From positions 1 to 64,000 of the forward strand of contig JAPPII010000115.1 of the NCBI GenBank assembly GCA_028820845.1: a DNA stretch of 64,000 bases, in the 5' to 3' direction. The position numbers and the translations under genes are program-made. The notes under the pieces are model-generated. The model was given only the letters and a program-made list of their open reading frames with translations. It had not been told where the DNA came from and did no database searches. This stretch comes from Candidatus Poribacteria bacterium (GTDB lineage: Bacteria > Poribacteria > WGA-4E > WGA-3G). This document shows, piece after piece, positions 1 to 64,000 of the stretch. Each line of letters opens with the position of its first letter. Position 1 is the first letter of the stretch.

Positions 1-30
1 CTACCAAAACCTAACAAAAATGTCAATAAC

Positions 31-504
31 TTACACAATGTAAACACTACCTACCAACTCGGCAAGGTTTTCATCGGTGAATTGGGGGTTGAAACCAATC
101 CGTTTGCCCCCTTGACGAATCTCGGCGAGATAGATAATTGTTTCGACTGCTTCTCGCTGACAGAAAAAGAGTCTTCGCAAAAGATCGTCGCGTGCCCAAT
201 GTCGCAGGAGTTCACGGGTTACGGGTGTGGCGTTTAAGTAATTGGAATTGCGCCAGCGTTCGACATCTGCGCGTAGGGCGTTGACCAATGGGAGGTCGTC
301 CCATTCCTCTTCCCGGAAGAGTTGGAGCTGCTGGCTGCCGGTGCGTTGGGTTTTATACCAGTAGCCTGCCTCGCGCCGTCCTTCTTGTCTGATGACTTCT
401 CCGGTCTGCTCATAAAACCAGTGTGCATTCGGTTTTTCGTAGGGACTGCACAGGATGGGTTGTTCTACAGGTTGGATTGGGAGTTCAAGTTGATTTTGAT
501 TCAT
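31..504 (-). pseudogene. N-terminal fragment of a type III restriction (Res) subunit
   Basis: A 157-residue product whose motifs (SPYEKPNAHWFYEQTGEV, EGRREAGYWY, LVNALRADVERWR, TRELLRHW, RRLFFCQREAVETIIYL) match the N-terminal region that precedes the helicase Walker A motif in the large Res subunits paired with type III-like methylases. The expected DEAD-type helicase and nuclease domains (several hundred more residues) are absent: the frame ends in TAA at 31-33 and meets a second stop at 1-3. Its ATG overlaps the upstream gene's stop (ATGA at 501-504), so translation is probably coupled. The natural partner, a large methylase, lies 2.4 kb upstream at 2939-5899, separated by unrelated small genes. 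Family recognition is from motif memory; truncation is seen directly, though the rest could continue in another frame outside the window. Confidence 0.6.
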
Positions 505-1109
505 GAAGATTCCTCGGTTTGTGTGTTAGCAGCTGCTTTTTGTGCTTTCCGGTTTTCTACAAATTTGGGGTCGTGTTTTTGTAATAACGCTAAGCATTCG
601 ACTTCAAGATCAAGCATTTCAGATGGTTCCGCGTGGTGGATCAGAATTTCCTTTATACCCTCCGGGGCATTCAATTTATCAAAATAGCCAGCCAATACAC
701 TAAGATTGTGATCTGGATCCTGAAGTTGAGACACAGCAGATTTGAGTATGGAAACAGAATCTTCCTGACCCAGCCCGACACTCACTTTAGCAAGTGAAAC
801 GACAGTTTGTGTTAAAAGAAGACGTTTCAGATTTAGATTCTCTGTTAACAAGCGGTTGAGCAATTTTGTAAGCCCCTGATAAGACTCATCTGTGTGGATA
901 CGACCGACAAAATTTACAAGACTTAACAGGAAGTAGGTTGTGTAGCTGTCTTGTTCACTATCAAGGTCTAAGTCCGCAATTGAATATAGGAATGTTGATG
1001 CTGGTGCAGCTTGTTGTGCAAATTTCGCATCAGGCGAACCTTCTGTAGCACTATCCTTGGTTGCTAACGGACATGTTTCAGTACCAAAACCGAATATCTC
1101 TAAAATCAC
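501..1109 (-). CDS. hypothetical protein, possibly 5'-frameshifted
   Basis: A 202-residue, mostly helical and acidic product with a Lys/Ala/Gln-rich tail (NRKAQKAAANTQTEESS). No family recognised. It starts at a GTG without a convincing ribosome site. The same frame stays open upstream to about 1214 (reading KNTNSLLGEAIRRSPLQTLEPFG) without an ATG, while an ATG at 1218 with a strong GAGGAGG site lies in another frame that stops after 28 codons. A one-base shift in the A5 run near 1190 would join the two into a protein of about 238 residues. So the true start is either non-ATG or lost through a frameshift. It overlaps the Res fragment by four bases and is probably co-transcribed with it. Confidence 0.5.
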   Translation of the reverse strand: MILEIFGFGTETCPLATKDSATEGSPDAKFAQQAAPASTFLYSIADLDLDSEQDSYTTYFLLSLVNFVGRIHTDESYQGLTKLLNRLLTENLNLKRLLLTQTVVSLAKVSVGLGQEDSVSILKSAVSQLQDPDHNLSVLAGYFDKLNAPEGIKEILIHHAEPSEMLDLEVECLALLQKHDPKFVENRKAQKAAANTQTEESS

Positions 1110-1205
1110 ATCTTTTTCGAGTCCGAATGGCTCAAGAGTTTGAAGAGGGGAGCGGCGAATAGCCTCTCCTAACAGAGAGTTCGTGTTCTTTTTCTGCGTC
1201 CCTTT

Positions 1206-1256
1206 GTTGATTTTTCATGAGACACCTCCTCAGCAGCTACCTTTTGTGCTTTCCAT
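1206..1256 (-). repeat. Partial copy of the gene junction at 490-556
   Basis: On the minus strand this stretch holds AAAGCACAAAAGGTAGCTGC, then GAGGAGG, then CATGAAAAATCAAC. The junction at 490-556 holds AAAGCACAAAAAGCAGCTGC, then GAGGAATC, then CATGAATCAAAATCAAC. Both thus have the same order: end of a Lys/Ala-rich coding tail, purine-rich site, ATGA junction. In one frame the stretch reads KEWKAQKVAAEEVSHEKSTK, resembling the tail NRKAQKAAANTQTEESS of the 501-1109 product. It looks like the remnant of a second copy of that gene's 3' end. Confidence 0.45.
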
Positions 1257-1260
1257 TCTT

Positions 1261-1653
1261 TTATACCTTAGGTGCTGCTGACCGCAGTTTTCGCGTCACG
1301 AGTGTGTAAAGGCTCATTCCTGCTTTCGCTGCTTCGTCTGCCAAAGCGTGATAAAGTTGTGTGTCAACAGGAACATTGAATGGTCCCTCGTATTCATTCC
1401 GCGCAGGTGCTTTTGGAATCGGTTCACCGTCCATTTGGTAGCATTCCTTCATCAGTTCCCACGCTGTTTTTAACTCCGCTAATGCTTCGGCGGGTGTCGG
1501 CCCGAAAGCTGAAACGTTTGGAAGTTCCACGAGATGTGCAAGATAATCGCCATCTTCATCAAAAAATACATTAACCATGAAGCCATCAAAAACATCTTTG
1601 GTCATTCTCCAATCGTCTCCAATCGGTATTATCTGTGTCAACCTATGATTCAA
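1261..1653 (-). CDS. HicB-like antitoxin
   Basis: A 130-residue product. Residues about 20-75 have the HicB partial RNase H-like fold pattern (FMVNVFFDEDGDYLAHLVELPNV, then GPTPAEALAELKTAWEL), followed by a C-terminal ribbon-helix-helix-like segment (PFNVPVDTQLYHALADEAAK, AGMSLYTLVTRKLRS) that would bind DNA. HicB proteins neutralise HicA mRNA interferases and repress their own operon. No HicA toxin is seen next to it, so this is an orphan or a regulator of something else. An internal ATG at 1605, preceded by GGAGACGATTGGAGA, could be the real start, giving 114 residues; the ATG at 1653 has a weak site. Confidence 0.7.
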   Translation of the reverse strand: MNHRLTQIIPIGDDWRMTKDVFDGFMVNVFFDEDGDYLAHLVELPNVSAFGPTPAEALAELKTAWELMKECYQMDGEPIPKAPARNEYEGPFNVPVDTQLYHALADEAAKAGMSLYTLVTRKLRSAAPKV

Positions 1654-1777
1654 GTTTCAAACACATGTTGCCCCGCTGGGCTAAAATACAAATAGCCAGC
1701 CCCTACCCAATTTTTGTGAATTCAAAGTACGTAAGGTGATAGGTGTATTTTCTTGAGAAACACTTTAGCAAAGACAA

Positions 1778-1799
1778 CGCGCCCTTTGTAAAGGGCGCG
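1778..1799. repeat. Perfect 10-bp hairpin, possible terminator
   Basis: CGCGCCCTTT and AAAGGGCGCG form a perfect stem around a 2-base loop just past the stop of the small gene at 1818-2000. On the minus strand it is followed by TTGTCTTTG, only moderately U-rich, so a terminator role is possible but not certain. Confidence 0.5.
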
Positions 1800-1817
1800 C
1801 TCTTGTGTAAGTCCCAC

Positions 1818-2000
1818 CTATTTGCCAGCAGGTTTTTTGGGTGGTGGAGAAGGCTGCGCAGGTTTATTCCCTTCAGGTTTGGCTGGAGAAGAGGGCGGCA
1901 AGGGTTTCCCTGGTGGTTTGCGAAGTGGTTTGCGAGGTCCAGCAGCTTCAAGTATTCGCTCATATCCTGCTCTCGCTGGAAGGGGTTTCTTATTTTTCAT
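1818..2000 (-). CDS. Small Pro/Lys-rich protein
   Basis: A 60-residue product starting MKNKKPLPARAGYERILEAA and continuing as a Pro-Lys-Gly low-complexity tail. A GAGGAG ribosome site lies eight bases before the ATG, and a strong hairpin follows the stop, which together argue for a real gene. The composition is strongly basic; no domain is recognised and no function is proposed. Confidence 0.45.
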   Translation of the reverse strand: MKNKKPLPARAGYERILEAAGPRKPLRKPPGKPLPPSSPAKPEGNKPAQPSPPPKKPAGK

Positions 2001-2057
2001 GATAATAGCTCCTCTAACGTTTATAGCAAGTTAAACTCACCACATTGTCTATACAGT

Positions 2058-2549
2058 TTATCCGTTTGCGGGGATATTTCCTAAATTCAACCCAATGAAT
2101 AGTGCCGTGCAAGAAACAGCAGTAATATAAGTAAAGACAGAAACATAACTCAAAAAACGCGTCATCCATGATGAGAAGGATTTCTGCTGTCCTGCATCCT
2201 CGTCACCCTCCAAAAAGTACTTTTCATTGAACTCACGCTGTCTGTCCAACGCGCGTTGACCGAAAAGGTATGAAAGTAGAGTGGATGTAATTGCCAAGAC
2301 AAACATCAGCCAAGAAAGGTGTAGTACCCATACATAGTTAGCTCTTGACAGTTCAACTACGTTCTTTATGAAAACCAATGATAGTCCTAGACCTGCACTT
2401 GATAAAGAAAGAATTGCTTTGTCGAGATTCTCAACATTTGACAGATCGCGCTTAGAGAGGTCTTCCTCTTCTCTAACATATAACTCATAAAGTTTTTCTG
2501 CGTCATCAGAGTCTGAATCATCGTATGGATTTCGGCGTTCTTCGTCCAT
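2058..2549 (-). CDS. Membrane protein of unknown function
   Basis: A 163-residue product with an acidic, charged N-terminus (about residues 1-45) and three likely membrane segments: ILSLSSAGLGLSLVFI, VWVLHLSWLMFVLAITSTLL and VFTYITAVSCTALFIGLNLG. Between the last two lies a charged loop. No family recognised. It follows the methylase gene on the same strand after a 390-base repeat-bearing gap. Membrane proteins of this size are common in defence islands, but nothing here shows a defence role. Confidence 0.65.
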   Translation of the reverse strand: MDEERRNPYDDSDSDDAEKLYELYVREEEDLSKRDLSNVENLDKAILSLSSAGLGLSLVFIKNVVELSRANYVWVLHLSWLMFVLAITSTLLSYLFGQRALDRQREFNEKYFLEGDEDAGQQKSFSSWMTRFLSYVSVFTYITAVSCTALFIGLNLGNIPANG

Positions 2550-2938
2550 GATGTTTCCTATCTGGAGTTGGAGTAAACAGTATTGTCAGGTTCCAGTCAA
2601 CGCTTTAATGAAGTATATCACAATCTAAAACATGATGTCAAATTCTTTACACATGTCGCCCAGCTGGGGCTAAAGAGGGTGTGTTATCGTATTCTATAAA
2701 CATATTGAAGAAATACCCAAGCAAATAAACCCTAACGGGACTAAAAACGTGAATCGGACAAATTTCCACAATCCGCGTTAATCCGTGTCACCCGCATAAT
2801 CCGCGATTCAGACAATCAGCATATATCACCCACCGAGAGAATCAAATTCCAGTTCGCAGTGGTGTGATTCATCGCACGTCCTCTGTGCCTAAGCTCACAC
2901 TCTTTTTGTGGACGGCACACGGAGTGTACCTACTACTT
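2550..2938. repeat. Intergenic stretch with dispersed repeat motifs
   Basis: No gene seen. It carries short motifs that recur in the window: CACATGTCGCCCAGCTGGGG at about 2649 (near copy at about 1660), an AACGGGACTAAA motif at about 2733 (related GACGGGACTAAAGAGGG at about 19801), a GAAGAAATACCCAAG stretch (near copy at about 19910), and GGCACACGGAGTGTACCTA before 2935 (near copy at about 7344). These look like fragments of lineage-specific intergenic repeats. Confidence 0.5.
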
Positions 2939-5899
2939 TTAATATTGATTTCTCAAACTATGCACCGACATCACCTCATTCCCACGCGGGTCAATGACTT
3001 TGATGGCAACTTGTTTATGCTCACCAGCGGGGAAGGGTAACGATTCTGTGCCGCTGAATTTCTCAAATTGGCCTTCGTCAATGATACCTTTGAGGGCACG
3101 AGCGATTTTGTTCCAAGCACTTTTGTCGGGAAAGAAGGCTTGTGTAATGCAGAAGGTACGACCGTCGTAATCGGAATCGACGAACCACGCTGCGACTTTG
3201 TCGGCACCCGCAGAACTCACTGTGTTGTCTACGGGATTGTATATGTCCACACCCTCCATCTTGACGATGTATTCTTCATTGGCAACTTCTTCAAGTGTCG
3301 TGCGCGGCATTCCAAATACAGTAAATAGTTGTGTTGAAGGTGTTTCCTTAAGTAGGTCACCCATGGCGACATCGGGATTGATGTGTGCCATGTGAATACG
3401 GACTCTTGGATTCGGATCTTCTTGGATTATGGCTTGTGCTGCACCATCAAAACTGAAACCTGCAAAAACTAATTCATCGTAACCGCGGCGCGATGCAATG
3501 GGTAGGCACTCTTCAACTTGAACTGTTGTTACGGGACCGTGTTGTGGACCAAATACGACAGCAATGAGACGTTCGGTATCGTCATTTTCCCAACTTCCTT
3601 CGGCGTGAAGGATATCCCCTTCAAGCGGATCGAGTGAGGCGAATTTTAGCGTTTGGTTATTGGGAAACCGTACGCCGTCATTTCGGAGTAGGCGAATCAT
3701 CTGGTCAAGGTATGCCTCAGCGTTGACAGCATCCTGTCCATCTGTCTCAGCGTCGTAAGTGTCCAAAGTTTCTTCCGGTTCGCCACCGATAGGGGAATCA
3801 ATATCAAGTGACTCTTCGGGGGGTTGCACTGCCTCTACCGTGAAGGGTCCGCTTACCCGGATCCGCTTCCTGTCCACTTCTGGTTGGTCTACCAACTCTT
3901 CACTTTCAGACGACGCAGCGATACAAGCGTTCACCTCATCCATCTTTTTCCGCCACGCTTTGCGGTAATCGGTTAGGGCATCCTGTAAGGGTTGGGGCCA
4001 GTCAGGATCCATATCGAAAGGGACTTCCCACTCCTGCCAGCTTGTTTCCGGGAGTTGCCAGCGTCGTCGATCTGCATCCGTGATGGATCTTTTCCGCTCA
4101 AGTCTCTCTTTTTGTTCAAGTTTAGCGAGAAGTTTTGATCGAGTTTCCGGTGTAACTTCCCCTAAGGTCCGGTTTAGTATATCCAACTTCTCTTTGAGAA
4201 TCGGTTCATGTTTTGTGAAGATAGGGTCAAGCGCAGTATTTTGAGCCATATTCTTGAGCGTAATGTACGCGGCACTTTTGTTTATTAAGCCCCCCGCGAT
4301 ACCCTTTGACTTGTCTTTGAGTTTGTAATAATCAAAAGTCGCTGTCAATATGCGCTGTCTTGCCAACGCAACCGAAACGCGACTCGTGTCGATCGTAATC
4401 CACCGTCTTCCCCATTGTTCGGCAACGTAGGCAGTTGTGCCACTTCCGCAGGTAGGATCAAGCACTAAATGACCGGGATCCGTTGTCATCAACATACATC
4501 GTTGAATAACTTTAGGCTGAGTCTCAACCACATAAGTCTTCTCTCGGCTACCAGCAGTATCCGTCCAGAGATTAGTGAGAGGTCTCCCAATAGCATCTTT
4601 AGCATACCGAATATAGTATAAAGCCCGTTCTTTACCAACAAGTCTCCTTTGTTTCATGAGGCGATTCAGCCCATCAATATTTGTGCTCCAACCCCTATTG
4701 CCGGGAGGAGTATAAGCCTGTCCCTCAAATTGATATTTATAGGTAGCACTTCCGCCACTCTGTGACGATACTGAAAGTTCCAAAAACCTCCTGCTTTCCT
4801 TAGGTAATAGCCATGGTTTTTCTTTTTCTTCCACTGACATTCCCCTGCGCGTTCCATCCTCCAGTTCAACCTGAGTATAACGTCTAAGAAGCGGATCGGA
4901 AGTTCGTTCATCCCATTCCAGCCAGAGTGGGTTGTACTTCATCCGGACCTTGTCTTTAGCATACCACAAGATATAATCGGATACTGACGCTATCCCTGTT
5001 GCAGAAGTCATATTGGCACGAGTCCATGTAATTGTTGAAACAAAATTCTCATTTTCAAACACCTCGTCCATGATAGACTGCACTCGATGGACATTTTCAT
5101 TATTGATCTGGACAAAGATGCTGCCGCTATCTGTCAACAAGTCTTTGGCAACAATCAGTCGGTCACGCAGATAAGCGAGGTATGAATGGACACCGAGTGT
5201 CCATGTGTCGCGGTAGGCTTTGATCTGCTCCTGTTCACGGGTTAAATCTTGTTCTCTGTCCTTCACATCACGTTGAAAGACGGTAGGTTGGAAATTGGAG
5301 GCGAATTTGATGCCGTAGGGTGGGTCAACATAAATCATTTGCACCTTACCGGCAAGGTTTTCTCGGTGCGCGAGGGAACTCATCACAGTAAGGCTATCGC
5401 CGAGGATGAGGCGGTTTGCCCAGTCTATGTCTCGCTTGTAAAAATCAATCGCTTCGCTATACGTCTGCTGTGGGTCGGCAAAGAGATCGCGCTGGACGTT
5501 TTGGCACTCAGCGACTTTCAAGATGGCTTTGGCACTGACACGTTCGTGGATATGCAACGCAACTGGATCGACGGTGAAAGATTTTGCTTCCTGTTTCCCT
5601 GCCCATTCGAGCCACGGTTCGTGGTGTCGGAGTGCATCGGCGATGGTCTTCGCTTCCTCCGCAGTGAGTGTTCGCTGTTGTGCGATTTGTAGTAATTCTG
5701 GGAGTTCGTCTGCATCTCCGTTTGGGTCGGATCGGAGGTTGGGGGGTAGGTGAGGATTGTAGGCGTATTCCTGTTTCGGTGTCTCTTGGATTTTGCCTTG
5801 TGCGGCGATGCCTGCGGGTGGGTTGTTTTTTCGAGTGGCGGTATCGTGTCGGTAGTCTTGGACCTCTTTTTGTTGCGTGGTGCGTCTGTTTCTTGCCAT
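2939..5899 (-). CDS. Large type III-like (Mod) adenine-N6 DNA methyltransferase
   Basis: A 986-residue product. The catalytic DPPYGIKF motif lies at about residues 191-198 and the AdoMet-binding motif VLDPTCGSGTTAYVAEQWG at about 480, the order (IV before I) of beta-class amino-methylases such as type III Mod. Between them is a long target-recognition stretch. The last ~350 residues, after an acidic Glu/Asp-rich linker near 690, form an extension absent from ordinary Mod proteins of 600-700 residues. Known relatives methylate adenine in an asymmetric site and, with Res, form a restriction complex. Here only a broken Res remains on the same strand (31-504), so it may act as a solitary methylase. 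It shares a short divergent promoter region with the 6043 gene. Confidence 0.85.
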   Translation of the reverse strand: MARNRRTTQQKEVQDYRHDTATRKNNPPAGIAAQGKIQETPKQEYAYNPHLPPNLRSDPNGDADELPELLQIAQQRTLTAEEAKTIADALRHHEPWLEWAGKQEAKSFTVDPVALHIHERVSAKAILKVAECQNVQRDLFADPQQTYSEAIDFYKRDIDWANRLILGDSLTVMSSLAHRENLAGKVQMIYVDPPYGIKFASNFQPTVFQRDVKDREQDLTREQEQIKAYRDTWTLGVHSYLAYLRDRLIVAKDLLTDSGSIFVQINNENVHRVQSIMDEVFENENFVSTITWTRANMTSATGIASVSDYILWYAKDKVRMKYNPLWLEWDERTSDPLLRRYTQVELEDGTRRGMSVEEKEKPWLLPKESRRFLELSVSSQSGGSATYKYQFEGQAYTPPGNRGWSTNIDGLNRLMKQRRLVGKERALYYIRYAKDAIGRPLTNLWTDTAGSREKTYVVETQPKVIQRCMLMTTDPGHLVLDPTCGSGTTAYVAEQWGRRWITIDTSRVSVALARQRILTATFDYYKLKDKSKGIAGGLINKSAAYITLKNMAQNTALDPIFTKHEPILKEKLDILNRTLGEVTPETRSKLLAKLEQKERLERKRSITDADRRRWQLPETSWQEWEVPFDMDPDWPQPLQDALTDYRKAWRKKMDEVNACIAASSESEELVDQPEVDRKRIRVSGPFTVEAVQPPEESLDIDSPIGGEPEETLDTYDAETDGQDAVNAEAYLDQMIRLLRNDGVRFPNNQTLKFASLDPLEGDILHAEGSWENDDTERLIAVVFGPQHGPVTTVQVEECLPIASRRGYDELVFAGFSFDGAAQAIIQEDPNPRVRIHMAHINPDVAMGDLLKETPSTQLFTVFGMPRTTLEEVANEEYIVKMEGVDIYNPVDNTVSSAGADKVAAWFVDSDYDGRTFCITQAFFPDKSAWNKIARALKGIIDEGQFEKFSGTESLPFPAGEHKQVAIKVIDPRGNEVMSVHSLRNQY

Positions 5900-5940
5900 T
5901 CTGTGCTTCCTTCATAAAAATCGAAAAGGTTAGTCAATTA

Positions 5941-5981
5941 CGTTTTTACTTGATTTTATACGTTTTTTACTTGATTTTTAT
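5941..5981. repeat. Imperfect tandem repeat in a divergent promoter region
   Basis: Two adjacent 20-21 base units built on CGTTTTTACTTGATTTTA lie between the divergent methylase and protease genes. The second unit contributes the -35 hexamer of the rightward promoter. Such direct repeats often serve as operators, but no binding protein can be named. Confidence 0.5.
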
Positions 5982-6000
5982 TGCAGAATCAGTGTAATAT
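5971..6000 (+). promoter_or_regulatory. Probable sigma-70 promoter for the protease operon
   Basis: TTGATT at 5971-5976 and TAATAT at 5995-6000 are 18 bases apart. They lie 43 bases before the TTG start at 6043 and overlap the tandem repeat, suggesting regulation together with the divergent methylase. Confidence 0.5.
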
Positions 6001-6042
6001 AATGTATCAGATAAATGTTCTTAAGTCAAGGAGGAAAACTAT

Positions 6043-6909
6043 TTGGACACACTACGACCTGTTGATCGGCATACACGTAACCAACTTAATACCTATCTTG
6101 GTAAAATTGAGAATGCTCTTGAAGCAGATGTTCTCACTATTTCTAGTCCGATGGTACTCAGTTTAGAGTACAAAGTAAAATATGCCATTGAGTTGTTTCA
6201 AGAGCGGAAATCCAGAATAGCCGTTATTCTAGACACACTTGGAGGGACCATTGAAGTGGTTGAACGCTTAGTATCTGTCATTCGTCACCACTACAATGAA
6301 GTTGACTTTCTGATCCCCGACCGTGCTATGTCCGCAGGAACGGTTTTTGTGATGGCGGGCGATAGGATTTTTATGAATTATTTCTCCTGTTTAGGGCCCA
6401 TTGATCCTCAAATTGTCAAGAACGATGAATTGGTTCCAGCTATGTCGTATTTGAATCAGTATCAGCGGCTATCTGAAAAAGCTGAGGCTGGCCAACTGAA
6501 CATGGCGGACATTACACTTCTCAACAAACTTGACTTAGGAGAGCTCTACCAGTTTGAACAGGCCCGCGAGTTGTCGCACGATCTCTTGATTAATTGGCTG
6601 TCCACCTATAAATTCAAAAATTGGGAGACTCACAGTTCTACAGGTAAACCCGTTACGGATGAAGATAAAAAGCAAAGAGCAGAAGATATAGCTAAAGTTC
6701 TAAGTGACAATGAACGTTGGCATTCTCACGGCCGCATGATTTCAAGAGACACATTAACCTTACGTTCAGAGGGTATACGCCTGAAAATTGAGGAGATTGA
6801 GGATCATCCAAATATTTTATCTGCTCTCAATGATTACGTTGGGTTGCTCAATGACTATATTCAGAGAGAGAAGCATATCTCGTTTGTACACACTCGCGAA
6901 TATTTTTAA
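6043..6909 (+). CDS. SDH-type ClpP/crotonase-fold serine protease
   Basis: A 288-residue product. VILDTLGGTIEVVERLV (about 61-77) is the substrate-groove segment and DRAMSAGTVFVMAGDRIFM (about 93-111) carries the nucleophile Ser97, followed by GPIDPQI: the pattern of serine-dehydrogenase proteinase (SDH) and ClpP/SppA-like enzymes. The C-terminal half is helical and charged. Such proteins are soluble or membrane-associated serine proteases of unclear substrate. The TTG start is chosen because AAGGAGG lies 9 bases upstream. The next gene follows after 18 bases in the same operon, and the methylase is divergent across a shared control region, so a link to the restriction island is plausible but only inferred. 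Confidence 0.75.
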   Translation: MDTLRPVDRHTRNQLNTYLGKIENALEADVLTISSPMVLSLEYKVKYAIELFQERKSRIAVILDTLGGTIEVVERLVSVIRHHYNEVDFLIPDRAMSAGTVFVMAGDRIFMNYFSCLGPIDPQIVKNDELVPAMSYLNQYQRLSEKAEAGQLNMADITLLNKLDLGELYQFEQARELSHDLLINWLSTYKFKNWETHSSTGKPVTDEDKKQRAEDIAKVLSDNERWHSHGRMISRDTLTLRSEGIRLKIEEIEDHPNILSALNDYVGLLNDYIQREKHISFVHTREYF

Positions 6910-6927
6910 TCAAAAAAGGAGGTCACA

Positions 6928-7257
6928 ATGAAAACGCTACATCAATCCTTGAAGCACTCTCTAGTAGAGAATGTCAAAGACAAGAAAACCTCAAATACAA
7001 CTGATGAGGTTTCTATGCTGCGCGGACAGGGTCCTGACATGACTACCACAAGAAACAATCCTAAGATTGATACTGAGCTCTTATCGGAGTTCCATCGCTT
7101 GGCCGAGGAATATGAACGTTTGACTGCTCCTTTAAAAGACATTGCCCGGGTTACGCAAGGTGCAGATTACAACATAGCGCATCCGCTTGCGCGCAAAGAT
7201 ATGCCTACCGATGCTTATCATCTTGGGAAAAATGTGAGTAAAGTTGAAAAATCCTGA
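6928..7257 (+). CDS. Small hypothetical partner of the protease
   Basis: A 109-residue hydrophilic product with a helical middle (TELLSEFHRLAEEYERLTAP). The N-terminal half is rich in Lys, Thr and Asp and probably disordered. A textbook AAAGGAGG site precedes the ATG, and a terminator follows the stop, so it is the second and last gene of the protease operon. No family recognised. It could be a substrate, adaptor or inhibitor of the protease; none of these is shown by sequence. Confidence 0.6.
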   Translation: MKTLHQSLKHSLVENVKDKKTSNTTDEVSMLRGQGPDMTTTRNNPKIDTELLSEFHRLAEEYERLTAPLKDIARVTQGADYNIAHPLARKDMPTDAYHLGKNVSKVEKS

Positions 7258-7300
7258 GCACCAGTAAATATTTGTTAGATATACTATCCAATTCTTTTTC

Positions 7301-7333
7301 GGCGAGGAATTCTTTCCTCGCCTATATTTTTTC
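7301..7333 (+). terminator. Rho-independent terminator
   Basis: GGCGAGGAA (7301-7309) and TTCCTCGCC (7314-7322) form a perfect 9-bp stem with a 4-base loop, followed by TATATTTTTT. It ends the protease operon 44 bases after the stop. Confidence 0.85.
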
Positions 7334-7341
7334 AGATAGTG

Positions 7342-7400
7342 GGAGGCACACGGAGCGTCCCTATTACCTTGCCTCGCGAGCACAGCTCGCTCCTACAAAG
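7342..7400. repeat. Dispersed intergenic repeat with hairpin
   Basis: It contains GGCACACGGAGCGTCCCTA, a near copy of the motif before 2935, and the hairpin GCGAGC-ACA-GCTCGC at 7376-7390. No gene is seen between the terminator and 7469. Confidence 0.5.
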
Positions 7401-7468
7401 ATATTTGATGGCAGAAGCTTAGAGATGGTGAATCCCAAATTGACGTTTCCGATACGTTCAACGGCAAA

Positions 7469-8089
7469 CTACTGCATCGGTGAAAACCGGGCAGGTAGCA
7501 TGAGTTTGCTCTCTTGTGCAATCGGTCTGACGGAGCCTTTGGGGGGCCAGACACCCTTCTCCCGTGTCTCTGCTCGGATCCGAGCTCGCGCCTCAAAACT
7601 CTCATAAGCCCATACATGGATAAAATTGTTAGTCCCACCGTATTCCGAATACCAACAACCTGCCAATGGTGAAAACTTCAGGCGTTCCGGAATCGCCGCG
7701 CTCCATGCCTCTAAAACCTGGGGCATGCCCTCTGGGGGATAGGTATACAAACGCATTTCATAGATGGGTCCGATGTCTCTGTCGCCCAAAGGCTCCATAA
7801 AAGGTGCCGGTAGAAAAATCTCGGATACCATTGAGACGATCAGATCACTGGTATCGGGAGGCCAGATTGGATTCGGTCCGGCTTCCGCAGCGCGTCGGAT
7901 TTCTGCTCGCTGTTCGAGACTCTCGTAGGGCCATACGGCAACCATCTGATTCAAGGGTCCGACTTCGGTGTACCAGTGGGCACCGAGCTTCGATAATTCT
8001 TGGCGTGCGGGTAGTTTTTCGCTGAAGCGGTCCCAGTATTCGTTGAGTTGACCGAGTTTCAAGTTGTAGGTTCTTATTTCGTAGATCAT
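7469..8089 (-). CDS. NIPSNAP family protein, two tandem domains
   Basis: A 206-residue product with two NIPSNAP (dimeric alpha/beta barrel) repeats. Each begins with a short strand motif, MIYEIRTYNLKLGQLNEYW at residue 1 and IYEMRLYTYPPEGMPQVLEAW near 108, and each has an aromatic strand (VAVWPYESLEQRAEIR; IHVWAYESFEARARIR). The fold is shared by monooxygenases and stress proteins; in bacterial catabolic islands these proteins often accompany oxidoreductases, but the reaction is unknown. A GGAGG site precedes the ATG. It is divergent from the sulfatase. Confidence 0.85.
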   Translation of the reverse strand: MIYEIRTYNLKLGQLNEYWDRFSEKLPARQELSKLGAHWYTEVGPLNQMVAVWPYESLEQRAEIRRAAEAGPNPIWPPDTSDLIVSMVSEIFLPAPFMEPLGDRDIGPIYEMRLYTYPPEGMPQVLEAWSAAIPERLKFSPLAGCWYSEYGGTNNFIHVWAYESFEARARIRAETREKGVWPPKGSVRPIAQESKLMLPARFSPMQ

Positions 8090-8221
8090 GCTATTCCTCC
8101 GGCGTTATTCGGTTTGAGGCATTCTTGTTAAATTGTGTGGATGATACCTCAAAATACGACCCGTGTCAAGTGTGTTTAGGAGAAAGGCTAACCGCTAACT
8201 CCTAAGGACACTATATTTTTC

Positions 8222-8249
8222 TTGACGGCGACTTCTATCCGTGTATAAT
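8222..8249 (+). promoter_or_regulatory. Strong sigma-70 promoter of the sulfatase gene
   Basis: TTGACG (8222-8227) and a consensus TATAAT (8244-8249) are 16 bases apart. The -10 box overlaps the ATG at 8248, so that ATG cannot be the start of a transcript made here; this decides for the ATG at 8287. Confidence 0.75.
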
Positions 8250-8286
8250 GAAGGAGAATTTAGCGAAGTCTTTGGAAGGAACCGAA

Positions 8287-9744
8287 ATGCCGAATCCAGG
8301 TCCCAATCTGCTATATATCCACTCCGACCAGCATAACCCTTATGTAACAGGTTGTTACGGCGATCCGCTGGTGCAAACCCCTAACCTTGACAGTCTCGCC
8401 GCTGAAGGGGTCGTACTTGAGAACGTCTATTGCCCTTCTCCCATCTGCGTCCCCTCCCGGATGTCAATGCTCAGTGGACGATATCCCTACGAAAACGCCG
8501 TGTGGATGAACAGCCATATCCTCGATTCCGGGATTCCGACTTTTGCACACGCCATGGGGGCAGTAGGGTATCAACCCGTGCTTATCGGACGGATGCACTC
8601 GCTCGGACCCGATCAACTCCACGGATATGCTGAACGTCTCGTTGGCGACCACGGTCCGAACTATCACGGTGGCCGCGGTGTGGATCACGGTGAACTCTCT
8701 GGAACCGCGGGACCGGCACGCGTGAGTCTCGAAAAATCGGGGGCAGGACAGAGCGCGTATCAGGTGCATGACGAGGATGTAACCGCTGCGACGGTTGACT
8801 ATCTCAATCGGCTCGGTGTCCAGAAACGCGCTGGATTCTTAGATGCCCCCTTCTCCATTTCCGTCGGGTTCATGTTGCCACATCAACCTTTCGTGGCGCG
8901 TCAAGAGGACTATCAATTATACGAAGGACGGATGACGATGCCCGAAAATCCTGAGCTTTTTTCAGAGGCGTTGCATCCGCACTTCCGACGGTGGCGTGAG
9001 CAGTGTGGGATTGTTGAGGTCTCCGACCCCGAGATTCTCCGCGCACGCACGGCGTATTGGGCATTGGTCGCGCGGATGGACGTAATGATTGGACAAATCT
9101 TGACCGCACTCCGAGAAAACGGGTTAGATGAGAATACGTTGATTCTCTACAGTTCCGATCACGGCGAACAGGTCGGCGAACACGGGCTTTGGTGGAAACA
9201 GACGTTCTATGAGCATTCGGTGAAAGTCCCTGCAATCCTATCGTGGCGCGGCACATTACCCGAAGGCGTGCGTTGTGATCGGGTCGTCAGTGCACTGGAC
9301 TTAAATGCAACAATGCTTGATGCGCTTGAGGCACCGACGCTGCCCCATTCTCGTGGACGGAGCGTCTTGCCGCTTCTTCGAGAGGAAGACCCACAGTGGG
9401 AGGACATCGCCTTCTCCGAATACTGCACCGATGACGGTTGCTATCATCGGATGGTTAGAGATGCGGATTGGAAACTGAACTACTATCACCGACAACCGGC
9501 GCAGCTTTTCAATCTGAAGGAAGACCCGAACGAGTTGCGCGATCGCGCAGCCGACCCAACATGCCGAGACATCTTGGCCCAATTGACCGAGAAGGTTTTG
9601 GACGGTTGGGATCCAGATCAAGTCGCAGCACAGATGACAGCAAAACGCGCAGACACGCAACTTCTCGGTAGGTGGGGACGGCATACACAACCCTCAGACC
9701 AATACCGTTGGAATCTGCTACCAGAGATGGATTATTTGGATTGA
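8287..9744 (+). CDS. Formylglycine-dependent sulfatase
   Basis: A 485-residue alkaline-phosphatase-superfamily hydrolase that removes sulfate esters. NLLYIHSDQHNPYVTGCYG near the start supplies the metal Asp, PSPICVPSRMSMLSG carries the C-x-P-S-R motif (Cys about residue 54) that becomes formylglycine, and LILYSSDHGEQVGEHGLWWK supplies the second metal Asp/His pair. A maturation enzyme (SUMF1/FGE or anSME) is not in the window. No clear signal peptide is seen, so it may be cytoplasmic. The ATG at 8287 is preceded by GGAAGGA; the upstream in-frame ATG at 8248 sits inside the -10 box. The substrate is unknown; sulfated sugars or small sulfate esters fit the neighbourhood. Confidence 0.9.
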   Translation: MPNPGPNLLYIHSDQHNPYVTGCYGDPLVQTPNLDSLAAEGVVLENVYCPSPICVPSRMSMLSGRYPYENAVWMNSHILDSGIPTFAHAMGAVGYQPVLIGRMHSLGPDQLHGYAERLVGDHGPNYHGGRGVDHGELSGTAGPARVSLEKSGAGQSAYQVHDEDVTAATVDYLNRLGVQKRAGFLDAPFSISVGFMLPHQPFVARQEDYQLYEGRMTMPENPELFSEALHPHFRRWREQCGIVEVSDPEILRARTAYWALVARMDVMIGQILTALRENGLDENTLILYSSDHGEQVGEHGLWWKQTFYEHSVKVPAILSWRGTLPEGVRCDRVVSALDLNATMLDALEAPTLPHSRGRSVLPLLREEDPQWEDIAFSEYCTDDGCYHRMVRDADWKLNYYHRQPAQLFNLKEDPNELRDRAADPTCRDILAQLTEKVLDGWDPDQVAAQMTAKRADTQLLGRWGRHTQPSDQYRWNLLPEMDYLD

Positions 9745-9778
9745 GCTGATTTTAGAATTAATCGATACGGTGTAAACC

Positions 9779-9800
9779 GGCGAGGTTGGGAAACCTCGCC
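9779..9800. repeat. Dispersed hairpin repeat, GAGGTT type
   Basis: GGCGAGGTT and AACCTCGCC form a perfect 9-bp stem around GGGA, followed by TACCC. A decayed relative is at 32548-32568. It sits just before the dioxygenase ribosome site and would form in the leader. Confidence 0.6.
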
Positions 9801-9830
9801 TACCCATGTGAGGGAAAGAGGAGAAACAAC

Positions 9831-10694
9831 ATGGCAAACAGTCCAATACGCAAGGGTAAACCTTTTAGTGAAGAAAAGACAAAAGAGATTGCTGAGCAAT
9901 TCTTCCGTGATGGGTTCGTTTATATTCCGGGTGTGCTGACTGAAGGAGAGGTTACCGCCCTCCGAGAGAAGACTGATGAATTCTTCGCCGATCCGCAACT
10001 CGCAGAGAAAACGAATCCGCACCTTGCGGATGTCAGATATATCCAGATGGGTGCGCATGCGGATTCTCAGGAGCCGATGCCCTTCATTTTACGGAACACA
10101 ATTGAACTGGATCCGATCTTCCGAGATATGCTTCTCCGTGAACCGATTCTCAGCTTGGCAGAAGCGATTGTCGGTGAGAACTGCAAGTTTTGTGGGCAAA
10201 ATGTTCTACGGAACCTTCCTGGACTCTCAATTGATCGCTGGCACGTTGACGGTTCAGTGCATTTCCCCGTCACCGAAGAGATGCCGCGCCACGATCCACG
10301 CTTACGGATGCCCGTGATGTGGTTCACCGTCCAGATGGCGTTGAACGATATTGATACCATCGAGGAGGGACCGACGCAATACGTCCGTGGCAGCCATTAC
10401 TCCGGTAGGCATCCCAACAATCAGGAAAACCCCGAATTTGAGGGAAACAAACCTGTCTCTATCTTCTGTAAGGCAGGCGACATCTATCTGCAGGATCCGC
10501 AGTGCTGGCACCGGGGTGCTCCGAACCTTTCCGATAAGACGCGCTACATTTTGCAATCGCAGTATGCAGCGTATTGGGCGTATTGGCGATTCAATCTTTG
10601 CAACGAGGTTCCAGTTCCCGAAGATGCACTCGAAAATGCCAGCGATCGGCTGCTGAGTCTCTTAGGACACCCGCGTCCGAGTGATGTGAATTAA
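9831..10694 (+). CDS. Phytanoyl-CoA dioxygenase-like Fe(II)/2-oxoglutarate oxygenase
   Basis: A 287-residue product. It opens with the family pattern AEQFFRDGFVYIPGVLTEGEV; the metal site has HxD in DRWHVDGSVHF, the distal His in CWHRGAPN, and the 2-oxoglutarate Arg in DKTRYILQSQY. Known relatives hydroxylate aliphatic or amino-acid-derived substrates. The ATG at 9831 has AGAGGAGA before it; an upstream in-frame start at 9786 lies inside a dispersed repeat and is rejected. The gene lies between the sulfatase and an amidase on the same strand, suggesting a shared catabolic pathway. Confidence 0.85.
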   Translation: MANSPIRKGKPFSEEKTKEIAEQFFRDGFVYIPGVLTEGEVTALREKTDEFFADPQLAEKTNPHLADVRYIQMGAHADSQEPMPFILRNTIELDPIFRDMLLREPILSLAEAIVGENCKFCGQNVLRNLPGLSIDRWHVDGSVHFPVTEEMPRHDPRLRMPVMWFTVQMALNDIDTIEEGPTQYVRGSHYSGRHPNNQENPEFEGNKPVSIFCKAGDIYLQDPQCWHRGAPNLSDKTRYILQSQYAAYWAYWRFNLCNEVPVPEDALENASDRLLSLLGHPRPSDVN

Positions 10695-10714
10695 AAAGAA
10701 CGAGGAAAAAGCAG

Positions 10715-12115
10715 ATGTCTGAAACACCACTTCATTTTAAAACAATTACCGAGATTGCGGAAGCGATTGCTTCTAAGCAGGTATCGCCTGTAGATGTTAC
10801 AACGGCGATGTTAGCGCGCATAGAACAACTCGATGGTCAACTGATGAGCTACGCCACAGTGATGTCTGAGCATGCGATGGCTGCGGCACAGAAGGCAGAA
10901 CAGGAAATTCACGCAGGCACTTATCGGGGTCCCCTTCACGGTGTTCCAATTGCCGTGAAAGACCTCTGCTTCACGAAAGGTGTCCGCACAATGGGCGCAG
11001 CAAAAGTTCTCGCCGATCACGTTCCTACGTTTGACGGCACAGTCGTTGCTAAACTGGAAGCGGCGGGTGCAGTGCTGCTCGGCAAACTCAATTTGACCGA
11101 AGGGGCGATGGGTGGTTACAACCCTGAATTTGACATCCCCAAGAATCCTTGGAACCCTGACCGGTGGACGGGTTCTTCGTCGAGTGGTTCCGGTGTTGCA
11201 ACGGCAGCGGGATTGTGTTTCGGTTCGCTTGGGAGCGATACAGGCGGGTCAATCCGCTTTCCTTCGGCATCGTGTGGGGTTGTCGGTATAAAACCGACGT
11301 GGGGTAGGGTCAGCCGCTACGGTGTACTCGCGCTTGCGGAATCGATGGATCACGTCGGCCCGATGACGCGAAGCACCGCTGATGCAGGGCTTATGCTTGC
11401 GGCGATCGCAGGCTTTGACCCGAATGATCCGACTTCTCTGCCGAATCCAGTGCCTAATATGCTGGAGGGGATTGGACAAGACCTTCAAGGTATTCGGGTC
11501 GGGTTCGACGACCATTATGCCACGAACGATATTGATACGGAACTCGCCGAAGCCGTGCGTGCGGGTGTGGAAGTCCTCGCCGATCAAGGGGCAACAATTG
11601 TTGAGGTGCAATTACCGGATGTGGAGGCATACACCTCAGTGTGGTCAACGTTGTGTTCTGCCGAGGCGGTATTAGCGCACGCAGCGACCTATCCATCACA
11701 ACGGGATGCTTATGGACCTTGGTTCCGAGGATGGCTGGATATGGGAGCGAAGGTAACGGGTGCCGATTATGCGAAAGCAAACAATCTGAGAGCCGCTTGT
11801 ACAGGACATCTTAGACGGGTCTTTGAGGAGATTGACGTATTGGTATGCCCGTCAATGTCTGCGCCGCCACACCGCGTCTCACCAAAGATGTTATACGGTA
11901 CTTCTGGCGTCCGTGATCCGAAGTTCTATCGATTTACCGTGCCGTACGACTACAACGGCGCACCGACGCTATCCGTGCCGTGCGGCTTGAATAGCGAAGG
12001 ACTACCGTTGAGCATTCAGTTCGTCGGCAAACACTTGACAGAGCCGTTACTGTGTCGGGTTGGACACGCTTATGAGCGCGCTACGTCGTGGCACAACCTC
12101 CATCCTGATGTCTAA
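10715..12115 (+). CDS. Amidase signature family hydrolase
   Basis: A 466-residue product with the amidase-signature Ser-cisSer-Lys apparatus: Lys in GVPIAVKDLCF (about 82), the Ser/Gly-rich TGSSSSGSGVATAAG segment (about 152-166), and LGSDTGGSIRFPSASCGVVG (about 171-190) carrying the nucleophile Ser. It resembles GatA and aryl-amide hydrolases. No gatB or gatC is nearby, so a catabolic amidase is more likely than the tRNA amidotransferase subunit. It follows the dioxygenase after 20 bases, with an AACGAGG-type site, and is probably in the same operon. Confidence 0.88.
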   Translation: MSETPLHFKTITEIAEAIASKQVSPVDVTTAMLARIEQLDGQLMSYATVMSEHAMAAAQKAEQEIHAGTYRGPLHGVPIAVKDLCFTKGVRTMGAAKVLADHVPTFDGTVVAKLEAAGAVLLGKLNLTEGAMGGYNPEFDIPKNPWNPDRWTGSSSSGSGVATAAGLCFGSLGSDTGGSIRFPSASCGVVGIKPTWGRVSRYGVLALAESMDHVGPMTRSTADAGLMLAAIAGFDPNDPTSLPNPVPNMLEGIGQDLQGIRVGFDDHYATNDIDTELAEAVRAGVEVLADQGATIVEVQLPDVEAYTSVWSTLCSAEAVLAHAATYPSQRDAYGPWFRGWLDMGAKVTGADYAKANNLRAACTGHLRRVFEEIDVLVCPSMSAPPHRVSPKMLYGTSGVRDPKFYRFTVPYDYNGAPTLSVPCGLNSEGLPLSIQFVGKHLTEPLLCRVGHAYERATSWHNLHPDV

Positions 12116-12118
12116 GTG

Positions 12119-13138
12119 CTACTTCTGTGGTAGGTGATACCCCTCTTTCAGCGTTTGGATGCTGTAGAGACAATTCTCCGCCGTTATGTAAAGCACCTTG
12201 CTGGTCTCGCCCCGTCCGAATGCGACGTTGGTCGGTTTATCCGGCGTTTTGACGTACGCCAGTTCCTCTCCTTCAGGTGTGTAGACACGGACTCCGGGTC
12301 GGGTCTCATCACGTACCGCTACGAATAGATTCCCCTCAGCATCAACAACCATACCGTCTGGACCGTCTTGTGGGGCATAGTCAACGAGAACTTTTCGGAA
12401 AGTGGCGGTACCTTCCGGTGAGAGATCATAAGCGAGGAGTGCCATCCGTCCGTTACGCAGTGGCACCTCATCAGGGAAACTTCCCATCGCGCCGTTGTCA
12501 TGACTGATGACATAGAGCGTTTTTTGATCAGGGGAAACAGCCACACCGTTCGGTTTCCCAGCGTCTGTAACAACGAGATGCACGGAACCGTCTGGATCGA
12601 TTCGATAAACGCCAAAGATGGGTTGTTCAACAGGTTCATTCCCGGCATACCGAGGGTCAGTAAAATAGATGCGTCCCTGCTCGTCAATCGACAAATCGTT
12701 CGGTGAGTTAAAGGGTTTCCCGTTATAGAGACCGGCGATGATTTCGCTCTTACCCGTCGTCATATCCGTCCGCGTAATCCTGCGTCCCCCGAAATCCGCA
12801 CCTTCAGCAACGACCAAACGTCCCTGTGCATCAAATTTCGTCCCATTGGACATTCCACTTGGAGAACGGAAAACCGTGGTTTCTCCAGTCTCTGGATTGT
12901 GTTTCCAGATATTTCCGGCTTGCATACCTGTCTGATCTGTGAAAGTGATGTCGCTGAAATAGACCGTCCCGTCTGGTGCGACGGAGACACCTTCCGTGAA
13001 ATGCGCACCGTTGAACAGTTCTTTAAGCGCCGCACCGGGCGCGAAGATACCATCGTGTCCTGCAGTATTTCCGATTAACGCGGGTGCTAACGCCAAACCT
13101 GCAGCAACGGCATAAGTAAGGGGTTGTGATACATTCAT
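12119..13138 (-). CDS. SMP-30/gluconolactonase-like beta-propeller, exported
   Basis: A 339-residue product. The N-terminus (YAVAAGLALAPALIG) looks like a signal peptide. The body has SMP-30/gluconolactonase propeller motifs: FTEGVSVAPDGTVYFSDI, PFNSPNDLSIDEQGRIYFTD, GKPNGVAVSPDQKTLYV and DGPDGMVVDAEGNLFVAV, with the Glu and Asn/Asp calcium ligands of the family. Such enzymes open sugar lactones in the periplasm. An AAGGAG site lies upstream of the ATG. It converges with the amidase gene, the stops being a few bases apart. Confidence 0.85.
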   Translation of the reverse strand: MNVSQPLTYAVAAGLALAPALIGNTAGHDGIFAPGAALKELFNGAHFTEGVSVAPDGTVYFSDITFTDQTGMQAGNIWKHNPETGETTVFRSPSGMSNGTKFDAQGRLVVAEGADFGGRRITRTDMTTGKSEIIAGLYNGKPFNSPNDLSIDEQGRIYFTDPRYAGNEPVEQPIFGVYRIDPDGSVHLVVTDAGKPNGVAVSPDQKTLYVISHDNGAMGSFPDEVPLRNGRMALLAYDLSPEGTATFRKVLVDYAPQDGPDGMVVDAEGNLFVAVRDETRPGVRVYTPEGEELAYVKTPDKPTNVAFGRGETSKVLYITAENCLYSIQTLKEGYHLPQK

Positions 13139-13205
13139 CGGCTTATTTCGCTCCTTCCAATTCGTTTCTTGAATGGCAAGATTTTAACATACGTTGCGAA
13201 GGGTG

Positions 13206-14222
13206 TCAACCCATTGGGTGTGGACCGTGGGTTGTTATCCCTTGACGCGCATGCGCGTAAACGGCGTCTTGAATCTCAAGGATCCGCACGGCATCAGCAA
13301 CCGTGGGTTCAAAGGTACTCCCATCCCGAATTGCATCAAACGCGCTCCCCATTATTCCCTGTATTCGCTCGCCGTGAGATATATCCTCGCTAAATTGGAC
13401 CCCTTCCGTTGTATGTACCTCAATCAACGGTTCACCGTTGCGACCGTACTGCTCAAACACCGATGCCTTCGTTCCGACGAATCGAAAGAAATGATCGCCA
13501 CCGCGCGTACCAGACGGGTATGTATAACCCGATTCAATAATACCCGTGATACCGTCTTCCGTTCGCAGCACGCCGACACCGCTATCCTCCACGCCACGAC
13601 TGTGCATAGCATTGGACATCACCACGCCGACAACACTGATTTCACGATCACCGACAAACTGAAGGAATGTATCAATACCGTGCGCCGCCTCAACAGCCCA
13701 GCATCCACCGCCTGATATACTCGGATCGTTGTGCCAAGCGGATGGGGTCGGATCGTAGCGGGATGGGGGACCGTTGTTCAGTCTGCTATTATACAACACA
13801 AGTTCTCCGAGACTTCCATCAGCGACCATCTCTTGGACGACACTCACAATTCGACTTGCCCGATTCGGTAGCACAAGCGCGCTGAAAACACCGTGCTTTT
13901 CGGATGCCTCAGCAGCAGGACGCAATCGGTCGGCACAGTCAGCAAAGGGCTTGTCTAAGAGGTAGGGGATACGCCGATCCACGCAGGCTTGAACGTGTGC
14001 TGGCATTTCAATATGTTTTCCAGCGACGAGTACCGCATCGGGTTTGCTGGCATCAAGGCATGCAGCCGCTGTCTCAAAGCCGAGACACTGAAAATCATCT
14101 ATCAACTGTTGCCGGGGAGCAGGTTCACCGTCCATGACTCCGACAATCTCATGTCCGAGTTCGTGTGCCGTGCGCGCCATGCTCCGTCCGTGATGACTGT
14201 AGGAAAGAACAACCAGTCTCAT
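13206..14222 (-). CDS. Gfo/Idh/MocA family oxidoreductase
   Basis: A 338-residue product with an N-terminal Rossmann-like domain lacking the classic GxGxxG (it reads VVLSYSHHGRSMA), the LLDKPFADC segment in place of the usual EKP motif, and a C-terminal alpha/beta domain (GGGCWAVEAAHGIDTFLQFV). The family uses NAD(P) on sugars, inositols and related polyols. AAGGAG precedes the ATG. Substrate unknown. It lies beside the lactonase on the same strand, which would suit a sugar-acid pathway. Confidence 0.85.
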   Translation of the reverse strand: MRLVVLSYSHHGRSMARTAHELGHEIVGVMDGEPAPRQQLIDDFQCLGFETAAACLDASKPDAVLVAGKHIEMPAHVQACVDRRIPYLLDKPFADCADRLRPAAEASEKHGVFSALVLPNRASRIVSVVQEMVADGSLGELVLYNSRLNNGPPSRYDPTPSAWHNDPSISGGGCWAVEAAHGIDTFLQFVGDREISVVGVVMSNAMHSRGVEDSGVGVLRTEDGITGIIESGYTYPSGTRGGDHFFRFVGTKASVFEQYGRNGEPLIEVHTTEGVQFSEDISHGERIQGIMGSAFDAIRDGSTFEPTVADAVRILEIQDAVYAHARQGITTHGPHPMG

Positions 14223-14240
14223 ATTTTATCTCCTTGTTAT

Positions 14241-14408
14241 TCGCTGTCAGCAGTCAGCGATCAGGTCGGATTTTTTCAAAAATCCTCTCAGCGGTCAGTC
14301 AAAAGACTTTCTTTGGAAAGTTACCGATAACTGAAAGCATTCCGAAGGAATGCGCCCTGACAGCCGATAGCCGAGAGTGGAGCGTAGCGGAAGGTCCTGA
14401 CCGCTGAC
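14241..14408. repeat. Palindrome-rich intergenic element
   Basis: It fills the gap between two minus-strand genes. Its ends are inverted repeats, GTCAGCGATCAGG (14253-14265) and CCTGACCGCTGAC (14396-14408), differing at one base. Inside are perfect hairpins: GGATTTTT/AAAAATCC (14268-14285), ACTTTC/GAAAGT (about 14306-14321) and GCATTCC/GGAATGC (14337-14353). CTGTCAGCAGTCAGCGATCAG recurs in related form at about 30156-30188. The layout resembles a small non-autonomous (MITE-like) element. Confidence 0.6.
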
Positions 14409-14410
14409 GG

Positions 14411-16336
14411 CTATCTATAAAACGAATACATCGCCGTTCCTGTGAAAAGTCGGATCAGCACCCATACACCACCGACCATGAATTCGCCGAGAATTAAACC
14501 GAGGAAAAGTGGGTACGCTTTGCGATAGAGCCGAATCCCGCCGACTTTCAGCAATAACGTTTTGATACTCCAACTGATAAAAATGGAAAACCAGAGTCTA
14601 CCAATTGTCGATTTCTCACCAGCGACCATATAACCGGCAGGATGGAAGGGCCAGAACGGAAATATCGTCCGTAGCCACCAGAAGAAACCGGTAAAGAACG
14701 CACCGACCCCGATAAAAACCACGGCAGGCACATCGGTGTCGACCGGGTGGGAAATCCAACTTTGCAGAAGATTGTAGCCCCCCGTCCCGAGATCGCTGAC
14801 GACCCCGATTTTGTAGCCGACGACAAGGTACGCCCAAAACGAGGCGAGAATTCCAATCACCGCAGCGAACATCATTGCTACAATTAGCCTCCCTGACCGC
14901 ATACCTGTCTCCTCGGCGAGTTTGAAACCTTCAAGCGTGTGTGGCATTGGATGGGCGCGAGACCCGCGATTGAAGGTGAGATAGAGGCGCATCATCGTTA
15001 AACTGCCCCTCGAAATCAATCGGGTGCCGAAAATATCGGTGAGGATATCGTGCGGCGTTGCGTAAGTCCGAATCGTCGGTGGTCCAACTTCCGCTCGGAT
15101 ACGCGTGAGGCTCATCGCCAAGAGGTAGTAAATTAGGAAGTAGAGGGCAATTGTCCAGAATTCCATCCCGCCGCGATGTGAAAAAGTGAATAAGAAGAAT
15201 AGGCCGCAGACCAACCCAATCCCTGCCCATCGGTAGCGCATCGGTTCCCGGCTATCGTCAATCTCTCCCGGTGTATGATAGCCTCGAAAGACGTGTTTGA
15301 AAACGGCGAAAAAATAGCGTCTGCCGCCCCAGAGTGCGAAACAGGCGAGGACGAGATAGCCGCCCATCACTTGCTGCCAATCGTAAGGAAAACCCGGCAT
15401 CACATCGAGTCCAAGGGCGCTACCTAATACCCGTTGCGCTTTCCAGAACCAGTAAAAAAACCAGATAGAGAACGACATTTCCAACGGCATCAAGTAGGCG
15501 AGTCCAACGGCAAAAGAACGGATATAAACAGGGGTCCAGCCAATTGATCTCCACGGCTTTTGGGTGAAGTATTGACCGAGTTCGGCATGTCGGACTGGGA
15601 CTTCGGGGATTTCAGGAAATAGCACATGGAATCCATTGATTAAGTTGATACCACCGGCGATTGCAAATCCAAGCCACATCATTTTCGACTTGAAAAGTCG
15701 TCCGTCAAGCCGCGTCATCTCCAACGGCAATTGCACGATCGGATAGGTCAACCGTTCGTGTTCAATCCACTGCCTACGAAGAAAAATGTCGAGGCAGATC
15801 ATCACCCAGATAAGCACAGTCAGAAAGACCGTCCACCAGAGAATCGGACGCAGCCAACCGCCGAGATGTCCCATCGTGTAAATCGTGCTTTCACCGTCAT
15901 AAAACGCCTTTAGCCCCGCCTCATCGTTGGAGGTGAGCCATGGTGGGAGGTATCGCCAGAAAAGCTGCCGCCACTCATTCTCAGGTGTTGCGAACCAAAA
16001 GCCGTCTGATATGGTCGGAATCACCGTTTGCATCATATCGTGTCCAGCAATCGCTGAGGAGAGTGAAAGCATCACAAAGACTGTCAACAGTTCGCCTTGT
16101 CGTAGCGCGAATCGTGGCAGGAATCGGTTTAGCAGAAGATTAAACGGGATAAGCACCATCAACGTAATAACTACGTTGTAGATGAGTGACATCGTGGTCG
16201 GCAGCGTGCTCCAAAACTTGAGATGGTTTGCCATGATAAAGTAGGTATTCACTGGGATCAGTAGCAAACCGAGTATGATGGCACGGACGGTTACACCGGG
16301 ATGGGGTCTTTGGTTTTTTAAGGTGGGATTCGCCAT
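14411..16336 (-). CDS. Large polytopic membrane protein (DUF6785-like)
   Basis: A 641-residue product with about 12 or more hydrophobic segments from residue 20 onward (for example VRAIILGLLLIPVNTYFIMA, LIWVMICLDIFLRRQW, GIGLVCGLFFLFTFSHRGG) and conserved-looking loops RQWIEHERLTYPIVQLPLEM and LTRIRAEVGPPTIRTYATPH. It resembles the DUF6785/DUF6784 membrane proteins of Planctomycetes-like bacteria, distantly like oligopeptide-transporter folds. An uptake role is a guess. GAGAAGGATACCT precedes the ATG. It lies upstream of the Gfo/Idh gene across a palindromic element. Confidence 0.7.
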   Translation of the reverse strand: MANPTLKNQRPHPGVTVRAIILGLLLIPVNTYFIMANHLKFWSTLPTTMSLIYNVVITLMVLIPFNLLLNRFLPRFALRQGELLTVFVMLSLSSAIAGHDMMQTVIPTISDGFWFATPENEWRQLFWRYLPPWLTSNDEAGLKAFYDGESTIYTMGHLGGWLRPILWWTVFLTVLIWVMICLDIFLRRQWIEHERLTYPIVQLPLEMTRLDGRLFKSKMMWLGFAIAGGINLINGFHVLFPEIPEVPVRHAELGQYFTQKPWRSIGWTPVYIRSFAVGLAYLMPLEMSFSIWFFYWFWKAQRVLGSALGLDVMPGFPYDWQQVMGGYLVLACFALWGGRRYFFAVFKHVFRGYHTPGEIDDSREPMRYRWAGIGLVCGLFFLFTFSHRGGMEFWTIALYFLIYYLLAMSLTRIRAEVGPPTIRTYATPHDILTDIFGTRLISRGSLTMMRLYLTFNRGSRAHPMPHTLEGFKLAEETGMRSGRLIVAMMFAAVIGILASFWAYLVVGYKIGVVSDLGTGGYNLLQSWISHPVDTDVPAVVFIGVGAFFTGFFWWLRTIFPFWPFHPAGYMVAGEKSTIGRLWFSIFISWSIKTLLLKVGGIRLYRKAYPLFLGLILGEFMVGGVWVLIRLFTGTAMYSFYR

Positions 16337-16432
16337 AGGTATCCTTCTCTGCTGTTATTGGAGATGATACCTTAAAGGCGGGGTTGGTGTCAAGTTATTT
16401 TTTTATGAAACAGAAGGGTTATAGGTTTACAA

Positions 16433-16921
16433 TTAGCGAATGTCATCTTCACAGATGAAGTCAACAGTTACGCCGTTTTGATGGAGTGCATCGCGGTAGT
16501 GCCACCATGCAGTATCTAATGCTTGCAGGATGGGCGGTTTTTCTGGATGTGCGAGTGCAACGGCAATAAATTTCCTATCATCTGGATCAAAATCCGATAG
16601 TGCGGTGTCTGTTGGAAACTCTTGAAAATTAGCTTCTAAATCATCAGTCGGTGTAATGGAAACTAAGTCACATTGTTGTGGATTTGCCCAATTTATCTCT
16701 ACCCACTTAAGGAAAGCATCTCCAACACCGGGAAAACCTCCGGGATTCAACTTATTTCGGTATTCTCCGATAATTCGGCGCAAGTCATCCAACACTAATT
16801 TTACGTTACCTTCGGTAATCTTCATTAGTTCGTCAATGCAAGTTTCCACACAATCTTCAGACGCTTGGTCTGCTTTCCCATTGGCAACCAGCGGAACATT
16901 TGTATCTACAATAACTTTCAT
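16433..16921 (-). CDS. PIN-like nuclease paired with an ATPase
   Basis: A 162-residue product with PIN-fold acidic residues: VIVDTNVPLVAN at the start, LVLDDLRRIIGEY (about 59-71), DFDPDDRKFIAVALAH (about 112-127) and ALDTAWWHYRD near the end. PIN domains are metal-dependent ribonucleases, usual as VapC toxins. Its ATG overlaps the end of the ATPase gene (16918-16921), so the two are translationally coupled, ATPase first. No VapB-type antitoxin is beside it, which points to an ATPase-nuclease effector pair rather than ordinary VapBC. Confidence 0.75.
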   Translation of the reverse strand: MKVIVDTNVPLVANGKADQASEDCVETCIDELMKITEGNVKLVLDDLRRIIGEYRNKLNPGGFPGVGDAFLKWVEINWANPQQCDLVSITPTDDLEANFQEFPTDTALSDFDPDDRKFIAVALAHPEKPPILQALDTAWWHYRDALHQNGVTVDFICEDDIR

Positions 16922-18189
16922 AATTTATCGGCTTTCCGACGTTTCATCTCCGCTTTAGCCTTTGCTGCCAAGTCGCCCATCTCATCACCAAAGAAATTTT
17001 GTGGCCAATTTGTGATGTTTCCGTAATCATCCACGTCAAGTTTCTCAATTTCAGATATACCTTCGTTCATTTCGCAAAAATAGAAGGCCGTATCATCTGC
17101 TGAAATTTCTTCCTCAGCGATCCTCCGCATTAGCCGTATGAGCAGATGCTCGCTGTGGCTCTCAAGGATAATTTGTAACTTCCGATTTTGGACGACTTCA
17201 ATAAGAAGATCCGCCAATTCTGATTGGACTTTCGGATGGAGGTGTGCCTCAGGTTGTTCAAGGATAAGGATGCTTCCTTCGGGGACGTAATAGCAGAGAA
17301 CCAGCACTGGCAAGATCTGTGAAACACCGAAACCGACATCGGTGAGTCGGACTTCGGGCCCACCCTTGTACTTTCGGACGAGAAATTCGTAATCTTTTTC
17401 TGTGTCGGAGATGGGATTGAGTCGATAGGAATCGATTAAGTCTAAACGCTGTAGCCATTCCATTATCTGTTTATCAATAAAACGAAGTTGGATTCGTCCA
17501 GAAAAGAGAGCGGTAACCATCTCTTCGCCGTGCTTTCCTACACCTGCCAAATGCTCGCCCTGCCATGCGTAGTAGTGATGCGGGTATTCACGGAGGGGAC
17601 CGAGATAACGGATGCTGCGGAACAGGTTTTCAAAACACGTTTGCAGTGGCGAGAAAAGTTGCAGAATATCAAGTTGAGCATCGTAGATTCCATAGCATCG
17701 GAATGGAGATACAATATCACCACGATTAGATTCACCGGGAATAGAAGCCAAATGGACATTTGGACCGCCCAAGGCTATTCCAAAGTGTTGTTCACCTGCT
17801 TTATAATTGAAACTCACTTTAGAAGCTTCATTTTCTATGTTATCAATACTCAAATCAAAGGAGATGGTATCTATTTTGTCCATATCTGGCAGGCTTAATT
17901 TTTCGGAAAATTTCCACGATAGCGAGATTTGAAGTGGATGGTCCCGTCTGCGTTGATGAATGAGGTTATCAAAACTTCCCAAGTTAACGAGTGAGTTATC
18001 ATCACCGAAATCAATCACTCCGTCCCAGTCCCTTGGACGTTCCACGGTCTGCTTTAGCATAAGGAGTGTTTGCAGAATACTGGTTTTGCCAGAACTGTTC
18101 GCGCCGAAGAAGCCGGTTAAGGGTGCTATCTGCAGCTTACCTGTATCTTTCCACGATTTGAAATTTTGCGCACTGAGTTCGGTAATCAT
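16918..18189 (-). CDS. SMC/OLD-like AAA ATPase with DUF3696 tail
   Basis: A 423-residue product. Walker A is GFFGANSSGKTSILQTL (about 27-43) directly after the N-terminal AQNFKSWKDTG strand typical of RecF/OLD-like ATPases; the signature/Walker B part reads GSILILEQPEAHLHPKVQSE, followed by LESHSEHLLIRLMRR. The C-terminal DDYGNITNWPQNFFGDEMGD stretch is the DUF3696 pattern. Known relatives are coupled to nucleases in defence systems (Septu, Gabija and others). Here the partner is a PIN-like protein overlapping by four bases. Upstream GGAAGG gives a fair ribosome site. Confidence 0.85.
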   Translation of the reverse strand: MITELSAQNFKSWKDTGKLQIAPLTGFFGANSSGKTSILQTLLMLKQTVERPRDWDGVIDFGDDNSLVNLGSFDNLIHQRRRDHPLQISLSWKFSEKLSLPDMDKIDTISFDLSIDNIENEASKVSFNYKAGEQHFGIALGGPNVHLASIPGESNRGDIVSPFRCYGIYDAQLDILQLFSPLQTCFENLFRSIRYLGPLREYPHHYYAWQGEHLAGVGKHGEEMVTALFSGRIQLRFIDKQIMEWLQRLDLIDSYRLNPISDTEKDYEFLVRKYKGGPEVRLTDVGFGVSQILPVLVLCYYVPEGSILILEQPEAHLHPKVQSELADLLIEVVQNRKLQIILESHSEHLLIRLMRRIAEEEISADDTAFYFCEMNEGISEIEKLDVDDYGNITNWPQNFFGDEMGDLAAKAKAEMKRRKADKL

Positions 18190-18276
18190 GACCTATACCT
18201 TCCTTTGGAAAAAATATTCCTATGCATAGTACCTTATATCACAACCTCAGTGCAGTTGAAAACTACACTTGTTTAA

Positions 18277-18585
18277 CTACGAAATGTGAATTCCGTCAAT
18301 TATCTTCAGCACCTTCATCGATCCAGGTAATAAAAATTGGATATGGTCAGCATTTAGAGGCGGCGGAATAGGTGGCATACCGCCGCCGTCAATACACTTA
18401 ACAACAAGGCTGCCTTTACCATTGCCAACGTCGAACACTGCACCATCCTCTCCTCCCTTCCTAAAGGTGTTGTACTGACTGATATTGAGTCCTGCTGCCC
18501 CCGAAGTACATGTCACCCTGGTAGTCACCCTGGTAATGGTACACCGCTTGGCCAGGGTAAGTTGAAAATCGTCCTTGAAAGAGAC
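18277..18585 (-). other. In-frame open extension after the TAG of the cohesin-dockerin gene
   Basis: After the single TAG at 18586-18588 the frame of the upstream gene stays open for 102 codons before the next TAG at 18277. The reading includes TFRKGGEDGAVFDVGNGKG and DGGGMPPIPPPLNADHIQF. A separate gene starting at a GTG (18528) would give 83 residues but lacks a good ribosome site. A 12-base tandem (CCAGGGTGACTA/CCAGGGTGACAT) lies near 18510-18535. Options are stop readthrough, a nonsense mutation, a separate small gene, or chance. Confidence 0.35.
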
Positions 18586-19755
18586 CTATTGTCCAGCAAT
18601 TTCTCCGAAGGTATAGGCAGGGCCAGTCATATCTTTGACCTGTTTTCCAAACCTTCCATCCGTGTAATCAATCGCGCGAATTTTCCAGTCTTCGCCGTCC
18701 TTTTGCAGTGCGGAAATCAGGTTTCCTGCCTGATTTCCCCAATTATATGAGCCTCGCAAAATGGCTTCTTTTCTTCTGCTGTCAATAGCGATGTAGGTGA
18801 TGTTAACTGTCACAGCTCCTTGTCGGAGTCGGAAGATACCCCTCCACGCCGCCGTTACTGCTTTCCATCCGTTGTTCCTTTCAAAAGTGCCAGCCCAGAA
18901 GGTCCATGCCGTAAAAACGTCATGTGATTCGCTTTTGAACCAAACCTCGCCAAGTACATCAACATCTTGATCTCCATGTGCGGTTGCGTATACATCATAG
19001 AGTTCGCGAATAGCTTCCTCTTCAGCAGCGAAGCCGGTATTCCTTTCAAAAGGTAGTAACGATGCGAAAGTCGAGGCGACTAACTTCACTCTGACTTCGG
19101 GCTCATTACCACCAGCAGCATCAAGGTTTTGGGCAACCAGTACCAAGTCTAAAATATTAACATTTCCATCTTTATTGACATCCACGCGTGGATTCACTGG
19201 AATATCTGCCATAAGGTTGCTTGCCACCAGCGTCAAATCCAAGATATTCACTTTTCCATCCTCATTAACATCCCAGATCGTAGGCAAATCAGTTGCTACA
19301 ATTTGCCCGTTTTTGGTTGCGACTGCCAACGGCATCCCAGCACTATCGGAAAGGGTTACGTCCATTAGTTTAATGATAGAACCTTTGGCAGCAATCACTT
19401 CAAAAGTTAATGTAGCAAGCGTACCTTCACTCGCGGGCGCAGCCTCTGCTCCGGATGTTGCAGTAACATAAACAGTGCCTTCATTGACTATAGGAGGCAC
19501 TGCAAAAGCACCCGCAGGTAAATAATCCGCGTTTGTTCCTTCAATATAGCGGAGTGCAGTTGGATCAAAACCCACGGTCAATTCATATCCTGAAACACTA
19601 CCGCCCTTCCTGATTTGAATATTCAGGTGCATCTGCTCACCGACAGCAAGCGGTTCAATCTGTGTCGATGACACATAAACGAGAGCCTGTCCGTAACTTC
19701 CGACAGTAAAACCCAAAAACATGAAAACAGTTGCAATGGAAAAAAGCAGTTTCAT
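18586..19755 (-). CDS. Secreted cohesin-dockerin protein with NTF2/SnoaL-like domain
   Basis: A product of about 389 residues. A signal peptide (MKLLFSIATVFMFLGFTVGS) precedes a cohesin-like domain (about 25-150: GEQMHLNIQIRKGGSVSGYE, ATLTFEVIAAKG), then a dockerin with two Ca-binding repeats (DVNEDGKVNILDLTLVASNL and DVNKDGNVNILDLVLVAQNL, about 160-215), then an NTF2/SnoaL-like domain (EEEAIRELYDVYATAHGDQD through AILRGSYNWGN). Cohesin-dockerin pairs assemble extracellular complexes. The ATG at 19755 is preferred over an upstream in-frame TTG because the signal peptide begins there. Relatives of its dockerin part occur in the giant proteins at 37-46 kb. Confidence 0.8.
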   Translation of the reverse strand: MKLLFSIATVFMFLGFTVGSYGQALVYVSSTQIEPLAVGEQMHLNIQIRKGGSVSGYELTVGFDPTALRYIEGTNADYLPAGAFAVPPIVNEGTVYVTATSGAEAAPASEGTLATLTFEVIAAKGSIIKLMDVTLSDSAGMPLAVATKNGQIVATDLPTIWDVNEDGKVNILDLTLVASNLMADIPVNPRVDVNKDGNVNILDLVLVAQNLDAAGGNEPEVRVKLVASTFASLLPFERNTGFAAEEEAIRELYDVYATAHGDQDVDVLGEVWFKSESHDVFTAWTFWAGTFERNNGWKAVTAAWRGIFRLRQGAVTVNITYIAIDSRRKEAILRGSYNWGNQAGNLISALQKDGEDWKIRAIDYTDGRFGKQVKDMTGPAYTFGEIAGQ

Positions 19756-19773
19756 CTTAGATAATTTTCCCAA

Positions 19774-20051
19774 AAGTCTACGTCTTTACAGATACCGTTC
19801 CGACGGGACTAAAGAGGGCAGGGAGGCTGCATTTCTACAAACATATCGTCCCTACGGACCTAAAGAAAAATGAATTGAATTGTTGACCTCGTTTTCCATA
19901 TAGATACTGAAGAAATACCCAGGAAAATGAATCCTACGGGACTCAATAGGTTTGTCGGTGTGAAGTTTTCTTCTCCGTATATCCAGGCCGGCGCAATGTT
20001 TGGACTTACATGATGAACTTAACACTCGCGTTCTAGTAAGTTTGCTAAACC
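19774..20051. repeat. Intergenic stretch with dispersed repeat fragments
   Basis: No gene seen. It contains GACGGGACTAAAGAGGG, CTACAAACATATCGTCCCTA, and a GAAGAAATACCCAGG stretch followed by CCTACGGGACTCAATAGG, which repeat in altered form the content of 2550-2938. Confidence 0.5.
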
Positions 20052-20399
20052 TCACTTTGAAATTCTATTTTTACTCTTTACCTCTATATGATGGCTAAGC
20101 TGATACGCATCCCAAATTAATTTTTTATAATCACCAGTTTCTTCGGGTTCTAACGCTGATTTAGCTTCCTTTAAATAATCAACAACTTTTTGAAATAACT
20201 CTTTCATCCAAAAAGTCGAATTATCTGACTTGAAAGACTTTGCGTGCTCGTTTATAATTTTGATTGTTTTATCAATTTCTGCGATTTTGTCCGAACACTC
20301 TGGCGAATCAATTGATTTGTCCAGCTCATCAACCGCCCTGCGAACTTTTTCAGATATTTCAATAGCCAATGAATTCATAGTGATTATTTCCTTTGACAT
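20052..20399 (-). CDS. Small helical hypothetical protein
   Basis: About 115 residues from the ATG at 20399 (MSKEIITMNS); a second ATG at 20378, preceded by AAGGAAATAATCACT, is an equally good start. An upstream in-frame start at 20462 would overlap the previous gene by 34 bases and is disfavoured. The product is helical and charged (IAEIDKTIKIINEHAKSFK, LFQKVVDYLKEAKSAL), probably coiled-coil. No family recognised. Last gene of a three-gene run with 20429-20830 and 20910-21047. Confidence 0.5.
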   Translation of the reverse strand: MSKEIITMNSLAIEISEKVRRAVDELDKSIDSPECSDKIAEIDKTIKIINEHAKSFKSDNSTFWMKELFQKVVDYLKEAKSALEPEETGDYKKLIWDAYQLSHHIEVKSKNRISK

Positions 20400-20428
20400 G
20401 GTAATATCATAACGGATTTCTGTTAAGT

Positions 20429-20830
20429 TTAGCGAACAGGTTGGTCTGAGCTCAAGCGCCACTTTTCTTCTCCAGTTTCAACGAAAATTATATCCGCCCT
20501 ATTTACACCGATTTCATCCACCGTATATGCACTGAAATATAAAGCCGATTTAGATCCACGGGTATTCGGATCTATTTGATTGTCGAGGATAATCGCTGTT
20601 TGTCTATCACTGGCACTAATAGTTACCCTTCGTGAAATATCCCTTCCGTTGGTAAGAACAATCTCTCCACCTCCTACCATAAGTCTACCAGCGAGATGCA
20701 AATCTCCAAGAACATTCAAATCTTCAGTAACAACTTCGTCCTTTGCTTTCGCATTATTCATGTCACCAACTAAATAAGCGAGCGTTGCGAGCAAAGCACC
20801 AAGAATAAAAAACACTATTCTGTCTCTCAT
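20429..20830 (-). CDS. Membrane-anchored or exported hypothetical protein
   Basis: A 133-residue product with one N-terminal hydrophobic segment (FFILGALLATLAYLVGDM) that could be an anchor or signal, then a beta-rich body (DLNVLGDLHLAGRLMVGGGE, RRVTISASDRQTAIILDNQI). The short repeated L-x-V-x-G-D-L strands suggest a beta-helix or tail-fibre-like head segment. No family recognised. It lies 30 bases upstream of the next gene, probably in one operon. Confidence 0.6.
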   Translation of the reverse strand: MRDRIVFFILGALLATLAYLVGDMNNAKAKDEVVTEDLNVLGDLHLAGRLMVGGGEIVLTNGRDISRRVTISASDRQTAIILDNQIDPNTRGSKSALYFSAYTVDEIGVNRADIIFVETGEEKWRLSSDQPVR

Positions 20831-20909
20831 AAGAAGTTCCTTTTGTTAGGAAGAATGTAAAAGCGTTATAGTTAACCCATTTTTACGGTGCGGTTGAAAA
20901 TGGTTTTAA

Positions 20910-21047
20910 TTACCGATCACCCTGTTGGCGAATTGCGACTAACTCCTCCAGAATCCGTCTGTGAAGCCGATGTAACTCAAGACCGATGCCGATACCAATA
21001 ACCGCCAACACACCAGCTCCCAGAATAAGTTTCGTTTTCAAGGACAT
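20910..21047 (-). CDS. 45-residue single-pass membrane microprotein
   Basis: ATG at 21047 with AAAGGAACGGCAC before it; stop TAA at 20910-20912. The product begins MSLKTKLILGAGVLAVIGIG, one membrane helix of about 18 residues, followed by a basic amphipathic tail (LELHRLHRRILEELVAIRQQ). The good ribosome site, strong membrane pattern and position ahead of another anchored protein favour a real gene. Function unknown. Confidence 0.6.
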   Translation of the reverse strand: MSLKTKLILGAGVLAVIGIGIGLELHRLHRRILEELVAIRQQGDR

Positions 21048-21110
21048 GTGCCGTTCCTTTGTTAGGTTCGATTCAAAAATTGGGCTTACCAGATTAGGGA
21101 AGGAAAATAC

Positions 21111-21131
21111 GGTGCGGTTGCAAACCGCACT
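21111..21131. repeat. Dispersed hairpin repeat, GTGCGGTT type
   Basis: GTGCGGTT (21112-21119) and AACCGCAC (21123-21130) form a perfect 8-bp stem with a 3-base loop; a matching copy is at 32495-32513. It lies directly after the icd stop and may act as a 3' end structure. Confidence 0.6.
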
Positions 21132-21137
21132 TACCCT

Positions 21138-22382
21138 TTAGAAGTTTTCAACAATCGCTGCACCGAACTCAGAGGTGCGGACCTTGGTCGCGTCTTCCAT
21201 GAGACGCTCCAGATCGTAGGTTACCCGCTTTTGGAGGATGGTTTTTTCAAGTCCCGCGATAATCAGATCAGCCGCTTCCTGCCAACCGAGATGCTCTAAC
21301 ATCATGACAGCAGAGAGGATGAGGGAACCCGGGTTGACGACATCTTGATCGGTGTATTTCGGGGCAGTGCCGTGTGTCGCTTCAAAGAGTGCGACTTCAT
21401 CGCTGAGGTTGCCGCCCGGTGCCATGCCGATACCTCCAACTTGCGCTGCTGCTGCATCCGAGAGATAATCGCCGTTTAAATTCGGCGTAACAATCACATC
21501 GTATTCATCTGTTCGTGTTAGAATCTGCTGTAACATGCTGTCTGCGATCCGGTCATTGACAACGATTTTACCTTCAGGACGCTCACCACCGTACTCGTCA
21601 TAGAGTTCGTCTTCCGTGATTGTCTGCTCGGCGAATTCCTCTTTGGCAAGTTCATATCCCCAGGCACAGAACGCGCCTTCAGTGAACTTCATGATATTGC
21701 CTTTGTGCACAAAGGTAACAGTGCTTCTGCCGTGGTCGATTGCGTACTGGATCGCCATCCGCGCCAAGCGTTTCGTGCCGAAAATGCTAATCGGCTTTAT
21801 ACCGACACCGGAATCTTCGCGAATCTCTACACCCATTTCAGAACGCAGGAGTTCGATAACCTTTTTCACTTCCGGTGTGCCTTGCTCCCACTCAATACCG
21901 GCGTAAACGTCTTCCGTATTCTCACGAAAAATAACCACATCCATCTTTTCAGGATGCGTGACAGGGGCAGGTACGCCTTGGAAATATCGGACAGGACGGA
22001 CACACGCGTAGAGTTCAAGGACCTGACGCAAGGTCACGTTTAGACTCCGAAACCCACCGCCGACGGGAGTTGTCAGCGGTCCTTTGAGGGCAACACGGAA
22101 GTATTCAATTGCATCGAAGGTATCCTGTGGCAGCCACTCGTTGTACTTCGCCATAGCGTTTTCGCCAGCATAGACATCAAACCAGACGATCTGCTTTTCG
22201 CCATTGTAGGCGGAATCAACAGCTGCGTCAACAACGCGGCGGGTCACCTTCATGATGTCTCGTCCAATACCGTCGCCTTCAATGACAGGAATAATCGGCT
22301 GATTTGGCACAACAAGCCGCCCATCGGTGAGTCCAATTCTTTCACCCTCAGTCGGAACTGTTAATTGCTCGAATTCAATCAC
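21138..22382 (-). CDS. icd: NADP-type isocitrate dehydrogenase
   Basis: A 414-residue product that oxidatively decarboxylates isocitrate to 2-oxoglutarate in the TCA cycle. Landmarks are [15 protein letters not shown] at the start, [17 protein letters not shown] with the substrate-binding phospho-regulated Ser, [35 protein letters not shown], and the NADP-site region [19 protein letters not shown]. Length and motif order match E. coli Icd. It starts at a GTG with AGAGAGGAAC upstream. It follows a citrate-synthase-like gene on the same strand by 123 bases. It also supplies 2-oxoglutarate, the co-substrate of the many dioxygenases here. Confidence 0.93.
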
Positions 22383-22505
22383 TCGTTGTTCCTCTCTAAT
22401 TCGTTTTTTTAATTATTGAATCTGGACGCCATGAACGTTATTCATGGCGGTTTTCAGCTAAGCCCAACTCGGCTGGGGTTGTCTCTGATCCTTTGTCAGT
22501 AGCGG

Positions 22506-24062
22506 CTATCCAGCGAAAGCATTCTGATCCGCCATCCGCTTGTGTAATGCAACAACTTCATCCGGGATCGTCATATCGTCGGTCGGTTTGGGAATAACAT
22601 CAGGATGCGGTGGGATAACGGGTCGGATAATTTTCAATTGGAGTTGTTCGCGTGCGTCCATCATCCATCCGAAGCCTCGGAAGATATATGTCAACAGCGT
22701 TCTATCGGTTTCATAGATGTCCAATCCTTCTTGGACACACCATCCACCAAAATCGGTGTTCGGTGTTAGACGGAGCGGGGGTTGGTCTTCGCGTCCGGGT
22801 CGGATAAACCCTTCAATGAAAGCGAGTTGGTAGATACGCTGGGCGATACGTAAACGTTTTTTCTGCTGATCGTTAAGTTGAATATCACCGTTGTCAAGAG
22901 CCTCTAAGAAGGGGTTGAAATAGATGGCAGGTCGCGGATCTTGCTGGATTTCATCGGAGCGTCCAGCAGCGGCGATTTCTGGATGTCCGAAGGTCGGGAG
23001 TGCGGTCAACATGCGTTGTTGGATCGCATCCTCAAGTGCAGCATCATCAAGGTCTTCAATTTGGTTAATAAACGCCGTCATATCGTGAATCGCGCCGAAA
23101 TGCCGGTTGCCATCTAAGGTCATCTGTGAAGCAACAAAGAAATCGGAGACCATACCGGTATGCAAAGTGGCGAGATAGCGTGCGACGACGTTGGAACCCG
23201 CAGAACCGTGGTGGATCTGGATGATGCCCATCCGTTCAAGGATATTCGCCTCAATAAGGGTTGCTTCGCGTCCCAAGAGCAGACTATAGGAGGTTTGGAA
23301 AGCGGTGCTTCCGTTTTTCTCATGTTCAGTGATGAGATCGGTGGCGCGCATTGCCAAGACTTGTGGATGGAGTGCACTGTTCTCTCGAAGCTGATGCCGC
23401 ATATAGGTAGAGATTGTGGCTACAGCGACGTTCTCCATGTGCGTCTCAATAAGTTCAACGAGGAGTTCACCGGGGTCCCTTGTTCCACTGATTCCTTTTT
23501 GATTTGGGTGGCTGAGTTTACGGAGCGTTGAGAAATGCTGAATGACGGCTTCGGGACCGGCTTCTGGGAAGGCTTTAACAAATTCTGCGACCTGATTAAC
23601 AAGGCGTTCGTTACCTGTGAGGCTCTCTCTGCGAGCCGTTGTGACCTCATAAAATTTTCTATTTATTAATTCTGTTAGCACCGCCTCTTCATCAATTCCA
23701 TCCGTATTTGTCTCAGGTCTCCTCCCGAAAAGCCCGACAAAGATGACATACGCGGGGCTGAGTTGGTCTGCGATAATCTCACTCTCGGTCACAATACCGC
23801 GGAGGGCAAAACTACGGATATTCAATGTTATCTGGGTGCCAGCGCAGTCAACCGCAGTTTTATGGAGTGCTGGATTTGCGAAAACAGTCGTTGACTGTGG
23901 CATTGAACTGACACCATTGAGAATAGCGACAATCCCATCTTCGCCTAACTCAGTCGCTCTGTTCAAGGCATCCGTTACCGGGGCATACGCTGAGGCTTCA
24001 GGCACATGAGACAGGATATCTTCAACCGCGGCTACCTGCTTCGCCTCCAAATTCTTATTCAA
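22506..24062 (-). CDS. Divergent citrate-synthase-like protein
   Basis: A 518-residue product. The middle resembles citrate synthase in order: HFSTLRKLSHPN (about 177), a helical AVATISTYMRHQL, EANILERMGIIQIHHGSAGSN (cf. the catalytic His of the EHNAST region), VVARYLATLHTGMVSDFFVA, then GNRHFGAIHDM (cf. GPLHGGAN with the second catalytic His). N- and C-terminal portions are unlike ordinary enzymes and the canonical signatures are blurred. Adjacency to icd supports a TCA role, condensing acetyl-CoA with oxaloacetate, or a related 2-methylcitrate-type reaction. It starts at a TTG with AAGGAGAACTCAT before it. Assignment rests on eye alignment only. Confidence 0.55.
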   Translation of the reverse strand: MNKNLEAKQVAAVEDILSHVPEASAYAPVTDALNRATELGEDGIVAILNGVSSMPQSTTVFANPALHKTAVDCAGTQITLNIRSFALRGIVTESEIIADQLSPAYVIFVGLFGRRPETNTDGIDEEAVLTELINRKFYEVTTARRESLTGNERLVNQVAEFVKAFPEAGPEAVIQHFSTLRKLSHPNQKGISGTRDPGELLVELIETHMENVAVATISTYMRHQLRENSALHPQVLAMRATDLITEHEKNGSTAFQTSYSLLLGREATLIEANILERMGIIQIHHGSAGSNVVARYLATLHTGMVSDFFVASQMTLDGNRHFGAIHDMTAFINQIEDLDDAALEDAIQQRMLTALPTFGHPEIAAAGRSDEIQQDPRPAIYFNPFLEALDNGDIQLNDQQKKRLRIAQRIYQLAFIEGFIRPGREDQPPLRLTPNTDFGGWCVQEGLDIYETDRTLLTYIFRGFGWMMDAREQLQLKIIRPVIPPHPDVIPKPTDDMTIPDEVVALHKRMADQNAFAG

Positions 24063-24411
24063 AATGAGTTCTCCTTCGTTGACTTATTATTTTTAAGAGC
24101 AAATTTCGTCTTGTAATACCACTTCTAAAAGTTTATATCGCATTAACTGCCCTTTAATGCAAAGGTTAAAGCATAATGCTACAAGCCTGCACAAACTAAA
24201 GTTTATGCTACAATTTCAATCAGAAATGGTATAAGTATCGCTAAAATGCTAACACGTCTGGACCGGGCAACCCGTTTCACGCGATGGGCAATAAGGGATT
24301 CCAGATTTCGTCGAAAAAGTTACTGACTGGCTATTTTTAAAACCTTAATATATTTTATCAGAATTTTCATTAAAAGTCAAGATAAAAGTTTGGAAATGTC
24401 AAAAATTTGAC
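24063..24411. other. Intergenic region, no gene seen
   Basis: Between the divergent citrate-synthase-like and microcompartment genes. It contains the palindrome AGCATAATGCT at about 24169 and AT-rich sequence, but no tRNA-like fold or open frame with a ribosome site was found. Confidence 0.4.
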
Positions 24412-24440
24412 TTGCAGAAATGCGAATTTTGTAGTATCAT
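24412..24440 (+). promoter_or_regulatory. Probable promoter of the microcompartment genes
   Basis: TTGCAG (24412-24417) and TATCAT (24435-24440) are 17 bases apart. The transcript would have a leader of about 130 bases before the shell gene at 24578. No known riboswitch was recognised in it. Confidence 0.45.
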
Positions 24441-24577
24441 TATTAACGAACCTATTTGATTAAGGAACCTCTGTGCGCGCCTACGCTACGGGAGAATCCT
24501 AAAGACATATCGGTGGTGCGCTGTGTGGTACCTTCATCCTATTTTTTATTTTACAGACAGACAAGGAGCTTAATTAC

Positions 24578-24859
24578 ATGCGCAATGAAGCATTAGGAAT
24601 GGTTGAAACCCGCGGACTGATCGGTGCGGTCGAAGCTGCAGACACCATGGTGAAAGCTGCAAACGTCCAACTCATCGGAAAAGAACAAGTTGGCGGCGGT
24701 TTTGTTACCGTCATGGTTCGCGGAGATGTCGGTGCGGTGCAAGCTGCAACAGACGCGGGTGCAGAAGCCGCGAAAGCCGTTGGCGAATTGGTGTCGGTAC
24801 ACGTCATCCCTCGCCCACATTCAGATGTGGAAACCATTCTCGGCGGAAGTTCAGAATAA
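24578..24859 (+). CDS. Bacterial microcompartment hexameric shell protein (BMC-H)
   Basis: A 93-residue single BMC-domain protein of PduA/EutM/CcmK type: [20 protein letters not shown] at the start, [20 protein letters not shown] in the middle and [14 protein letters not shown] at the C-terminal strand. Such proteins form flat hexamers that tile the shell of enzyme-filled protein organelles. AAGGAG precedes the ATG. The following gene encodes an acylating aldehyde dehydrogenase, the usual cargo. No pentamer (BMC-P) or trimer (BMC-T) gene is adjacent, so other shell parts must lie elsewhere if the organelle closes. Confidence 0.95.
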
Positions 24860-24878
24860 TAATAAATGAACAGGTTTT

Positions 24879-24914
24879 GTAGGGCGGGGGATGACTTTCG
24901 CGCCTCAGCCCTAC
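24879..24914. repeat. Hairpin between shell and dehydrogenase genes
   Basis: GTAGGGC (24879-24885) and GCCCTAC (24908-24914) can pair across a 22-base loop. It may lower expression of the downstream gene or protect the shell message, giving more shell protein than enzyme; this is inference. Confidence 0.4.
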
Positions 24915-25018
24915 GCCACTTCGCCAGAGAAAAGTTATAACTCTCACAGGTTCAGTAACGCCAATTGGACGTGTATCCGTGTAAGCGTGCTGCCCGTGAT
25001 GAGGTCCTGGAGGGCTGA

Positions 25019-28530
<3,512 letters not shown>

Positions 28531-28552
28531 CACGTAGATTCGCAGCCACCTC

Positions 28553-29230
28553 TCACTCAGAAGATTTATAGTAAGCACAAGATGTCCGCAAACGACACTC
28601 TTGGCAGTTCGGTGTTTTCTTATGACACACCCTCGCACCGTGTCCAACGATTAAGGCGTGATATTCGTTGAAGAGATCGACATCATGAGGGAGATTGTCC
28701 ATAAACAAGGCACGGAGTTTGTCATAATCGTATCTCCCTTCAACCCACCCCAATCGCGAGAAAAGTCTATAGGTATACGAATCAACGACAAAACTCGGTT
28801 TCCCTGCAGCGTAGAGGATAATGGTATCTGCTGTTTCGGGACCGACACCGTAGATAGTGAGCAGTTCTTCACGTAATTCGGGGACATCTTGTGTGAACAT
28901 CACCTGCATAGGACGTTTCTTAATGTACTCTACAAACGCACGCACCTTCTGCGCCTTCATACGGAAATAACGTGAGGGTCGAAGGAGACGCTCTAACGTC
29001 GCTTGGCTAACAGAATCTATCTCTTCGGGTGTAAAAGCACCCGCGGACCTGAGATTGTCCAATGCTATTTCGACATTACGCCACGATGTTGCTTGCGTTA
29101 AGATCGCCCCGAGTGCTACTTCAAAAGGTGTATCGGCGGGCCACCACTTACGGTGTCCGTGTTGGGCAAGCAGTTGATTATAGAGTGAATACAGTTTTTC
29201 AGTCTGATTCTCTTCGCACAGAATTTGCAT
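28553..29230 (-). CDS. EndoIII-like HhH-GPD DNA glycosylase without the lyase Lys
   Basis: A 225-residue base-excision glycosylase. It has the helix-hairpin-helix TIYGVGPETADTIILYA, the catalytic Asp in SFVVDSYTYR, and an iron-sulfur cluster motif C-x6-C-x2-C-x5-C at the C-terminus. In EndoIII the hairpin reads GVGRKTA with the Lys that gives lyase activity; here that position is Glu (GVGPETA), so a monofunctional glycosylase, perhaps for alkylated bases as in MagIII-like proteins, is likely. It converges with ligA. Confidence 0.82.
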   Translation of the reverse strand: MQILCEENQTEKLYSLYNQLLAQHGHRKWWPADTPFEVALGAILTQATSWRNVEIALDNLRSAGAFTPEEIDSVSQATLERLLRPSRYFRMKAQKVRAFVEYIKKRPMQVMFTQDVPELREELLTIYGVGPETADTIILYAAGKPSFVVDSYTYRLFSRLGWVEGRYDYDKLRALFMDNLPHDVDLFNEYHALIVGHGARVCHKKTPNCQECRLRTSCAYYKSSE

Positions 29231-29267
29231 GCGTAGGGTGTCCTCGGTGTTCTAAAAAGGGAAGATT

Positions 29268-30146
29268 ATGGATTTAAGTTTCAGTACGAGCGTTGGTAAC
29301 GGCGCGTGGAGCCTTGCCGAATGCGCAGCGTGGGCAAAAGCCAACGGGTTCGACGCAATCCGTCCCAACGCTACAGGCGTTTTTGAACCCAACGTCATTA
29401 TACAATCCGACACAGAAGCAGTCAAGGAAATTCTCAGTGCGAACGACATCTATCTCGCAGCCTTAACATCGCATTGTAACCTACTCGACGATGATACAGA
29501 AACACGAGAGAACGCACGCGCGGCACTCATGCAAGCCGTTGAAGCGACACATATCCTCGGTGCCCCTGTGTTGGTGACGTATGCGGGTAGTCCGGTCAGC
29601 TGGCATTTTTATGGGCAGTTCTCTTCAGAACCGGGAAACCCTGGGGATAGGTCGGTTGAACTCGTCGGACGGTTCAAGGAGATGTGGACCCCTGTTGTCC
29701 GCTTCGCCGAAGAGAAAGGTGTCCAGATTGCCTTAGACTGTGCCGTTCGGATGGGCAATATCGCTTGTAATCCTGAAATGTGGGAACGGATTCTCGACGC
29801 AATCCCATCGGATTCCTTAGGGTTATCCTGTGACCCGTCGCATTGGCTGTGGATGGGGATTTTACCGGCTGAGGACGCTATCCGTATGTTCAACGGCAAA
29901 TGGTATTATGCCGACGTGAAAGATTGCGAAATCAGTCCACAAATGAAGTTTCGGCAAGGCATCATTGGGAACTGGTGGTGGCAATACCGTGTGCCCGGAC
30001 GTGGACAACTGAACTGGGGTACGATTACTGGTGCCTTGCAGGAATCGGGTTACGACTATGTGCTTTGCGTTGAAAACGAGGACCGCGGTGCCCCTGGATT
30101 AGATGGTTTCGCGCTTGGTGGTCGGTATCTCCGGCAATTTCTTTAG
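29268..30146 (+). CDS. Xylose-isomerase-like TIM-barrel sugar isomerase/epimerase
   Basis: A 292-residue product with the AP-endonuclease-2/xylose-isomerase-like barrel: N-terminal MDLSFSTSVGNGAWSLAECA, metal-binding segments VQIALDCAVR, LGLSCDPSHWLW and KWYYADVKDCE, and a closing YDYVLCVENED. Enzymes of this type isomerise or epimerise sugars and sugar acids. AAAGGGAAG precedes the ATG. It stands alone between divergent repair genes and a repeat region, so its pathway is open. Confidence 0.85.
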   Translation: MDLSFSTSVGNGAWSLAECAAWAKANGFDAIRPNATGVFEPNVIIQSDTEAVKEILSANDIYLAALTSHCNLLDDDTETRENARAALMQAVEATHILGAPVLVTYAGSPVSWHFYGQFSSEPGNPGDRSVELVGRFKEMWTPVVRFAEEKGVQIALDCAVRMGNIACNPEMWERILDAIPSDSLGLSCDPSHWLWMGILPAEDAIRMFNGKWYYADVKDCEISPQMKFRQGIIGNWWWQYRVPGRGQLNWGTITGALQESGYDYVLCVENEDRGAPGLDGFALGGRYLRQFL

Positions 30147-30149
30147 TTA

Positions 30150-30192
30150 TTGGCTGTCGGCTTTCAGCGGTCAGTAGTCAGCAATCAGTATG
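30150..30192. repeat. Dispersed repeat of CAGCGGTCAG type
   Basis: GGCTGTCGGCTTTCAGCGGT and CAGTAGTCAGCAATCAG, relatives of the end of the palindromic element at 14241-14265. Confidence 0.5.
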
Positions 30193-30214
30193 CGTCTGTC
30201 CTATACGCAGGGCT

Positions 30215-30343
30215 GTTTAGTTTTCCAGTAATTTGCCTCTGGAAGCCCGAACTTGTTCGGGAAAAGTGCGCTATCCCGAATAAATTCGGGCATCCGGAAA
30301 CGGGAAGGCTTCACATAGGCAAACTTAACTCTTAAAACTAAAC
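30215..30343. repeat. Nested palindromic element with two core hairpins
   Basis: Three nested perfect inverted repeats: GTTTAGTTTT (30215-30224) with AAAACTAAAC (30334-30343); TTTGCCT (30232-30238) with AGGCAAA (30317-30323); GAAGCC (30242-30247) with GGCTTC (30307-30312). Inside them stand two related hairpins, CCCGAAC/GTTCGGG (30246-30261) and CCCGAAT/ATTCGGG (30275-30290). The whole folds into a long stem capped by a branched head. It could be a small non-autonomous mobile element or a structured RNA. No coding potential. Confidence 0.7.
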
Positions 30344-30437
30344 GACTCTGGATCTATCTTTCAATCCCTTGCAATTGGTTACAATTTATGCTAACCTATC
30401 GGTATATCCTCAATCTGCACGAAACGACGGATAAAAA

Positions 30438-31517
30438 ATGGTAAAGCAATTACAACCAAAATCACACAAAATAGCGATTCTTGCCGAAGGTTCATTCGGT
30501 ATCCTCGAATCGAAAACTGCCACAGTTCTCGTGCGTTACCTCCCTGACAATGTAGTTGCAGTTATTGATAGCGATAACGCCGGACGAGATACCAGCGAAG
30601 TGATTGAGATTGGTGAAGGCATCCCAATTGTCAGCAATCTCGCTGAGGCGATGCGGTTTAATCCGACGATGCTCGCTATCGGTATTGCGCCGCCGGGTGG
30701 GGAGTTACCACATGCGTGGCGGGCGATCCTTCACGAAGCGATCCAAAATCGTCTACACATCATGAGCGGCTTGCACCAATTTCTGAGTGAAGATACGGAT
30801 CTGTCCGAACTGGCAGACGCACACAATGTTGTCCTCTGGGATGCCCGGAAACCGCCTGCTCACCTACCCGTTGCGACGTGCAAAGCCGCTGATGTCGATG
30901 CGACTGTCGTCCTAACTGTAGGTTCAGATTGCCGAGTCGGTAAAATGCTATCGGGTATAGAGGTTACAAACGCCATACAGGCGCGTGGCGTGAACGCAGA
31001 ATTCTGTCCAACAGGGCAAAATGGAATTATGGTATGGGGTTGGGGTATTGCGATCGATGCTGTTGTCTCTGATTTCACTGCGGGTGCGGCGGAGGAGATT
31101 GTGCTTGAAGGTGCGAAAAATCACGAACTGCTTATCGTTGAAGGGCAAGGTTCGCTGGTCCATCCCGGATACTCTGGTGTGACGTTAAGCCTACTCCACG
31201 GGAGTCTGCCGGATGCGATGATCTTCTGTCATCAACCTTCGCGGGACACGGTCGCTCGGTATACAGTGCCGTTGCCGTCATTGCCTGAGATGATAGCCCA
31301 ATACGAAGCGATGGCTGCGCCGATAAAGCCTGCCAAAGTGATTGGGTTGGCGTTGAACTGTTTTGACTTATCTGAGTCAGAAGCACAAGCGGCTATCCGT
31401 GCAACAGAAGCAGAGACAGGCTTACCTGCAACGGATGTTGTACGGTTTGGTGCAGATAAACTGGTTGATGCGGTGCAGAAGACACACGCAAAAATCGTGG
31501 GGAAACCAAAGCCGTAG
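30438..31517 (+). CDS. DUF1611 (DgcN-like) protein
   Basis: A 359-residue product. The N-terminal part (KIAILAEGSFGILESKTATV, then VIDSDNAGRDTSEVI) is a Rossmann-like domain; the C-terminal part has a P-loop-like TVGSDCRVGKMLSGIEV (about 159-175), CPTGQNGIMVWGWGIAIDAV and LLIVEGQGSLVHPGYSGVT, the DUF1611 pattern. A characterised relative, DgcN, acts in D-glutamate/D-amino-acid catabolism as an N-acetyltransferase partner. A neighbouring dipeptide epimerase, common elsewhere, is not seen. It is followed at 19 bases by a dioxygenase gene with a good ribosome site. Confidence 0.8.
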   Translation: MVKQLQPKSHKIAILAEGSFGILESKTATVLVRYLPDNVVAVIDSDNAGRDTSEVIEIGEGIPIVSNLAEAMRFNPTMLAIGIAPPGGELPHAWRAILHEAIQNRLHIMSGLHQFLSEDTDLSELADAHNVVLWDARKPPAHLPVATCKAADVDATVVLTVGSDCRVGKMLSGIEVTNAIQARGVNAEFCPTGQNGIMVWGWGIAIDAVVSDFTAGAAEEIVLEGAKNHELLIVEGQGSLVHPGYSGVTLSLLHGSLPDAMIFCHQPSRDTVARYTVPLPSLPEMIAQYEAMAAPIKPAKVIGLALNCFDLSESEAQAAIRATEAETGLPATDVVRFGADKLVDAVQKTHAKIVGKPKP

Positions 31518-31536
31518 TACTGAAGGAGATAAACAG

Positions 31537-32337
31537 ATGACCGATGAAGAAAAATTTCGATTCGACTTAACCGGATTCCTTGTCCGTCCCGCAATCCTTG
31601 AACGCGATGAAGTGGACGCAATCGTTGAACAGATTGACCGGATACATCACAACCCAGAATCGCTTCCACCGGAACATCGCGCCGTGCCGGGTGGTCCCGC
31701 GAGTGTCCTCATCGATCATCCGAAAGTTCTCGATGTTTTACACGAAATCATCGGGCCCGATGTCCGAATGGAAAATACCTTCTCTGTCTGGCGTGAAAAA
31801 GGACAGGAACACGGCGGACTCCACGGTGGTGGACCGCAACAAGGTGATCCAATCTTCGGATACCGTGTCCATAACGGACGGATCCATGCGGGAATGGTGC
31901 GCGTCGTCTTTGAACTCACGGATATTTCCAAAAAGGACGGGGCAACACACTTCATAGCGGGCAGCCACAAATCCAACTTCCCGATGCATCCCGACCACAT
32001 GTCGTTAGAAGAAGGGAAACGGAGTCCGTTTCTAATGACTTATGAATGTCCGGCGGGTAGTGCAATCTTCTTCACGGAAAATCTGTGTCATGCCGGTCCT
32101 GTATGGCAACGTGAGACACCGCGTGTGGCAGTGCTAAACGCTTATGCGCATCTCGCAACGCATTGGCACCGACTGCGGATTCCACCTGAAGTGCTTTTAG
32201 GTTTGCCGCGTGAAAAACAGGTATACTTCCGAGAACCGTGGGTCGCTGACTTTCGCACGAGTCCGGCAACTATTAACACCATCGATCGGTTCCTCAACAA
32301 CGACGAGCCACCTGTTAATACGGACACTAAGCCGTGA
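31537..32337 (+). CDS. Phytanoyl-CoA dioxygenase-like protein with HxG in place of HxD
   Basis: A 266-residue product with the family frame: FDLTGFLVRPAILERDEVDA, MVRVVFELTDISKKDGATHF, IAGSHKSNFPM and the distal His in GSAIFFTENLCHAGPVW. At the metal motif, HGGLHGGGPQQGDPIF replaces the usual H-x-D: the residue two after His is Gly. In Fe/2OG halogenases the same Asp is lost to Ala or Gly, freeing a site for chloride; alternatively the protein uses another ligand or is inactive. TGAAGGAGAT precedes the ATG at 31537; an upstream in-frame start at 31363 would run inside the DUF1611 gene and is rejected. Confidence 0.75.
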   Translation: MTDEEKFRFDLTGFLVRPAILERDEVDAIVEQIDRIHHNPESLPPEHRAVPGGPASVLIDHPKVLDVLHEIIGPDVRMENTFSVWREKGQEHGGLHGGGPQQGDPIFGYRVHNGRIHAGMVRVVFELTDISKKDGATHFIAGSHKSNFPMHPDHMSLEEGKRSPFLMTYECPAGSAIFFTENLCHAGPVWQRETPRVAVLNAYAHLATHWHRLRIPPEVLLGLPREKQVYFREPWVADFRTSPATINTIDRFLNNDEPPVNTDTKP

Positions 32338-32493
32338 TAGCAAAATTTATTGGTGCGTTTTCTTAAGGCTGAATAGCAAGATGACGAAATCCTGGAACCT
32401 TCTTCAACGAGGTGTCTCGGTGAGGTTGGGAAATCCTGTTAATGATGCAATAAATGGATGGGAACTGGAAAAGCAAGGATATAAAACGAAAAC

Positions 32494-32568
32494 GGTGCGG
32501 TTACAAACCGCACCTACCTATTTTAAAGGAACTTCAGGATACGACTGGCAAGGTTAGGAAACCTCGCC
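32494..32568. repeat. Two dispersed hairpin repeats
   Basis: GTGCGGTT (32495-32502) with AACCGCAC (32506-32513), identical in stem to the one at 21112-21130; and GGCAAGGTT (32548-32556) with AACCTCGCC (32560-32568), a one-mismatch relative of the one at 9779-9800. They lie downstream of the HxG dioxygenase gene. Confidence 0.6.
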
Positions 32569-32644
32569 AGCGGTGCGTGAGTTTTCGCTTATAGTGTAAA
32601 CTTATTTTTCATATCTACTATAAAATGGGTTGTATTTCCGTCAA

Positions 32645-33040
32645 CGGTACCCACACGCTAAAGCGTGGGGAAACCTGTGCTTCCTCGCAGTCTGCGGTTT
32701 CCTCTAAGAGTCCACCGTCTTACGTCTGCTCCACTTAGGGCAGCCGAGCCTGCCCGTTTAGAATAGAATTGGGGGAACACACGCAGTTGGCTGGAATTCT
32801 ACTCCTCTTGCTACGTCGGTGTGTTCCGATATACTTTTTAGGTGATATGGACACCAAACACTTTTGACTACTTTCCACGGTAGTGGACACCACCTCTACA
32901 GAGAGTAGAGGGTGGAAACGGTGTCCAAGTGTCTGGTAATATTATACTACATTTTTAGGTGAATGTCAAATCTTTTTTTCACACAACCATAGGCGGTGTC
33001 TACATCCCCGACCTAAAGGACGGGGGTTTGACACCGAAGA
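32645..33040. mobile_element. Structured element with IS200/IS605-like end hairpins, no transposase
   Basis: About 400 bases with no convincing gene. The left end has CACGC-TAAA-GCGTG (32654-32667); the right end has CCCCGACC-TAAA-GGACGGGG (33006-33025), enclosed by CGGTGTC (32994-33000) and GACACCG (33030-33036). Both end hairpins have a TAAA loop, as in IS200/IS605 ends. Between them are GGAAACC/GGTTTCC (32669-32702), GGGCAG/CTGCCC (32738-32755), a 9-bp GGAACACAC/GTGTGTTCC (32774-32827), GGACACC/GGTGTCC (32849 or 32885 with 32920-32926), and CTCTAC/GTAGAG (about 32893-32909). It could be a palindrome-associated non-autonomous transposon, an orphan omega/HEARO-like guide RNA, or another structured RNA. 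Confidence 0.6.
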
Positions 33041-33091
33041 TTATGCTAAATAGCGTATATCAAATTACTGATAATTCACAGAAAAATTGTA

Positions 33092-33120
33092 TTGATTTTT
33101 CGCATCAAATATGGTATAAT
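33092..33120 (+). promoter_or_regulatory. Strong sigma-70 promoter of the helicase gene
   Basis: TTGATT (33092-33097) and a consensus TATAAT (33115-33120) are 17 bases apart, 127 bases before the ATG at 33247. It begins 52 bases after the right end of the structured element. Confidence 0.7.
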
Positions 33121-33246
33121 AACGCAGGTTCAATCATAATGGCGAACCTTCACATCAGTGTTGTAACCTTGAGATAAGCACTATATTTCACGAAATACCG
33201 AAAGTGATGCGAACCTTTTCCGATAGAAGGCACCGGAGGAAATCCG

Positions 33247-36200
33247 ATGAACATCCTCAATGAATTAAACGAAAAACAGAGAGAAGCAGTAACACATAAA
33301 AATGGTCCACTGCTCGTCATCGCGGGTCCCGGCACGGGAAAAACAAAAGTCATTACACACCGTATTGCCTACTTGATTCGTGAACACAATATTAAACCTG
33401 AAAACATCCTCGCAATTACCTTTACAAACAAAGCCGCGGAGGAGATGCAGGAACGCATCAATAGTGAAATCGGTGAACCACACGGATCCAGCGTTAAGGC
33501 TTGCACCTTCCATGCATTTTGCGTCAAAGTGCTCCGAAAACATGCAACACAAATCGGACTGAGCGAAAACTTCACTATCTTTGATCAAGAGTTCCAAGAC
33601 GAGATTCTAACGGAAAGCGTCCGCGAGTTAAGCCTTAACCCTGACGACTATCCACCATGGCTGCTGCGCAACGTCATCAGTGATGCCAAATGTAAATTAC
33701 AGAATCCTGTCGATGCAGCGGATACATTGGATATTTACGAGTCCGGAACCATTGAAAACATCCGAAGTGTCCTGCAAAGCTATCAGGATAAACTCGACGA
33801 ATACGATGCGCTTGATTTCGACGATCTCCTTGTGAAAACCGTCGAACTGCTTGAACGGGTAGCAGAGGTCCGAGAAGCCTATCGTCGGGAGATCTCATAC
33901 ATCCTTGTTGATGAATACCACGATGTGAACAACGTACAATATCGTTTACTCCAACTGCTCTGTCCACCACCGGAGGGGAACCTGATGGTCGTCGCTGACG
34001 AAGATCAGGCGATCTATAGTTGGCGTGGGTCGAATCCACAGTATATTGAGGATTTCAAAATCGACTTCAACCCAGAGACCCTCACACTGGACGATCACTA
34101 CCGATGCAGTGAGAAGATTTTGCGCGCCGCAGAGGAAGTCATTTCTAAAAACATAGAACGACAAAAACAGCATACCCTCAGAACCCACAAAGATGTCGGA
34201 CGCGACATTTTCCACTATACCTTCGATACTCCTGTAGCAGAAGCACTCGGTGTCATTGATGTTATCAGGAAATTAGTAGAACAACGCAACTACTCTTATC
34301 GCGATATAGCGATCTTTTACCGAACACATAGACTCGCAGACGTGTTGGCTGAGCAGCTCCTACGTGCCAACATCCAATTTCAACGCGTTCAACCGATGAA
34401 TTCCTTTGGAGAGGGAAATAGTAAGAGCATTCTCGCCTATCTCCGTTTTATCCAGTGGCAACTTCCACAAGATTTGGAACGCGCCATCAATTTTCCTGAG
34501 ACTTGCATTGACGATCTGACATGGGTGCGCCTTAAGTGGCTCGCACAACGCGAACATATTGCGTTCATCGAACTGCTGAAAAATATCGAGGCATATCCAC
34601 AGGATGTCGGTCCCTTGACCCGCCGAAATGTGCGTCAGTTCTGGACGCAACTTGAGGATTTATCAACTGAAATCGAAGGAGAGGCGGTTGATAAGATAAT
34701 TCTCAAACTCTTTGACGCGTTGGAACAGTCTCGTTCTGCCTACCGCGCTGAAGAGTTGGAAGTCATCGAAAGGCAACCTGAACTGTCGAATCTCACAACG
34801 GCGCAAGATGTTCTCTATAGTGCCATCGACCTCGATGAACCGATTCAGATTACTGCCAGTCATGGGATTGACGAATACTGCGCGGCACACATTATCCACC
34901 AGACACTTGAAACCTATCTGGATCACACAGCGCAACTTCAATTCCTACCTCCTGATGAAAACGATGTGACACAGATGGCAAATGGAGTCCACATACTCAT
35001 CGGCGATTTTTCGGAAATTGGTGAAAGTGGGAGAGACGCGCGGACAATCCTGATTGGAACAGCGGATGTAATAGATACAGATGCGATTCATCTTGGAACT
35101 GAAGGGGTTCGGAGTCTCGCAGCCCTCAAACTTTGCCAACGGCTTATCAACCGTTTTGAAAGTCCGAACATGGCGGATATGGTTGTCTACGATTTGGAAA
35201 CAACTGGCATCAATCCAAAAACGGCAGAGATTGTTGAAATCGCTGCACAACGACTCAGCGCAATAGGCAGCGAAGTCGAACGGTTTCATAGTTTGGTAAA
35301 ACCGCCGGGTGGTCACATTCCACGTGCCGCCACGCGCATTCACAGAATTGACGCAGAAACAGTCAAAGATTCCCCAGGAATTGAAATCGTTTTGCCGGAA
35401 CTCATGGGGTTCCTCCAAGATCGGATCTTGATTGGGCACAACGTAGCGGAATACGATAATCCCATCCTCGCGCGGGACCTCAGACGATATTTGAGTCGGG
35501 ATTTGTCCGCTCCCCATTACGATACACTCGCCACAGCGCGTCGGCTTTTCCCGCGACAACGGTGTAGCATGGGAGCACTCGCCGAAAAATTTGGAATCGA
35601 ACACGGTCGCCTACACGGTGCTTTGGAGGACGTTGAGGTCAATCGAGAAATCTTTAAAGAACTCATCAAAATTGATGCTTACAAACGCGAGGTAAAATCT
35701 CTGACTGAACTCCTACCTCTCGTGGGTATCGGTATCCTCGCCAAAACTGGCGCATCACCTACTAAGGAAACCTTAACTGAAACGGATGCGTTTCTCAATG
35801 CTGCGAAACGTGTCGTACAGATGCACGACCCTAAATTGCCAGATCGCTTCCCGCTTGAAGCAGCGGAGGCGGAACAGGCAACAGCCTATATGGAAGAATT
35901 ACAGGATGTCCCGCCTCCTGAGTTTCCGGAAGACCTTGCGTGGCGACAACGGCGTATTCAGTTTATGAACGCTGTGCTTCATTTTGAATCCATGAGTGAT
36001 ACGAATAGACTCACCGATTTCTTAGATTATCAAAAGTTGCTCACGAATGTCGATGAACTTGACGACACGACCGAACAACTGACGTTAATGACGTTGCACG
36101 CAGCGAAGGGAACAGAATTTCCGATCGTTATCATTATTGGTATGGAGGAGGGGAGTTTTCCGATGTGGCGGCAGGATATTACAGAAGCGGAACTTGAGGA

Positions 36201-36363
36201 GGAGCGTCGTCTTTTCTATGTCGGTATGACCCGGGCGCAAGCGCAGCTTTATCTGAGTTCTGTCACCTATCGTTTTGGGGACAGGGATCGCGCGTCGTCA
36301 ATGTTTGTCAGGGAGATACCATCTAATTATGTGATTAGATGGAGTCCACAGCGCAGGAGATAG
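33247..36363 (+). CDS. UvrD/Rep-type helicase with an inserted DnaQ-like 3'-5' exonuclease
   Basis: A 1038-residue product. Helicase motif I AGPGTGKT is at 26-33, motif II and neighbours in ILVDEYHDVNNVQYRLLQ and VVADEDQAIYSWRGSNPQY (about 220-265). After a middle of about 350 residues comes a DEDDh exonuclease: VYDLETTGINPKTAEIVEIA (about 645-664), LIGHNVAEYDNPILARDL (about 730) and HGRLHGALEDVEVN (about 790). Helicase motifs V and VI follow: LMTLHAAKGTEFPIVIIIG (about 948) and EERRLFYVGMTRAQ (about 990). So the nuclease is inserted within helicase domain 2 rather than added at an end. It would unwind and trim DNA in repair. GGAGG precedes the ATG. Confidence 0.9.
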   Translation: MNILNELNEKQREAVTHKNGPLLVIAGPGTGKTKVITHRIAYLIREHNIKPENILAITFTNKAAEEMQERINSEIGEPHGSSVKACTFHAFCVKVLRKHATQIGLSENFTIFDQEFQDEILTESVRELSLNPDDYPPWLLRNVISDAKCKLQNPVDAADTLDIYESGTIENIRSVLQSYQDKLDEYDALDFDDLLVKTVELLERVAEVREAYRREISYILVDEYHDVNNVQYRLLQLLCPPPEGNLMVVADEDQAIYSWRGSNPQYIEDFKIDFNPETLTLDDHYRCSEKILRAAEEVISKNIERQKQHTLRTHKDVGRDIFHYTFDTPVAEALGVIDVIRKLVEQRNYSYRDIAIFYRTHRLADVLAEQLLRANIQFQRVQPMNSFGEGNSKSILAYLRFIQWQLPQDLERAINFPETCIDDLTWVRLKWLAQREHIAFIELLKNIEAYPQDVGPLTRRNVRQFWTQLEDLSTEIEGEAVDKIILKLFDALEQSRSAYRAEELEVIERQPELSNLTTAQDVLYSAIDLDEPIQITASHGIDEYCAAHIIHQTLETYLDHTAQLQFLPPDENDVTQMANGVHILIGDFSEIGESGRDARTILIGTADVIDTDAIHLGTEGVRSLAALKLCQRLINRFESPNMADMVVYDLETTGINPKTAEIVEIAAQRLSAIGSEVERFHSLVKPPGGHIPRAATRIHRIDAETVKDSPGIEIVLPELMGFLQDRILIGHNVAEYDNPILARDLRRYLSRDLSAPHYDTLATARRLFPRQRCSMGALAEKFGIEHGRLHGALEDVEVNREIFKELIKIDAYKREVKSLTELLPLVGIGILAKTGASPTKETLTETDAFLNAAKRVVQMHDPKLPDRFPLEAAEAEQATAYMEELQDVPPPEFPEDLAWRQRRIQFMNAVLHFESMSDTNRLTDFLDYQKLLTNVDELDDTTEQLTLMTLHAAKGTEFPIVIIIGMEEGSFPMWRQDITEAELEEERRLFYVGMTRAQAQLYLSSVTYRFGDRDRASSMFVREIPSNYVIRWSPQRRR

Positions 36364-36398
36364 AACGCTGTTAACAGTGATTTGAATGATAGTAGACA

Positions 36399-37106
36399 CT
36401 ACTCAGAAGCTTGTAGCCGTTCAAGGACTGCCCGAAGCTCAGCAAGTTCGGTTTCTGCTGCTGCTGCGCGAGCCTCCGCGACTTGCCGAGCGCGTGCCTC
36501 ACCTTCAGCGCGAGCCTCTGCTGCGTCCGCTCGCTCATCAGAGGTAGGCAACCACGTACCATTCATTGGGTCATACAGGCGCAGCGTGTCTTCATGCTCA
36601 CCAAGTTCCAAGCCTAACTGCTCAGACACAAGTCGATCGTTCACAAACTCTATCTCCTCGTACATACCCCCGACAAGACGGAACCCTATGAACGAAGGTT
36701 CTACCTCATGATAGGGGTCGTAAATATAATACTCTCTGACTTTCAGGACATTCGCGTAAAGCTCCTTTTTCTCACCTAAATCTTTTCTGACTGTGCTTGG
36801 ACTCGCGACCTCCAATACGAAATCAAGCGTCGGATGCTGTTCCCACGTCTTATACACCCGAAGTTCTTTCTTGGAGACCCCCCGAACCATAAATACATCC
36901 GGAGAGACAGACTTCCGAGGGTTGCCTTCTTCGTAATACAGCAGCATGTTCCCTCCAATATACACTTCGGGAATCTTATAGAAATGTCTTCTCAGAACAT
37001 TCACGAAATCTATCATGACTTGTTGATGTCTCGGAGTTTCTGCCATCGGTTGACCGTCGGATTCGGGATAGACGACTGTGGGGGCAGAACGTAGTCTTTG
37101 GTGCAT
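36399..37106 (-). CDS. Uma2 family PD-(D/E)XK endonuclease
   Basis: About 235 residues. PRHQQVMIDFVNVLRRHF, SVSPDVFMVRG and LDFVLEVASPSTVRKDLGEK give the Uma2/DUF820 nuclease core with Asp, Glu and the catalytic Lys pattern; VREYYIYDP follows. The last 50 residues are an Ala/Glu/Arg coiled-coil tail (ADAAEARAEGEARARQVAE), usual for the family. The start at 37106 (AAAGGAAATAGCACG before it) is preferred over the ATG at 37151, which lies in a self-complementary CGAACCGCGAACTACGAACC-like stretch. Uma2 genes are abundant and mobile in some phyla; their biological role is unclear. Confidence 0.85.
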   Translation of the reverse strand: MHQRLRSAPTVVYPESDGQPMAETPRHQQVMIDFVNVLRRHFYKIPEVYIGGNMLLYYEEGNPRKSVSPDVFMVRGVSKKELRVYKTWEQHPTLDFVLEVASPSTVRKDLGEKKELYANVLKVREYYIYDPYHEVEPSFIGFRLVGGMYEEIEFVNDRLVSEQLGLELGEHEDTLRLYDPMNGTWLPTSDERADAAEARAEGEARARQVAEARAAAAETELAELRAVLERLQASE

Positions 37107-37168
37107 CGTGCTATTTCCTTTAGTAGCGGTTCGTAGTTCGCGGTTCGCCATTTATTAATCACTATCTG

Positions 37169-40100
37169 CTATTTCCTGATCAGGAACTTCCGGGTTGCAG
37201 TGAAGTCGCCTGCGGTGAGCGTATAGAAATAAATTCCACTCGCCACAGACTCACCCACCTCGTTTTTTCCATCCCAATACGCCGCACGCGTCCGAGATTC
37301 ATAGATACCCGCAGGTGTGTGTCCCAACGCCAATGTCCGGACTAACTCACCATTGACAGCATAGATACGCAACGTTACCTCCGCAGGTTCGGAGAGTTGA
37401 TACGGTATCCACGTCTCTGGGTTGAACGGATTCGGATAGTTCGGGAGCAGTGCTGTCTCTTTCGGCAGCAGCGATGATAGGAGTTCCCGAAGTTTCGCTA
37501 TCCCTTGTTGGAAGGCAATAGAGCCATCGTCTTCAAGTTCTGCGTGTGCGATCCATGCCCGGACTATCGCCGGATCTAATTCCCTCTCGTTTATACCAAC
37601 AAGAGACGGCGCAGCTGTGTCGCTGGATTCACCCATGTGCTGAGAAACAAGAATCAGATCCAAGACGTTGATAACACCATCGCCATTGATGTCAACTGCA
37701 GAGTCCGAAGGAACAGTGTTCCCGAACTGACGTGCAACCAGTACCATATCCAGAATGCTGACCTGTCCATCTCGGTTGACGTCCCCAGTTGTGAGTTGAC
37801 CTTCTACGGTAATAAGAATATCAGGTGCACCAACGGGAATAGACTCTCCTGTAATCGCGGCGAGTTGAAAGTTTTCGAGTTTGAGCTGCGTCTGTCCGGG
37901 TGTTTTCGCGGTGAACGTCACTGATAGGAGTGTTCCTGTGCCGGTAACCCCATCTTCGCTGAGGCGTGCCGAACTGAGTTTAGTAATCTTACCCGTTGTG
38001 TTATCAATAGTGCCCTTCTGAAAGAAGGTCGTGCCGTTGTCTATTTTCAGGAAATCGCCTTCATTTACCTCAATTGCTTCGAGTATAGTCGGATTAAAGG
38101 CAAGGTCTACTTGCCAACCTGCGAAATCAATAACGTTTTCCGCGGTGATGTTGAGGGTGAAGGTATCGCCTGCATGGATTTTAGGCGTAGAGAGTGTATA
38201 TCCGACGTGCGGATTGTATACCTGATATTCGGTGCCAGGTTCCAGTCCGAAAAAGAGAGACCAAAGTTCATAATGTGCTCTGAACCCCTCAAGTCGGACC
38301 AACAGCACATTTTTCCCGTTTTGTAGCGTGATAGGAAAAAATGTTCGATAACCGGTATTGTGTGCTCCATGGGCATAGTTTGTGTAGTCTTCATGGACTA
38401 ACTTGCCATTAAGGTAGACCTTTTGGTCGGCACTTGAACCTATAAATATTTGCGTTTGTTGTATTCTCGGAGAATACAACGCCAGAACCCCGTAAACAAA
38501 GAACTTCTGCCCGTAAACATTAGGTTCAATCGCACCATGGGAGTCTAACAACCGTCTAAGGTTCGTAATATTGCTTTTGTGGTTATTAGGGTCGTAAGGA
38601 TCAAGCATCCCAGCCGACCATACACGGCTACCTATGTGTGTGCCTTCCGAGGTGCCACGAGTAGCGACTTGTTGTTCTGTAGACTTACCGTTGGATGCTT
38701 GTGCTAAAGGGTCATCGTCGCGTCCGTTTACTGGCAAGGTTAGCCATAGCCAAGGCCCTTCAATATTGGAACCGCCTTGCGGAAACCCCGGGTTGCCAAA
38801 CCATGTGAAGACTTCTGCAGTCTGGCGGAGGCGATCCAAGGGTGAAAAATCAGATATGTTATTTTCGTGAAGTTGTAAAGTTTTTAAGTTGTGTAGAGAT
38901 GCAAGAGGTGAGACATCTATAATCAAGTTTTCATTGAGTATCAACGTTTCCAAATTAATCAATCCTGCTAAGGCAGAAATATCCGAAATCTCAGTATCGG
39001 CGAGGTCCAGATGCTCCAAGTCTGTTAATCCCGATAAAGCGGAGAAATTCGAGATATTATTGGTATGCGTAAGACCAAACCATTTGAGTTTTGTTAAGCC
39101 TTTTAAGGGGGATAGGTCAGTCGCTTTGACATCATATAAGCGGAGCCTCGTTAGGTTTGTCAATCCTGCCAAGGGAGAGAGGTCGGTAATATCAGAATGG
39201 ACAATATCTAACTTTTGCAGATTTTTGAGGCTTGCTAAGGGAGCGAGACTTGTTATGTGAGTCTCTGAGGCATTTACCACTTCAAGTGCATGCAATCCTG
39301 ATAGGGGCGAAAGGTCCGCCACTTCAGTGTCTCGAAACTGTAGGTCACGCAATTTTGTCAACGATGCAAGCGGTGAGAGGTCTGATAATGGGTTATCCCT
39401 AATATGTAATTCTGTTAAGTTTTTTGCAGAGGCAAGACCCGTTAAATCGCTGATGTCCATGTTTGCCGCGTTCAGTTTTGTCAACGTTGCCATCTCTTCC
39501 GCGGTAATCGTGGCACCGGGGTGTTTACCTAATGCATCCGCAATCGCAGCACGCAGGTTCGGGTCAGGAATGTGTACAGACGCTCCAGGGATAATCTCTG
39601 TTTGTGGATCAACATTGATGCCTGCACTTCGCGATGGGAAATCCAATGCAAAAACGACTTCACTAAAGTTCTCTGTCCACGTATCCCGTTTTATCGTCCC
39701 ATTTTCTAACACCAGCAACCCTAAACTCTGTAAACCTACATTCTCACGAATCTCCGCAAGAAATGTTTCTGTCTCTAAACCGACTGCTGCCGCAGCGTAT
39801 GATGCATCAAGTGGCGACCGATACGCCTCATGAAACCGCTGCACGGGTTCAATGCCACCAAATATATCGCCTGCTGCCTCAAGTGCCTGACGATACCGTT
39901 GCGTATCCTCAGAAACGAGTGCGTCCATGATAACTTTTTCGGTATAGAGACGTAATGTTTGTGCTTTGTTAAACGCTGGATTCGTGTTTTGCTGGACGAC
40001 CTCCCGCACCTGGTCCTCAAACGCTTTCATTCCTTCCGTATGACACCCAATACACGACAGACCGTTACGAACCGTCGGATCACTCGCCGCAGGATTCGAG

Positions 40101-41275
40101 ACAATGCTTATCGGTGCCGCGTCCAAACGTCTACCCCCGGCATCTGTGAGATAATATGCCTGCAACCCGTTCGGCAAGTTGAAGATAATCTCGCCACCGT
40201 CGTGTGTAAAAGACAACGGATGCGTGAAGATGTTCTGTGAACCCACACTCCCCGCAAAATCGTAGCTCTTCCAATACGCACCATACCGAGAGATGTGGCG
40301 TTCTACAACGCGGTTGTGATTAGAAACACCCGAATTGTTGAAACCGGCGCGCCAGACGCGTCGCCCCGCTGCGTTGCGGATGTTCTCAACCACATTCACC
40401 TCAAGGCGTGTTTCCAGTTCCCCGACTGTCTCAGGCAGTCCGAGTATATCGTGATATAACGGTGGTAAGGATGCCGTGGCGAGGAACCAGTCCACATGCA
40501 CGAACGGCACTTCGCAGTCCATTGCTCCGCGCAGGTGCGTCAGTTTTTCACGGAGATTCGTTTGGGTCGGGGCATCAAACTCAATATTATACGGATATTC
40601 CGCTTCAATGAGTGTCCAGCGATTCGTACCAATCTCCCATTCGTAGTCGCGGAGATCGATATAGAAGACCGTTTCTTCCGGGTTGATAGGCTGCGGTCGG
40701 ATCACTTCACGTCCCCACGACAGGCTATTCACGAGTTTGGAAAGGGCGCGCTGATAGGCGTGAAGTGCTTCGGGGGTTTCACCGGCGTTATAGAGATGTG
40801 TGAGAGTAAAGTACCGTGCAAACGTCCGGTCAAAGGGTGGCAGTGCGTTGACGTGGTTTTCGATGTGTGTCAGCATCTCCGCAGGTGTGATGAAAGTGCC
40901 GGCGATCTCCGTTGTGTGTTCCCAACTCGGGGCACCAGCTTGAATCCAGTTTCGGATGGTGTGGATCGCCGCGGGTGGGAGTGGAGGTTGTCCGAGGGGC
41001 ATGCGTCTGATAGGGTCTTTTTCGAGGAGCCGTGTATAGAGTGTAGAGTCAACCGGTTGTCCTGGAATGACAGCTCCAGTTTCGAGGAGTGCCGTGTGTT
41101 CAATGATGATTTCCTCAGTAAAAGCACCGTGTTCCCCGTGGCAGTTGAGGCAGTTTTGTTGAAAAATCGCATACGCTTGTTGTGCAAGATTTTCTTGGGC
41201 GTTAACGCTTTGATAGATACCAATACTGAACAACAATAAACAACTCACAATGATAAAATGTTTCCACACTTTCAT
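37169..41275 (-). CDS. Giant secreted haem-c/LRR/cohesin-dockerin protein, copy 1
   Basis: A 1368-residue exported protein. Order: signal peptide (FIIVSCLLLFSIGIYQSVNA); planctomycete-type cytochrome c domain with CLNCHGEHG; a domain with a second haem site CIGCHTEG (about residue 420); about nine 22-residue leucine-rich repeats of internalin type (LSDLSPLASLTKLRDLQF); a beta-sandwich (QIFIGSSADQKVYLNGKLV); cohesin-like domain; dockerin (DVNRDGQVSILDMVLVARQF, DINGDGVINVLDLILVSQHM); and a C-terminal NYPNPFNPETWIPYQLSEPA sorting domain. Role unknown: perhaps a surface redox or binding protein. The ATG at 41275 has AGGAG before it; a longer frame to 41395 runs through a terminator. Tandem paralogue at 42416-46546. 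Confidence 0.85.
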   Translation of the reverse strand: MKVWKHFIIVSCLLLFSIGIYQSVNAQENLAQQAYAIFQQNCLNCHGEHGAFTEEIIIEHTALLETGAVIPGQPVDSTLYTRLLEKDPIRRMPLGQPPLPPAAIHTIRNWIQAGAPSWEHTTEIAGTFITPAEMLTHIENHVNALPPFDRTFARYFTLTHLYNAGETPEALHAYQRALSKLVNSLSWGREVIRPQPINPEETVFYIDLRDYEWEIGTNRWTLIEAEYPYNIEFDAPTQTNLREKLTHLRGAMDCEVPFVHVDWFLATASLPPLYHDILGLPETVGELETRLEVNVVENIRNAAGRRVWRAGFNNSGVSNHNRVVERHISRYGAYWKSYDFAGSVGSQNIFTHPLSFTHDGGEIIFNLPNGLQAYYLTDAGGRRLDAAPISIVSNPAASDPTVRNGLSCIGCHTEGMKAFEDQVREVVQQNTNPAFNKAQTLRLYTEKVIMDALVSEDTQRYRQALEAAGDIFGGIEPVQRFHEAYRSPLDASYAAAAVGLETETFLAEIRENVGLQSLGLLVLENGTIKRDTWTENFSEVVFALDFPSRSAGINVDPQTEIIPGASVHIPDPNLRAAIADALGKHPGATITAEEMATLTKLNAANMDISDLTGLASAKNLTELHIRDNPLSDLSPLASLTKLRDLQFRDTEVADLSPLSGLHALEVVNASETHITSLAPLASLKNLQKLDIVHSDITDLSPLAGLTNLTRLRLYDVKATDLSPLKGLTKLKWFGLTHTNNISNFSALSGLTDLEHLDLADTEISDISALAGLINLETLILNENLIIDVSPLASLHNLKTLQLHENNISDFSPLDRLRQTAEVFTWFGNPGFPQGGSNIEGPWLWLTLPVNGRDDDPLAQASNGKSTEQQVATRGTSEGTHIGSRVWSAGMLDPYDPNNHKSNITNLRRLLDSHGAIEPNVYGQKFFVYGVLALYSPRIQQTQIFIGSSADQKVYLNGKLVHEDYTNYAHGAHNTGYRTFFPITLQNGKNVLLVRLEGFRAHYELWSLFFGLEPGTEYQVYNPHVGYTLSTPKIHAGDTFTLNITAENVIDFAGWQVDLAFNPTILEAIEVNEGDFLKIDNGTTFFQKGTIDNTTGKITKLSSARLSEDGVTGTGTLLSVTFTAKTPGQTQLKLENFQLAAITGESIPVGAPDILITVEGQLTTGDVNRDGQVSILDMVLVARQFGNTVPSDSAVDINGDGVINVLDLILVSQHMGESSDTAAPSLVGINERELDPAIVRAWIAHAELEDDGSIAFQQGIAKLRELLSSLLPKETALLPNYPNPFNPETWIPYQLSEPAEVTLRIYAVNGELVRTLALGHTPAGIYESRTRAAYWDGKNEVGESVASGIYFYTLTAGDFTATRKFLIRK
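39555..39838. repeat. 284-bp block apparently identical to 44826-45109
   Basis: Within the duplicated giant genes this stretch shows no difference by eye from 44826-45109, although the flanking leucine-rich-repeat coding parts have clearly diverged. This is the mark of recent gene conversion between the two copies. Confidence 0.75.
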
Positions 41276-41355
41276 ACAGACTCCTATTTGAATAAGACAG
41301 TTGATTGGGAATCGGTTTGATACTCTAAATGATAATACCCCAAAACTTTGCCAAC

Positions 41356-41388
41356 AAAAAAAAAGGACAAGACATAGGGACCTCGTCC
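41356..41388 (-). terminator. Rho-independent terminator (minus strand)
   Basis: On the minus strand GGACGAG pairs with CTTGTCC (one G-T pair) around a loop of about 10 bases, followed by a run of nine T. It lies after the two small genes and before the copy-1 giant gene, so it closes the PIN/small-gene module and separates it from the next start at 41275. Confidence 0.75.
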
Positions 41389-41424
41389 AAGACATCTGAT
41401 TTTTCAGTATATCAACGAGTGCTA

Positions 41425-41625
41425 TTATTCTTTCCCCTTGGGATTTTCGGGTTTCTTTACGCGGACGATTGGTAAATCTATGTAATTTTTTTTGCCTTCC
41501 TTCATCTCCTTTTCTTGTTTTTTCGTCATAAATTCCATATAGGTTTCCAGGTCTCCGAACAGAGCCACAAGACGAGCCTTTGCATCAAGGCATTCTTTCA
41601 AAATTTCGTCATATTCGTCATACAC
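41425..41625 (-). CDS. Small antitoxin-like protein, copy A
   Basis: A 66-residue product, mostly one long amphipathic helix (DEILKECLDAKARLVALFGD, then LETYMEFM) with a basic Lys-rich tail. Its first 45 residues match the neighbouring 41653-41844 product almost exactly, so the two arose by tandem duplication; tails differ. It lies downstream of a PIN gene and just before a terminator. An antitoxin role is inferred from size and position only; no DNA-binding fold is recognised. Confidence 0.6.
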   Translation of the reverse strand: MYDEYDEILKECLDAKARLVALFGDLETYMEFMTKKQEKEMKEGKKNYIDLPIVRVKKPENPKGKE

Positions 41626-41652
41626 GAGAGAGCACCTCTGGCAATTTGAACT

Positions 41653-41844
41653 TTAGACCTCAGATTTTTCCGGATTCTTTTTACGATAAGGTGAGAAATC
41701 TGCATATTTCACGCCCTGTTTTATCCGCTTCTCCTGTTTCTTCATCATGAATTCCATGTAGGTCTCTAAGTCTCCGAAAAGGTCGACGAGACGCGCTTTT
41801 GCATCAAGGCATTCTTTCAAAATTTCGTCATATTCGTCATACAT
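41653..41844 (-). CDS. Small antitoxin-like protein, copy B
   Basis: A 63-residue paralogue of the gene at 41425, with the shared DEILKECLDAKARLVDLFGD helix and a different basic tail (RIKQGVKYADFSPYRKKNPE). Its ATG overlaps the end of the PIN gene by eight bases, implying translational coupling. This is the more likely direct partner of the PIN protein. Confidence 0.6.
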   Translation of the reverse strand: MYDEYDEILKECLDAKARLVDLFGDLETYMEFMMKKQEKRIKQGVKYADFSPYRKKNPEKSEV

Positions 41845-42337
41845 GAGAGAGCCCCTCCAATATTACCTCTGGGGTGTCAATACGGGGTGGTGTATAACCC
41901 GCATTACGACATATCTGCTCAATCCTCGGTTTAGTGTGTGAGTTTGCGAGGTGTGCGAAGTTCCACGTTGCAAGAAAGTGAATATTATGTGTTGTAGCGA
42001 CAGCTATGTGTACCGCATCAGTAAACGCATTGTGCGGAAGTGCCTTTTCAGCAACCAAAAGTCTCGCAAAATCAAGTTCCAGAGACGCAGCGACTACAAT
42101 AGTGAGTCCTTCAACCGCGCGCTGTCTATTGGCTGCCTGTTCCCTATTTCCTACTGATATTTCGTCAACAACATAGTCAGACAAGATAAACTCAAAACGC
42201 GTATCCTCCCAAAACGCCTGTGTGATTCTTTGCCGCTCAGCAGTCTTAGGAACTTGACTCGGATTAGAAACCAGATAACTCGGAATCGTTGCATCAATGT
42301 AAACACGATGCTTATCTTCTTGAGAATGCGTTGCCAT
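41837..42337 (-). CDS. PIN domain toxin-like ribonuclease
   Basis: A 166-residue PIN protein: RVYIDATIPSYLVSNPSQ (first acidic residue), FELILSDYVVDEIS-like middle (read EFILSDYVVDEISVGNREQA), AFTDAVHIAVATTHNIHFLA and ATWNFAHLAN. The pattern is that of the VapC-like family beginning VYIDTTIPSYL. It is the first gene of a three-gene module with two antitoxin-like genes, in toxin-first order, placed between the two giant duplicated genes. Expected action is RNA cleavage. Confidence 0.8.
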   Translation of the reverse strand: MATHSQEDKHRVYIDATIPSYLVSNPSQVPKTAERQRITQAFWEDTRFEFILSDYVVDEISVGNREQAANRQRAVEGLTIVVAASLELDFARLLVAEKALPHNAFTDAVHIAVATTHNIHFLATWNFAHLANSHTKPRIEQICRNAGYTPPRIDTPEVILEGLSHV

Positions 42338-42415
42338 ATTTTATTATAATAACACGAACTGTTCCGAAAAGCAAAAGTTTTCAAGGGACGTGCTATACAT
42401 TTGGTTAATTTCGTC

Positions 42416-45400
42416 CTACTTCCGTATCAGCATTTTCCGCGTAGCCGTAAAGTTGCCTGCGGTAACGGAGTCGCGTGTGGACTCCGTGGACAATGTATAG
42501 AAATAGACACCGCTCGCGACAGACTCACCTACCTCATTTTTTCCATCCCAATACGCCGCACGGCTTCGACTCTGATAGATACCTGCAGGGATATGTCCCA
42601 ATGCCAACGTCCGAACCAATTCACCATTCACAGCATAGATACGCAACGTTACCTCCGCAGGTTCGGAGAGTTGATACGGTATCCACGTCTCTGGGTTGAA
42701 CGGATTCGGATAGTTCGGGAGCAGTGCTGTCTCTTTCGGCAGCAGCGATGATAGGAGTTCCCGAAGTTTCGCTATCCCTTGTTGGAAGGCAATAGAGCCA
42801 TCGTCTTCAAGTTCTGCGTGTGCGATCCATGCCCTGACTGTCGCCGGATCCAATTCACTCTCGTTTATTCCAACAAGAGACGGGGCAGCTGCGTCGCTGG
42901 ATTCACCCATGTGCTGAGAGACAAGAATCAGATCTAAAACGTTGATAACGCCATCGCCGTTTATGTCAACTGCCGAGTCCGAAGGAACAGTGTTCCCAAA
43001 CTGACGTGCCACCAGCACCATGTCCAGAATGCTGACCTGTCCATCTCGGTTGACATCTCCAGTCGTGAGTTGTACTTCTATCGTGATAAGTATCTCCGGC
43101 AGACCTACGGGAATAGGTTCTCCCGTAATCGCAGCGAGTTGGAAGTTTTCGAGTGTGAGCTGCGTCTGTCCGGGTGTTTTCGCGGTGAAGGTTACTGACA
43201 GGAGTGTTCCTGTGCCGGTGACCCCGTCTTCGCTGAGTCGTGCCGAGCTGAGTTTTGTAATCTTGCCTGTCGCGTTATCAATTGTTTCTTTTTGGAAGAA
43301 GGTCGTTCCGCCGCCTTCCTTGAGAAAATCGCCTTCATTCACTTCAACGGCTTCAAGGATTGTTGGATCAAATGCAATATCAAATTGCCAGCCTGCTAAA
43401 TCGTAGACATCCTCTGTGCTGAGATCGAGGGTGAAGGTATCACCCACATGGACTTTAGGCTCAGAGAAAGTATATCCAACACGCGGATTGTATACCTCAT
43501 ATTCCGTGCCAGGTTCAAATCCGAACAAGAAAGAATATAGATGAGTCTCCCACTTAGCACCAAGTTTTATCAAAAACACATTTTTCCCGGGTTGTAGTGT
43601 GATTGGAAAAAATGTTTTGTAATCATGATCCCCGAGACCGAAGGCTTGATCATGAACTAACTTGCCATTAAGATAGACTTTCCGAGGATGACTGGTACCT
43701 ATGAATATTTTCGTCTGCTGTGTTCTCGGAGAGAACACAGGGATAGAACCATAGACGACAACATGATCCGCGCCGTCACCAACTTCAATAGCACCTTGAG
43801 CGTCGAATAGTCTTGTAAGGTTCGTCGCATTCTTATATTTGCGATCCGCGTTATAAGGCTCAAGTGTTCCAACCGACCACACACTTTCTCCTATAGAAGC
43901 TCCCTCCGAGACCCCGTGGGTAGCGATCTGTTCTTCTGTAACTTTATTGTTGGATACTTTTGCGAAGTAATCCGTCAGAAGGAAATCCTCACCCCAGTTT
44001 GCTGGCAAGGTTAGCCATAGCCAAGGCCCCGCAATTTTTGGACCACCTTGTGGAAACCCAGGGTTGCTGTCCCAAATGAAGACTTCTATCGTCTCGCGTA
44101 TGGGATCCAAGGGTGAGAAGTCAGATATGTTATTCTCGTGAAGTTCTAACCTTTTTAAGTTACGCAGAGATGTAAGTGGTGAGACATCTACAATGTTGTT
44201 GCTGTTTAGTATCAACGTTTCCAAATTAACCAAGCCTGATAGCGGGGAAAGATCCGAAATACCAGTATCGAATAGGTCAAGATGTCTCAACTCTGTTAAT
44301 CCTGACAAGGGTGAGAAGTCCTGGACATTATCGTTCTGCGGCAAACCGAACCATCTCAGTTTTGTTAAGCCTTTCAAGGGGGACAGGTCGGTTGCTTTGC
44401 AGTCATATAAGCGGAGCCTTGTTAGGTTTGTCAATCCTGCCAAAGGTGACAGGTCAGTAATATCAGTGTGTGCGGTGTCTAACTTTTTCAGGTTTTTGAG
44501 CCCTGCCAAGGGAGCGAGACTTGATATACGAAGTGATGTGGCGTCTATGACTTCAAGTTCATACAATCTCGATAGCGGCGAAAGGTCGAAGACTTCAGTG
44601 TCTCGAATGCTTAGGTGACGTAATTTTGTCAGCGAAGCAAGCGGCGAAATGTCTGATAAAGGATTGTCCTGGAGAGTTAAATCTATTAAATTCTTTGCGA
44701 ATTCAAGTCCTGTTAAATCGCTAATGTTATAGTAACCAGTGTACAGTTTCTGCAAAGTAGCCATTTCTTCTGTGGTAATCGGGTCTCCCGGTGCTTTGTC
44801 GAGGGTGTCTGCTATTGCGGCACGGAGGTTCGGGTCAGGAATGTGTACAGACGCTCCAGGGATAATCTCTGTTTGTGGATCAACATTGATGCCTGCACTT
44901 CGCGATGGGAAATCCAATGCAAAAACGACTTCACTAAAGTTCTCTGTCCACGTATCCCGTTTTATCGTCCCATTTTCTAACACCAGCAACCCTAAACTCT
45001 GTAAACCTACATTCTCACGAATCTCCGCAAGAAATGTTTCTGTCTCTAAACCGACTGCTGCCGCAGCGTATGATGCATCAAGTGGCGACCGATACGCCTC
45101 ATGAAACCGTTGAACCGGTTCAATACCCCCAAATATATCGCCTGCTGCCTCAAGTGCTTGACGATACCGCTGCGTATCCTCAGATACGAGTGGGTCCATG
45201 ACGACTTTTTCAGTATACAACCGCAACGCTTGTGCTTTGTTATAGGGTGGGTTGGGGTTCTGCTGAACAACAACACGCACCTGATCTTCAAAGGCTTTCA
45301 TTCCCTCCGTATGACACCCGATACACGACAGACCGTTCCGAACCGTCGGATCACTCGCCGCAGGATTCGAGACAATGCTTATCGGTGCCGCGTCCAAACG

Positions 45401-46546
45401 TCTACCCCCGGCATCTGTGAGATAATACGCCTGTAAACCGTTCGGCAAGTTGAAGATAATCTCGCCACCATCGTGTGTAAAAGACAACGGATGCGTGAAG
45501 ATGTTCTGTGAACCCACACTTCCCGCAAAGTCGTAACTCTTCCAATACGCACCATACCGAGAGATGTGGCGTTCCACAACGCGGTTGTGGTTCGATACAC
45601 CCGAATTATTGAAACCCGCACGCCAGACGCGCCTTCCCGCAGCGTTACGGATATTCTCAACCACATTCACATCCAGGTCTGCTTCCAGTTCCCCGACTGT
45701 CTCAGGTAGTCCAAGAATATCGTGATACAACGGCGGTAGGGAAGCCGTTGCGAGAAACCAGTCCACATGCACGAACGGCACTTCGCAGTTCATTTCTTGA
45801 CGGAGCGTCGTTAACTTTTCACGCAGTGTTGTCTCTGTGGGTGCGTCGAACGCAATGCTATACGGATATTCCACTTCAATCAGCGTCCAGCGGTTGGGGC
45901 CAATCTCCCATTCGTAGTCGCGGAGATCGATATAGAAGATCGTTTCTTCTCCGTCAATGGGTTGCGGTCGGATCACTTCACGTCCCCACGATAGGCTATT
46001 CACGAGTTTGGAAAGGGCGCGTTGATAGGCGTGAAGGGATTCAGCACTCTCATCGGCGTTATACAGATGTGTGAAGGTAAAATAGCGTGCAAAGGTGCGA
46101 TCAAACGGTGCCAGTGTGTTGACGTGGTTTTCGATGTGTGTCAGCATCTCCGCAGGTGTGATGAAAGTGCCGGCGATCTCCGTTGTGTGTTCCCAACTCG
46201 GGGCACCAGCTTGAATCCAGTTTCGGATGGTGTGGATCGCCGCGGGTGGGAGTGGAGGTTGTCCGAGGGGCATGCGTCTGATAGGGTCTTTTTCGAGGAG
46301 CCGTGTATAGAGTGTAGAGTCAATCGGTTGCCCTGGAATGACAGCTCCAGTTTCGAGGAGCACCGTGTGCTCAATGATGATTTCCTCAGTAAATGCGCCG
46401 TGTTCCCCGTGGCAGTTCAGGCAGTTTTGTTCAAAAATCGCATACGCCTCTTGGGCGAGATTTTCTTGGGCGTTAACGTTTTGATAAATACTTACGCTGA
46501 ATATCAGCAGATAACCGATGAGAATAAAATGTTTCCGGTCTTTCAT
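42416..46546 (-). CDS. Giant secreted haem-c/LRR/cohesin-dockerin protein, copy 2
   Basis: A 1376-residue paralogue of the 37169-41275 product with the same order: signal peptide (FILIGYLLIFSVSIYQNVNA), CLNCHGEHG, CIGCHTEG, internalin-type leucine-rich repeats, beta-sandwich (KIFIGTSHPRKVYLNGKLV), cohesin, dockerin and NYPNPFNPETWIPYQLSEPA sorting domain. It differs mostly in the repeats and beta-sandwich, and carries an extra STESTRDSVTAG stretch just before the end. Near-identical at the N-terminus, in a 284-bp central block and at the dockerin/sorting end. CAGGAG lies before the ATG. Both copies read the same way, separated by a PIN module, so unequal recombination could remove that module. 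Confidence 0.85.
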   Translation of the reverse strand: MKDRKHFILIGYLLIFSVSIYQNVNAQENLAQEAYAIFEQNCLNCHGEHGAFTEEIIIEHTVLLETGAVIPGQPIDSTLYTRLLEKDPIRRMPLGQPPLPPAAIHTIRNWIQAGAPSWEHTTEIAGTFITPAEMLTHIENHVNTLAPFDRTFARYFTFTHLYNADESAESLHAYQRALSKLVNSLSWGREVIRPQPIDGEETIFYIDLRDYEWEIGPNRWTLIEVEYPYSIAFDAPTETTLREKLTTLRQEMNCEVPFVHVDWFLATASLPPLYHDILGLPETVGELEADLDVNVVENIRNAAGRRVWRAGFNNSGVSNHNRVVERHISRYGAYWKSYDFAGSVGSQNIFTHPLSFTHDGGEIIFNLPNGLQAYYLTDAGGRRLDAAPISIVSNPAASDPTVRNGLSCIGCHTEGMKAFEDQVRVVVQQNPNPPYNKAQALRLYTEKVVMDPLVSEDTQRYRQALEAAGDIFGGIEPVQRFHEAYRSPLDASYAAAAVGLETETFLAEIRENVGLQSLGLLVLENGTIKRDTWTENFSEVVFALDFPSRSAGINVDPQTEIIPGASVHIPDPNLRAAIADTLDKAPGDPITTEEMATLQKLYTGYYNISDLTGLEFAKNLIDLTLQDNPLSDISPLASLTKLRHLSIRDTEVFDLSPLSRLYELEVIDATSLRISSLAPLAGLKNLKKLDTAHTDITDLSPLAGLTNLTRLRLYDCKATDLSPLKGLTKLRWFGLPQNDNVQDFSPLSGLTELRHLDLFDTGISDLSPLSGLVNLETLILNSNNIVDVSPLTSLRNLKRLELHENNISDFSPLDPIRETIEVFIWDSNPGFPQGGPKIAGPWLWLTLPANWGEDFLLTDYFAKVSNNKVTEEQIATHGVSEGASIGESVWSVGTLEPYNADRKYKNATNLTRLFDAQGAIEVGDGADHVVVYGSIPVFSPRTQQTKIFIGTSHPRKVYLNGKLVHDQAFGLGDHDYKTFFPITLQPGKNVFLIKLGAKWETHLYSFLFGFEPGTEYEVYNPRVGYTFSEPKVHVGDTFTLDLSTEDVYDLAGWQFDIAFDPTILEAVEVNEGDFLKEGGGTTFFQKETIDNATGKITKLSSARLSEDGVTGTGTLLSVTFTAKTPGQTQLTLENFQLAAITGEPIPVGLPEILITIEVQLTTGDVNRDGQVSILDMVLVARQFGNTVPSDSAVDINGDGVINVLDLILVSQHMGESSDAAAPSLVGINESELDPATVRAWIAHAELEDDGSIAFQQGIAKLRELLSSLLPKETALLPNYPNPFNPETWIPYQLSEPAEVTLRIYAVNGELVRTLALGHIPAGIYQSRSRAAYWDGKNEVGESVASGVYFYTLSTESTRDSVTAGNFTATRKMLIRK

Positions 46547-46652
46547 AAACGCTCCTGTTAAGTGAGAGGATCAATTAGCGGTTGGTTTTTTATGTATTAG
46601 ATGATAGCATAAGATGGAGTGAAGCGCAACAATCTTTGGCTAAAAAGATTCC

Positions 46653-46681
46653 TTGAAAAAAACGGTTAGACGTGGCATACT
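46653..46681 (+). promoter_or_regulatory. Probable promoter of the DCL-domain gene
   Basis: TTGAAA (46653-46658) and CATACT (46676-46681) are 17 bases apart, 50 bases before the GTG start. Confidence 0.4.
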
Positions 46682-46731
46682 AAAAGGCACAAAATCTATC
46701 GAAATTTCTTTCGTTAAAGGAGAATGAAACA

Positions 46732-47223
46732 GTGATTGAATTCGTAGGAGAAACTTTTGAGAGCGTTGAAGACATTCAAAAACGCTTCGAGTTGATTCGG
46801 GATACCGCGCCCCTGAAAGAACCCCTACAGGGCACAGAGCATAAGATGGTCATGAAACTGCTTCAGATGCACCCGCGCTACAAAGAGAAGATCGGACCCG
46901 GCATCAGTGTCCTGATGGTTGACTATCATCCTGACTTCAAGACAACGCGCGTCTTCACTATCGTCCGCATCGATAAACTCACAGAGGATTTCAGTTTTCA
47001 GAAGCCGTGGCGGAAACTACAAGCAGCGTTAGCAATGCTCGGAACTAACCAGCAACCCGACGACACCAAAAAGTCCCCCGTGAACGCCCCTGCGCCAGAA
47101 CAGCAACAGAACACACTCTCTGCTGAAAAAGCAGCGTGGATTGCAAAGCTTGAATCTCGGGTAACTGCTGCAGAAAATGCATTGTCAGGTATACGCAAAG
47201 TCATCGCAGAATTCAAAGAGTAA
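46732..47223 (+). CDS. DCL/DUF3223 family protein
   Basis: A 163-residue product. Residues 1-100 follow the DUF3223 pattern shared with the plant DCL protein: FVGETFESVEDIQKRFELIR, MVMKLLQMHPRYKEKIGPGI and FTIVRIDKLTEDFSFQKPW. The tail is Gln/Pro-rich then a helix. DCL acts in plastid rRNA maturation in plants; bacterial versions are uncharacterised. GTG start chosen for the AAAGGAG upstream. It precedes an amidohydrolase by about 24 bases. Confidence 0.75.
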   Translation: MIEFVGETFESVEDIQKRFELIRDTAPLKEPLQGTEHKMVMKLLQMHPRYKEKIGPGISVLMVDYHPDFKTTRVFTIVRIDKLTEDFSFQKPWRKLQAALAMLGTNQQPDDTKKSPVNAPAPEQQQNTLSAEKAAWIAKLESRVTAAENALSGIRKVIAEFKE

Positions 47224-47247
47224 GCACCCGCGCCTTAAACGATATTG

Positions 47248-48228
47248 ATGACCGAAAAAATGCGAATTGACTGTCAGAGCCACATATTTCCAAACGCCTA
47301 TATCGAAATCCTGGGGCAGAACCCGCACCCTCCGCAAGTCATCCGCCGCGGCAGTGAGGCTGTTGTTACGTACGGCGATGTCCAGACCTTTCGCTTACAA
47401 GACGAAGCCTACGATCCGAAACGTAAACTCAAGGATATGGACGCAGCAGAAGTCGATATGGCACTCCTCAGCACCAATATCCCCCCACCGTGCATGCTCG
47501 CGCCTGAATTAGGAAGCAAAGGCGCGCAAGCAATTAACAATGCCATCGTCGAACTCGTGGAGGCATATCCACAGCGGTTCGTAGGATTGGCATGCCTTCC
47601 GTGGCAAAATCCAGATGAAGCCATAACAGAAATGGATCGCGTCAAACAACTCGGATTCCGCGGGATAATGCTCTATTCCCATATCGGTGGGAAACCGGTT
47701 GACGCACCAGAATTTGAACCCGTCTATGCACACGCTGAAACACTACGGATGCCGATTGTGATGCATCCGACCGTTCCGACGTGGGGTGAGGCGATCAAAG
47801 ACCACTGGATGATTGGTATGATGGGGTTACAGGTGGATAACAGCTTTGCCCTGTTACGACTAATTCTGAGTGGGATTCTCGAACGTCACCCGGATTTGCA
47901 AATCGTGATGCCGCATGTTGGCGGTGTTCTACCCTATATGAGCGGCAGGATTGATCATCAGACAGAGGTACTCGGCAGAGCCAGAGAAAATATAACACAA
48001 CCACCGAGTGCGTATCTGCGACGTATCTATTTGGATACCGTGTCGCCATCGGTAGAATCATTACAGTACGCTTATCAGTATTCGGGGGCAGAGCGGCTGC
48101 TATTTGGAACAGACCATCCGTGGGTAGATATGCCACGATTTGTCGGTTTGATTGAGGCGATGCCCATCCCTGAAGCAGATAAAGCACGAATTTTTAGTGA
48201 AAACGCCATAAAGTTGTTCGATTTATAG
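47248..48228 (+). CDS. Amidohydrolase family protein (ACMSD-like)
   Basis: A product of about 326 residues with the metal-dependent hydrolase pattern of amidohydrolase 2: N-terminal RIDCQSHIFPN (an H-x-x/H motif altered, with QSH), FVGLACLPWQNPDEAITEMD, MPIVMHPTVPTWGEA supplying His, LQIVMPHVGGVLPYM supplying another His, and LLFGTDHPWVDMPRF supplying the metal Asp. Relatives decarboxylate or hydrolyse small acids such as aminocarboxymuconate semialdehyde. ATG at 47248 (or the TTG one codon earlier); the ribosome site is weak. Confidence 0.85.
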   Translation: MTEKMRIDCQSHIFPNAYIEILGQNPHPPQVIRRGSEAVVTYGDVQTFRLQDEAYDPKRKLKDMDAAEVDMALLSTNIPPPCMLAPELGSKGAQAINNAIVELVEAYPQRFVGLACLPWQNPDEAITEMDRVKQLGFRGIMLYSHIGGKPVDAPEFEPVYAHAETLRMPIVMHPTVPTWGEAIKDHWMIGMMGLQVDNSFALLRLILSGILERHPDLQIVMPHVGGVLPYMSGRIDHQTEVLGRARENITQPPSAYLRRIYLDTVSPSVESLQYAYQYSGAERLLFGTDHPWVDMPRFVGLIEAMPIPEADKARIFSENAIKLFDL

Positions 48229-48250
48229 TCCAGGCACCCTTTGACACGAC

Positions 48251-48302
48251 GGGCAATAATGCCCTTCGCATGAATCAACGGTATTCATGCCTTAATGGCA
48301 TG
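48251..48302. repeat. Cluster of alternative hairpins
   Basis: GGGCA/TGCCC (48251-48264); then GCATGAAT (48268-48275) pairs with ATTCATGC (48283-48290), or alternatively CATGCC (48286-48291) pairs with GGCATG (48297-48302). The last two are mutually exclusive. It lies in the gap before the dioxygenase at 48414 and could be an intergenic repeat or a leader switch. Confidence 0.45.
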
Positions 48303-48413
48303 AACCGGGGCGAGTACGCCGCAGAATTGCCCTACTACAAACGCGTCCCTTTTTAAGCCGTAGGTGTATACATAAATTGTGAGTTTTACGATAAAAAAAA
48401 GAGGGTTTACTGT

Positions 48414-49217
48414 ATGTCTCACGAATTGACTGATGCCGAAAAGTTTTTCTTTGAAAATAATGGCTATCTCGTCTTGGAAGATTTTTTTACCCCTTCACAC
48501 GTCTCCATACTCAGGAGTGCCCTTGCTGAGGTGATTGAAAAACGGCGGGAATGTGAGGAGAAAGGGGTAACCGAAACCGGTATGACCCACATCCACGGTG
48601 AAAGAAGCACCCGTATTTTCTATATCCTCGGCGATCATCCGGCGTTCTTGGAACTTCTTGATTGGGAGCCTATTCTGCCTTATGTTACGGGTTTGCTCAA
48701 TAAGATGCCCCACCACCACGCTTCGGATGCCATCGTTGAACACGCTTCGGATTTAAAGGAACGTCCGATGGGATGGCACATCGACGGACACGACGAAGGC
48801 TATCGAAACCTACGTCCAATTCCGTTTCTGCAGCTCAAAATCGGCTATTATCTGACCGACATGACAGAAGGTGGACAAGGGAATTTGTGGCTTATACCGG
48901 GGAGCCACACAGCGATGTACGATCCGAGCCATGAAGACCTCAGGTATCCGTATGAGTATCCGGGTGCACTGGAGGTGTGTGCGCCACCGGGGAGTGCTAT
49001 TCTATTCCATAATGCCGTCTGGCATTCTGCGGGTATCTTTACCAAATCAGACGGATGCCGGGAAATGCTCTATTATGCCTACGAGCATCCGTGGATGATC
49101 GCTTCGCAAGAACATTGGGGCTATTCTAAACATTTCTATAACGAGCAACTTTCACCCGAACAGCGGAAGTTTTTCCACGGGTTTGTCTTTGATCCGCCAG
49201 AACAACGGTGGGGATAG
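48414..49217 (+). CDS. Phytanoyl-CoA dioxygenase-like oxygenase
   Basis: A 267-residue Fe(II)/2OG oxygenase. FFFENNGYLVLEDFFTPSHV opens the domain; HxD is in GWHIDGHDEGYR; WLIPGSHTAMYDPSH and AVWHSAGIFTKSDGCREM give the distal His and co-substrate Arg. First of two adjacent same-strand family genes, 24 bases apart and only distantly alike, so not a recent duplication. An AGAGGG site precedes the ATG. Substrate unknown. Confidence 0.85.
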   Translation: MSHELTDAEKFFFENNGYLVLEDFFTPSHVSILRSALAEVIEKRRECEEKGVTETGMTHIHGERSTRIFYILGDHPAFLELLDWEPILPYVTGLLNKMPHHHASDAIVEHASDLKERPMGWHIDGHDEGYRNLRPIPFLQLKIGYYLTDMTEGGQGNLWLIPGSHTAMYDPSHEDLRYPYEYPGALEVCAPPGSAILFHNAVWHSAGIFTKSDGCREMLYYAYEHPWMIASQEHWGYSKHFYNEQLSPEQRKFFHGFVFDPPEQRWG

Positions 49218-49241
49218 GCACAACGCAAGGAGGACGCAATC

Positions 49242-50120
49242 ATGCGTTTAACCGAATCTCAAGTTTCGTTCTTTCACGACAACGGATACCTACTGCTTGA
49301 AGATGCGCTTGATGAAACCGATCTGGGTCCCGTTATTGGCGAATACAGCCGAATCATCGCAGAACGCGCCGAGAAATTGCATACAGACGGAAAGGTTAGC
49401 GATACACACACTGATAAACCGTTTACGGAACGGCTGCTTCATCTTGCGAATGAGGCACAAGAAGTAACGGCAAGCCTTGATATTATGCAAGCGCGTGGTG
49501 AGGCGACCTTTAACTTTCTGAAGAACCCGAAAATCCTTGACATCGCAGAATCCTTTGTCGGTTCCGAGGTTATCTGCAATCCGATCCAACATATCCGTGC
49601 TGTTTTGCCAATAAAGAGCTCACAGCGGGGACCCACACCTTGGCATCAGGACGCAGGTGTATGCTGGCCCGATACGGACCCGTACTTTATGCTAACGGTT
49701 TGGATTCCGATTGTGGACGCGACGTTGGAAAACGGGTGTCTGCAAGTGCTGCCGGGGAGTCATAAGATGGGGCTTTTCAAGCACGATTGGACATCAGGTG
49801 GATTGGCGGTTCTACCGGAAAATCAACCTGCTGACCTTACGCCCAAGCCGCTACCAATCCGCGCAGGCGGTGTTATCTTATTCCACAACTACACGCTTCA
49901 TAGTGCGAAACCGAACGAGTCAGACAGCATCCGATGGAGTTTCGACCTCCGTTATCACGATGTCTATCAACCGACAGGAAGACCTTTCTACCCTGCATTT
50001 CTTATGCGGAGTCGTTTGCGTCCCGAAGCGGGTAACACAGAATATAAGACGTGGTGTGAACGGTGGGAATTTGCGTTAGAGAATTCAAAAGGTGCACAAG
50101 CGTATCGGTGGCCCCGATAG
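49242..50120 (+). CDS. Phytanoyl-CoA dioxygenase-like oxygenase
   Basis: A 292-residue Fe(II)/2OG oxygenase: FFHDNGYLLLEDALDETDL at the start, HxD in TPWHQDAGVCWPDTDPYF, LQVLPGSHKMGLF, and the distal His and Arg in NYTLHSAKPNESDSIRW. AAGGAGG precedes the ATG. Probably co-transcribed with the preceding dioxygenase and the following small membrane protein (15 bases on). Confidence 0.87.
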   Translation: MRLTESQVSFFHDNGYLLLEDALDETDLGPVIGEYSRIIAERAEKLHTDGKVSDTHTDKPFTERLLHLANEAQEVTASLDIMQARGEATFNFLKNPKILDIAESFVGSEVICNPIQHIRAVLPIKSSQRGPTPWHQDAGVCWPDTDPYFMLTVWIPIVDATLENGCLQVLPGSHKMGLFKHDWTSGGLAVLPENQPADLTPKPLPIRAGGVILFHNYTLHSAKPNESDSIRWSFDLRYHDVYQPTGRPFYPAFLMRSRLRPEAGNTEYKTWCERWEFALENSKGAQAYRWPR

Positions 50121-50135
50121 CGGAAGGAGAAAAGA

Positions 50136-50552
50136 TTGCTTGAGATTTCAGACCTGCCGACGATCAATGCGACGCTAAACACAATCAGCGGCCTCCTGCT
50201 GACAATAGGGTATGTGCAAATCCGCCAACGGAAGATTACAGCACATAAAAATTGCATGCTGGCAGCTTTTGGCGTATCTGTACTTTTCTTGATATGCTAT
50301 GTCATTTATCACTATCACGCAGGATCGAAGCCGTTTACAAAACAGGGATGGATCCGTCCCGTCTACTTTACCATCCTGATTTCTCATATTATCTTGGCGT
50401 TTGTGATAGTGCCGTTGGCGTTACGGACGCTCTATTTGGCGTGGCGTGAACGGTTTGATGCACACCGTCGTATCGCGAAGATTACCTTTCCGATCTGGTT
50501 GTATGTCTCGATAACAGGCGTGCTTATCTATCTGATGTTGTATCAATTGTAA
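50136..50552 (+). CDS. DUF420 family membrane protein
   Basis: A 138-residue product with four membrane segments (TLNTISGLLLTIGYVQI, NCMLAAFGVSVLFLICYVIY, YFTILISHIILAFVIVPLAL, IWLYVSITGVLIYLMLYQL) and His residues in HKNCM, HYHAG, SHIIL and DAHRR placed as in DUF420 (YozB/CtaM-like) proteins linked to cytochrome oxidase assembly. It starts at a TTG with GGAAGGAGAAAAGA before it. Confidence 0.82.
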   Translation: MLEISDLPTINATLNTISGLLLTIGYVQIRQRKITAHKNCMLAAFGVSVLFLICYVIYHYHAGSKPFTKQGWIRPVYFTILISHIILAFVIVPLALRTLYLAWRERFDAHRRIAKITFPIWLYVSITGVLIYLMLYQL

Positions 50553-50583
50553 GGCAGAGGACATCTGCCCATTTCATTTTTTA

Positions 50584-51477
50584 TTAACCAAAGGGACGGA
50601 ATCCGCGCAACATCAAGCCTCGATCACTATTAGATTTCTTCGCTTCCTCAGCTGCATCGGCACGCTTCTCGGCTTCTGCCCGGTTTGTTGTCGTTGTCCC
50701 ACCGATGACTACAAAGTCGTCTGTTCGACGGTAACGGTTAATGAAAACCGGACGCGGTTTGTCGGACATATTTTGTTTGGAGCCGTGTATAGTCTTAACG
50801 TTAAAGAAGATAGAATCACCGGCTTTACCAGAAATAGGGAGCGCGCTTTCCCAGGGCCACTCATCTTCCTCCAGACCGAGGTGCGAGAACGTATCAATAT
50901 GTTTGAGCTGCCCGAGTTGATGCGAACCCGGCACGACGTGTAACGCACCATTTACCAAATCCGTATCTACAACATAGTTCAGAATGCCGACGGGACCTTG
51001 ATAGCGATGTTCAAAGTAGGCAGAATCCTGATGTAGATGCTTCGGGTGTCCGCCAACCGGTTCCTTATAGAGACATTGTCCGTTACCAAATATTTCTACA
51101 TTCGGTCCCAAGATTGCCTCAACGATATTGGCTGTGGTTTCATCGAAAGAGGATTGGAAGAACGCTGCGCTCGTCTGATAGTTCACCGCCAACACCATAA
51201 TCTGTTTGTCGCGTTCATAGCCTTCTGGTGCTGGTAGGAATAGCGTGCCATTCGGTGTACGCCACCCTTCAACAATCTGTTCTGCTTGGTCAAGTAAGGA
51301 TATGGATTCCGCAGCAGCAGCCTCGATATCTTGATGAATTGCTTTAATATAGGGTTTCATTAACCCGCGGACGACAAGGCATCCGTGTTCCTCAAAGATG
51401 TCGGCGGCTTTTTGGGCATCCAACGCCTCTATGGACATCTCAATATCTTCAACCGTTACTTTTGATTCCTGATTCAC
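50584..51477 (-). CDS. Phytanoyl-CoA dioxygenase-like oxygenase
   Basis: A 297-residue Fe(II)/2OG oxygenase. The domain starts later than usual (ALDAQKAADIFEEHGCLVVR), HxD is in HPKHLHQDSAYFEHRYQG, the distal His and Arg in VKTIHGSKQNMSDKPRPVF. An Ala/Glu/Lys tail ends the protein. It starts at a GTG with AAGGAG upstream. It converges with the DUF420 gene. Confidence 0.86.
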   Translation of the reverse strand: MNQESKVTVEDIEMSIEALDAQKAADIFEEHGCLVVRGLMKPYIKAIHQDIEAAAAESISLLDQAEQIVEGWRTPNGTLFLPAPEGYERDKQIMVLAVNYQTSAAFFQSSFDETTANIVEAILGPNVEIFGNGQCLYKEPVGGHPKHLHQDSAYFEHRYQGPVGILNYVVDTDLVNGALHVVPGSHQLGQLKHIDTFSHLGLEEDEWPWESALPISGKAGDSIFFNVKTIHGSKQNMSDKPRPVFINRYRRTDDFVVIGGTTTTNRAEAEKRADAAEEAKKSNSDRGLMLRGFRPFG

Positions 51478-51505
51478 GAAATACTCTCCTTAAATTTATG
51501 TTTTA

Positions 51506-51949
51506 CTAAACTGCCGCTGGATCAACAGCCACAATTCCTTCTGGGGCGTAGCGGGTAAAGTCTTGTGTGTTGAAAGTTAGGATGTGTGTTACGTCATGGA
51601 TAAGCATTTCGGCAACCAATCGCGCATCGTGGACCTGAACACCTAAAACGCTATAATTCACGACGAGCCTTTTCCATTCGGGATATGTAGCAGACGAATC
51701 CGGCAACAACGGGAAAAGTCGTTCAAGACGCTGCAATATCTGACCTGTTTCAAACGCTGTGTGTCCAAAACCGTTTCGATCAGTGGGTCGAGTTGAAGCG
51801 TTCCAAAATTCCGCGAAATTTTGTGATGTCGCCCGCAGTTGATGACCATTTGCCCGTAATTTATCAATGGATGCTTGAATCCTTAGATAACTTGCGTCAG
51901 TAGGATCCACAAACCGCAACAAAATATTGGTATCTATCAGATAAATCAT
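51506..51949 (-). CDS. VapC-like PIN toxin
   Basis: A 147-residue PIN ribonuclease: IYLIDTNILLRFVDPTD at the start, a middle Glu in SQNFAEFWNAST, VQVHDARLVAEMLIHDVTHI and LTFNTQDFTRY near the end carry the four acidic positions. Expected to cleave RNA when unneutralised. Its antitoxin-like gene ends two bases upstream. Confidence 0.85.
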   Translation of the reverse strand: MIYLIDTNILLRFVDPTDASYLRIQASIDKLRANGHQLRATSQNFAEFWNASTRPTDRNGFGHTAFETGQILQRLERLFPLLPDSSATYPEWKRLVVNYSVLGVQVHDARLVAEMLIHDVTHILTFNTQDFTRYAPEGIVAVDPAAV

Positions 51950-51951
51950 GT

Positions 51952-52236
51952 CTATAAATGGTCTTCGTATATACCTTCACGGCTCACAGCATAGTCGGAT
52001 AATGGCTTGGCATCAGGCTTGGCAAATTTCCTCACTAAGGCATCCCATTCTTCTAATGCTGCTTTAAATTCCTCATAGGGTAATTGTGGATTGTCATTCA
52101 TTGATATATCCACTATATCGTCTATATCATCAGGGACTTCAAAAAACAAACGTTCACCTGGGCAGATATGAACTGTAACTGTCATCGGTTTCACTTCCTC
52201 TTCATCATGAATTTGTGTCTGTTGCTGTTTTCTCAT
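51952..52236 (-). CDS. VapB-like antitoxin
   Basis: A product of about 94 residues from the ATG at 52236 (AAAAGGAGCAAA before it). It has a charged, acidic body (EVPDDIDDIVDISMNDNPQL, EEFKAALEEWDALVRKFAKP) without a clear DNA-binding motif. The pairing is inferred from the two-base spacing to the PIN gene. It overlaps the end of the preceding gene by 32 bases. Confidence 0.6.
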   Translation of the reverse strand: MRKQQQTQIHDEEEVKPMTVTVHICPGERLFFEVPDDIDDIVDISMNDNPQLPYEEFKAALEEWDALVRKFAKPDAKPLSDYAVSREGIYEDHL

Positions 52237-52969
52237 TTTGCTCCTTTTCGTATACTTCCTGCTCTCGCTTGCTGACGACAACATCGACCTCCCGCAAAGT
52301 TTTTTCTTGAGTTTCTTTTGGCAAATGTTTTATTCGATTTTCCAACGAGTTAGTAAACTCCTGTCGGCGATGTTCAGATAGTGGTTCCGTGAGAATTATT
52401 GGTTTTCGCGAGCCAGTAACAATACGATGTAAGTCTTCTTGTATCTTTTTAATATTTTTTGCCATCTCATAAAGTGGTGGTGTGCCAAACTGTGAAAAGC
52501 CTTCAAATTCGCCAAAATCAAGACGAAAAGCACGTTTATGTTCATGGTTTGCTGAATCTTTATACATAACTGTGATTTCAAGTGCTGCTTTTCTTAATTC
52601 ATTCAATTTCCCTTTCCCCAATACAATCACTAGAAGCTGCTCAATTTTCCGTCCTGGTTCAAAGTAGGCGATTCCATTCCTAAGGACACCAATCTTCTCA
52701 AGCGGTATATCTAGAGCAGACACAGAAGAAGGGTTTGTAGCGAACTGTAGACTACGAGCTGCTCCCGTTCCTATATTCTCTATGCATAACATAACCGCAT
52801 TAACGTGTGCCTCATGCGGACGGACGGAGATCGCAATTTCAGGTGTGTCAGAGGCTTTTAGTAATCGACGCGTTAAATAGGCATAATAGCCTGTGATACC
52901 GACAAGTACAACAGTGACAATCCCTATTATAGACCCGTCATTTGCATTTAGCCAATCTATGACTGCCAT
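52205..52969 (-). CDS. Membrane-anchored hypothetical protein
   Basis: About 254 residues from the ATG at 52969 (TAAGGAGAAATCT upstream). One membrane segment lies at about residues 13-35 (GIVTVVLVGITGYYAYLTRR), then a beta-rich domain (EIAISVRPHEAHVNAVMLCI, ENIGTGAARSLQFA) and a helical, charged C-terminus. A similar layout, membrane helix then a beta domain about neighbouring tails, also appears in the 62500 product. No family name is assigned. Confidence 0.6.
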   Translation of the reverse strand: MAVIDWLNANDGSIIGIVTVVLVGITGYYAYLTRRLLKASDTPEIAISVRPHEAHVNAVMLCIENIGTGAARSLQFATNPSSVSALDIPLEKIGVLRNGIAYFEPGRKIEQLLVIVLGKGKLNELRKAALEITVMYKDSANHEHKRAFRLDFGEFEGFSQFGTPPLYEMAKNIKKIQEDLHRIVTGSRKPIILTEPLSEHRRQEFTNSLENRIKHLPKETQEKTLREVDVVVSKREQEVYEKEQNEKTATDTNS

Positions 52970-52989
52970 AGATTTCTCCTTAGAGACAC

Positions 52990-53343
52990 TTACTCTTTTT
53001 CGCCCCACGGAGGTCGTCTACCCGTTAATTCTTCGAGATAACGTGCCGTTCGGTTTACCTCTGCTTTGAGTTTTCGACTCGACTTCTGTTTTGCCATATC
53101 TTCAGCCGTATATCTTACTCGGTAAACTCCTTTTTGGATCTGAAGCAAGGAAAATTCACCGGGAACATTTCTGTTGATATACTGGAGCATATCATACAAA
53201 AGCCAATAAACATCCGTGGATGAATAACGAAGTTCATTGTGTCTATTAGACTTCTCACTCACAAGATCAAGTGTCTTTTTCACAGCATCAACGACTTCGG
53301 AGAGATTATAAAATTTGTCCTCTTTTACATGAACATCATTCAT
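52990..53343 (-). CDS. Hypothetical protein, soluble helical
   Basis: A 117-residue product (LSEVVDAVKKTLDLVSEKSN, then YWLLYDMLQYINRNVPGEFS, and a basic KQKSSRKLKAEVNRTARYLE). No family recognised. GCAGGAGCATAGAT upstream includes the stop of the xdhC-like gene, so it is coupled to it. In the run of minus-strand genes 51506-55398 that are nearly all within 35 bases of each other. Confidence 0.55.
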   Translation of the reverse strand: MNDVHVKEDKFYNLSEVVDAVKKTLDLVSEKSNRHNELRYSSTDVYWLLYDMLQYINRNVPGEFSLLQIQKGVYRVRYTAEDMAKQKSSRKLKAEVNRTARYLEELTGRRPPWGEKE

Positions 53344-53345
53344 AT

Positions 53346-54455
53346 CTATGCTCCTGCGACTTTAACCGTAGGCATTCTCTCAGGTTGTGCATCGAAGGTC
53401 TGAACATTTTCAGCGGCGTTACGGATCTGGATGAGCTGCGATGCAATACTCACAGCAATTTCCGGCACGGTTTTCGAGTTAATATTTAGACCAACAGGCG
53501 CGTAAACCCGTTGAAGTCTTTCCGTGGGAATCCCAAGATCCAGTAAATCGTCGAATATGAGTTTAATTTTCCGGCGGCTCCCTATCAAACCGATATAGCG
53601 GGCATCCGATTCAACAACAGCATGGAGTGCCGACTCATCGTGTTGATGTCCACGGGTGACAATCACGACATAGGTGAGTGGGGTGATTGGATAATTTCGG
53701 AGTTCCGTTTCAATATCACCGACAATAATGTTGTCTGCCTCCGGCAACCGCTCAGCGGAAGCGAAGTCGGCGCGATCATCAACAATAACGACATCAAAGT
53801 CTAACCAATTGGCAAGATGACAGAGTGCCTGACCGACATGCCCTGCGCCCGCAATAAGCAGCGTGGGTCGCGGCTGCAACGGTTCTAAGAAAACTCCAGC
53901 CGTCCCGCTTTCTCGAAATAGGACTGCGCGATTGTCCTTAAGAACCCCCTCAGTTTTCTCTTCAATCGCAGTCTCCAAAGCCGAATCGCCCAATGTCCCG
54001 ATGCGCTCACCCGTGTTGGCAAAGATCATTTTCATCCCAACTTCCACGCCCTGTTTTTCACTGGTTACAACAGTCGCACAGACGAGCGGGATTTTTTCTT
54101 CATTGAGTGCTTGAAGACGTTCAAACATCTCGGCTTCGGCGGACGTTTTCGGCAGATCGATGAAGATTTTCATGTTCCCGCCGCAGATGAGTCCATCGTC
54201 CCAACCGTAATCACTATCCAATTGAAACTCAAGGAGTCGCGGCATTCCGCCTTGCATCAACCCAATCGCTTGTCGGCGTGCTTCCGCTTCAACACATCCA
54301 CCGCCGAGGGTGCCCACATTTCGCAAATCGGGCAGAATTAGCAGTTTTGAGCCAGGCTTTTGTGGTGTTGAACCCTTCGTCTCCACAACGGTACAATAGG
54401 CACCGACCTGAGAAGTCTCAATCAATTCTGGGATTTTCTGGTATATTTCTCTCAT
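53346..54455 (-). CDS. XdhC/CoxI family protein
   Basis: About 369 residues. The XdhC N-terminal domain has GAYCTVVETKGSTPQKPGSK and VGTLGGGCVEAEARRQAI; the C-terminal Rossmann domain has LLIAGAGHVGQALCHLANWL, VVIVDDRADFASAERLPEAD and ARYIGLIGSRRKI. Such proteins mature molybdenum hydroxylases (xanthine dehydrogenase, CO dehydrogenase) by adding or sulfurating the cofactor. No hydroxylase gene is in the window. ATG at 54455 chosen because a longer frame overlaps the previous gene. Confidence 0.9.
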   Translation of the reverse strand: MREIYQKIPELIETSQVGAYCTVVETKGSTPQKPGSKLLILPDLRNVGTLGGGCVEAEARRQAIGLMQGGMPRLLEFQLDSDYGWDDGLICGGNMKIFIDLPKTSAEAEMFERLQALNEEKIPLVCATVVTSEKQGVEVGMKMIFANTGERIGTLGDSALETAIEEKTEGVLKDNRAVLFRESGTAGVFLEPLQPRPTLLIAGAGHVGQALCHLANWLDFDVVIVDDRADFASAERLPEADNIIVGDIETELRNYPITPLTYVVIVTRGHQHDESALHAVVESDARYIGLIGSRRKIKLIFDDLLDLGIPTERLQRVYAPVGLNINSKTVPEIAVSIASQLIQIRNAAENVQTFDAQPERMPTVKVAGA

Positions 54456-54486
54456 CTTGTATTTCTTTGATTCGGAAACCGAAATT

Positions 54487-55398
54487 TTATGACGCTTGGT
54501 CTGTAGCACTCTCGGCGACTAATTTTTTAAACTGCTGGCGTTGTTCTTCCGTCAATGCGAGCGGAACGATGTCGGTAACACCATTACATCCAACTTTCGC
54601 TGGAACGTTCAAATAAACCGATGTTGATCCGGCTGAGACACGGGTCCCAATACTCATCACCCGATTTCTATCAAGTGCAATGGCTGAAACCACCTGCAAA
54701 ATGTGGCTGATTAACGTATACCCCGCATCTGTTGTGTATGGACAACGCTGCACGACTGCTTCACGGAGACGTTCGATGTCAGTGTCAGGCATTAGTTGTG
54801 CGATCGGAATACCGTTGACACGGCAGTATTGTGGAAGTGGGTATGTCTCCTGATCACTTCCGATAGTCAGAGCCATCACATCTTGCACTGAAACCTTGAC
54901 ACGATTCGCAATTTCAGCAGTCAGGTGCGCAGTAGCAGCACCGTTTCCAAGACCGATAACCTGTCCAGTACCGAGGGCTTGATATATCCACGCAGCAACG
55001 TAATTCGCTGGAGATGTCGCCACCAAGATTTTGGCATCCGAAGCATATTGCTGGATTCCGGAAACAAAACCGCGTGCGAATGCGATGCTTGTTGTTTTAG
55101 ACGCTTGAGGCGACCGGAAACCCGATTGTCCCATCGGTGGTAGCAAAACAATGACATCTGCCCCGGACAACCCTTCTAACGAGTTGTAAACGGAAATTGC
55201 GGTACCACTTGCGCTTAATGCATTTGCCTCCACGAGATCTCGGAGACTCGCCGGTGCGGCTTCTTTTGAATGAACAAATCTATTTTTGCTCGATGCCGCA
55301 GCTGACACAAAGGCAACTTCACGCACCGCCTCTAATTGGCATAAGCCCCAAGTAACCGAGACGGCAAACTGATTGTTGCCTAACAAAACTATTTTCAT
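54487..55398 (-). CDS. Lactate/malate-dehydrogenase-like protein lacking the catalytic His
   Basis: A 303-residue product with the LDH/MDH layout: N-terminal Rossmann strand (MKIVLLGNNQFAVSVTWG, in place of GAGxVG), SGADVIVLLPPMGQSGFRSP for the mobile loop region, ILVATSPANYVAAWIYQALG, then VIGLGNGAATAHLTAEIA. The motif normally G-E-H-G-D, with the catalytic His, reads TIGSDQETYPLP. So the His is absent and the substrate Arg region is altered. It may be a non-catalytic relative, or act on another substrate. AAAGGTGATAG lies before the ATG. Confidence 0.7.
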   Translation of the reverse strand: MKIVLLGNNQFAVSVTWGLCQLEAVREVAFVSAAASSKNRFVHSKEAAPASLRDLVEANALSASGTAISVYNSLEGLSGADVIVLLPPMGQSGFRSPQASKTTSIAFARGFVSGIQQYASDAKILVATSPANYVAAWIYQALGTGQVIGLGNGAATAHLTAEIANRVKVSVQDVMALTIGSDQETYPLPQYCRVNGIPIAQLMPDTDIERLREAVVQRCPYTTDAGYTLISHILQVVSAIALDRNRVMSIGTRVSAGSTSVYLNVPAKVGCNGVTDIVPLALTEEQRQQFKKLVAESATDQAS

Positions 55399-55407
55399 CT
55401 ATCACCT

Positions 55408-58212
55408 TTATACCAAAAGTGTTTCAACAATCGCTTGAAACTGTTCTTCAAGATATTGACGATGGCCATCAAGTTCCGAATCCGCAGCGAGTTTAGTGGA
55501 TATAAGTTCATCATAACGCTCAACATATTCCATCAAGGTTTCGACCTCTTTCTCATAGCAGATTGCTGATGCAAGGACTTTCTCCTTGAGCAAAAGTGGG
55601 AGTTCAGCCTCTGTAATCTGCGTCAATTCCCATCGCCACACTTTTTCAGAGATATAAGAGACAAACTGATTGAGAGATTCGCCTTTATAGTCCCCGCTTT
55701 GAAGTACTTTCACCTCTTGAATAAGTCCTATCACATGGTTGAAGAGTTCATCGGGAAACTGCTGTCGCAATCCCATGAGTAACCTACCAGTCGTAGATAT
55801 AGGGAGTTGGTTCTGTAGGAGGAACATCCGCAGATTCGGATAATCCTCAATGCCCTTGCTTTCGCTAAGCCATGTTTCACCGATAGCAGGCAAATCACTG
55901 ACATCAAAACTGAGCACCTGTTGTCTCCGAATCTCCTCAAGATTGGATGCGATCGGATCAAGTCCAGCCATCGCTAAAGTCCCGATAACCTCCTCCTGCC
56001 GATAAGGTCTCAGGTAGATCATGAGTTCCTTGACTTTTTCCTGTTCCGCTTCAACTGCTTCAATATCCGCGGGGTTACCGTTCCCTGACTGCTGATGCCG
56101 CCGCTTTCTCCGTTTTTGAGGTGCATTGGAGAGTCGGTTCACCCGCTTCGCCAAAGTGTCGTGGTAACCCAATAATTCCTCATAGAGAATTGCAAGGAGC
56201 GCATCCCCATGTATAGCGAGCATCGCGGGTGTGGTGACATTCGTCAATTCGTGCCCAGTTTTCGAGATAATTGCCCGATTCAGACTGCGTTCTATCGACT
56301 TTCGGTCTTTTTCGGCTTGGATAATCAGCGTACTTCCCAACATGAGATTGATGAGCCGCTTTGTCTGGTCTGGTACACTGAGGTTAATATCACAAGTGGG
56401 TTGGATATCAGCGAGGAGTCGTTCACGCAGTTTACCATCAAGCAGTAACGTCCATAAGGTCGCGTAATGCTGTTGCTGGTCTACTTTTGGTGGCAGATGC
56501 TCCAACCACTGCTTTATCGTTGGCAAATGCAGCTTCACATGATTGAGGAGCTGCTCAAAATCATCATCTGGAATTTCAAAACCGGCAAAATTGGCAGGAC
56601 TGCGGCGTTGCTGTGCCTGCTGACTTCGGCGCTGTGTTTGCCCTACCATTTTTGTCGCCAATAAGAGATCGACCAACGGTTGAATAACGACTTCAAAATC
56701 TTGTTCGCGCTGACTCACAAAATTCGCGAGTCCAAGCAATTCCAACCAGATAGTCCCAAGACGTTCAATTTGGGATGCATGTAAAGTTGACCGTAGCGCA
56801 ACGCCAGCAATTTTCTCACGTACTGTCCCGCGCGTCCATTTCGGAAGATAAATCTCGTCTAAAAGTTCGTTATTCTCAAAAATTAGGAGTTCCACCTGCT
56901 TGACAAGTCCGGTTTCAATAAAATCTTGCTCAAACACCAAGTCATGAAATAGTCCGGTAGCGCGATCCAGTACTTGATTCGCAAGTTTGTAACAGGATTG
57001 GATGAGATGATTCAGCGTTAGCTGCGGGTTATCCTGTAACTGCCAAAATTCTATCATTGGATCAATATTCTGGGTAAGTACCTCTTTTTTCGCTGCTGCG
57101 ATGTCCTCCCCAAAATATTCAGTTAGACAAGTTTCATAAAATTCGACAAAATCGAGTATAGTATTCCGTAGTTCTCGAATCACCAAATCGTCCCAAACCT
57201 TATTGTGGACACGCTGTCCGGGTCCGAGAACAAGTGCTCTCAAACGGGTTTCCACCCCTTGCTGAAATTGCGCCATTAACTGATACGCGTGCTGGTTAGC
57301 TTTCACCGTATACGCTTCAATTTTCTTGGCACCCTCAGTGATAGCTGCTTCAATTTCATCTGCAGACGCATCAAAAGCAATAGGAACTAACTGAAGTGTT
57401 TCTGGTTCGAGCGGATTGTAAACCGCTGCTGTGGCGAGTACCTGAATGGGACCGAGTTCCGTCGTTGGATCCGTTGCTTTTTCACCTTCATCACTAAAGG
57501 TTTCAAAGAGGCGCGTATGAAGCGCCAAACTGTGCCCCAAATCAGTCAAATCAGGGTACTGTCTAATATGAGTCCTAATGACAACAAGAAGTCGATTGTA
57601 GTCATTATTCAACAGTTGGTCAAAAAGAGCATCTTCATTGAGGTGTACGCGATGAATATGGGTCTGCTCTGGAATGATAACAGTAGCCGCGGGAACCTCT
57701 GCAGTATCGGGTTCATCAACCCGCGCCAGCACATAACCACCTGTCTTGACGGTACTGGGTACTGCCAAGCGCGCCTTCAAAACTTCTTGGGTCAATTCAG
57801 AGAGGGTAAGAGATTTTCCCAAGTTTTGAATCGTGATGTCAGTAACAACACCATCGGCAAAATCTGTGATTTGGCGTGCGTTGCGTTCAAGTTCCTGTAT
57901 ACTTCTGTGGACCCGATCATAATCGTCGCGAGCATCAGCAGAAACCTTCGCCTCGTCAATCCAAGAGACCCATGCTCCCGGACGCGGTCGCATTTTCACT
58001 GTCAGCTCACCATCTTCTGAGTCAAAACCGGGCAGAATGTCCCCTTCTGAAGTCTCCTTCGGTGTCCAAACAATTAGATGTTTATCTGCTTTCACACCAA
58101 GTCCCAAACCGAAGGTGTCTCCCCAACTCATCCGTCCCTCAATACTGGATTTGATTTTATCAGTTAACGCAAAAAGCGCGTTTGAACGAAAATTAAGCGA
58201 TAATCCTTGCAT
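55408..58212 (-). CDS. Large hypothetical protein, unknown family
   Basis: A 934-residue, mostly helical soluble product with no recognised catalytic motif, signal or membrane segment. It has an N-terminal beta region (MSWGDTFGLGLGVKADKHLI, WVSWIDEAKVSADA), many amphipathic helices, and a very basic linker (NAPQKRRKRRHQQSGNGN, about residue 710). It ends 10 bases before the MDH-like gene. The size and helical repeats suggest a scaffold or assembly factor. The start has a weak site. No function proposed. Confidence 0.75.
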   Translation of the reverse strand: MQGLSLNFRSNALFALTDKIKSSIEGRMSWGDTFGLGLGVKADKHLIVWTPKETSEGDILPGFDSEDGELTVKMRPRPGAWVSWIDEAKVSADARDDYDRVHRSIQELERNARQITDFADGVVTDITIQNLGKSLTLSELTQEVLKARLAVPSTVKTGGYVLARVDEPDTAEVPAATVIIPEQTHIHRVHLNEDALFDQLLNNDYNRLLVVIRTHIRQYPDLTDLGHSLALHTRLFETFSDEGEKATDPTTELGPIQVLATAAVYNPLEPETLQLVPIAFDASADEIEAAITEGAKKIEAYTVKANQHAYQLMAQFQQGVETRLRALVLGPGQRVHNKVWDDLVIRELRNTILDFVEFYETCLTEYFGEDIAAAKKEVLTQNIDPMIEFWQLQDNPQLTLNHLIQSCYKLANQVLDRATGLFHDLVFEQDFIETGLVKQVELLIFENNELLDEIYLPKWTRGTVREKIAGVALRSTLHASQIERLGTIWLELLGLANFVSQREQDFEVVIQPLVDLLLATKMVGQTQRRSQQAQQRRSPANFAGFEIPDDDFEQLLNHVKLHLPTIKQWLEHLPPKVDQQQHYATLWTLLLDGKLRERLLADIQPTCDINLSVPDQTKRLINLMLGSTLIIQAEKDRKSIERSLNRAIISKTGHELTNVTTPAMLAIHGDALLAILYEELLGYHDTLAKRVNRLSNAPQKRRKRRHQQSGNGNPADIEAVEAEQEKVKELMIYLRPYRQEEVIGTLAMAGLDPIASNLEEIRRQQVLSFDVSDLPAIGETWLSESKGIEDYPNLRMFLLQNQLPISTTGRLLMGLRQQFPDELFNHVIGLIQEVKVLQSGDYKGESLNQFVSYISEKVWRWELTQITEAELPLLLKEKVLASAICYEKEVETLMEYVERYDELISTKLAADSELDGHRQYLEEQFQAIVETLLV

Positions 58213-58272
58213 TGGGTCGATTCAATCATCTGCCTTTCAAATAAACTTAGGCAATAAAAAAGTTATCAGTTG

Positions 58273-58851
58273 TTAGTTATGAGTTAATGGTATCTCAAGT
58301 CCCCAAGCGTCCCAGCCTTCGTACCGTCTTCGTGCAAACAATTCGATCTTACACTGACAGGGAAACATTTCCTCAATCCCTTGACGCACGACATCAGGTT
58401 TTTCAGAATGGCGCGTCCGTTTTGCCTTAACAAGTTGCCTGATGTTTCTGGCACCTCGAGGTTGCGGAATATTCCCGCGTTTGAAAACGAGGCATAATTC
58501 ACACTGGCTCATCGTATAGAAACCCGGATTCACACGCTCCTTATCCCACACAAAAGCAACAGTTGCCCATCGGAAGCCCCATGCCTTACCGAGCCGAATC
58601 GCCTGATCCAGATGCGGGGATGAACTCCACATAAAAAGCAGACAATTCTCTTCACTGATTGCTGCGATATCCCACGCCTCCATTTCTGACACTGGCAGCG
58701 TCGGATAATGTCGAATTGCGCCCCCACTATCCTTCCCACCACTCCCTGTATGTTGCAGTTGTCCCTTGTAGTCCCACGGCGGATCTGCATAGATAATGCT
58801 ATACTTTTTATTCGGAAAGGGAGTGTACACTGGTGCCATCAATTGTCTCAA
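58273..58851 (-). CDS. MT-A70 family adenine methyltransferase
   Basis: A 192-residue product. SIIYADPPWDYKGQLQHTGS (DPPW catalytic motif, about 20-23), LLFMWSSSPHLDQAIRLGKA, and KIELFARRRYEGWDAWGLEI are MT-A70 hallmarks. Bacterial members modify DNA adenine-N6, often from phage or mobile DNA. It starts at TTG 58851 or ATG 58839. It lies 8 bases after nuoI, unrelated in function. Confidence 0.88.
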   Translation of the reverse strand: MRQLMAPVYTPFPNKKYSIIYADPPWDYKGQLQHTGSGGKDSGGAIRHYPTLPVSEMEAWDIAAISEENCLLFMWSSSPHLDQAIRLGKAWGFRWATVAFVWDKERVNPGFYTMSQCELCLVFKRGNIPQPRGARNIRQLVKAKRTRHSEKPDVVRQGIEEMFPCQCKIELFARRRYEGWDAWGLEIPLTHN

Positions 58852-58859
58852 ACGATACC

Positions 58860-59408
58860 TTATCGTGCTTCAACACTCAGCCCTTCTTGCGGAATGTCGT
58901 TGTTTGCAACAAGCATATCGCGATCAAAAATGAAATCACTGCGGGAACTTCCAAGACTTTCACCCTCTTTTTGACGTTCACGGAAGTACTGCGGAAGCGT
59001 TAAGCCTGTCATCCGAATCGCGTCCTCAGGGCAAGCCTCAACACAATATCCACAAAAGATGCAACGGAGCATATTGATTTCAAAGACATCGGGATACTTC
59101 TCGCGCTGATAACCTTCCTTGGTCGTCCAACCTTCGGGGGCGGGTGCTGCTTGGATAGTAATACAGTCGGCAGGGCAAGCGGTCGCGCACAAAAAACAGG
59201 CGACACACTTAATTTCATCCTTCTCGGTCGTCGTTAGTTTGTGAATGCCGCGATAGCGTTCATTGCGTTCATCCACACTCCTCGGATCTTCAGGATATTG
59301 GTAGGTTAATTTCTTCTTAGGGATATGTTTTAACGTCGTAAACATCCCCTTAATCAACGCTGGGATATAGAGTCTATCCCAAAAAGACATCTCTTCGCTA
59401 ACTTTCAT
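58860..59408 (-). CDS. nuoI: NADH-quinone oxidoreductase subunit I (two 4Fe-4S ferredoxin)
   Basis: A 182-residue product with two clusters, CVACFLCATACPADCI and CIFCGYCVEACPEDAI, in the NuoI spacing. The segments VDERNERYRGIHKL and EMNMLRC-like FEINMLRC match NuoI. It carries electrons in complex I toward quinone. The rest of the nuo operon is not beside it, so it may be a detached copy or the operon is scattered. GAAAGGAAG precedes the ATG. Confidence 0.9.
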   Translation of the reverse strand: MKVSEEMSFWDRLYIPALIKGMFTTLKHIPKKKLTYQYPEDPRSVDERNERYRGIHKLTTTEKDEIKCVACFLCATACPADCITIQAAPAPEGWTTKEGYQREKYPDVFEINMLRCIFCGYCVEACPEDAIRMTGLTLPQYFRERQKEGESLGSSRSDFIFDRDMLVANNDIPQEGLSVEAR

Positions 59409-59518
59409 AAATCTTCAGCTTCCTTTCCGTATTTTAAGGAATTATGAGTTGTGCGTATCCTATTATATAGATATATGCTATCACAAAAGGCACCGTGAAA
59501 AGCATATCTAAAAAACAG

Positions 59519-61018
59519 TTATGTGGTAAGACCCGCTACTGTGTAATTCGGTGCTTCTTCAGTGATATCAATATCGTGCGGATGGCTTTCGCGGTATCCA
59601 CTGCTTGACATCCGGACAAATTGGCTATCGCTACGCAACGCTTCAATATCTGGGGTTCCACAATACCCCATAGCGGAACGAATACCACCGACCAATTGAT
59701 AGACGAAATTACTCAGTTTTCCTTTGTGCGGAACACGCCCTTCAATCCCACGAGGTACAAGTTTAGAAATGTCCTCCGAACTTTCTTCTGGGGCACGGGT
59801 CATCCGTTTCCGCAGCGCTCCTAATGACCCCATTCCGCGATGCATCTTATAGGTTCTACCCTGATAGATAACTGTATCGCCCGGGCTCTCATCCGTTCCG
59901 GCGAGTAAACTGCCAATCATAACGGAACTTGCGCCTGCTCCAATAGCTTTCGCGATGTCTCCAGAGTAACGAATCCCCCCATCGGCAATAATCGGCACCC
60001 CTGCTTTATCAGCTTCCTGCGCACAGTCGTAAATTGCCGTAATTTGGGGGATACTCACTCCTGCAACTACACGGGTTGTACAAATAGAGCCAGGACCAAC
60101 ACCTACCTTGACTGCATCTGCACCAGCATCGATGAGACTTCGTGTGCCTTCAGGTGTCACAACATTCCCAGAAACAAGTTCGACACTCGGGAAATGCGAC
60201 TTAATGTATTCTGTCGAACGGATTACATTTTTGGAATGCCCGTGTGCCGTATCCAACACGAGCACATCTACACCAGTCTCGACTAACCGATCAATATCTT
60301 CCAGAGGCGTTGTCGGTACAACAGCAGCACCGACCCGTAACCGGCCCGCATCGTCTTTACAGGCTTGTGGAAACATCTGGATCTTATCAATATCCTTGAT
60401 AGTAATCAAACCACAGAGTTTAAGATCCTCATCTACAATGGGTAGTTTTTCCTTTCGAGATCTGTGAAGTATCTCCTTCGCTTTATCAAGCGTAATACCG
60501 GGTGCTGCGGTAATCAATTTATCGCCGGGAGTCATCCGAGCAGTTACTGGTAGCGAAAGATTATCTTCATACTTCAGATCACGATTGGTAATGAGTCCAA
60601 CGAGGCACCCATCTTCAGTAACAATAGGGACTCCGCCAATACGATAACGCGCCGTTACTTCAAGGGCATCACGAATCGTCTTATCCTGTGTTAGCGTAAT
60701 TGGTGCGGTAATCATTCCACTTTCCGAACGTTTTACCCGATCAACTTCAGACACCTGTTCATCAATAGTGCAGTTATAATGAATTATCCCGATGCCTCCC
60801 TCGCGTGCAATCGCAATAGCAAGGGCAGATTCAGTGACAGTATCCATAGGTGCACTACAGATAGGAATGTTTAACCGAAGATTTTGCGTTAATTGCGTAC
60901 TCGTATCCACTTGATCCGGCAACACATCCGATTCAGATGGAATCAGTAAAACATCGTCAAAAGTTAGCCCTTCTTTTGTAAACTTTTGGGGGAAGACATC
61001 GGAGATTTTGGTCTCCAT
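59519..61018 (-). CDS. guaB: IMP dehydrogenase
   Basis: A 499-residue product that oxidises IMP to XMP in GMP synthesis. [16 protein letters not shown] opens the barrel; two CBS modules follow ([40 protein letters not shown]); catalytic Cys is in [15 protein letters not shown] (about 313); then the flap and [13 protein letters not shown]-like [14 protein letters not shown] and EGRVPHKG. The start METKISDVF at 61018 is chosen because AAGGAGACAATTCCG lies before it; an upstream ATG at 61036 overlaps this site. Confidence 0.95.
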
Positions 61019-61147
61019 CGGAATTGTCTCCTTCATTGCGAGCAGAACGGATAAGATAGTCTCAGAAACGGCACCTAAGAGCAGCGTTGAGAGGCTTTTA
61101 CGTTGTCCATTTACGCGAAAAAAAGCGTTGCCTTACACTTCTCGTAT

Positions 61148-61176
61148 ATTATAGCACTTTTTGCTTTTCACGTCAA
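61148..61176 (-). promoter_or_regulatory. Strong promoter of guaB
   Basis: Read on the minus strand: TTGACG (61176-61171), 17 bases, TATAAT (61153-61148). Leader of about 120 bases before guaB; no known riboswitch recognised in it. Confidence 0.75.
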
Positions 61177-61354
61177 GAAATTTGTTGGATCTAATAGGAA
61201 GAGGGTTTAGGGTTACTTTTAGATTTAAACTCTTAAATGAGACATAGGTCTTCCATAACCGATTTTGTAAAACAGAGAAACCATTTTCCTATGTTTAATT
61301 ATACACGAAAACGAAAATTATATCAATCATTTTTTCCCTAAAAATCCGCACCTG

Positions 61355-61363
61355 TGATATAAT
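61355..61363 (+). promoter_or_regulatory. Extended -10 promoter of the Gfo/Idh gene
   Basis: TGA directly before TATAAT (61358-61363) gives an extended -10 element; no good -35 box is seen. It lies about 90 bases before the ATG at 61455 and is divergent from the guaB promoter across an AT-rich gap. Confidence 0.5.
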
Positions 61364-61454
61364 ATATTCACTTACTTGTAACCGCTTGGACTCTTCAATA
61401 TAGGCTTGCTAAGCCACGTCCCAGCAGTATCTATCGGATTCAAAGGAGCTAGAA

Positions 61455-62498
61455 ATGGGTAATTTAAATGTTGGAATCGTCGGACTCGGTTGGGTAGCCG
61501 GTGCCCACATCGAGACTTTCAAAAACGTCACAGGGGCAGATGTTACAGCTATCTGTTCACGCCGGGAACATGACGAATCTGTATTAGCAGAAACATACGG
61601 GACCCCGCTGAAAGCCTATACGGATTTTGATAAAATGCTCGCAGATCCGGACGTACATATTATTGATATTTGCACACCACATCCATTTCATGCCGAACAA
61701 GCTATCGCTGCTGCGCAGGCGGGAAAACATCTTATCATAGAAAAGCCGATTTGCCTTACATACGCAGATGCGAAAGCCATCCGTGATGCCGTCAAAAGTG
61801 CAGGCGTCAACGTTTGTGTCTGTTTTGAGTGCCGATATAGCGCGCATTTCACAATGATCCGTTCTGTTATCGATAACGGTCTACTCGGTGATCTTCACTA
61901 CGCAGAAGTCGATTATTACCACGGCATTGGACCTTGGTACGGGCAATACGAATGGAACATCAAAAAAGATTTTGGGGGCAGCACTTTACTGACAGCCGGA
62001 TGTCATGCTCTTGACGCGCTTCTCTTCTTTATGGATGGAACAGTGGAAGAGGTAACCAGTTATCATACACAATCTACTGGTGCAGCTTTCCAACCCTACG
62101 AATATAAGACAACAAGCGTCAGTCTTCTCAAGTTTGAAGGGGACGGAAAGATTGGAAAAGTCACCTCCTGTGTCGATTGCTTACAACCCTACTACTTCCA
62201 CATCCACCTCGTCGGCAGTGAAGGAAGTTTGCTTGATAACCGCATCTACTCAGCAAAACTCAAAGGGATGGATAAGAGTAAGTGGAGTACACTTGAAACG
62301 TCACTCATCGACTCAGGAGATGTCAGCGACCATCCATACGAACCACAATTCCAAGCATTTGTAGATAGCATCGGGAAAAACGAACCGATGCCGTTGACTG
62401 ATTTCGACACGGCATTTGAGTCACATCGGGTTGTTTTCGCTGCAGATATGTCCGCAGAAGCGGGGGGCAGATCCGTCAAGCTGAGCGAACTTGCTTAA
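61455..62498 (+). CDS. Gfo/Idh/MocA family oxidoreductase
   Basis: A 347-residue NAD(P)-dependent oxidoreductase. [20 protein letters not shown] at the N-terminus is the nucleotide loop, [20 protein letters not shown] and [16 protein letters not shown] hold the EKP motif, and [20 protein letters not shown] carries the substrate-site His/Asp pair. Acts on sugars or cyclitols, reaction unknown. AAAGGAG lies before the ATG. Only distantly like the 13206 protein. Confidence 0.9.
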
Positions 62499-62499
62499 A

Positions 62500-63084
62500 T
62501 TACCAACGCATTGCTGCCTCGCGATAGAGTTGAATCTGGTCCATATTGCGAGGCACTGCAATTTGGATAGACTTCCGTTTCCCGTTTATATCTCTGAGGA
62601 CAATCGGTGCGCGGAGCATATTTGTCATTGTCACAATGCCAGAGCGATAGAAGACCCACATGCGCTGTTCAGTGTAAGGGTTAAGGACATACTCCGAAGT
62701 GTGTTCAGCAGGATGTCCACCTACGTCAACAAAAAGATCGTGCGTCGGATACGTAAGTTCAACAGTTGTATCGTGTCCCTGCAAAAGCAATTTTTCAGGC
62801 GGGGGTTTGGGTGAATAACCGCTCAGCTTACACCTCCGAATCCGAATGGGCGCGCTCGATTTGTTCGTCAGATGTAAAGACACAATGATGGCAAGACGAT
62901 GGTTGTCGTCCCGGTTGATAAACCATGTATCTTCAGGGATAACCTCTACCGTCAAACCCGGAATTTGTTTTTTCTTATTATAAAGGATCGCCAATACTAC
63001 AAAACTAATTAAGCCGAGGAGTACCCACTGTCCCGTTGGAGTGGCTAAGAATTGAAGGAGCTGTTTTAAGGCTTGTTGTAGCAC
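62500..63084 (-). CDS. Membrane-anchored hypothetical protein
   Basis: A 194-residue product with one N-terminal membrane helix (GQWVLLGLISFVVLAILYNK, about 18-37) and a beta-rich soluble domain (LTVEVIPEDTWFINRDDNHR, IVTMTNMLRAPIVLRDINGK). It starts at a GTG inside the tail of the tsaC gene (19-base overlap), showing translational coupling in the tsaD-tsaC operon. No family recognised. Confidence 0.6.
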   Translation of the reverse strand: MLQQALKQLLQFLATPTGQWVLLGLISFVVLAILYNKKKQIPGLTVEVIPEDTWFINRDDNHRLAIIVSLHLTNKSSAPIRIRRCKLSGYSPKPPPEKLLLQGHDTTVELTYPTHDLFVDVGGHPAEHTSEYVLNPYTEQRMWVFYRSGIVTMTNMLRAPIVLRDINGKRKSIQIAVPRNMDQIQLYREAAMRW

Positions 63085-63728
63085 GCGAACTCCTGAGTGA
63101 GTGTTTCTTCCGAGATCACGCCGTGTCTTCGGATGACCGGTGGTGAGACAGAAATATCGTAGACTGTAGATGGAATAGGTCCTGGGGTCTTGCCGCCATC
63201 AACTATCATATCAATTCGTGATGCGAGTTCTTCACCGATTTCTTCAGGGGAGGTGGCTGGTGGTTCACCGGAGAGGTTCGCGCTTGTTATCGCCGCGGGA
63301 CCGCCAAACGTGCGGAGGATTTGTAGAAGCAGCGGATTGTCAGGGATACGTACCCCAACAGTGTTACCACCCGCTGTCAACACCGGAAGCAGATCCTTTG
63401 CCTCAATGACGATAGTCAAACCACCGGGCCAAAAGCGATCTGTAAGATGAAAGCAGAATTCGGGTAAATTTTGGGAAACACGGTGAACATCGGCAACCGA
63501 ACTGAGAACAAGCGGGATTGGTTTCCCATCGGGGCGTCCCTTCACAGTGTAGAGTCTTTGCACAGCATCGGGATTAAACGGATCCGCTGCCAAGCCGTAG
63601 ACCGTATCGGTTGGAATGGCGATAATCCCTCCTGATTTCAGGCACTGGACAGCTTCAAAACACACATCAGATCTTTTAATTTTTCCTTGCGGCTCGGTCA
63701 GGTAATTTGTAGATTGACGTTTTCTCAT
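63066..63728 (-). CDS. tsaC: L-threonylcarbamoyladenylate synthase (Sua5/YrdC)
   Basis: A 220-residue YrdC-domain enzyme making threonylcarbamoyl-AMP from Thr, bicarbonate and ATP for t6A in ANN-decoding tRNAs. GGIIAIPTDTVYGLAADPFN, RLYTVKGRPDGKPIPLVLSS, RFWPGGLTIVIEA and VGVRIPDNPLLLQIL are the family motifs; it ends without the C-terminal Sua5 domain. GGAGG lies before the ATG. Downstream of tsaD on the same strand. Confidence 0.93.
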   Translation of the reverse strand: MRKRQSTNYLTEPQGKIKRSDVCFEAVQCLKSGGIIAIPTDTVYGLAADPFNPDAVQRLYTVKGRPDGKPIPLVLSSVADVHRVSQNLPEFCFHLTDRFWPGGLTIVIEAKDLLPVLTAGGNTVGVRIPDNPLLLQILRTFGGPAAITSANLSGEPPATSPEEIGEELASRIDMIVDGGKTPGPIPSTVYDISVSPPVIRRHGVISEETLTQEFACYNKP

Positions 63729-63774
63729 GTAGAACCGCCCTCCATTACATTACGGGCTCACGCCTTGTAGCAGA

Positions 63775-64000
63775 TCAGACAAGGGATCCGTTCGGAGTAG
63801 CATTCAGAGAAGGTCCGTCCCGCTGTCCTTGCTGATATTTCTGATAAGCGATTCCCGCAATCATCGCACCGTTATCCGTACATAGGCGCATTGGCGGGTA
63901 ATAGACTTCGGCACCAATCTCCGCGGCAGCTGTCTTCAGTGAAATGCGAAGCTGACTGTTTGCGGCAACGCCACCGGTTAACGTTATTGCTCTCGCACCT
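63775..64000 (-). CDS. tsaD: tRNA threonylcarbamoyltransferase catalytic subunit, C-terminal part
   Basis: The window edge cuts this gene; the last 74 codons are present, ending TGA at 63775-63777. TLTGGVAANSQLRISLKTA and MRLCTDNGAMIAGIAYQKYQ are diagnostic of TsaD, with the metal Asp in CTDNGAM. TsaD joins the threonylcarbamoyl group to A37 of tRNA. It lies 46 bases upstream of tsaC, its functional partner. Confidence 0.92.
   Translation of the reverse strand, partial: GARAITLTGGVAANSQLRISLKTAAAEIGAEVYYPPMRLCTDNGAMIAGIAYQKYQQGQRDGPSLNATPNGSLV

Follow-up and report, generated by a model that had tools for sequence, protein, structure and literature searches.

The 406-bp element described here, from the sponge-symbiont bacterium Candidatus Poribacteria, is mobile and non-coding, carries its own promoter, is under selection for RNA structure, and has the omega-RNA and the ends of TnpB elements. 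It is likely to be a non-autonomous, RNA-only member of IS200/IS605 with a transcript that is used by a TnpB encoded elsewhere; we infer both this use in trans and the function of the structured leader that opens the transcript. The features of the element are given below in coordinates of the window, that is, the whole stretch of 64,000 nucleotides that was analysed.

32640 to 33045, minus strand: the complete non-autonomous element of IS200/IS605 type (406 bp), running from its left end at 33045 to its right end at 32640, delimited by an identical second copy and an empty site in a relative (G047)
33046 to 33050, minus strand: target motif (TAM) TTTAG, which adjoins the left end and stays there, from the empty site in G047
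32994 to 33036, minus strand: left-end hairpin CGGTGTC..CCTAAAGG..GACACCG, written CGGTGTCAAACCCCCGTCCTTTAGGTCGGGGATGTAGACACCG, with a TAAA loop; the TnpB element L009 has a left end of 93% identity
32964 to 32969, minus strand: -35 box TTGACA, a sequence match to the consensus
32941 to 32946, minus strand: -10 box TATAAT, 17-nt spacer, 12 of 12 consensus matches together with the -35 box
32841 to 32935, minus strand: leader RNA of about 95 nt, a three-way junction with a pseudoknot, a fold it has in common with the 5' leaders of tnpB genes; it matches model R2 at 98.4 bits, with the window being part of the R2 seed
32774 to 32827, minus strand: middle hairpin domain, class A, which sits between leader and omega-RNA in TnpB-less copies
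32738 to 32756, minus strand: hairpin GGGCAGGCTCGGCTGCCC, remnant of the tnpB 3' end, the equivalent of which in L009 and L010 codes for ..RAGLAA-stop
32640 to 32759, minus strand: omega-RNA scaffold region (tnpB 3' end and right end), 83% identical over about 120 nt to the TnpB elements L009 and L010, with covariation in 21 TnpB-less copies
32650 to 32670, minus strand: right-end hairpin CCCACACGCTAAAGCGTGGGG (also written CCCCACGCTTTAGCGTGTGGG), with a TAAA loop, from the covariation alignment of TnpB-less copies
32620 to 32639, minus strand: predicted guide GGAAATACAACCCATTTTAT, the flank of the right end, directly past the conserved terminus ..GAC/..CAC, by analogy to TnpB systems

When copies and empty sites are compared, the true borders fall 5 bases past the limits given in an initial annotation on either side. 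That annotation had described a gene-free stretch of about 400 bases with a TAAA-loop hairpin at each end and a chain of at least six hairpins inside; both end hairpins are present, the left-end one doubly nested as reported, and the element contains at least six perfect stems of 5-9 bp. The element has no TnpA, TnpB or IscB frame, again as the annotation had it.

The own genome contains 27 partial matches to the element. A second, 100% identical copy resides at an unrelated locus between other flanks, intact in a genome of the same species (G030, contig C371) and split in the own genome between the end of contig C24 and the start of contig C119. In the relative G047, the orthologous site is empty, with CTATTTAG directly followed by AGAAATACAAC; in the window, the filled site reads, on the minus strand, CTATTTAG, then the element (CATAATC...GTTGAC), then GGAAATACAAC. 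A related element (L132) has an empty site in G051, and both empty sites show insertion 3' of TTTAG or TTTAT with no target duplication. Such insertion 3' of a short motif is a trait of IS200/IS605, as are the imperfect palindromes near the ends and the lack of terminal inverted repeats, and the element also has the traits of PATEs and other non-autonomous IS605 derivatives, namely, absence of a transposase gene, ends in common with protein-coding relatives, and several copies. The non-autonomous palindrome-associated transposon suggested in the initial annotation is thus a mobile, TnpB-less element of the IS200/IS605 type. That suggestion had been made to depend on homologous copies with conserved ends and on covariation in the stems; many such copies were found, and the covariation is strong.

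The search for copies linked to TnpB, also proposed at the outset, identified two 1.4-kb elements in the same genome (L009 and L010) in which both ends of the window element flank an intact TnpB gene, with the Pfam domains OrfB_IS605 and Cas12f1-like_TNB and an NCBIfam guided_TnpB match above the cut-off. The right part of the window element corresponds to the last tnpB codons and the omega-RNA region of these relatives. It displays the traits of a TnpB omega-RNA: the scaffold overlaps the tnpB 3' end and the right end, the structure is conserved, and the guide is the flank. In 21 TnpB-less copies, the omega-RNA covaries, with both sides changed in 7 of 13 predicted pairs. The 30 best TnpB-less loci have no TnpB match within 1.5 kb, and an open reading frame of at least 100 aa starts within about 30 nt past the leader in none of 34 TnpB-less copies vs 36 of 41 tnpB leaders. 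The host genome encodes 24 TnpB genes and has four Y1_Tnp matches above the family cut-off (the weakest at 24.9 bits, the cut-off being 23); no TTTAG-type hairpins were found near its Y1 genes and no TnpA gene is linked to the element ends. Elsewhere (L052, positions 1342-2139, contig C25 of G000), a Y1 TnpA gene lies between two 77-nt direct repeats (80% identical) beside a TnpB element.

The functional strand of the element, not noticed in the initial annotation, is the minus strand. A consensus promoter lies just inside the left end and is directed toward the right end; 28 of 34 TnpB-less copies reach a promoter score of 10 of 12 or more, compared with 1.6% of shuffles. The leader fold begins 4-6 nt past the -10 box, and the transcript is predicted to start at about helix a of the leader. 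The 298-nt minus-strand transcript has a folding energy of -106.1 kcal/mol, vs -88.1 +/- 5.2 for dinucleotide shuffles (z -3.5; 0 of 200 shuffles as low). The typical TnpB-less element consists of left-end hairpin, promoter, leader, middle domain, omega-RNA, right-end hairpin and flank, in this order. A link to the neighbouring helicase gene, upstream of which the initial annotation had placed the element, was not supported: the promoter reads away from that gene, and G047 has the gene without the element. The gene (33247-36363) encodes a 1038-aa helicase of the UvrD type in which an RNase T/DnaQ-like exonuclease domain (residues 646-803) splits UvrD_C in two, an unusual domain order.

The leader comprises the following parts.

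32927 to 32932, minus strand: 5' strand of helix a, ACACTT, with the 3' strand a'1 at 32858-32863; covariation
32920 to 32926, minus strand: 5' strand of helix b, GGACACC, with the 3' strand at 32885-32891; covariation
32912 to 32918, minus strand: pseudoknot strand c, TTTCCAC, with the partner c', GTGGAAA, at 32872-32878; 7 bp; covariation
32893 to 32911, minus strand: hairpin d, CCTCTAC-TCTCT-GTAGAGG; covariation
32867 to 32884, minus strand: hairpin e, ACTAC..GTAGT, the loop of which carries pseudoknot strand c'; covariation
32841 to 32855, minus strand: hairpin f, GGTG-TCCATAT-CACC, which occupies the place of the lost tnpB start codon

The strands follow the order a-b-c-d-d'-b'-e-c'-e'-a'1-a'2, where c adjoins b and its pairing partner c' is carried by the loop of hairpin e. 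This pseudoknot (32912-32918 with 32872-32878), which nested folding cannot show and which the initial annotation had missed, is the strongest feature of the element. The same fold, with very different sequences, lies between a consensus promoter and the start codon of nearly all 24 TnpB genes of the host genome, where it stops just short of the start codon. One tnpB-linked leader (L037, contig C77 of G000) keeps the a-b-c-d-e and pseudoknot order with nearly no shared sequence and was missed by model R1.

With seeds picked by eye among related sequences and shuffles that ignore relatedness, 96.6% of cells are paired in 18 tnpB leaders of the host genome, vs 81.3 +/- 1.0 in shuffles, and both sides changed in 17 of 30 pairs; 12 TnpB-less leaders are 97.9% paired. 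Alignments A7 and A8 favour the nested helices, to which they had been fitted, and the pseudoknot, a'2 and hairpin f were absent from the models, so that support for these is less biased: pseudoknot pairing amounts to 96.1% in 41 tnpB leaders (64.0% when shuffled) and 99.1% in 33 TnpB-less leaders (76.9% when shuffled). Selection on the fold therefore goes on without tnpB. In tnpB leaders, strand a pairs about equally well with the tandem copies a'1 (97.1%) and a'2 (93.8%), with a'2 pairing in shuffles at 81.8%, maximum 86.0%. Hairpin f is present in 26 of 31 TnpB-less copies vs 1 of 40 tnpB leaders, the shuffles giving 24%; its being rarer in tnpB mRNAs than in shuffles would fit a need for the second a' copy to remain available beside the start codon. 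The leader fold is an RNA structure with no Rfam match, either in the window or in the scanned elements.

Because a loose structural descriptor returned mostly chance matches, covariance models were used to trace distribution. The leader model has matches in 47 of 59 genomes of the family, with up to 47 copies per genome, and, within the phylum but outside the family, in G076 only. One exact leader pattern was compared with 84,980 species, and the matches listed (80 of 104 stretches) all belong to Candidatus Poribacteria, species outside Poribacteria being covered by that pattern alone. In IMG/VR, the leader pattern occurs on one 54-kb contig only, and the middle-domain pattern has no match; this contig (IMGVR_UViG_3300033059_000057; L294/L295) has two tnpB-leader matches and may be poribacterial, not viral. 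The TnpB-less family of the window copy was seen with model R2 in 37 of 58 genomes, a count in which a few weak matches are tnpB leaders and some genomes add only such matches. The middle domains of TnpB-less copies are of two types, each with the ends of a different TnpB family, and the leaders of both types are alike, suggesting that ends have been exchanged. Some TnpB-less copies (L167, L173, L174/L175) are without a recognisable right end, so not all can act as guide-RNA elements. Another TnpB-less locus (L139/L169, contig C43 of G046) keeps the leader, but its interior differs (GGATTGAAACAATCC...) and the common type of omega-RNA is absent.

Among described systems, the IS1341-type (TnpB-only) IS200/IS605 elements resemble the window element in their subterminal end hairpins, insertion 3' of a short motif without duplication, and omega-RNA at the tnpB 3' end and right end with a flank-derived guide. 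Unlike them, the window element has no tnpB, with a small structured domain in place of the open reading frame, and its leader fold is not known in described members in the literature searched. PATEs and IS605-type MITEs are likewise short and non-coding, share ends with autonomous elements and are presumably moved in trans, but the window element is not ends-only: it has its own promoter and a conserved RNA of about 300 nt with an omega-RNA scaffold. The omega-RNA or reRNA of TnpB, which arises when TnpB trims its own mRNA at the 5' side, is alike in position and flank-derived guide (PMC8612924, PMC10278001), whereas the precursor in the window is, instead of a tnpB mRNA, a non-coding transcript of its own that includes a leader and a middle domain. 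The IS605-orfB-I RNA (RF03065) and HEARO (RF02033) are also structured RNAs tied to IS605-type genes; neither reached the gathering score on any scanned element, and RF03065 had no match even with E up to 5, 5 and 3 in three scans. HEARO, the omega-RNA of IscB, was rejected, with no match in the window, no IscB frame in the element, and a sub-threshold match in one other locus (L047) at E 1.7, the level of chance. Of the stand-alone guide-type RNA offered in the initial annotation, a TnpB-type omega-RNA with a flank-derived guide survives, and the HEARO/IscB variant, lacking any Rfam match, does not. A group I intron or IStron was rejected for want of Rfam matches to intron core models, and an HDV-like or other self-cleaving ribozyme, considered from the b-c-d-b'-c' order, was rejected as c' is held within the loop of a hairpin of its own, e, and Rfam returned nothing. 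The literature searched, which was mostly non-subscription, describes neither a structured tnpB leader nor TnpB-less omega-RNA elements from Poribacteria.

Under the mechanism we propose, transcription would begin at helix a, traverse the leader, the middle domain and the omega-RNA scaffold, and continue into the flank, the putative guide, and an intact TnpB from another locus would bind and trim the transcript, by analogy with characterized systems (PMC8612924, PMC10278001). The RNP would cut the empty donor site (TTTAG plus guide; TTTAG-GGAAATACAACCC) once the element has left, and repair of the cut would restore the element, which would thus be retained. A Y1 transposase would act on the end hairpins and move the element. 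Donor-site cutting and repair-driven retention have been proposed for TnpB elements, and it is by analogy to other TnpB systems that both omega-RNA use in trans and donor cutting are suggested here. The leader is most likely a module that is recognised by TnpB or a host factor, or a protector of the 5' end; its retention in both contexts, tnpB mRNAs and TnpB-less RNAs, is best explained by a shared TnpB-related role. In tnpB mRNAs, the last leader strand occurs in two tandem copies before the start codon, an arrangement that would suit bistable control of tnpB translation, and in TnpB-less RNA the second a' copy would be locked in hairpin f, which replaces the start codon.

The RNA could instead have a host or element role unrelated to TnpB guiding, for example, as a regulatory RNA that titrates TnpB or as a regulator of tnpB translation. 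Such a role would fit the leader common to tnpB mRNAs and TnpB-less RNAs, which might compete for a leader-binding factor, and the copies without a clear right end (L167, L173, L174), but we regard it as improbable given that most copies keep the full omega-RNA scaffold and a precise right-end terminus beside the flank, neither of which a titration RNA needs. A plain PATE or MITE, in which only the end hairpins matter, with TnpA acting in trans, and the interior is what is left of a tnpB element in decay, is already disfavoured and has quite a low probability. Ends in common with TnpB elements, absence of TnpB, the occurrence of ends-only elements in other IS605 genomes (PMC7290912), and a local copy (L015) that has the ends and no leader all agree with it; the interior of TnpB-less copies, however, is conserved and covaries across species, and a promoter, middle domain and omega-RNA fold that are kept, along with a hairpin that replaces the start codon, are not expected of a remnant. 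At paired positions, G-U cells far exceed A-C cells, 52 vs 7 in TnpB-less copies and 40 vs 11 in tnpB leaders, which indicates that the selected molecule is RNA of the tnpB strand (minus in the window). Although IS200/IS605 transposition employs single-stranded DNA hairpins and mobile copies without tnpB retain the leader, it is very unlikely that the leader works as DNA, through structure in single-stranded transposition intermediates, given this G-U excess, as RNA on the tnpB strand predicts, and a fold that begins 4-6 nt past the -10 box and reaches almost to the start codon in tnpB genes.

Beyond the preferred reading, an RNA-only element used by TnpB in trans, we tentatively consider a broader scenario that is possible, if somewhat short of an even chance. 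The leader would be a new RNA family coupling RNA to TnpB, for loading, autoregulation or both, and the TnpB-less elements would be an old lineage of RNA-only transposons that use the leader and their own guide to exploit TnpBs of several families, swapping ends with the residents. If TnpB-less elements do carry their own promoter, guide RNA and the shared leader, RNA-guided nucleases serve RNA-only passengers, and nature would here supply guide RNAs in trans to TnpB. With the leader, a concrete and testable RNA fold is available ahead of tnpB genes, where little is known of how TnpB expression is controlled; it might also be put to use in engineering TnpB.

Two other repeats were noted. A sequence of about 55 bp (L127, positions 2225-2279) recurs about 35 times in the own genome, with identities of 93-100%, and is probably a separate high-copy miniature element. 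Beside the window element, at 32493-32520, lies a palindromic CGGTGCGGTT-aca-AACCGCACC repeat; similar GGTGCGGTTAGAAACCGCACC copies near two other loci (L046 and L053) make it look like another small repeat family.
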